IMG/VR virus record: IMGVR_UViG_3300020442_003401
Coordinates: 1-28,301 of that record
Length of the DNA stretch: 28,301 bases
DNA from: a virus
Direction: 5' to 3' (one strand)
Below are positions 1-28,301 of this stretch, in pieces (position 1 is the stretch's first letter; each line of letters starts with the position of its first letter). A program made the translations under genes and the position numbers. The notes beneath the pieces are model-generated. The model was given only the letters and a program-made list of their open reading frames with translations, had not been told where the DNA came from and searched no databases.

Positions 1-3000
1 TTAGAAAATGTGTAAATTTTAACATCGTGTTTTGGCAATGGAGCATAGCTAAAGTTTAATGTATCTCCTTGTGAATAACTCCATGCAGTCAATGTTACTG
101 TTTCATATGTACTGTCATCGCCATAAGTACCAATTGCTGTAACACTTTGCGGAGTGCTATCTTTTGTAAATAATTCTGCCATTTCTCTAAGATAACCATA
201 TAATTTTAGTGTAACGTTTCCACTGCTTACAGTTTTTTCTTTTACAACACCTCTAACTACTGTGCTATCATCTGTCAATGCAAAAACTATTTCGTCACCA
301 ACTGGTATATTGTTAGACCACGCAGGACTTGAACTTGTAAATTCTATTGTTGTATCTGTGAATGTGTATTCTGCATCTCTAATAATAAACACTTCAAGAG
401 TATCACCTACTTTACCTATTTGATTAGATGTCAAATCAATACGTCCATTTACTGGATCATAATTCCAATAATTTGGCACCAAATATTCACCATTCAAGTA
501 AACTAATATATCTCTCTGATAGACTTGCGATAAAATCTCAAATTGCCATTTATCAATGTCATAACTTCTATCAGCAGTAAGAGTGATTTTCTTTCTATAT
601 CCAGGATTCAATATTTTGTTGTTAACTTGTACAATAATATTATTTGCAAGTGGCAGTTTAGTATAAGGTAGCAACACAGCACCGTCTGGATTTGCTTGTG
701 TCTTAAATTCATGATGATATTTTACACCATCACCTTGGAATGATTCATCGATGACAATTTGACTAAAGTTAGGATTAACATTATTATAAACTGTATAATC
801 TATAATGTCTCCAATATTAGTGTTTGTTCCTAAACCAATATTCAATGTACCATTGATGTCAATAGGTTCTGCTGGTTCTAAATTACCATTTCTTGTAACA
901 AACATACTGTAATTAGAATCAAATTTGATATTTACGCTTAACCTAGTAGTCACTTCAGTTGCAATTATTCTATCGCTATCAATAATATCTGTTCCGCTGT
1001 TATCTATTAAAATTATATTGAGATTTTTATTAGCTTCAATAGCTGTGCTGTCGGCAAATATAAATGTATTTGTTTTCCAATCAATTGTGTATTCTGATTG
1101 ATCTATTATTCTATCACCTAATTTTGCAATAACATTAGTTTGACTTGCTGCTACACCACTTAATCCGTATTCAAGTCTTGAATCATCAGTAAGATAATTA
1201 TGAACTGTTATAATACCTTGTCCATCTTGCACTCTGTTGAATACTTGTATATCTAATGCATCAACAATTTGTCCGGGTACTTGTTCTTCAGGTCCTTTAC
1301 TTGTTGTTGGTGTGACAAAGCCGTCTCCATCAACTGTAATATCTCCTGATTGTATACCTGTAGCAGTTGAACCTGTAAAATCTCCTCCTGCTAGTTCAAC
1401 ATCAAAACTTGTAAAGTCAGGTGTTGTTGTACCGTCACTAGTAGATTTTCTAAATATTATAGTATCGCCTGTTCTGTTTGCAACGTAAGGGATGTCAGTT
1501 AATACATTGTATTTTTCTAAAATATCACTTATAACAATACTAGTAGTAATACCGTCACCTGTTATTGGTTGCATTACAGCAAACGGAATATCTTCATTTG
1601 CTGTAGGCCAACTACTGCTATCTAATCTAATTGGATTATCGCTTGCGCCAGCAGATACACTTTTGAAGTACACATTGTATTCAACATTTGCTTCTAACGG
1701 CAATGCTAAATCTAACACATTTGTACTACCGTCTAGCACAAATATTTCATCATCAAATTTACTGTCAAATGTATCAAAAGAGCTTGAACCAAATACATCA
1801 GTATCAAAACCTAATGTGTTACCAAACGAAATAGTGTCTATTTGCACACCACCGTAATCAACTCCGTCCATAACTTGTGCTAAGTCAACACTGCCATCTT
1901 CGTTAGTTCCCAATCCAGGCATGCCAGCATCAGGTTTATAAAAATAACTAATTCTATCAGCAGCATTTAACATACTTGCATTTCTATAATAATCAACAAC
2001 TATAGATGCATTTAATGCAGGTGCTTCTGTAAATGTGATGGTTCCTAAATTTCTTGTGTAACCTACACTTGTATCTTCTTTATTTCCAGGTGTGTATTCG
2101 CTACTTAATGCTTCTACTCCATCTACTGTAACTACAATTTTTGCTTTTCTAGTATCAATAGGCCATTTAAGTGTAAATTCTTCCTGGGCACCAGTACCTG
2201 TAAATGTTTCGTTAGGCACATATAAACTAGTGAATACAAGAGTACCACTTACTCTATCAAACTTCATTAACATATGAGTCGATTTTGCTTTACTATTTCC
2301 TATTATTGCAACAGCTTTTGCAGGAGTACTTGGTTCGTCTTGTGTTCCATCAAAGGTTACTGTTGGAGCACTAATATATATTGCTCCTCTTGTGTCAACA
2401 TCAACTGCATTTACTGTGTTTCCAGCAAGTGACGCTGTTCCTTTTAATGTTGGGCCACCGCCGCCACTTATGATTACATTAGGACCGTCTGTCCAACCAC
2501 TGCCGCCATCAACAATTTTTATATCAGTAATTTCAAAACCAACATTATCTTTCCAATGCTTTTGTGGATAGGTATCAACAAATGGACTATAAGTTTGCAC
2601 TTCATTGTTAAACACACTAGTTTTTTCAGCAACTATACGTCCTTCATTTACATCATATCTTGGTTGTAAATCAAAGTCAGTAACACTAGACTGTGATGGT
2701 TCGATTTTGCTGTAACTACTTACATATTCTCTAACATTAGTTTTGTACGGTTTAACTTCATTGACATAATCTTGGTAATTAGAAAGATTATCGTTTTTGA
2801 ATGTAATTTTTTGTTGCAATTCGCCAACATTGTGTTTTGCTTTTACAAAACTAGTTTTGAATATCCAGTCTATGTTAACTTGTTCACTAAGTGCATATCT
2901 TACACTTGCAAAGAAAAGTTTGTTCCATTCAACTTCTAATTGATCCACAAGTATTTGATTTTGTAGAGCTTCCATAATATTACGAACTTCATTCACTGGT

Positions 3001-6000
3001 TCTCTGTCATATAGATAAGCATCAAACACTTGGTTATCAAAACCACTTTGTTCATTTTGGTATAGTAATTTAGAAAACTTAATTGTTCCATTTTGTCTAC
3101 CAATTACTTTATAATTTACAGTATAGTCAACTTCAGGTATATTGTCGATTTTTTCTAATAACAACCAACCGCCAGATCCAATATTTTCAATCTTTACTAC
3201 ATCACCAACCAAATCGGGTGTTGCATCTAAAGCATAACTACCTGGTACTAAATGTTTTATTGCAGTTGTTTCATCATAACCATTTGCATACCAATCAATA
3301 TACTGCCAATAAAGTGTTGTGTCGTATGACTGTATTCTTTCAACACTCCATTCTTTTTGAGCTGGTGTGTAATTGTATAAACTCCAGAACCCACCTATGT
3401 TGCTATCATTCTCAACAAGCACAGTGAATCTTCTTACTATTGCTACTGTATCAGCAGTATAATTTTTACCTTCATTTTCAACTACTGCACTTGTTACCTG
3501 TCCAATGTTGTTGATATACAATTGAATTTTGGCTCCTGAGCCTGTACCTCTAATATCAACAGTAGGACCTTTACGAACACTACCAGTTGTATAACTTGGA
3601 TCAACATATCCACGTCCTGGATTTGTGATAATAACACTTTTGATTCTACCATCTTGTATATCAAGAGATAACTCTGCTGTTGCAACTTTTGCCACAGCAA
3701 CAAATCTAAGTAAGTTTTCGCTTGCTATTTTCACATCATAATCATTGCTATAAACACTCGGTTGTGGATCTATTTTTTGTAATCCTGATAAATCAAAATC
3801 ATCTACAATCAAGTTGTCTTCTAATATACCATTTATTCTATCAACAATTTGTTTCAAAGCTTCAGTTTTATTAACAAACATACTTTGATTAGGTGTATTG
3901 AGTATACCATATCTACGTGGTACACTTATGTCAATATCAGGAAGTTGATTACTATTTTGATCGTAACCTACTAAACTGTCAACCCATTTTTTTACAACAT
4001 CAGCATTTGGTTTGCTTGTTGGAATACCTTCAGTAAGCAATTGATATTCGCTATGTATGTTGTTTTGTGTTTCAAACTTTTTCCATTCAACATGCAAAAT
4101 TATATCTTCGTCTTTGATTAAATTTCTAATGTTGTGTAAACCGAATTTATTGTTTTCATAAAATGCTACAAATCGATATCCTTGTCCTGCAGGATCTTGA
4201 ATTAACAATTTAACATCAAATGCACTTATTGTTCTATTATCAATTGCAGGAATTGTTCTTTTATTTTTTACCCAGAAATAATACTTGTTAGAAAATGTGC
4301 CTGTTACCGGATCGTAAATATCTGCAATTACATAACTATCATCGCCGTATTTTGATGATCCGCTTACTCCAGCAGCTAATCCTTCTACAGTATCAGCAGT
4401 AGAATCCCATTCAGTAGGCAATAAATCACTTTCTACCCATTCATATACATCCACTTCAAAACTAGGTAAAGGTGTATTCCAATTGTTGGTTTTATATTCT
4501 AAACCGCGCTGTCTAGTATTGAACCATTTAATTGTGCTTAGATCCCACCACAGTTTGCCAACGTAATTACTATCCCAAGGTGTTTTATTTCCTGTGTTAG
4601 TGCTACCAATATTGTAAACAGCAGGATCATAATATAGTTTATAATTTAATTCTTGTTCAGCTGGTCCAGCAATTTTACCTTGTACTGGATCTATGTAATC
4701 AAGATATGTTACTAAATCGCCATTTGTTTTATCATATAAAAATACATTTTTAATTTGTGTTAAATCTACAAAGTTTTGTACAAGACTATTTTGTGTCCAA
4801 GCATTTGTATTCCTATCAGATCTAAAATCAATTATAAAACCAACATTAGTTCCAACGCCCGAACTATTAGTAAACAACGATACAGGCTGTCCAACAATAA
4901 TATGATTATCAATTAACCTAAGAGATGGCATAACTGCTGATGTTGTGTCTCTTAGATAACGCATTTTTTCTGCATATATCCAAGTATCATTATAGTTTTC
5001 AAAGATATAAACCTGTCCATTATCTTTGACTCTATCTTTTATTTTAGTTGCACTATTATCAAGTGTTGTAGCATCGCTATCAAAAATAACTTCGCTGATA
5101 TTATCACCATTGATGCTCATAACAGCAAGTTTATTTTTACTAAAGTCTAAACTGTAACCAAACTGTTCATTGGATTCTCCTTTTGGAGAAAACAATTCTT
5201 GTTGCCATAAAAATTCAGGATTGTTGCTATCAAAGTTATATCTGTAGATGTATACTTTACCATTGTTTAATCCTGTAACATCATTAAGTGTTGCACCAAC
5301 TGCAATATCTTGCCCGTTATCCGAAACTGCTATTGCACTAGCAAAATTTTCTTCTAATTTTACATCTCCGTCTATGTTAGATTCGTATACATAACGTCCG
5401 GTGTTGTTATCAAATCTATACACACTTACTCTGTTTATTTCTGTTGCACTGAAAAATCCTGTTATTGCTATAACATTACCATCTTTGCTTACATCAAAAC
5501 TTTTACCAATTTCTACTGCACCACCTAATCCTACACTGTCACTTTCTAAAGCAGTAACATCTCCTAGATTTGGTACAAAACCGACGTAATCAATGTATTG
5601 ATCTAAAACTTCCCACTCATCAGCACTACCTGGTTCTATACCGCTACTAGCAAAAATTGTTGTATTTGCTTTGTATAAAATATATCCAGCAAAAACTATT
5701 TCGTTTGGATAATATGTTTTTAACGGATCAAACGTTCCTTTGTAATTTGTGTCTCTTGAATATCTGAAAGAATTAACATTTGCTAAACTATTTTCAATAA
5801 AATAAATGCGTCCTTGATCTGCTATACTTCTAACATAAAATTTGTGAACTAGGTCAGTAGTAAATGCAGATTTAATTGCAATACCAAATTGTTCGTTAGA
5901 TCTTGCAACAGGTGAAAGAATAGTTGTTTCTAGTTTATATGTTGTAACATCTTTTTTGTATACATGTAATACACCTTGATTTGTGTAATTACTAATTGTA

Positions 6001-9000
6001 CCCGACTGATCGGCTTGTAAAGAATCTACTAACTGCCAATCTTGTGATAGTGTGCTAATAGTGCTATCTGCAATACCTGCAGGTGTGTCTCTTAATGCTT
6101 CCCACAGCGTACCTCTATCACTTACAATATCGCCTTGTAAGTAAGAAGATGTAGCGTCAAACTCTCCAGCATACTTACTACGCACATCACTTGCATATGG
6201 TGCACCTACTAAAATGTATTGTCCATTGTCAGTAACTTCTACTGCTGTTCCGAAACCTGCTCCAGTATCATACAATACACCAGTTGCAAGAAGTCCTGTG
6301 TCAATTGTGTGTGTTCCCATTGCAGTTGTATCAACAGGTGATGTTAATGCTTTATCAGTGTAAATATCAAACGATGTTGTTGTAATAGGATTCACATAAT
6401 AGTAATTGTCATTTAATGCAGTCAAACCTTCTGCACTGCTTATTAAAATTCTTTGTCCTGCTTCTAAGTTATGTACGACAGGAGTAAAAATACGGCCCGG
6501 ATTAGCATTTGTAATAGTTTCGATTGCAACAGTTTTAATAGCATTAGGTTCTAATGTTTGTAACAATACATATTCTAATGCTTCACTTAACCTTGTATAA
6601 ACAGCAACTTTACCGTTAAGTCCAACGTCAGGCATTCCAACTGCTAAAACTTGGTTGCTACCACTAGCTGAAAATGCAGTTCCAAATCCTGAATCATTTA
6701 GTCCTTCTTCGTTTGGTATTTCTGCTTGTAATGAAAATACCGGACTATTTTCTATAACTTCACTTTGTGTATTTCCGTTATCATCTAACCATAATTTTTC
6801 ATTTTCATTTATATCATAGTCAATTAACAGACTGTTCACATCAGAAATATTATCCAATCTACGTCCATTTAATTGAGAAACTATGCCTTGGGTACTATCG
6901 CTTAGATCAATAGCATCGTCGCCGATATCTTTATTAGTATAAAATTCTACAACATTTAACGATACACTTCTAGCGGACCAAAATCCATTCAGGTCTTCAT
7001 TAATATTATTAATACCAATTATTTCACCTGTGGTAAACGGAACTGCTCTGTCAAAAGTTGCAGTAAAGCCTAAATCGCTTTTTTCAATTTTGTTAATACG
7101 TGCAGGTGATTGTATATGTTTGTAAACATTCCAACTTTGTTGCACTTCGGGAACCCAAATATAAGTATCTAGATCAACTGTGTTTATATCAAAACTTAAA
7201 ATATCAGTAAGACTACGTGCTAAGAAGTTTACTTGATCAAGTGCAACATAGCCGCCTGTCTTTGTGTATTCATCTAAACTTGCACTTGTTGGAAATGGTG
7301 CATGATTATAATCACTTGTTTTCAGATATACATCTGCTTTAGGATATTGATATACCAAATCAGTTCTTGTTTGATCAACAGTATTTACAAGTTCAACAGT
7401 TTGTGGTTCTATTCTAAATTTCTTTTCATCTAATTGATATTCAACTTCATCAAAACTATCTGTAGCACCATATTGTCCAACTCTAATAGCCCATTCTTCA
7501 TAAAATTCTAAACTATCTTTGTCAGCATCTCCTAACTTATCAAACAACTTGGTAAGTGAGTTTTTAGTACCTTTGTCTTGAATCATACCTTGATAGAATT
7601 TGTATTGTGCTACATCATCATTAATAATATTTTCTAAATATTGACGTTTTTGATATCCTATTAAATGCTGTGCTAAACGCTGTTGTTCGCTATCAAAGTT
7701 ATCAGTATCTAAATCATAAAAATCTGTAAACTGGTTAGCTCTATAATCCCAGTTTGGTAACAATGTACTTTCAGGACGTTTAGATAATTGATTCCAATTG
7801 TTAAAATTAAATTCTTCTGTACCACTATGAGTTACAGTAGCGGTATAATAAAATTGTTTGTATTTTACAAGTTCACCAATAAAATAATCTTTCCAAGATT
7901 CCCATTCTGTTACAAGAGCTTCGTCATATGTAAAACCAGGAATATTAAGGCTTCCGTTCCAATTGTCAGTTCTATATCCAACAATTTTGATTCGTTCTTG
8001 TCTATATCCTGGTTCTGGATCGTATATTGTATCATTGAAAACAGTTGTGTTGTCAATTAGTACAACATGTTCTTTTTGTACTAATGGTAATTTTACAAAA
8101 TATATTCCTTCTGCATTTGCTTGAGGCAGGATACCAAATTGGTTTGTGTTATCCCTTTGAATATTAGTAAAAGATCCTCTTAATTTAGCAGAGTCAGCTC
8201 TCAAAACTTCTAAATCATAAAAGTTATCAAAAATATTATCAACAACATAAAAGTCTCTGTTAAATGCAAGTTTATTTGCACCTGGACTTAGAACTATAAT
8301 ACTATTTGTAGCCCAATTCTGCGTAGTCCAAAACAAAAATTCTTTTATTGCTAAAATAAAATCTTCAATAGATTGCGTTTCTCTATTATTATAATCAAAA
8401 GTGAATCCTTTTTCAAGTAAACATTTTTCATATCCTAATATAAAATCTACAACATCTTGTTTATCAGTCAACACTGTTCCATAATCTAAAGTGGTTTTTT
8501 CTGTAGAAAATCTTTTTCTAATTAATGCAGTTGCACCACCTGTAATTGGTAATTCGCTTAGTTGCGAATAAAATGAAGGATTAAATGTTTCTGTAGAAAC
8601 ATGGTTTTCATTGACTCTAAAAAATCTATTATTATACTTGACAATTTTTCCAGCTACAAGAGTTTTATCTTCTGACCATTCTATAAAACTATCACTAATA
8701 CCGCCTACATTAATTGCACTGTCATTAGCACTTTCAAAAGGTTTATATATTTCAAAAAACGGGTCTTCTTTATCATACCCAGAAACTTTATATCCTTTAC
8801 TTAATTTTTCAATAATTAATCCACTATAAGATACTATTTCATTAGCACTACTAGTGTTCAAGAATATTTTATAATTTTCTTGAGGTACAAAAACATTGCC
8901 TGCATTAAGTGGCGTTCTACTATCTAGAACAAGTTTTAATTTATCTTTGTCTGCAAAGCCACCGAGTTTGAAACCCATTTGTGAATTAATATTTGTAATA

Positions 9001-12000
9001 CGATTGATATATCTTTCATAATTTGCATCAATATTCGATGTAAGATAATTTTCTATATAATTTATTAATCCTACTGTTTGATTCACAGTGCTGTTAGTTT
9101 TTGTTTTAGGAAAAACTAAATCAGCAGCTCTAATTGCTTTTTTATTGTTGTAGGTATAATTGCCTGCTAAATTTCTTGTTGTTCTTGAACGATCAAATCC
9201 TATAGCAAACACTTGAGACGGTCTATTCAAAATCATAGCAACTAACAAACTAAATGCATAATCGCTGCTACGTCTCCATGCTGTTTCAATAGGCGCTTCG
9301 TCACCAAACTTGAAAAAGTCATTTCTCATTGTTGCATAACTGAATTCTTTTGCGTAACCACTTTGCAAAGGATCAACAAGTTGCCCATATGGATTTACAG
9401 GCAAATGTTTTGTTAAGTTAGGTCTAACAAATTTATTTTTTACAACTATAGGTTTTCCTGGCTCTTTTACATATCCTTTTTCAATATCTTTCCACATAAC
9501 AAGATTATCACTTGTATATGGTGCAGGACCATATTGTGTTTCCCACCAACTTGGTTTGACACTGATACCTAGCATTTCCCAAGGAGTCATATGCGGTCTG
9601 TCTGTATCATAAGCCATTTTATAAACAGCACGCCAGCCACCAGGTAATTTTTCTCCTGTTGGGCTTATACTTCTACTGTAATTGTAAGTAAAGCCGTCTC
9701 CTTGTACAATAAAATCATTAGATGTATAATCTGGATTTCCTACCAAAGGCAGCCATTTAATAAAATCACTTATTAATATTTTGTCCATAGATTTTTTATC
9801 TATGTTTGATTTTCTATAGTTGCCTTCTATAAAATCATGTACACAGAATACATTTTCGTCATAGCTAACTTTTAGGTTATTGTAAATTCTTTTTTCAAAT
9901 TCTAAAAGTATTTCATCTCTATAATCATTATATGCAACAGTAATACTTCCATCATGTCCTCTAATAACATTAGTAGCATTTGAATAACTGTTATCTACCT
10001 CCATCGTTGGAGCATAAGCAGGATATAATCCTAACTTAGTTGGTGTTTGAGGAACAAAACAACCTTCTGTATTTTCATATTCGTATATTTTTATAATATC
10101 ATCAACTTGTTTTGTTGCAGAAATATCTACAAAACCGTTATCAGTAAATGTATAATCTATACCATATGTTAGTTGAATGTCATTTAGATATACTAACACA
10201 GATTTTTTGCTCACAGTGTTTATATTAAAAACTTGTGACAATGCATAAAAATTAATCCTATCATCAACAACATTATATTCTAAAAGTTTATTACCGCCAA
10301 ATGCAAGCATATCTGTGCTATAAAATGGCATGCTTTTTGTTTTGCTGTTTGTAAGATCAACTAAAAGTAAATCTAGATGCTCTTTTGCACTTCCTACAAA
10401 AGAACTTGCACCTGCTGCTGAAATCAGATCTCTTTTGAATTTACTATATTCTGTTTTTGCTAACCTAATAGCCTTTACTACATTTGCTTGCTTATCAATC
10501 AAATGATATAATGATAAATTAATAGGACCACTATGTTGTAAAAATTTTCTTCCATATTTGCTGACCTCGCCTAAATCTCTTAAATTACTAGGTCCAGGTT
10601 GCATGCCGTTGAATCCAGGAATCTCTACAATCATTCCATCAACATGATCATTTACTTGTCCTAAAGTAAATTCAGTAAGATTATTATTTAGAGGATTTCT
10701 TTCTAAATTATATGGTATTTCATAATGACCTTGATTTGTTTTTTCAGCACTGCTTTTTGTTTTTATTATTATGACGTCTTCGGATTCTAATTCATTTACA
10801 AGATTTACTTTTCTAATATCTAAATCGTCAACAAAATTCCAATCAACACCTTGTACTAAGAATTTGTTATTAACAAAAACTTTACATACTAAATCGGTTA
10901 AATTAGCACTGTTTTTGTACACATCAATTGGGAAACGATTTGCCATATCGTCACCGGTATATTTTCTAATCACATACTGGCTACTTAATTCATTTGCTTT
11001 TGTCCAGGCATTACAATAATATTCTGAATCATTTTTTGTTTTTTTCAAAAATAATTCGTCACTGTTTATATAAATTACAGCATTGTTTAATTCATATTCA
11101 TATTTTTGTGTAAGTAGATTAAAGTCAAAAACAATATCGCCAACATTGTTGATATTTTTGTATGATAAAGGAAATCCAAGTTCAGGATCATTTGTGCCTG
11201 ATCCAACACGATAACTGAAAATGCGGTTACCGCTAAAATCATTAGCAGGGTAATATGTTTCATCTCCAATGCTGTATCCGTTGCTATCATACAAATCAAA
11301 TTTTGGTGCTTGATTTATTGCTGTTTTATCTTGTGCTGCTAGCCATTCGGTACCATTGTACCAAAACATTTTTCCAGCATTTTTATTACCATCTTTTACA
11401 AGCACAGTTTCATCTGTAACAGGATTAGTATCGCTTGTTTCTACTAAACTAATTTGTGTAGTGTTTGTATGCAGTATAAATTTAACTTCATAAATTTTAC
11501 CATTTACTAGAGAGTCAGGATCTGCTGTAAACAATATACGCATACCTTCAACTATATCAATACCATCAATATTATATCCAGCCTGACCTTCAATTGTGCT
11601 AAAAACATCTTTTGTAAATGTATCAACTAAATCTACAGATAATTTTGCTTTTGCTCCATGGTTGTACAAACGCAGATTAGGCTCAAATTCAATAATAGGA
11701 CGTTTTGCTCTAAATGATTCATCAAGATCAGAATCTTGTTTATTCAAAGAAGCACTAAGTTCTATAACGTCTTTATGGAACCAACGGTTATATCTTGACC
11801 AACCATTTTTACTATCATCTCCTCTGTTTACACAAATGTAATCTTTTGTTCCTGCAAAACTTTTTGCATCACCAAAAGGTACTCTATCAAATCCATTTGT
11901 ATCAAAAGGAATAAGTGTATCTTGTGTAAAGATAGCAGGTACAGATAAGTCACTTAATGGAACAAGTTTTATACCTGTGCCAACACCTTCTACATAATAC

Positions 12001-13046
12001 AATCCTTGTTCATAACTTTCTGGTGTTACATTTCCTTGAAAGTATACTTTCATACCATTTGAAAAATCCCAACCTTCGCTTGTACGATAAGTTTTTTTAC
12101 CTAGTATTTCTGTTTCTACATCTATTTGAGAATTTTCTTCAATATCAAAAATATTAAACACACCGCTTGTGTTTATATCTGTTTGACTTATGTAATAAAG
12201 TGTTTCTGGTGCATTCATTGGAACGGTAAATTCTAACACACCTTTTTCTACAAAGCCTTCGTCTATAGCATATGCTCGATCTTTAAGTACACCAGTATCG
12301 TCGTCTGTGATTTCTACACCATCTTCATATAATGTGGTTATCAAACTACTATCAACAACGTCTACTGCTGGCTGAAAAGCTCTACTGATTGCAATGCTTA
12401 TTGGATGTCCTGGACAATCAATTTCAAATCTATAGGTCTGTCCTCTGTACAATTTCAATGTAGGATTTCTTGACAATCCATTTGGTGTAAACAGATAAGC
12501 AACATTATCGTCATCTGTTACAGTTGTAATTGTGTATGTGCTTTGTACTTGTAAACTTTGTCCTCTTACTGGTACTTCTTGTGGTCCATTTGGTAACCAG
12601 TAATACTCTCTAAAGTTTGTAAATTTGTCCCAATCAACATGTGGATCCCATGCATAGAATTCTTGTCTGTTTAGCAAACTATGATCTTTTGTAGTTGATC
12701 TTAGTGTTGATAATTGTCCTATATAATCATTGTAGTCTTTGTAAAACTCAACATTACCTATGTTGTCCTTGATTACCACTGCTGGTTCTAATTGATAGTT
12801 TTCTCTATTAGCACTTACATCTGGCAAATACGTATCTGTTGATTTTACGGCTTTTGCTTCTCTACGTCCAGCAAATGCATTAATTTTTTCAACTACACCC
12901 GGTGTTGTAACTTGATCTATAGTGCTACCTAAAAACTTTTTATTAGGATCAGTTCTAAAATATCTTGGCAAAAAGTTTGCACTTTTGCCTGTATTAGAAT
13001 CTCCTGTTGGTAAAGGATATTCTTGTTGATCGTCTTCGTATGCCAT
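1..13046 (-). CDS. Giant virion structural protein, baseplate/tail-fibre region (partial, 3' end outside window)
   Basis: The frame opens at the ATG at 13046 and runs without a stop to the window edge, giving at least 4348 codons. The first and last codons are in the same phase. The start shares TAATG with the gp6 stop. Residues about 25-140 resemble the N-terminus of very large structural proteins of marine T4-like phages, with a segment reading YFRTDPNKKFLGSTIDQVTT. A cupredoxin-like segment with DCPGHPISI lies near residues 195-220. Between about 2110 and 2750 are repeated beta-propeller-like units such as FGTAVEVTDNGQYILVGAP. VGKLWWDLST occurs near 2830. Two Gly-rich repeats lie near 3130-3180 and 3500-3570. 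The C-terminal part carries beta-sandwich units of the type 'VYLNGEYLVPNY'. Position after gp6 fits a gp7/gp8/gp10-like wedge or fibre-network component. This role is inferred from context; no enzymatic motif was seen. Confidence 0.85.
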   Translation of the reverse strand, partial: MAYEDDQQEYPLPTGDSNTGKSANFLPRYFRTDPNKKFLGSTIDQVTTPGVVEKINAFAGRREAKAVKSTDTYLPDVSANRENYQLEPAVVIKDNIGNVEFYKDYNDYIGQLSTLRSTTKDHSLLNRQEFYAWDPHVDWDKFTNFREYYWLPNGPQEVPVRGQSLQVQSTYTITTVTDDDNVAYLFTPNGLSRNPTLKLYRGQTYRFEIDCPGHPISIAISRAFQPAVDVVDSSLITTLYEDGVEITDDDTGVLKDRAYAIDEGFVEKGVLEFTVPMNAPETLYYISQTDINTSGVFNIFDIEENSQIDVETEILGKKTYRTSEGWDFSNGMKVYFQGNVTPESYEQGLYYVEGVGTGIKLVPLSDLSVPAIFTQDTLIPFDTNGFDRVPFGDAKSFAGTKDYICVNRGDDSKNGWSRYNRWFHKDVIELSASLNKQDSDLDESFRAKRPIIEFEPNLRLYNHGAKAKLSVDLVDTFTKDVFSTIEGQAGYNIDGIDIVEGMRILFTADPDSLVNGKIYEVKFILHTNTTQISLVETSDTNPVTDETVLVKDGNKNAGKMFWYNGTEWLAAQDKTAINQAPKFDLYDSNGYSIGDETYYPANDFSGNRIFSYRVGSGTNDPELGFPLSYKNINNVGDIVFDFNLLTQKYEYELNNAVIYINSDELFLKKTKNDSEYYCNAWTKANELSSQYVIRKYTGDDMANRFPIDVYKNSANLTDLVCKVFVNNKFLVQGVDWNFVDDLDIRKVNLVNELESEDVIIIKTKSSAEKTNQGHYEIPYNLERNPLNNNLTEFTLGQVNDHVDGMIVEIPGFNGMQPGPSNLRDLGEVSKYGRKFLQHSGPINLSLYHLIDKQANVVKAIRLAKTEYSKFKRDLISAAGASSFVGSAKEHLDLLLVDLTNSKTKSMPFYSTDMLAFGGNKLLEYNVVDDRINFYALSQVFNINTVSKKSVLVYLNDIQLTYGIDYTFTDNGFVDISATKQVDDIIKIYEYENTEGCFVPQTPTKLGLYPAYAPTMEVDNSYSNATNVIRGHDGSITVAYNDYRDEILLEFEKRIYNNLKVSYDENVFCVHDFIEGNYRKSNIDKKSMDKILISDFIKWLPLVGNPDYTSNDFIVQGDGFTYNYSRSISPTGEKLPGGWRAVYKMAYDTDRPHMTPWEMLGISVKPSWWETQYGPAPYTSDNLVMWKDIEKGYVKEPGKPIVVKNKFVRPNLTKHLPVNPYGQLVDPLQSGYAKEFSYATMRNDFFKFGDEAPIETAWRRSSDYAFSLLVAMILNRPSQVFAIGFDRSRTTRNLAGNYTYNNKKAIRAADLVFPKTKTNSTVNQTVGLINYIENYLTSNIDANYERYINRITNINSQMGFKLGGFADKDKLKLVLDSRTPLNAGNVFVPQENYKIFLNTSSANEIVSYSGLIIEKLSKGYKVSGYDKEDPFFEIYKPFESANDSAINVGGISDSFIEWSEDKTLVAGKIVKYNNRFFRVNENHVSTETFNPSFYSQLSELPITGGATALIRKRFSTEKTTLDYGTVLTDKQDVVDFILGYEKCLLEKGFTFDYNNRETQSIEDFILAIKEFLFWTTQNWATNSIIVLSPGANKLAFNRDFYVVDNIFDNFYDLEVLRADSAKLRGSFTNIQRDNTNQFGILPQANAEGIYFVKLPLVQKEHVVLIDNTTVFNDTIYDPEPGYRQERIKIVGYRTDNWNGSLNIPGFTYDEALVTEWESWKDYFIGELVKYKQFYYTATVTHSGTEEFNFNNWNQLSKRPESTLLPNWDYRANQFTDFYDLDTDNFDSEQQRLAQHLIGYQKRQYLENIINDDVAQYKFYQGMIQDKGTKNSLTKLFDKLGDADKDSLEFYEEWAIRVGQYGATDSFDEVEYQLDEKKFRIEPQTVELVNTVDQTRTDLVYQYPKADVYLKTSDYNHAPFPTSASLDEYTKTGGYVALDQVNFLARSLTDILSFDINTVDLDTYIWVPEVQQSWNVYKHIQSPARINKIEKSDLGFTATFDRAVPFTTGEIIGINNINEDLNGFWSARSVSLNVVEFYTNKDIGDDAIDLSDSTQGIVSQLNGRRLDNISDVNSLLIDYDINENEKLWLDDNGNTQSEVIENSPVFSLQAEIPNEEGLNDSGFGTAFSASGSNQVLAVGMPDVGLNGKVAVYTRLSEALEYVLLQTLEPNAIKTVAIETITNANPGRIFTPVVHNLEAGQRILISSAEGLTALNDNYYYVNPITTTSFDIYTDKALTSPVDTTAMGTHTIDTGLLATGVLYDTGAGFGTAVEVTDNGQYILVGAPYASDVRSKYAGEFDATSSYLQGDIVSDRGTLWEALRDTPAGIADSTISTLSQDWQLVDSLQADQSGTISNYTNQGVLHVYKKDVTTYKLETTILSPVARSNEQFGIAIKSAFTTDLVHKFYVRSIADQGRIYFIENSLANVNSFRYSRDTNYKGTFDPLKTYYPNEIVFAGYILYKANTTIFASSGIEPGSADEWEVLDQYIDYVGFVPNLGDVTALESDSVGLGGAVEIGKSFDVSKDGNVIAITGFFSATEINRVSVYRFDNNTGRYVYESNIDGDVKLEENFASAIAVSDNGQDIAVGATLNDVTGLNNGKVYIYRYNFDSNNPEFLWQQELFSPKGESNEQFGYSLDFSKNKLAVMSINGDNISEVIFDSDATTLDNSATKIKDRVKDNGQVYIFENYNDTWIYAEKMRYLRDTTSAVMPSLRLIDNHIIVGQPVSLFTNSSGVGTNVGFIIDFRSDRNTNAWTQNSLVQNFVDLTQIKNVFLYDKTNGDLVTYLDYIDPVQGKIAGPAEQELNYKLYYDPAVYNIGSTNTGNKTPWDSNYVGKLWWDLSTIKWFNTRQRGLEYKTNNWNTPLPSFEVDVYEWVESDLLPTEWDSTADTVEGLAAGVSGSSKYGDDSYVIADIYDPVTGTFSNKYYFWVKNKRTIPAIDNRTISAFDVKLLIQDPAGQGYRFVAFYENNKFGLHNIRNLIKDEDIILHVEWKKFETQNNIHSEYQLLTEGIPTSKPNADVVKKWVDSLVGYDQNSNQLPDIDISVPRRYGILNTPNQSMFVNKTEALKQIVDRINGILEDNLIVDDFDLSGLQKIDPQPSVYSNDYDVKIASENLLRFVAVAKVATAELSLDIQDGRIKSVIITNPGRGYVDPSYTTGSVRKGPTVDIRGTGSGAKIQLYINNIGQVTSAVVENEGKNYTADTVAIVRRFTVLVENDSNIGGFWSLYNYTPAQKEWSVERIQSYDTTLYWQYIDWYANGYDETTAIKHLVPGSYALDATPDLVGDVVKIENIGSGGWLLLEKIDNIPEVDYTVNYKVIGRQNGTIKFSKLLYQNEQSGFDNQVFDAYLYDREPVNEVRNIMEALQNQILVDQLEVEWNKLFFASVRYALSEQVNIDWIFKTSFVKAKHNVGELQQKITFKNDNLSNYQDYVNEVKPYKTNVREYVSSYSKIEPSQSSVTDFDLQPRYDVNEGRIVAEKTSVFNNEVQTYSPFVDTYPQKHWKDNVGFEITDIKIVDGGSGWTDGPNVIISGGGGPTLKGTASLAGNTVNAVDVDTRGAIYISAPTVTFDGTQDEPSTPAKAVAIIGNSKAKSTHMLMKFDRVSGTLVFTSLYVPNETFTGTGAQEEFTLKWPIDTRKAKIVVTVDGVEALSSEYTPGNKEDTSVGYTRNLGTITFTEAPALNASIVVDYYRNASMLNAADRISYFYKPDAGMPGLGTNEDGSVDLAQVMDGVDYGGVQIDTISFGNTLGFDTDVFGSSSFDTFDSKFDDEIFVLDGSTNVLDLALPLEANVEYNVYFKSVSAGASDNPIRLDSSSWPTANEDIPFAVMQPITGDGITTSIVISDILEKYNVLTDIPYVANRTGDTIIFRKSTSDGTTTPDFTSFDVELAGGDFTGSTATGIQSGDITVDGDGFVTPTTSKGPEEQVPGQIVDALDIQVFNRVQDGQGIITVHNYLTDDSRLEYGLSGVAASQTNVIAKLGDRIIDQSEYTIDWKTNTFIFADSTAIEANKNLNIILIDNSGTDIIDSDRIIATEVTTRLSVNIKFDSNYSMFVTRNGNLEPAEPIDINGTLNIGLGTNTNIGDIIDYTVYNNVNPNFSQIVIDESFQGDGVKYHHEFKTQANPDGAVLLPYTKLPLANNIIVQVNNKILNPGYRKKITLTADRSYDIDKWQFEILSQVYQRDILVYLNGEYLVPNYWNYDPVNGRIDLTSNQIGKVGDTLEVFIIRDAEYTFTDTTIEFTSSSPAWSNNIPVGDEIVFALTDDSTVVRGVVKEKTVSSGNVTLKLYGYLREMAELFTKDSTPQSVTAIGTYGDDSTYETVTLTAWSYSQGDTLNFSYAPLPKHDVKIYTFS

Positions 13047-16000
13047 TAGTATCCATATCCTCCGCCGCCGGATGAGCTTCCTGAACTGCTACTTGAACTG
13101 CTGCTTGAACTGCTGCTTGAACTACTTGAGCTTCCAATAATCACTGTAGTTGCTGATTCACTGCTTTGTACACCGGTGTTAAGTACATCATCACTAGTAA
13201 TTACAGAACCTGTAGCTTTTAATCTACTTGCTGTAATTGCATCAATAATTTCGACATCCTCAACTGTTGCAGCACTTATAAAAATTTCATCGTTTTCGCT
13301 TTTAATTTCATACATGCTTCCAAAACTTTGTGATTCTTGTCTTGGAACTAAAACAATACTACTTAGATCAGGAGCAACTTGTTTTACAATATACGCTGCT
13401 AATTCACTAAAATAAAATGTTTCACCAAAGTCCCAATTTTCTAATGCAAAATATTCATTGACTGCATCTATAACTCTTGTTTTTATGTCGTTATCGTTAA
13501 CAACTCTTCCAGGATTTTTAACTATCTTAAATATTGCTTGCAAATTACTACCTGCTTTACTGCCAAATAATGGCTTATATTTTACCGGATGATAAATTAC
13601 TTCATCACTTATACTTTTTATCTGTGCAATGTCTGCTCCATAACTTTGAAATAGACTATCGCTGCTAGGTGGTAGTACAACTTCTGTAATTTCTCCACTT
13701 AGATATTTTCTATAATTTGTGTCGTATGTTTTTGTCAACATGTACACATCCATAATATTTGAACTGCTAGGATCTATTCTTCTGTTTTCATTTGCAGCAT
13801 GACTATAACCAAATTTTATTTTATCTCTACCAGTATAAACTTTATAGTTTGTATTCAAAACAAATTGATTGTTTGTAATATCTACAGTGTAAAATAAATC
13901 TTTTTTATAATTGTATATTATTGTTCCATCTGCATACGATGTAATAGGTCCAGGATCGCCTAACGAAGGCACAACTATATTTTCTATACTAGCATCAATA
14001 TAATCATATACTTCAGTGCCGTTTCTTGTATATTTTTTTGCAAAAACATATTTTGTAGTTGGCGAAACTGTAGGTTCAACAATGTGTCTGAAAGTGTCTG
14101 GATCGTCAATAACCCCGTCATCATCACTATCAAAAAAACCAACTTCTAACTTTTTGTTATCTACATATCCGTCAGTGTCTCTGTATTCTTTAACAACTTG
14201 CCACGGCCAATCTTGTGTAAATGCATTTAGGCTATCGGGTTGATTATTATTGCTCAATATTGTTATACTATCTTTAACAATTTTTCCAGTTTTACTATCA
14301 TAGATTCTATCAGTACTATCATGATAAAAACGTATTTCATCATCGCTTTCAAATACATAACGGAAACTACGTGTTGTTATTGTATATTTTTCTCCGTTTG
14401 TTTCAAATAACATTAACCAACTAGCATCTAGTTGTTGATTAGTGTTATCTCCTTGCTTTCCTAAAGTAAAATCATCGACTGTATTAAGATTAGTGTTGTA
14501 GACTATTTTCCACTGTCTTGAATCCACATCATATCTTATACCAAAAGTTTTATAAGCAAATACTTGATCTACTATTTGAACAGTTAAATCACTTGTAAAT
14601 GTTCCTACAATAGGAGAAATAATTTCAGCAACAGTTACACCATTTGGAATCACATCATTGAATACTATAGGACCTAATCCTGTGGAGGCATCAATGACAG
14701 TACCACCTTCATCTACACTTATAACTTTACTCCAAATATAAGTAGCTGCACCAGGGTGATCAGCATCTCCATCCATAAGTCTATTGTTATCAGTTGTCAT
14801 AAAATGTTTACCTGTTGGGGCAACAAATTTCACAAGAGCTTCTGGTTCAATATATTTTGGTAAACCTTGTGTAAACGAACTAACTGTTACAGGCAGACTA
14901 TACAAATCGGTAAAATAACCAGTTGTAATATTTGTGCCTGTAGTTGTTTGATTCCATGTCAAATTAAGATTTGTTATACTTGTATTTCTTGGAAAATTTT
15001 CATAGTAATAATTTTTTATATTTGCTGTTTTTATTTTTGGTATGATTGTATTGTTTATCACAGCCTCAATATCAGTTCTAGTAATAAATTCAAAACTATC
15101 TAATTCGTTAAATTCTTCACTAAAAATTACACCGTCATCACCATACATAAGTATGTTGCTATATTTTCCTGTTGCATCTCTTAAATCATAATATCTACTA
15201 ATACCACTACTGGTTCTGTTGATTGCTTTTGTTTTTATAATTTGCTGATTAACACCTAGCGTTCCTATATTATAATCTTCTCCAGTTATTAATCTGTTTT
15301 GTGTATAATATGTACTAGGTGCAACACTTTTAATACTTTCATTTGTTTCGCTAGTTGAACTATTTTCTACAACACTTTTTAATTCTAAAACTAGATTTAG
15401 TGTTTGCTCTTTATTTGTTCTATCAATATATGGTATTTGTACATTAATGCCTATCAAATCGCTAGGATTAATTCTAAAATCTAGATTTTTACTTGTTCTG
15501 TAATATACCTTAAAATTACCTTTTGGAATATTTCCAAAAACACCATCAGCAAATATTAGACTAATTCTATCTTCTATTCTTGTTTGAATTGCATATATGT
15601 CACGTATACCTTTTGATACACTATTATAAATTACGTTGTTGCCTTCTACAGCATCAACTTTTGTCCATAATGATTCTTCATTTCCTTGCTTGTCTAATTT
15701 ATAAAGCCAAACGTCAGTATCATTAATATTATCTGTGTCAATATTAACTACTGTATTAGGAGTATTACTTGTAACATCAAAAGTATTATTCTTAAGAACA
15801 CCTTGTCTAAAGTGCATAAAAAATCCACTATTTGAACTACCTGCACCTTGTCCATTGTCTCTATAAACAAACGCCATTTTGTTACCTGGCAAAGGATCTT
15901 CTTCAATTAGAGTATTTGTGTCTGTATCAATACCTGTACTAACAATTTCAAATTGTGTGCTTATGCTGTTTATTTGTTTACTAAAAGTAAAACTCGGTAT

Positions 16001-16585
16001 ATCTGTATTAATACCATTGAATCTATATTGTTCAGTAGCAACACCATTTATAGATGCTTTTTTGATAGGTCTGCCAAACGCTGTGCTTACTGGTAAAGAA
16101 GCATTTAACACTTTAATAAATTGTTCGTACCAGTTAGGGTTTGTACCATCGTTCCATATAATACTTTGATTTGATAAGTTATTACCATTGCTGTCAACAA
16201 CATCTTCTGTGGTGCTAATACTTTCTATTTTTAACAAGCCGTTTGCTGCTTGATTTCTTTTAGCATTGTAGCTAATTAATCTTGCCAAACGGAGAATACT
16301 TTCTCTACGTTCAGCAACTTCAATAAAATTTTCACGTGCATTTAAGTCAGTACGGAATGCAAGGTTTTGACCAAGGAAAGCAATTAAGTCAATCAGTGCA
16401 AGGTATTCACTGCTTTCAATATAGTCGTTGAAATCTTCTGGATAATTTTGACGAATGTAGCTTATCATTGTTCTACGTAAATTATCAAAGTCATAACTTT
16501 GAAAATCAGCGTATTTGAAACTCTGATATATTGTTTTCCAATCTTCTGCTAAGAGAAGTCTATTTTGACGTTCTGTACTTGACAT
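13046..16585 (-). CDS. 6: Baseplate wedge protein gp6, enlarged (Baseplate_J-like)
   Basis: This 1179-residue protein is the gp6 homologue, which forms the inner ring joining the baseplate wedges. The N-terminus is typical: residues 10-125 include DWKTIYQSFKYADFQSYDFD, LIAFLGQNLAFRTDLNAREN and ERRESILRLARLISYNAKRN. The C-terminal domain (about 1000-1120, e.g. IFKIVKNPGRVVNDNDIKTR) resembles the conserved gp6/J end. T4 gp6 is about 660 residues, so roughly 500 residues are extra, mainly around 550-970. The extra part holds DSDDDGVIDD, a calcium-loop-like motif near 820. The protein ends in 17 consecutive serines, then Gly-Ser-Ser-Ser, four glycines and Tyr-Gly-Tyr. A GAGGA ribosome site lies 9 bases before the ATG, and a late-type promoter lies just upstream. 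The stop overlaps the giant gene start. Confidence 0.92.
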   Translation of the reverse strand: MSSTERQNRLLLAEDWKTIYQSFKYADFQSYDFDNLRRTMISYIRQNYPEDFNDYIESSEYLALIDLIAFLGQNLAFRTDLNARENFIEVAERRESILRLARLISYNAKRNQAANGLLKIESISTTEDVVDSNGNNLSNQSIIWNDGTNPNWYEQFIKVLNASLPVSTAFGRPIKKASINGVATEQYRFNGINTDIPSFTFSKQINSISTQFEIVSTGIDTDTNTLIEEDPLPGNKMAFVYRDNGQGAGSSNSGFFMHFRQGVLKNNTFDVTSNTPNTVVNIDTDNINDTDVWLYKLDKQGNEESLWTKVDAVEGNNVIYNSVSKGIRDIYAIQTRIEDRISLIFADGVFGNIPKGNFKVYYRTSKNLDFRINPSDLIGINVQIPYIDRTNKEQTLNLVLELKSVVENSSTSETNESIKSVAPSTYYTQNRLITGEDYNIGTLGVNQQIIKTKAINRTSSGISRYYDLRDATGKYSNILMYGDDGVIFSEEFNELDSFEFITRTDIEAVINNTIIPKIKTANIKNYYYENFPRNTSITNLNLTWNQTTTGTNITTGYFTDLYSLPVTVSSFTQGLPKYIEPEALVKFVAPTGKHFMTTDNNRLMDGDADHPGAATYIWSKVISVDEGGTVIDASTGLGPIVFNDVIPNGVTVAEIISPIVGTFTSDLTVQIVDQVFAYKTFGIRYDVDSRQWKIVYNTNLNTVDDFTLGKQGDNTNQQLDASWLMLFETNGEKYTITTRSFRYVFESDDEIRFYHDSTDRIYDSKTGKIVKDSITILSNNNQPDSLNAFTQDWPWQVVKEYRDTDGYVDNKKLEVGFFDSDDDGVIDDPDTFRHIVEPTVSPTTKYVFAKKYTRNGTEVYDYIDASIENIVVPSLGDPGPITSYADGTIIYNYKKDLFYTVDITNNQFVLNTNYKVYTGRDKIKFGYSHAANENRRIDPSSSNIMDVYMLTKTYDTNYRKYLSGEITEVVLPPSSDSLFQSYGADIAQIKSISDEVIYHPVKYKPLFGSKAGSNLQAIFKIVKNPGRVVNDNDIKTRVIDAVNEYFALENWDFGETFYFSELAAYIVKQVAPDLSSIVLVPRQESQSFGSMYEIKSENDEIFISAATVEDVEIIDAITASRLKATGSVITSDDVLNTGVQSSESATTVIIGSSSSSSSSSSSSSSSSSGSSSGGGGYGY
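13082..13133 (-). repeat. 12-bp tandem repeat encoding the poly-serine tail of gp6
   Basis: On the coding strand the unit AGCAGCAGTTCA (four serine codons) occurs at 13106-13117 and 13094-13105, a one-base variant AGTAGCAGTTCA follows at 13082-13093, and a degenerate copy precedes them at 13118-13133. The frame is kept because the unit is four codons. Such a tract can change length by slippage. Confidence 0.9.
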
Positions 16586-16608
16586 ATTGCACTGTCCTCA
16601 CTTTGTAA

Positions 16609-16616
16609 TATTTATG
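16609..16616 (-). promoter_or_regulatory. Putative late promoter (CATAAATA) before gp6
   Basis: The minus strand reads CATAAATA, one base from the T4 late consensus TATAAATA, in the 51-bp gap between gp25 and gp6. It lies 24 bases before the gp6 ATG, and a GAGGA ribosome site is at 16599-16595. The gap is rare space in an otherwise packed operon. CACTTT (16599-16604) and AAAGTG (16626-16631) form an inverted repeat around the element, so the gp25 mRNA could fold here. No start site is demonstrated. Confidence 0.55.
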
Positions 16617-16636
16617 TGATTTAATAAAGTGCGTAC

Positions 16637-17080
16637 TTAAATTAGTCCCGCACTTTGATCAAATTTAAGCCTCATAGTTTCACTAATACTGTAAGGCAAA
16701 TATGTTAAAGAACAGTCAATTTGTATACCGCTTTCGTAGGTATCAACCGTAATACTATCTACACTAACTCTTGGATCATAGTTGATAATTTCTGTAACAT
16801 TTTGTATAATAGCATCTCTAAGGCCATCTGTTAAAGGTTCAAATAATATATCCCATATAATTGTGCCAAATGTAGGGTTCTCAAGTTTTTCACCCTGGCG
16901 TATATGAAAATGGTTAACAATATCTTGTTTTATCAAACCGATATCGTATAAATTAAAGCTACCTGGGGAATTGTTAGTTGTGCTTATACCTTTATATTTT
17001 TTGCTTGTCACAGGTGTATCGTCGTCATTTGCCGCTCTTACTGTAATACTTTTGTATAAAGGTTTGTCATTTGTAGCCAT
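16637..17080 (-). CDS. 25: Baseplate wedge protein gp25 (GPW/gp25 family)
   Basis: The 147-residue product matches gp25, the lysozyme-family-named but structural wedge protein that nucleates sheath assembly and binds gp6. T4 gp25 is 132 residues, so the length fits with a slightly longer N-terminus. Diagnostic segments are EKLENPTFGTIIWDILFEPL and INYDPRVSVDSITVDTYESG, followed by the strand reading IQIDCSLTYLPYS. The gene lies 11 bases after the 524-residue gene and directly before gp6, the usual gp25-gp6 order of T4-like phages. No strong ribosome site is visible before the ATG, so translation may depend on coupling to the upstream gene. Confidence 0.93.
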   Translation of the reverse strand: MATNDKPLYKSITVRAANDDDTPVTSKKYKGISTTNNSPGSFNLYDIGLIKQDIVNHFHIRQGEKLENPTFGTIIWDILFEPLTDGLRDAIIQNVTEIINYDPRVSVDSITVDTYESGIQIDCSLTYLPYSISETMRLKFDQSAGLI

Positions 17081-17091
17081 AACGTATTTAC

Positions 17092-18666
17092 CTACAGTCC
17101 TGACATGGTATAACGACTTTTGCTATTGTTATAAAACAGCAAAAATCTATCTGCCAATGATTTTATAAGTTTTGCATCTTTAGCACGTATTTCTAAAACA
17201 AAAGATTTTGTTTCAGGTGTAACTAATTGCTTGAATTCAATGTATTCTCTATATGATTGCTTTGCTAATAATTGTGCATCGCCACCATAACTTGCAAATT
17301 TGCTGTTTAATATACGTTCATAAGTTTGGAAACTTTGTAATTGTATATCATTTAAGTTATCTACAAATGTGTTTGTTGTTGGAACTATAGCACCATTTTG
17401 TATAATTTGTGTTTTTTGAATATCTGACTTAGCCCTTTCAGGATTTCTTATCATTTGAAAATCACCGTCGTCGTTTCTCTGTATATTTTTTTCCATTTCT
17501 TTGGCTGCTTTTGTTGCAGCACTTGCAATGTTTGCAAAACTAGGATTTTTTGTTTCTGGAAATGTTTTTTTATCAACGGCTTTAGCTGTAGATGCAATTT
17601 GTCTAAGTTGTGCAGCAGGATTATCTGCCATGGTTAAAGAAGCAACAACAGTTCCTGCTATAGCAGGAGATATTTTTGGCAATCCTATATTTGTTTTATT
17701 CAATAATGCTGCTCCACCAGCAGCTATTGCGCCATTTATACCTGCTTGAACACCTTGCGGAAGTTCATTAAATCCTTTACTAATATTGCCAGCAAAATCA
17801 CCAATTGCATTTGTCATACTACTAAGTGCAGGTCCTACTCCAGGTATGCTTTGTATTGCATTTCCTAAGCCTGTCATAATTCCATTTGCTGCATCACCAA
17901 GTGCATTAGCTAATCCGCCTAATGCTTTACCTAATCCTTCGCTTAGTCCATTAAACAAACCTCCTAAAGTGCTACTAAGTGCAGTTGAGCTTAGTAGTTG
18001 TTGTAGAGCACCTCCTAATATACCGCCAATTCCTTGAGCAAGACTACTTAAACTACCTTGTAGTCCTTGTAAAAAGCTATCAACTGTGATTTCAACATCT
18101 GCTTGTGTAGGATCTTGTATGCTTGTTCTTGCAGTAGCAGGAGAATCTGTAGGTATTGTTCCTGATCGTGTAACGCCGGCTCTTGCTGCTGCTCCTGCGC
18201 CTCCACTTGCACCGCTTGGGCTGCTGCCTCCTAATGCTGGTACACCAGCAACAGTTGGTAAATTTATACCAACTTGTCCTGCTGCAAAATTTAATTGATC
18301 AGCAATACCACTTTGTGCTATTGCAGCGTTCAATGCACTGTTGAGTCCGCCTTCGATTGCACCTTTAAGGCCGCCATTTAGAGCACCTTGCAATCCTCCT
18401 ATAATTAAATTATCTTTGATTGGTAATGAAACACTTATATCGTTTATTGCTGAAGAGATGTTTGCTACTGTTGCGCCACTAACAAATTTATTTGGAGCAC
18501 CTGCTTGTCCTATACTACCATTAACTATCGAGAATGTGCGATTGATATTTTGAGCATAGGTAGGAACATCTCCTTCTATAAGTCTTTTTTCAGCATAAAG
18601 ATTTCTACTTTGTGTATATTGTTGTGTAGTTGTATTATCCGATACTACTGCCCAAGTATCTGCCAT
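17092..18666 (-). CDS. Gly/Ala-rich structural protein of unknown role between gp5 and gp25
   Basis: I do not recognise this 524-residue protein as a T4 gene. It has three parts. Residues 1-85 are polar and moderately structured. Residues 85-345 are rich in Gly, Ala, Leu and Ser, with many GxxxG and GG spacings (for example GGLQGALNGGLKGAIEGG at 90-107 and GIGGILGGALQQLL at 212-225), interrupted by a low-complexity Gly/Ser/Ala linker at 145-170. Residues 430-524 form a charged, probably helical domain including YREYIEFKQLVTPETKSF. The gene lies 3 bases after gp5, and an AAGGAG ribosome site sits inside the end of gp5. Being locked between gp5 and gp25 argues for a virion or baseplate assembly role. 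The central part could be helical, membrane-active or a flexible core; this is inference. Confidence 0.85.
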   Translation of the reverse strand: MADTWAVVSDNTTTQQYTQSRNLYAEKRLIEGDVPTYAQNINRTFSIVNGSIGQAGAPNKFVSGATVANISSAINDISVSLPIKDNLIIGGLQGALNGGLKGAIEGGLNSALNAAIAQSGIADQLNFAAGQVGINLPTVAGVPALGGSSPSGASGGAGAAARAGVTRSGTIPTDSPATARTSIQDPTQADVEITVDSFLQGLQGSLSSLAQGIGGILGGALQQLLSSTALSSTLGGLFNGLSEGLGKALGGLANALGDAANGIMTGLGNAIQSIPGVGPALSSMTNAIGDFAGNISKGFNELPQGVQAGINGAIAAGGAALLNKTNIGLPKISPAIAGTVVASLTMADNPAAQLRQIASTAKAVDKKTFPETKNPSFANIASAATKAAKEMEKNIQRNDDGDFQMIRNPERAKSDIQKTQIIQNGAIVPTTNTFVDNLNDIQLQSFQTYERILNSKFASYGGDAQLLAKQSYREYIEFKQLVTPETKSFVLEIRAKDAKLIKSLADRFLLFYNNSKSRYTMSGL

Positions 18667-18669
18667 AAT

Positions 18670-20154
18670 TTACTCCTTGCCCAAGTCATTCATTGCTGTT
18701 CTATCAGTTTGCACAGTCCTATCTTCAGGGTGTATATCTTGACTCTCAGTAGTATTTAACGAATCTGTCTTATCCGGTTCTACTTCAGGAGGATTCCAAT
18801 TTTCATGTCCGTTCCACGGTTCATGCTGCGGAACACGCTGTGGAAAAAATGCTTTTTCGGCTTCTGTTGCTGCATTACCGCCATTGAGCTGCACATCAGG
18901 TCCACCGTCAATCCACACTGTTCCGCCTGCTGTAACAATAGTATCTTCACCGCTGAGTGTTTGTATGCTGTTACCTGCATGTATTTTACCGTCTACACCA
19001 ACTTTTATTTCTAAATTTTGTCCTGCAGATTGTCTAATAGTTTCATTTACAATCATATTGATGTTTCTGCCAGCTTCAAAATTAATATCTCTATCTGCTG
19101 TAAAATTCATATCAACTTCTGTATGGAAACTTATGCTGTCTTGTGCATATACATCAAGTTTACCATTGCTAGACATTTCTATCCAACATGTACCTTTGCT
19201 ATTGTTGATATAAATCAAGTCTTCACTGGTGTGCATTAGTATTTGTGCGCCAGTTCTAGTTCGTAAACGTATTAATTCGTTGTGTGGTCTTGTTACATCT
19301 CCGCCTTTGCCGCTTGCTTCTTTGTTAATATACTCATAAGGAGTATCTGTAGGAGATCCTTTGCGTATTAATTTGTCATCGCCGTCATCAATAACAAAAC
19401 TGCTGCTACCCAATCTGCTTGTATGCACAGTAGCCTGGCTTTCTTTCAAACCAATTTTACCTTGTGGTGATCCACCACGTTTATCTACAGGACCTGGTGA
19501 ACTTATACCTATTACAGCACTAGGAAATTCACGTTGAGCACTACTCGAAGTTATTCCACGTATGTCATCTTCTACTAATCCTTGTTCTAATAGTTGATTT
19601 ACAAAATCATCGTTGATAGGACGTTTGTATTTGATAACATTATTAGTTTGTGGCTTTGTGATTGCTTTATTATATTCACCAGCAGGCAATCTTTTGCCTT
19701 TCAATTCACTTGGTACAACTCCAGTTAACTGTTCTGTGGCAGGTTGCCCTCCAGGCACCATATATGTCATACCTTTTTCAGGTACACAAGCAAACCAATA
19801 TCCAAATTCTCTAGTTCCTTCAACAAATGTTACAAGAACTAAACTACCGGGATCAGGAGGTATAGCCCAAAATCCATAACTTTTTTGTGTATCGCTGTAT
19901 TTGTCATTTTTGCCTATATTGGCGCTTTGTGTAATACCATAAAACGGACTTGCATAATATACAATAGCAGTTTGTCCTAATGTTTCACCTATATTACCTG
20001 CTTCGGTAGTTTTAAGTAACTCAACTTCTAATCCACCGAGATAATACGGATCAGCATGTTTTATAACACGAGCAAGATATGGCCCAGGATTACGTTCAGG
20101 TGCACCTGGATCGGCTGTACGTTTGTGTTCTGTTTTACCTGTTGTATCTACCAT
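18670..20154 (-). CDS. 5: Baseplate hub spike protein gp5, without lysozyme domain
   Basis: The 494-residue product is gp5-like, the central spike that pierces the cell envelope. Residues 20-125 look like the gp5 OB-fold: NPGPYLARVIKHADPYYLGG, then YYASPFYG and SYGFWAIPPDPGSLVLVTFV. Residues about 295-427 are a VgrG/gp5C-like beta-helix built of short alternating strands, for example DINFEAGRNINMIV and TAGGTVWIDGG. The tail after it includes VPQHEPWNGHENW. T4 gp5 carries a T4-lysozyme domain between the OB-fold and the helix. Here the 165-residue linker shows no such fold; it is a polar segment with SSSAQREFPSAVIGISSPGP. The spike therefore probably acts mechanically, with any cell-wall hydrolase encoded elsewhere. 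The gene follows the hub gene by 5 bases. Confidence 0.88.
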   Translation of the reverse strand: MVDTTGKTEHKRTADPGAPERNPGPYLARVIKHADPYYLGGLEVELLKTTEAGNIGETLGQTAIVYYASPFYGITQSANIGKNDKYSDTQKSYGFWAIPPDPGSLVLVTFVEGTREFGYWFACVPEKGMTYMVPGGQPATEQLTGVVPSELKGKRLPAGEYNKAITKPQTNNVIKYKRPINDDFVNQLLEQGLVEDDIRGITSSSAQREFPSAVIGISSPGPVDKRGGSPQGKIGLKESQATVHTSRLGSSSFVIDDGDDKLIRKGSPTDTPYEYINKEASGKGGDVTRPHNELIRLRTRTGAQILMHTSEDLIYINNSKGTCWIEMSSNGKLDVYAQDSISFHTEVDMNFTADRDINFEAGRNINMIVNETIRQSAGQNLEIKVGVDGKIHAGNSIQTLSGEDTIVTAGGTVWIDGGPDVQLNGGNAATEAEKAFFPQRVPQHEPWNGHENWNPPEVEPDKTDSLNTTESQDIHPEDRTVQTDRTAMNDLGKE

Positions 20155-20159
20155 TATTT

Positions 20160-22496
20160 TTATCCATATGGGCTGTAAACTGTTTGCTCAGGTGTAGCAT
20201 CTTTTACTTTGACTGCTTTATCCTGTGCAGGAACTTGTTTTATATCTCTTTCTTGATTTCGTCTACGCAATAATGTCAATCTTTGTGTAAATTGACCATT
20301 CTTAAAATTATTAACAAGACTTGTTACTCTATAAAGACCACTAAATGCATCAACTGGTACAGTATCTTCAGGAAAATCCATTGTTCCAGTATCTTCATTG
20401 TAATCAACCGGCGTTCTAAAGTTTACAATAATATCAGTTTCGCCTCTTTGATATTCTATGTCTCCATTTTCTGTTTCATTTTGATCGATATCTTTAGCTG
20501 TGTAGTTTCCCATGCCACTATCAAACACATAATACGGATCACCAAGTATTTCTAGCTCTAAACTTACTAAATCTACATCACTATTAATAATTATGTCATG
20601 GAACATACGTGCTGTTCTAATTTTAGCATTATCAATACCAGCACCACCGCCGCCTTGAGTGCTTTGTCTTAATTGATCAACCATTAATACTTGTCCAGAT
20701 GAACTAATTGCACTTGATGGCTCATTTAGAGTTAGCTGACCGTCTTTATCTTGTACAACTTTCATTTGAGTGCCGCCTGTTTTGAAACTTGTGTTGTTTT
20801 GTCCATCGTCAGCCATAGTTGCTGTAAAGAAAGCAGCATTGATGTTGATATCAAAACTCAAAATGTCCTTGCTTTCTCCTGTGTAAATGTAATTGTATTC
20901 TTTAACAGCTTTATTTTCAAGTTGTGAATAATTCAAACCAGGATCAGTTGGTTTTTGAAAATGACTGCTGTGTACTTTATAAGGTACAATTTTGTAATGA
21001 TAAGTTTGTGCTTGTTTACCGTTCAACTGTTCTGTTTGTGCGCCAGGTTTAATGTAAACTTCACTAACAATCTTAAACCATTCAACCATTCCGTTTTCGT
21101 CTGGTGCTCTTTCTTTTACATTTTTTGCCCAATCACTTGTAAGCATAACTTCTTCAATAACTCTAGTAACTTTTGATCCACTAGGGAAGGCAAAAATACG
21201 TTCATTTGGACTAATAACATTTTTTCCGCGTGTCATTACTTTATTTTTGCTATCATAAACCTGTCCTGTTTGTGCCATAGGTGCTTGACCCATATCTTGG
21301 AACGCATCTATTATATTTGCAGCACCAAGTTGATTAACACTACTAGAATCTTGTGATAACTTTGAAAGTCCATCACCTATACTACTTTTTGTGAATACTT
21401 GTCCGGTAATCATACTTATAAATGCTTCAAAATCCTGTGGTGCTTGAGCACCTAAGAATCCAGTTATACCTTGAAATAATCCATTTATGTCGCCTTCTTT
21501 GAAACTAGTAAGTAATCCTCCAATACTTGCACTAAGTCCTCCAGCAAAACCACCTCCAAGTGCTCCACCAAGTGCCCCACCAAGAGCATTTTGTCCAATA
21601 TCTTTATTTCCAGTTAGTGCGCCACCTATTATACCACCCACTGCACCTTTTACAATGTTTCCAAACAGTCCTCCTCCCTTTCTACGTGTGCTTTTACCAG
21701 GAACAGTTGCTCCTTGATCATTATTGCTAAGTTTTTGTGTAGGAGTAAGGCTTGTTGCAAATTCATTTGGAAAACTTATAACAATTTCATCTGCTGTGTT
21801 TAATTTATTTGCTTTCCTAAGTTCTTCGAAGCGTCCATTCATAATTGTTGTTAAACTTTGCTCACCATTTTGCAAAATTTCAACAACACTTTTACCTTTT
21901 AGTGCTAAATCTGTTTTTGTTTGTTCAACATCATCTAAAAATGCTTGTTCGTTCCACGGAATACATTCAACTGAATACACACTTCCTTTTTCGTTAACGT
22001 TAAATTCAACATTTGTAAATTTTAATGGGAACATTCTTTTAAGTGTGCGTCCATCTTCTACAACTAACAAATCTCCATCGTCATCGTACCCAACAAATTC
22101 AACTGTAAGTAGGAATGGTGCTTGCAAATAGTTTGTATATCCAGCTGTGGTTGCTGCTATTTGTAAGGTTTGTAGGAACAAACCCATACTGTATGGTTCT
22201 GTAACAGTAAATTCAATGTAAGTAGCGTTGGTTGTTCTAGTTTTACTATTAGGTACCATTAAGCCTTCTATTGACACATCGTCAATAAAGTACTCAAGTT
22301 GTTTACCTATAGCGTCTTCATATGCAGTTGTGACTTTATTTTCAGCTCCGCCACCACTGCGTAAAATTTGCAGCAAAGGTTCTCCAACTCTATATGTTTC
22401 ATCAGGCATGTTTACTTCGTCAACAGTCAATACTGATAAGGTAAAGACATTGTTGAAACTTGCAAATTGATGCAACATGTTAGGTTTAATAGTCAT
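20160..22496 (-). CDS. Probable baseplate hub protein (gp27/gpD-like in role)
   Basis: The 778-residue product lies directly before gp5, where the hub partner is expected. The N-terminal third (1-190) looks like a tail-tube-like fold, with YLQAPFLLTVEFVGYDDDGD at 123-142. Residues 274-333 are a Gly-rich hydrophobic segment with repeated GG spacing (GGIIGGAL, GGALGGALGGGFAGG). The last third has the features of phage hub proteins: LELEILGDPYYVFDSG, then GLYRVTSLVNNFKNGQFTQR leading into LTLLRRRNQE. T4 gp27 is about 390 residues, so this is about twice as long, and no other gp27 candidate is in the window. The function is inferred from these patterns and from position. It could instead be a hub/tape-measure hybrid. 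The start shares TAATG with the gp53 stop. Confidence 0.8.
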   Translation of the reverse strand: MTIKPNMLHQFASFNNVFTLSVLTVDEVNMPDETYRVGEPLLQILRSGGGAENKVTTAYEDAIGKQLEYFIDDVSIEGLMVPNSKTRTTNATYIEFTVTEPYSMGLFLQTLQIAATTAGYTNYLQAPFLLTVEFVGYDDDGDLLVVEDGRTLKRMFPLKFTNVEFNVNEKGSVYSVECIPWNEQAFLDDVEQTKTDLALKGKSVVEILQNGEQSLTTIMNGRFEELRKANKLNTADEIVISFPNEFATSLTPTQKLSNNDQGATVPGKSTRRKGGGLFGNIVKGAVGGIIGGALTGNKDIGQNALGGALGGALGGGFAGGLSASIGGLLTSFKEGDINGLFQGITGFLGAQAPQDFEAFISMITGQVFTKSSIGDGLSKLSQDSSSVNQLGAANIIDAFQDMGQAPMAQTGQVYDSKNKVMTRGKNVISPNERIFAFPSGSKVTRVIEEVMLTSDWAKNVKERAPDENGMVEWFKIVSEVYIKPGAQTEQLNGKQAQTYHYKIVPYKVHSSHFQKPTDPGLNYSQLENKAVKEYNYIYTGESKDILSFDININAAFFTATMADDGQNNTSFKTGGTQMKVVQDKDGQLTLNEPSSAISSSGQVLMVDQLRQSTQGGGGAGIDNAKIRTARMFHDIIINSDVDLVSLELEILGDPYYVFDSGMGNYTAKDIDQNETENGDIEYQRGETDIIVNFRTPVDYNEDTGTMDFPEDTVPVDAFSGLYRVTSLVNNFKNGQFTQRLTLLRRRNQERDIKQVPAQDKAVKVKDATPEQTVYSPYG

Positions 22497-22798
22497 TAGA
22501 TGCCTAAAGTTTTCTGTAATGCACTCTGTTTTGGCAAGAATATTTTTATTCCTGCTTTCATATCAAACACAGGGTCTTTCAAAACATCCATATTACGTTG
22601 TGCAAACACCCACCATAGCTTTGGAGTGCCATACAAGTCAAATGCTAGTAAGTCTGGACGAAAATTATACTGCGGTTCTATTTCATATAAGAAATCATCA
22701 TCGTCAGCTGGTACTGGACGTATCTTTAATATATCTAATTCTCCACTTTCGGTAACTGTTGTAGTAGAGTATGGACTTGTTTTGACGTAGTTTGCCAT
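22496..22798 (-). CDS. 53: Baseplate wedge protein gp53, short form
   Basis: The 100-residue product carries the hallmark gp53 block at about residues 42-90: YNFRPDLLAFDLYGTPKLWW, followed by VFAQRNMDVLKDP, FDMKAGIKIFLP. In T4, gp53 (about 196 residues) completes the wedge and has a LysM-like part. Here only the conserved core and a short N-terminus remain, as in other marine T4-like phages. Both ends use TAATG overlaps, with gp48 before and the hub gene after, so its translation is probably coupled. AAGGA in the last codons of gp48 can serve as ribosome site. Confidence 0.92.
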   Translation of the reverse strand: MANYVKTSPYSTTTVTESGELDILKIRPVPADDDDFLYEIEPQYNFRPDLLAFDLYGTPKLWWVFAQRNMDVLKDPVFDMKAGIKIFLPKQSALQKTLGI

Positions 22799-23634
22799 TA
22801 AATAAATCCTTTATCAGTTAAATCGCCATTTACAAACTTATCAAGACTAAATTCAGATATTCTGCCTCTGCTGTATGTTGGGCGAACAGTAATTGCTATT
22901 GTACTGTTGGTAGGAACCATTTGATATTGAGGTGCGTAACTGCCAATATCCTGGTTAGCTTCTACAGGAACTCTAATATAATCAACATTGTTTGGCAAAT
23001 CGCTCACAAAACTTGTTACTACAACCGGTACGTTCTTAAGAACAAAGTCACCATACCCATTTAATTTACATAATGGGGGTGGTGCACCTTTATTACTACT
23101 ATCACCGTAGAACATTTTTGTAACGCTTCTAAAGAAATGTGTAGTTGCTAACCAATACCTTCCTTCTTCTTCACTTTGAACAGGAAATTCTCCTGTAATG
23201 GCAATCTCATTTACTGCACTATTGATGTATTGAGGATAAGTATAATTAGTATGTGTTGGGGCAATGCTATCATATTGTGCAGTATATTGAACAGCAATAG
23301 TAGGCACTATAGGAAAGACCACATTGTAACCAGTGTCAGCTAAAGGAGTTAGTAACGGACTAGATCTAAACGTGGCAAGATCGGGTACACTTAGTTTTAC
23401 ACGCCAATCATCACCTAAATCTGGGTTCAAAGGTGCCATTGATGCAATCTGAGCATTGCGTTTTATAGGCTCAGCACCAGCAGGTATGTTTTTAGAACGG
23501 TGTTTGCTCATCAATAATCTTGAATTAGAACCTGTGAGATCACTCATAGATTGCTTTGCATACTTGCCATTTGTACTAAACTGTGATTGTTCGCTACCAA
23601 GACTTGCAGGTTGTGTTTGAAAGGTATCCGCCAT
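22798..23634 (-). CDS. 48: Baseplate tail-tube cap protein gp48 (could be gp54)
   Basis: The 278-residue product resembles the gp48-type tube cap of marine T4-like phages, the layer that connects the hub to the first tail-tube ring. Supporting segments are LCKLNGYGDFVLKNVPVVVT and, near the C-terminus, TNSTIAITVRPTYSRGRISE with FSLDKFVNG. T4 gp48 is about 364 residues, so this is shorter. The related initiator gp54 has a similar tube-like fold, so the exact name is less certain than the role. It is the first gene of the leftward tail operon: an AGGAG ribosome site is 6 bases before the ATG, and a late-type promoter element lies 18 bases upstream. Confidence 0.75.
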   Translation of the reverse strand: MADTFQTQPASLGSEQSQFSTNGKYAKQSMSDLTGSNSRLLMSKHRSKNIPAGAEPIKRNAQIASMAPLNPDLGDDWRVKLSVPDLATFRSSPLLTPLADTGYNVVFPIVPTIAVQYTAQYDSIAPTHTNYTYPQYINSAVNEIAITGEFPVQSEEEGRYWLATTHFFRSVTKMFYGDSSNKGAPPPLCKLNGYGDFVLKNVPVVVTSFVSDLPNNVDYIRVPVEANQDIGSYAPQYQMVPTNSTIAITVRPTYSRGRISEFSLDKFVNGDLTDKGFI

Positions 23635-23651
23635 TGATTTCTCCTATACAT

Positions 23652-23658
23652 TATTTAG
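23652..23658 (-). promoter_or_regulatory. Putative late promoter (CTAAATA) of the tail operon
   Basis: On the minus strand CTAAATA, a late-type -10 element related to T4 TATAAATA, is followed by a short leader, AGGAG (23645-23641) and the gp48 ATG at 23634. The very short leader is common for T4 late genes. This is the only promoter-like site before the first tail gene. The element directly abuts the -35 box of the opposite promoter. Recognition by the gp55-containing polymerase is inferred. Confidence 0.6.
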
Positions 23659-23687
23659 TTGACAAAATTAAGTGCATAGTTTATTAT
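23659..23687 (+). promoter_or_regulatory. Sigma70-type promoter for gp55
   Basis: TTGACA at 23659-23664 (perfect -35) and TATTAT at 23682-23687 (5 of 6 to TATAAT) are separated by exactly 17 bp. The start would fall only a few bases before the AAGGAG ribosome site, giving a very short leader. Host polymerase should read it early or in middle infection, which suits production of a late sigma factor. Confidence 0.75.
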
Positions 23688-23694
23688 TATACAA

Positions 23695-23700
23695 AAGGAG
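23695..23700 (+). promoter_or_regulatory. Ribosome binding site fixing the TTG start of gp55
   Basis: AAGGAG ends 6 bases before TTG at 23707. No ATG lies at a suitable distance; the next in-frame ATG is codon 13. This is the reason for choosing the TTG start. Confidence 0.8.
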
Positions 23701-23706
23701 TCTAAA

Positions 23707-24537
23707 TTGGCAAGAAAAGTAAATTATTTGAACAACAAAGATATGCTTGCTGAGATACACAAATCAAAAGCAACATTTTGTAGTTACATAGAACCAGAAT
23801 ATGCAGACTATGATATCATTTTACCACAAATTGAAAAAATTAATATACGAACAATAGCAGAAGCAAAAAGAAACAAAGCAAAAAAGCAAGGCACAAGAGC
23901 TTATGACGCTGCCAAAGCTGAAGGAAAAAAGGTTAAGTTAGCAGAATTTGAAGTAGATTATAAAACCATAAACAAAACTGACTTAATTTTTAGAGTTATG
24001 ATGTTTGACCATATACCAGATGAGCCAGGACGTAAGAAAAATCCAAAAACGATAGCAGATCACAAAACAAAACTTAACTTTCCACCATTTCAGCACTATA
24101 AATTTGATGATGATGACAATTTAATTTGTGTAGGCAAGTCACATTGGACGGGTGGAATGGAGAATGGACATTTTAGTAAAGAACATGGTAAAGCAACAAA
24201 TAAACTTGCTATGATGTGGCTCAAACTAGTAGACAGATATGCCACTAGAGGCAATGTGCGTGGTTATACCTACAAAGATGAGATGAAAGGCCAAGCAATA
24301 TTACAACTAGCACAGATAGGACTACAATTTGATGAGAGTAAATCCAACAATCCTTTTGCTTATTATACCGCTGCTGTTACTAATAGCTTTGTGCGGGTCA
24401 TTAATTTAGAAAAACGTAATCAAAACATACGTGATGACATACTTGAAATGAACGATTATAGTCCAAGTTACACAAGACTACATCAAGGCGAGTGGGAAGC
24501 AGCACTTAAGAGACAAGAAGAACAAAAATCAGGTTGA
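23707..24537 (+). CDS. 55: Late-transcription sigma factor gp55
   Basis: The 276-residue product is the T4 gp55-like sigma factor that directs host RNA polymerase to late promoters. The recognisable part is the region-2-like block at about 184-256: NVRGYTYKDEMKGQAILQLA, then SKSNNPFAYYTAAVTNSFVR and NLEKRNQNIRDDILEMNDYS. T4 gp55 is only 185 residues. The extra length here is N-terminal: residues 45-80 are very Lys/Ala-rich, and 100-155 contain MFDHIPDEPGRKKNP and SHWTGGMENGHF. The C-terminus (EWEAALKRQEEQKSG) is charged and shows no obvious hydrophobic clamp-binding tail like that of T4 gp55. The gene has its own sigma70-type promoter and diverges from the late tail operon it should activate. 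Confidence 0.93.
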   Translation: MARKVNYLNNKDMLAEIHKSKATFCSYIEPEYADYDIILPQIEKINIRTIAEAKRNKAKKQGTRAYDAAKAEGKKVKLAEFEVDYKTINKTDLIFRVMMFDHIPDEPGRKKNPKTIADHKTKLNFPPFQHYKFDDDDNLICVGKSHWTGGMENGHFSKEHGKATNKLAMMWLKLVDRYATRGNVRGYTYKDEMKGQAILQLAQIGLQFDESKSNNPFAYYTAAVTNSFVRVINLEKRNQNIRDDILEMNDYSPSYTRLHQGEWEAALKRQEEQKSG

Positions 24538-24562
24538 TTTTGTTTGTTTTTCTTGTTATAGT
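24534..24562 (+). promoter_or_regulatory. Putative sigma70-type promoter for gp47-gp46
   Basis: TTGATT (24534-24539, overlapping the gp55 stop) and TATAGT (24557-24562) are 17 bp apart. A second TATAGT at 24562-24567 could serve as an alternative. It lies in the 48-bp gap before gp47 and could give gp47-gp46 expression separate from gp55. Confidence 0.5.
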
Positions 24563-24574
24563 ATAGTTCAATAC

Positions 24575-24578
24575 GGAG
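24575..24578 (+). promoter_or_regulatory. Ribosome binding site fixing the TTG start of gp47
   Basis: GGAG is 7 bases before TTG at 24586. The next in-frame ATG is codon 15, which would remove metal ligands Asp10 and His12, so TTG must be the start. Confidence 0.8.
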
Positions 24579-24585
24579 AAATCAT

Positions 24586-25599
24586 TTGTTTAAGAAAGCA
24601 GCAGTGTTTACTGACATACATTTGGGTATGAAGGGTAACTCACGGGTTCATAATCAGGACTGCGAAGCATATATTGATTGGTATATCGAGCAAGCCAAAG
24701 CTAATAACTGTGAAACAGGACTCTTTTGTGGTGATTGGCATCATAACAGAAACAGTTTGAACCTCACAACTATGGATACAACCATCAGGTTGTTAGAAAA
24801 ACTAGGCAATGCCTTTGAACAGTTCTATATGTTTGCAGGTAACCACGACTTATACTACAAAGACAAGCGAGATGTGAAGTCAACTGAGTTTGCAAAACAC
24901 ATTCCAGGTATTACAGTGGTAGATGAGATACAGGTGATTGAAGATGTAGCACTTGTTCCGTGGTTAGTAGGTGACGAATGGCGTAGAATTGAGAAATTAC
25001 AAGCCAAATACTTGTTTGGGCACTTTGAACTGCCCAGCTTCTATATGAATGCAATGGTACAAATGCCAGACCACGGTGAACTAAAGTCGGAACACTTCAA
25101 GAATCAAGAGTATGTGTTCAGCGGACACTTCCACAAGCGGCAGAAGCAGGGTAAGATCCACTACATCGGTAATGCTTTCCCACACAACTATGCAGATGCT
25201 TGGGATGACGACCGTGGTATGATGATATTGGATCGTGAGAACAATGCAGAACCAGAGTATATCAACTGGCCAGACTGTCCCAAGTACCGTACAGTCAAGT
25301 TATCACAACTGATTGATGAGCAAGAAACACTTATCAAGCAAAACATGTACTTGAGAGTGAACTTAGATATTGATATTAGCTACGAAGAAGCAAGTTTTAT
25401 TAAAGAAACCTTTATGGAACGCTTTGGTTGTAGAGAAATTACATTGATTCCACAGAAACAACTAGAAGAAATTAATACAGACTTGGATATAACGCAATTT
25501 GAGAGTGTCGATCAAATTGTTAGCAAAGAAATACAAAGCATTGACACAGACAGCTTTGATAAAAAGCTGCTTTTGGACATTTATAACGAACTAGTATGA
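24586..25599 (+). CDS. 47: Recombination endonuclease subunit gp47 (Mre11/SbcD family)
   Basis: The 337-residue product (T4 gp47: 339) is the nuclease subunit of the gp46/gp47 complex, which processes DNA ends for recombination-dependent replication and host DNA breakdown. All metallophosphoesterase motifs are present: DIHLG (Asp10, His12), GDWHH (Asp50), AGNHD (Asn86, His87, Asp88), GHFELP (His146) and SGHFHKR (His181, His183). The C-terminal part (about 240-337) is the capping/coiled region that contacts gp46. Translation starts at TTG. The stop overlaps the gp46 start by ATGA, so the two subunits are probably translated together. Confidence 0.96.
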   Translation: MFKKAAVFTDIHLGMKGNSRVHNQDCEAYIDWYIEQAKANNCETGLFCGDWHHNRNSLNLTTMDTTIRLLEKLGNAFEQFYMFAGNHDLYYKDKRDVKSTEFAKHIPGITVVDEIQVIEDVALVPWLVGDEWRRIEKLQAKYLFGHFELPSFYMNAMVQMPDHGELKSEHFKNQEYVFSGHFHKRQKQGKIHYIGNAFPHNYADAWDDDRGMMILDRENNAEPEYINWPDCPKYRTVKLSQLIDEQETLIKQNMYLRVNLDIDISYEEASFIKETFMERFGCREITLIPQKQLEEINTDLDITQFESVDQIVSKEIQSIDTDSFDKKLLLDIYNELV

Positions 25600-27374
25600 T
25601 AAAAATTAGAGACTTAACGGTAAAAAACTTTATGAGTGTGGGTAATGTTACCCAGGCTGTTGACTTTAACAAAGAACAGCTTACTCTAGTGCTTGGTGAA
25701 AACTTAGACCAAGGAGGTGACGACACTGGATCACGAAACGGAACAGGTAAGACAACAATTATTAATGCATTGTCCTATGCCTTGTACGGCCAAGCACTGA
25801 CCAACATCAAGCGGAACAATCTTATCAATAAGACAAACAGTAAGGGGATGTTGGTCACACTTAATTTTGACAAAGAAGGTAATAGTTATCGTATTGAACG
25901 TGGTAGATCACCTAACGTTCTCAAGTTTTATATCAACAATCACGAACAAGTTGATGCAAACATTGATGAATCACAAGGTGATAGTAGAGAAACACAAAAA
26001 TCTATTGCAGAATTACTAGGTATGAGTCACGATATGTTCAAACATATCATTGCATTGAACACATATACCGAACCTTTCTTGAGTATGAGAACAAATGACC
26101 AACGTGCTATTATAGAACAGCTACTTGGAATCACCATCCTTACAGAAAAAGCAGACTTACTCAAAGAAAAAGTCAAACAAACTAAAGATTTTATCACAGA
26201 AGAAACATTAAAGATCAATGCTATAGAGGCAAGCAACAAAAAAATTGAACAAAGCATTGAAACACTGGCTGGTAGACAACGTGCATGGCTTGCAAAACAA
26301 AAACAAGACATTGAAAAATTACAAACTTCAATCGAAGAGCTTGAAAAACTAGACATTGATGCAGAATTAGAAGCACACGACAATTTAACCAACTGGACAG
26401 AACTAAATAATCGTCTTACTAGCCTTAACAAAGAAAAAGCAACACTTGAAGCAGCATTGTTGAGGGCAACTAAGAGTGTTGACAAGGCAGAAAAGGATAT
26501 TACAGATTTAGATGACGCTATTTGTTATACTTGCGGTCAAGAACTTCATGCAGACAAGAAAAAAGAAATTGAAACACGCAAACAAAAAGAATTAACTGAT
26601 GCACTTGCATATCAAACTGAGGTTGCTGATAAATTAGAAGCAACCATGGGCTTTCTTGATGAAATAGGACACATAAACGGACGTCCTAATACATTTTATG
26701 AAAGTGCAAAAGAAGCATACGAACATAGAAACAACGTAGATAATCTTAACAAAACACTGATAAGTAAAAAGCAAGAAGAAGATCCTTATCAGGCACAGAT
26801 TGACGACTTAAAAACAACAGCATTGCAAGAAATTGATTGGAATGATGTAAACACATTAACAAATTTGAAAGAACACCAAGAGTTTCTCCTTAAACTTCTG
26901 ACCAACAAAGATAGTTTTATACGTAAAAAAATAATTGATCAGAACTTGGCGTACTTGAATAACAGGCTAACATATTATTTAGACAAACTAGGCTTACCTC
27001 ATCAGGTCAAGTTCTTAAACGACTTGTCTGTTGAGATTACTCAACTAGGACAGGACTTAGATTTTGACAACTTATCAAGAGGCGAACGCAACAGGCTAAT
27101 ACTAGGCATGAGTTGGTCATTTAGAGATGTATGGGAATCATTATACCAAGGCATCAACTTATTGTTTATCGATGAGTTAATTGACTCTGGTATGGACACT
27201 GCTGGTGTTGAAAATAGTTTAGCTGTGCTCAAGAAGATGGGCAGAGAAAGACAGAAGAATGTATTCCTAATCTCTCACAAAGACGAACTTGTTGGTAGAG
27301 TCAATCATGTTATGAAAGTTGTTAAAGAAAATGGCTTTACTAACTATGAGAACGATATTGACATTATAGAATGA
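25596..27374 (+). CDS. 46: Recombination endonuclease subunit gp46 (Rad50/SbcC family ATPase)
   Basis: The 592-residue product (T4 gp46: 560) is the SMC-like ATPase partner of gp47. In order: Walker A GSRNGTGKTT at 45-54; two coiled-coil arms, about 180-300 and 320-430; a zinc-hook CYTC (Cys310, Cys313) at the apex; the ABC signature LSRGERNRL at 493-501; Walker B LLFIDELIDSGMD with Asp526-Glu527; and the switch histidine in FLISHKDEL. All key residues are intact, so it should be active. The start overlaps gp47 by four bases and no strong ribosome site is seen, so coupling is likely. The stop overlaps the next small gene in the same way. Confidence 0.97.
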   Translation: MIKIRDLTVKNFMSVGNVTQAVDFNKEQLTLVLGENLDQGGDDTGSRNGTGKTTIINALSYALYGQALTNIKRNNLINKTNSKGMLVTLNFDKEGNSYRIERGRSPNVLKFYINNHEQVDANIDESQGDSRETQKSIAELLGMSHDMFKHIIALNTYTEPFLSMRTNDQRAIIEQLLGITILTEKADLLKEKVKQTKDFITEETLKINAIEASNKKIEQSIETLAGRQRAWLAKQKQDIEKLQTSIEELEKLDIDAELEAHDNLTNWTELNNRLTSLNKEKATLEAALLRATKSVDKAEKDITDLDDAICYTCGQELHADKKKEIETRKQKELTDALAYQTEVADKLEATMGFLDEIGHINGRPNTFYESAKEAYEHRNNVDNLNKTLISKKQEEDPYQAQIDDLKTTALQEIDWNDVNTLTNLKEHQEFLLKLLTNKDSFIRKKIIDQNLAYLNNRLTYYLDKLGLPHQVKFLNDLSVEITQLGQDLDFDNLSRGERNRLILGMSWSFRDVWESLYQGINLLFIDELIDSGMDTAGVENSLAVLKKMGRERQKNVFLISHKDELVGRVNHVMKVVKENGFTNYENDIDIIE

Positions 27375-27610
27375 CAGACGATACACACGACTTGTTAATG
27401 CAAAAAGTTATGGACTACCTCAAAGCTAGTGAGGAGTTTGAAACACGGCCAAGTAAAAATACTAGCCGCACAGCAAGACGTGAGCTTAGAGAATTAATGA
27501 GACTAGCAAAGGCAAGACAAGACGAAATCATGGATCATTACAATGAAGTATTAGAAGGATTTCGCAAAGATCAAAAATGGCAAGGCAGAAGAAAGCACCC
27601 ACTTATATAG
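27371..27610 (+). CDS. Small charged conserved-type protein after gp46, function unknown
   Basis: The 79-residue product begins with ATGA overlapping the gp46 stop, which strongly supports that it is real. It is mostly helical in appearance and rich in Arg, Lys and Glu, with EEFETRPSKNTSRTARRELR followed by ELMRLAKARQDEIMDHYNEV. Small basic proteins of this kind follow gp46 in marine T4-like phages, but I know no established function. The charge pattern would allow nucleic-acid or protein binding; this is inference. No cysteines, membrane segment or signal peptide are present. Confidence 0.8.
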   Translation: MTDDTHDLLMQKVMDYLKASEEFETRPSKNTSRTARRELRELMRLAKARQDEIMDHYNEVLEGFRKDQKWQGRRKHPLI

Positions 27611-27613
27611 TGT

Positions 27614-28039
27614 ATGAGTTGGACATACAAAGGCAAGAAGGTTGAAACAATACCTGACGAATACGAAGGCTTTGTATATCTGATTACAAACAAAAAGACA
27701 AAACAAAAGTACGTAGGCAAAAAACTAGCAAGGTTCAAAACTACAAAGCCACCATTAAAAGGCAAAAAGAACAAACGCCGAGGCTACAAAGAAAGCGATT
27801 GGCGTGAATACTGGGGAAGTTCAGATAGACTGAACGAAGATGTAAAACAACTAGGCGAAAAAAACTTTACTCGTGAAATACTTTACTACTGCAAAAGCAG
27901 AGCAGAGATGAGTTACATTGAAGCACGAGAACAGTTTGACAGGCGAGTATTAGAAACAGACGAATACTACAATGGCATCATCAATGTTAGAGTTGGTGGT
28001 TCTAAAAAACTACGCCAGGCACTACTAGAAAACAAATAG
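27614..28039 (+). CDS. GIY-YIG-like endonuclease
   Basis: The 141-residue product begins 3 bases after the previous stop. Residues 19-37 carry a GIY-YIG-type start: GFVYLITN, a short turn, then KYVGKK, matching the two-strand pattern of the family. A basic stretch follows (about 44-60), then YWGSSDRL and FTREILYYC. The conserved glutamate of these nucleases could lie in MSYIEAREQF. Proteins of this size and pattern are annotated as putative endonucleases in marine T4-like phages. Roles could be host DNA degradation, repair or homing; no DNA-binding module typical of the larger homing enzymes is visible, so a stand-alone nuclease is more likely. There is no good ribosome site, which suggests coupling to the upstream gene. 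Confidence 0.8.
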   Translation: MSWTYKGKKVETIPDEYEGFVYLITNKKTKQKYVGKKLARFKTTKPPLKGKKNKRRGYKESDWREYWGSSDRLNEDVKQLGEKNFTREILYYCKSRAEMSYIEAREQFDRRVLETDEYYNGIINVRVGGSKKLRQALLENK

Positions 28040-28059
28040 GCTATATAACGAGCTCTAAA

Positions 28060-28262
28060 AAAATCCAAGATCCAGCCGAGGTAATGCTCGTGGCCGGTGG
28101 TGTGGTATGCTCGCGTGAAGAAACATACGATAGGTTTTGAAGGATTGTGGCTCTGAGAAAAAGCAACCACAGGGTAAGTGTTTTCGCTTGTTAGGGAATT
28201 ACTGCCTTCCGTTGATATGACGAAGCTAGAGTAGGAGGATACAGGTCAACCGCCTCCGACTT
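28060..28262 (+). ncRNA. Candidate structured non-coding RNA (unidentified)
   Basis: After the nuclease gene there is no convincing frame to the window end. Base composition rises to about 49% GC over 28081-28260, counted by hand, against about a third in the surrounding genes. Several hairpins are visible: GTATG/CATAC (28105-28109 with 28124-28128), TTGTGG/CCACAG (28145-28150 with 28167-28172), AAGTG-TTTT-CGCTT (28176-28189), and a long one pairing GAGTAGGAGG (28229-28238) with CCTCCGACTT (28253-28262). I looked for tRNA, tmRNA, 5S, SRP and RNase P signatures and found none. The strand is assumed from the flanking genes. The limits are approximate. Confidence 0.4.
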
Positions 28263-28301
28263 ACGCTACACCGTATAATTTAATTTTATACGCTACACCG
28301 T
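28262..28301. repeat. 27-bp-period direct repeat with internal inverted repeat at the window edge
   Basis: TACGCTACACCGT occurs at 28262-28274 and again at 28289-28301, so the period is 27 bp and the second copy is cut by the window end. Between them GTATAA (28273-28278) and TTATAC (28286-28291) form an inverted repeat around a 7-base AT spacer. It may continue outside the window as an array. It could be a protein-binding site or a repeat left by assembly at a contig end. Confidence 0.65.

Follow-up and report, generated by a model that had tools for sequence, protein, structure and literature searches.

A covarying, probably undescribed structured RNA family at the end of a recombination gene block in mostly marine phages

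GOLLD, an RNA of unknown function that is known from marine samples, and ROOL, a phage-encoded RNA with multiple pseudoknots and no known protein partner (PMC12286853), are the large RNAs with which the RNA reported here is best compared, and the methylophage Melnitz carries a permuted (two-piece) tmRNA with a glutamine riboswitch (PMC9004378). The RNA lies at the right end of a fragment, 28,301 bp long, from an uncultivated virus (the window, by which we mean the whole stretch of DNA that was analyzed). Like GOLLD as described in PMC12286853, it combines a variable 5′ part, a linker and a conserved 3′ part; GOLLD, however, is often longer than 800 nt and lies near tRNA genes, whereas the present RNA spans ~350–430 nt, lies behind recombination genes and has no Rfam match. 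It resembles ROOL in being phage-encoded, in its multiple putative pseudoknots and in having no known protein partner, yet it matches ROOL in neither sequence nor structure in Rfam and is not found in a tRNA-island context. In particular, no Rfam 15 family, the GOLLD and ROOL covariance models included, matched the window, loci L006 and L040 or nine further loci, in keeping with the initial annotation, which had named no matching RNA family.

The likeness to Melnitz is that this marine myophage, too, encodes a structured RNA and has a relative of the SegE nuclease; unlike the Melnitz tmRNA, the present RNA is negative with both ARAGORN and Rfam, which detected no tRNA or tmRNA in the window or in complete copies, and neither a tRNA-like domain nor a tag reading frame was found. 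Group I introns with GIY-YIG homing endonucleases likewise place a structured RNA beside a GIY-YIG gene, and a mobile intron had been hinted at initially on account of this neighborhood. Here, however, no host gene is interrupted, the RNA lies between complete genes, no Rfam catalytic core of a group I or group II intron was matched, SegE is of the free-standing type, and the RNA is also found away from the nuclease, so that the hint is not supported. RNA antitoxins of the ToxI type share with the present RNA short repeated elements within a structured RNA, but in ToxI these are tandem pseudoknot units, whereas here they are two dispersed 7-nt repeats, and no toxin gene was identified; the only Rfam match to ToxI was at chance level and lay elsewhere in L006.

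Conserved structure at the right end of the window

In the window, genes for a late sigma factor (23707–24537), a gp47 relative (24586–25599) and a gp46 relative (25596–27374) are followed by a 79-codon open reading frame and by a gene for a SegE-type GIY-YIG endonuclease (27614–28039; Pfam PF19835 SegE_GIY-YIG, E=6.7e-33), all on the + strand, whereas structural and baseplate proteins are encoded on the − strand. (Note that many phage records, as well as PHROG 447, label the SegE family, PF19835, spanning 27614–28036 in the window, as ‘NAD synthetase’, apparently a misannotation that has been propagated; and that a 4,347-amino-acid protein encoded at 3–13046 on the − strand matches a virion structural PHROG, phrog_10938.) The initial annotation had described a G+C-rich gap that follows the GIY-YIG gene immediately and contains no credible gene, and such a gap is indeed present from 28040 to the end of the window. 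Its G+C content is raised (47.1% at 28040–28262 vs 34.3% for the window, a value matched by only 0.8% of windows of the same length), although the figure originally given, 49%, was too high, the content over 28040–28301 being 45.4%. Forward frames of 40 homologues are free of stop codons for at most 44–54 codons, and the lengths of the core, 192–201 nt, do not step by 3, which argues against a conserved protein frame; antisense frames extend for up to 100 codons in single sequences with medians of 43–55. Thus the absence of a credible coding frame was borne out, and the homologues show no conserved protein frame over the same bases, the presence of which the initial annotation had regarded as decisive against an RNA.

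Homologues with 92–100% identity to 28040–28301 (+) run ~100 nt past the end of the window, into a conserved 3′ domain that corresponds to positions 3689–3785 of L006. As judged from these alignments, 28040–28301 is the 5′ three quarters (~262 of ~360 nt) of a conserved non-coding RNA truncated by the contig end, and the complete RNA, which is present in a single copy per phage, begins with a modular 5′ part, continues with a central arm whose length varies and closes with a conserved 3′ domain. In the variable arm, an AT-rich hairpin is flanked by a direct repeat of 13 nt, TACGCTACACCGT, at 28262–28274 and 28289–28301; the contig stops precisely with the second repeat copy, which is probably where the assembly broke. 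This AT-rich hairpin, in reversed orientation, fills the arm of several copies of the second RNA type described below (L060, L064, L073 and L080).

Within the window, comparison of the homologues supports a series of paired elements, all on the + strand. Helix P1 (5′ strand CGAGC, 28049–28053; 3′ strand GCTCG, 28109–28113) is the strongest, with changes on both sides at four of its five pairs, 100% standard pairs in 27 sequences and E below 1/40 under a tree-based null; its five versions (CGAGC/GCTCG, TGAGC/GCTCA, CGGAC/GTCCG, GGGAC/GTCCC and CTGAC/GTCAG) contain zero mismatches. The enclosed hairpin P2 (28065–28100; CCA..CC.GCCGAG(GTAATG)CTCG..GC..GG.TGG) has 100% standard pairs and both-side changes at two pairs, and it behaves as a shared module that is present, or swapped, in other RNA types (L231 and L330); a further version, seen in L088, recurs in L184, L225, L229 and L239. 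Hairpin P3 (28121–28137), an AAA/TTT stem around CATACGATAGG that is AAG/CTT in most relatives, covaries at one pair (GC19/AU7; E=0.025), and hairpin P4 (28147–28170; GTGG..CCAC) shows both-side changes among UA, GC and CG at two pairs, one with E below 1/40. The irregular stem-loop P5 (28173–28206; GGT..GT..TTC.CT..AG..GAA..AC..GCC) is partly supported, with three pairs changed on both sides and an outer helix in which only 79% of cells are standard pairs, whereas the pairs of hairpin P6 (28210–28222; CGTT(GATAT)GACG) are nearly invariant and hence carry no covariation information. Hairpin P7 (28234–28257; GGAGG..CCTCC) is present in 27 of 27 sequences, with only A-U to G-U changes. It corresponds to the last hairpin of the initial annotation, which had been placed at 28229–28262: only the inner GGAGG/CCTCC helix (28234–28238/28253–28257) is conserved, and the outer bases belong instead to the separate variable-length arm that begins at 28260. 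In this arm (28260–28301; complete in L006), the strand CTTACG (28260–28265) would pair with CGTAAG, of which the record holds only CGT (28299–28301); an inner hairpin is formed by 28273–28278/28286–28291, and the basal pair covaries (CG/UA/AU; E=0.025).

To score this 44-pair structure we used an alignment, A2, of 27 sequences including the window. Standard pairs occupied 97.1% of cells, vs 92.4 ± 0.3 in shuffles, and changes on both sides affected 12 pairs and 61 cells, vs 6.1 and 17.1 in shuffles; when the structure was slid by 1–3 columns, standard pairs fell to 37–54%, with one to three both-side-changed pairs and two to seven such cells. Relatedness among the sequences stays in the shuffle controls and is largely removed by the slid controls and by a tree-based, R-scape-like null in which each column's own substitutions were placed randomly on the tree in 40 simulations. 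Pairs of P1 (CG23/GC3/UA14) and P4 (UA27/GC10/CG3) exceeded all 40 simulations, and E=0.025 was reached by one pair in P3 and by the basal pair of the variable arm; covarying pairs are thus found above the phylogenetic background. Richness in hairpins, which had been offered originally as a sign of structure, did not hold up as one: of 200 dinucleotide-shuffled versions of the part of the RNA in the window, 191 folded at least as well (z=+1.58), neither strand exceeded its shuffles, and the complete L006 RNA did no better (z=−0.19). We therefore dropped folding energy as evidence, and the case for structure rests on covariation, which among the homologous gaps is clear. We regard it as virtually certain that the element is conserved beyond chance and are highly confident that it is a structured RNA.

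Two RNA types and the concerted repeats of the 3′ domain

SegE relatives were collected from IMG/VR, and the 80 best loci were inspected. In 24 of these 80 the sequence that follows the nuclease gene can be aligned to the window, usually with 92–100% identity and down to 83%; sequence patterns derived from two halves of the RNA each retrieved 58–76 IMG/VR contigs, and homologues of the window type (type 1) amount to ~70 contigs. The remaining SegE loci have a different-looking, diverged RNA at the same place (type 2), found in at least 120 contigs, which brings the family to ~200 uncultivated, mostly marine phage sequences of both types. In type 2 (83 distinct copies) separate pairs are significant, for example 90–178 (UA55/CG28) and 91–177 (AU48/GC33), with 100% standard pairs, and a long-range helix links the 5′ part to the 3′ domain (220–432, UA53/CG24; 219–433, GC51/AU26; 97–100% standard pairs). 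This helix can be read directly in single copies (ATGCTAC/GTAGCAT in L064, TTGCTCC/GGAGCAA in L166 and CACC..GTGC/GCAC.GGTG in L200), and in a cross-pairing check at least seven pairs formed in 75% of own combinations vs 52% of foreign ones, a separation that is only moderate. When a covariance model was built from the 3′ domain of type 2, it detected that of type 1 in the expected position and on the expected strand (L141, E=9e-6; L098, 7e-4; L155, 8e-4; L144, 0.025), and in mosaic copies (L231 and L330) the window-type hairpin P2 precedes a type-2 3′ domain. Because of these cross-type matches and mosaics, types 1 and 2 very likely belong to one family.

The second conserved part, which follows the variable arm (L006 3689–3785), contains the hairpin TTCGCCCG-GCAA-CGGGCGAA. 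The domain comprises two hairpins, GUAGGU/ACCUAC and GGAACC/GGUUCC, together with a pair of 7-nt segments, r1 and r2, that are modeled as unpaired; sequence comparison indicates that the distal side of the GUAGGU/ACCUAC hairpin pairs also with the 5′ part. Sequences that have GCAGG carry the partner CCUGC or CCUGU (L200, L219, L227 and, where the RNA is present, L324–L331), in support of the first hairpin; the second is GU/AU-variable and is replaced by CATACG..CGTATG in L227 and L331. The nested 3′ domain predicted by RNAalifold, in which GUAGGU pairs with a 3′ AUCUAC and AGCC with GGCU, was rejected, since the GCAGG sequences restore pairing to CCUGC/CCUGU within the domain, and not to AUCUAC, and since GGCU varies while AGCC is constant. 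The loop GGUCA and a later UGAC could form a pseudoknot; as both strands are invariant, covariation offers no proof of it.

Segments r1 (after ACUC) and r2 (after AUCU) lie ~60 nt apart and vary between phages, but they are the same within one phage: in type 2 they are identical in 149 of 154 copies over 7 nt and in 153 of 154 over 6 nt, with 11 different 7-mers (ACAUGAA, ACAUAAU, ACGUGAA, ACAGAAA, ACAGGAA, ACAUGAU, GCAUAAA, GCAUGAA, GUAUGAA, ACAUGAG and ACAUAAA). Type 1 shows the same relation (AA30/GG10) with the 7-mers GAAUAAU, GAAUGAU and AGAUGAU. The base 3′ of r1 is nearly always G and that 3′ of r2 mostly A, and a G at the third position of r1 is tracked by r2 alone among all columns. 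A target-site duplication left by an insert was rejected as the origin of the repeats, because their flanks and their place are constant while the 7-mers change together. No fixed complementary site for r1/r2 is present within the RNA, no convincing complementary site was found in two large phage contigs, and the complement was not enriched at gene starts in five records.

A blastn search of 50,697 isolate phage records returned no match over the conserved parts of the RNA; short matches to staphylococcal phages covered the AT-rich arm only and were set aside. By gp46 protein, the closest cultivated relatives are the PA5oct group (49% identity), in which gene order is partly conserved: the order late sigma factor, gp47, gp46 (23707–27374 in the window) is common to the window and Pseudomonas phage PA5oct. 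Large unannotated gaps lie near this block in PA5oct (record positions 76516–77180), and neither PA5oct nor Melnitz gave a meaningful match with the 3′-domain model. We take the carriers to form a large, mostly marine phage group with kinship to T4 and PA5oct. The 3′-domain model gave one strong match per record in long type-2 contigs and two in the Neomarinimicrobiota MAG G005, one on each of two contigs that probably represent phage DNA. Two RNA-bearing contigs, L282 (335 kb) and L283 (153 kb), are binned in a Candidatus Neomarinimicrobiota MAG (RS350); they are probably phage contigs, and the binning is possibly a hint at the host.

Genomic context and possible modes of action

The usual order of the locus is gp47, gp46, a small open reading frame, SegE, the RNA, a fast-evolving gene or nothing, and a convergent gp26-like baseplate-hub gene. 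Over ~190 contigs the RNA adjoins SegE almost constantly, and in nearly all it lies on the same strand, directly after the SegE stop codon. The RNA is more strongly conserved than the adjoining gene; the gene behind it (L006:3930–5531 and equivalents), which has no family match, is often only 25–35% identical between phages whose RNA is more than 85% identical. In L200 and L320–L322 the RNA occurs in a phage unlike that of the window and has terminase genes nearby (read in L200); its 5′ part there has diverged strongly but retains the long-range helix; in L330 it lies between the gene for a 468-amino-acid protein and a phosphoesterase-like gene; and in L326 and L328 it is 1.2 kb away from SegE. 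The unrelated contexts of L200, L320–L322 and L330 indicate that the RNA is not tied to SegE, and its occurrence at several genome places shows it to be a unit in its own right that has changed position. The RNA has no evident promoter of its own, and hairpins resembling terminators are no more frequent downstream of it than in controls (23 of 139 vs 22%), an intrinsic terminator at the 3′ end being found at single loci only.

The initial proposal of a possible new phage structured RNA gains support from homologues that covary, contain no conserved protein frame and match nothing in Rfam 15. What is new is the RNA family; a wider group of large phage RNAs with unknown function is already known. 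We read the RNA as a previously undescribed family that probably stands alone and may act in trans. In the account that we favor on balance, transcription at the end of the gp47-gp46-SegE gene block yields an undescribed structured non-coding RNA, which is set free as a stable molecule that stands alone and would act in trans, with r1 and r2 offering two copies of one recognition sequence to a single partner, either an RNA that pairs with them or a protein. We consider it likely that the RNA is transcribed and stands alone. The identity of r1 and r2 within a phage, and their difference between phages, would suggest that one partner recognizes both in trans, and recognition is probably host-dependent because the segments change among close relatives; action in trans through r1/r2 is nevertheless put forward tentatively, at somewhat less than even chances, and with no complementary partner found in the RNA or in two large phage contigs, any such partner is a guess. 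Doubtful, if worth stating, is the stronger idea of a new class of trans-acting phage RNA, built from swappable modules and moving as a unit, that uses two identical, rapidly re-targeted 7-nt segments to bind one host- or phage-specific partner twice.

Nearly all copies stay behind SegE, however, which a role in cis would equally explain. The RNA might act as a 3′ untranslated element by which the gp47-gp46-SegE mRNA is protected, processed or ended, a reading to which we give a minor but real chance: strong 3′ structures often stabilize mRNAs, and the position of the RNA directly behind the SegE stop codon, on the same strand, fits such an element. It accounts less well for the copies that lie behind other genes or 1.2 kb from SegE and for the lack of terminator enrichment, and the covarying modules and concerted r1/r2 repeats go beyond the needs of a protective hairpin. 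The adjacency could also mean that the RNA works with SegE, for example by guiding the GIY-YIG nuclease, by serving it as a cofactor or by taking part in SegE mobility. This is improbable, as L200, L320–L322 and L330 have the RNA without SegE beside it and the SegE homologue of Melnitz (L082) has no match to the R1 model above chance nearby; to our knowledge, moreover, no RNA-guided GIY-YIG system has been described.

A 5′ leader or riboswitch is likewise disfavored. In many loci a gene on the same strand does start ~100–150 nt behind the RNA, but ten loci have only the convergent baseplate-hub gene downstream and no room for the fast-evolving gene, and the RNA is therefore not a leader of that gene; the divergence of the downstream gene relative to the RNA, and the lack of a match to any riboswitch family, point the same way. 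Conservation at the level of DNA, as a replication origin or a recombination or packaging site, would fit the neighboring recombination genes, the terminase genes that adjoin the L200 copy and the AT-rich inverted repeat, flanked by a direct repeat, of the central arm. It is very unlikely, since it is RNA that is marked by compensatory changes in long-range helices with other hairpins inside them, and since the orientation of the conserved 3′ domain with respect to SegE is always the same. Very unlikely, too, is a group I or II intron, two-piece tmRNA or other known catalytic RNA diverged beyond recognition, which the permuted tmRNA and riboswitch of a related marine myophage (PMC9004378) and a nuclease neighbor reminiscent of intron ORFs might suggest, but which is opposed by complete copies that are negative with ARAGORN and with Rfam even at permissive E-values, in which no interrupted gene, tag frame or tRNA-like ends were seen.

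Large structured RNAs are rare in phages, and the known ones, GOLLD and ROOL, form unexpected RNA-only assemblies. The concerted variation of r1 and r2 provides a concrete handle for identifying the partner of the RNA described here, and action in trans, if it occurs, would make this RNA a widespread factor in marine phage infection, one that annotation of proteins overlooks.
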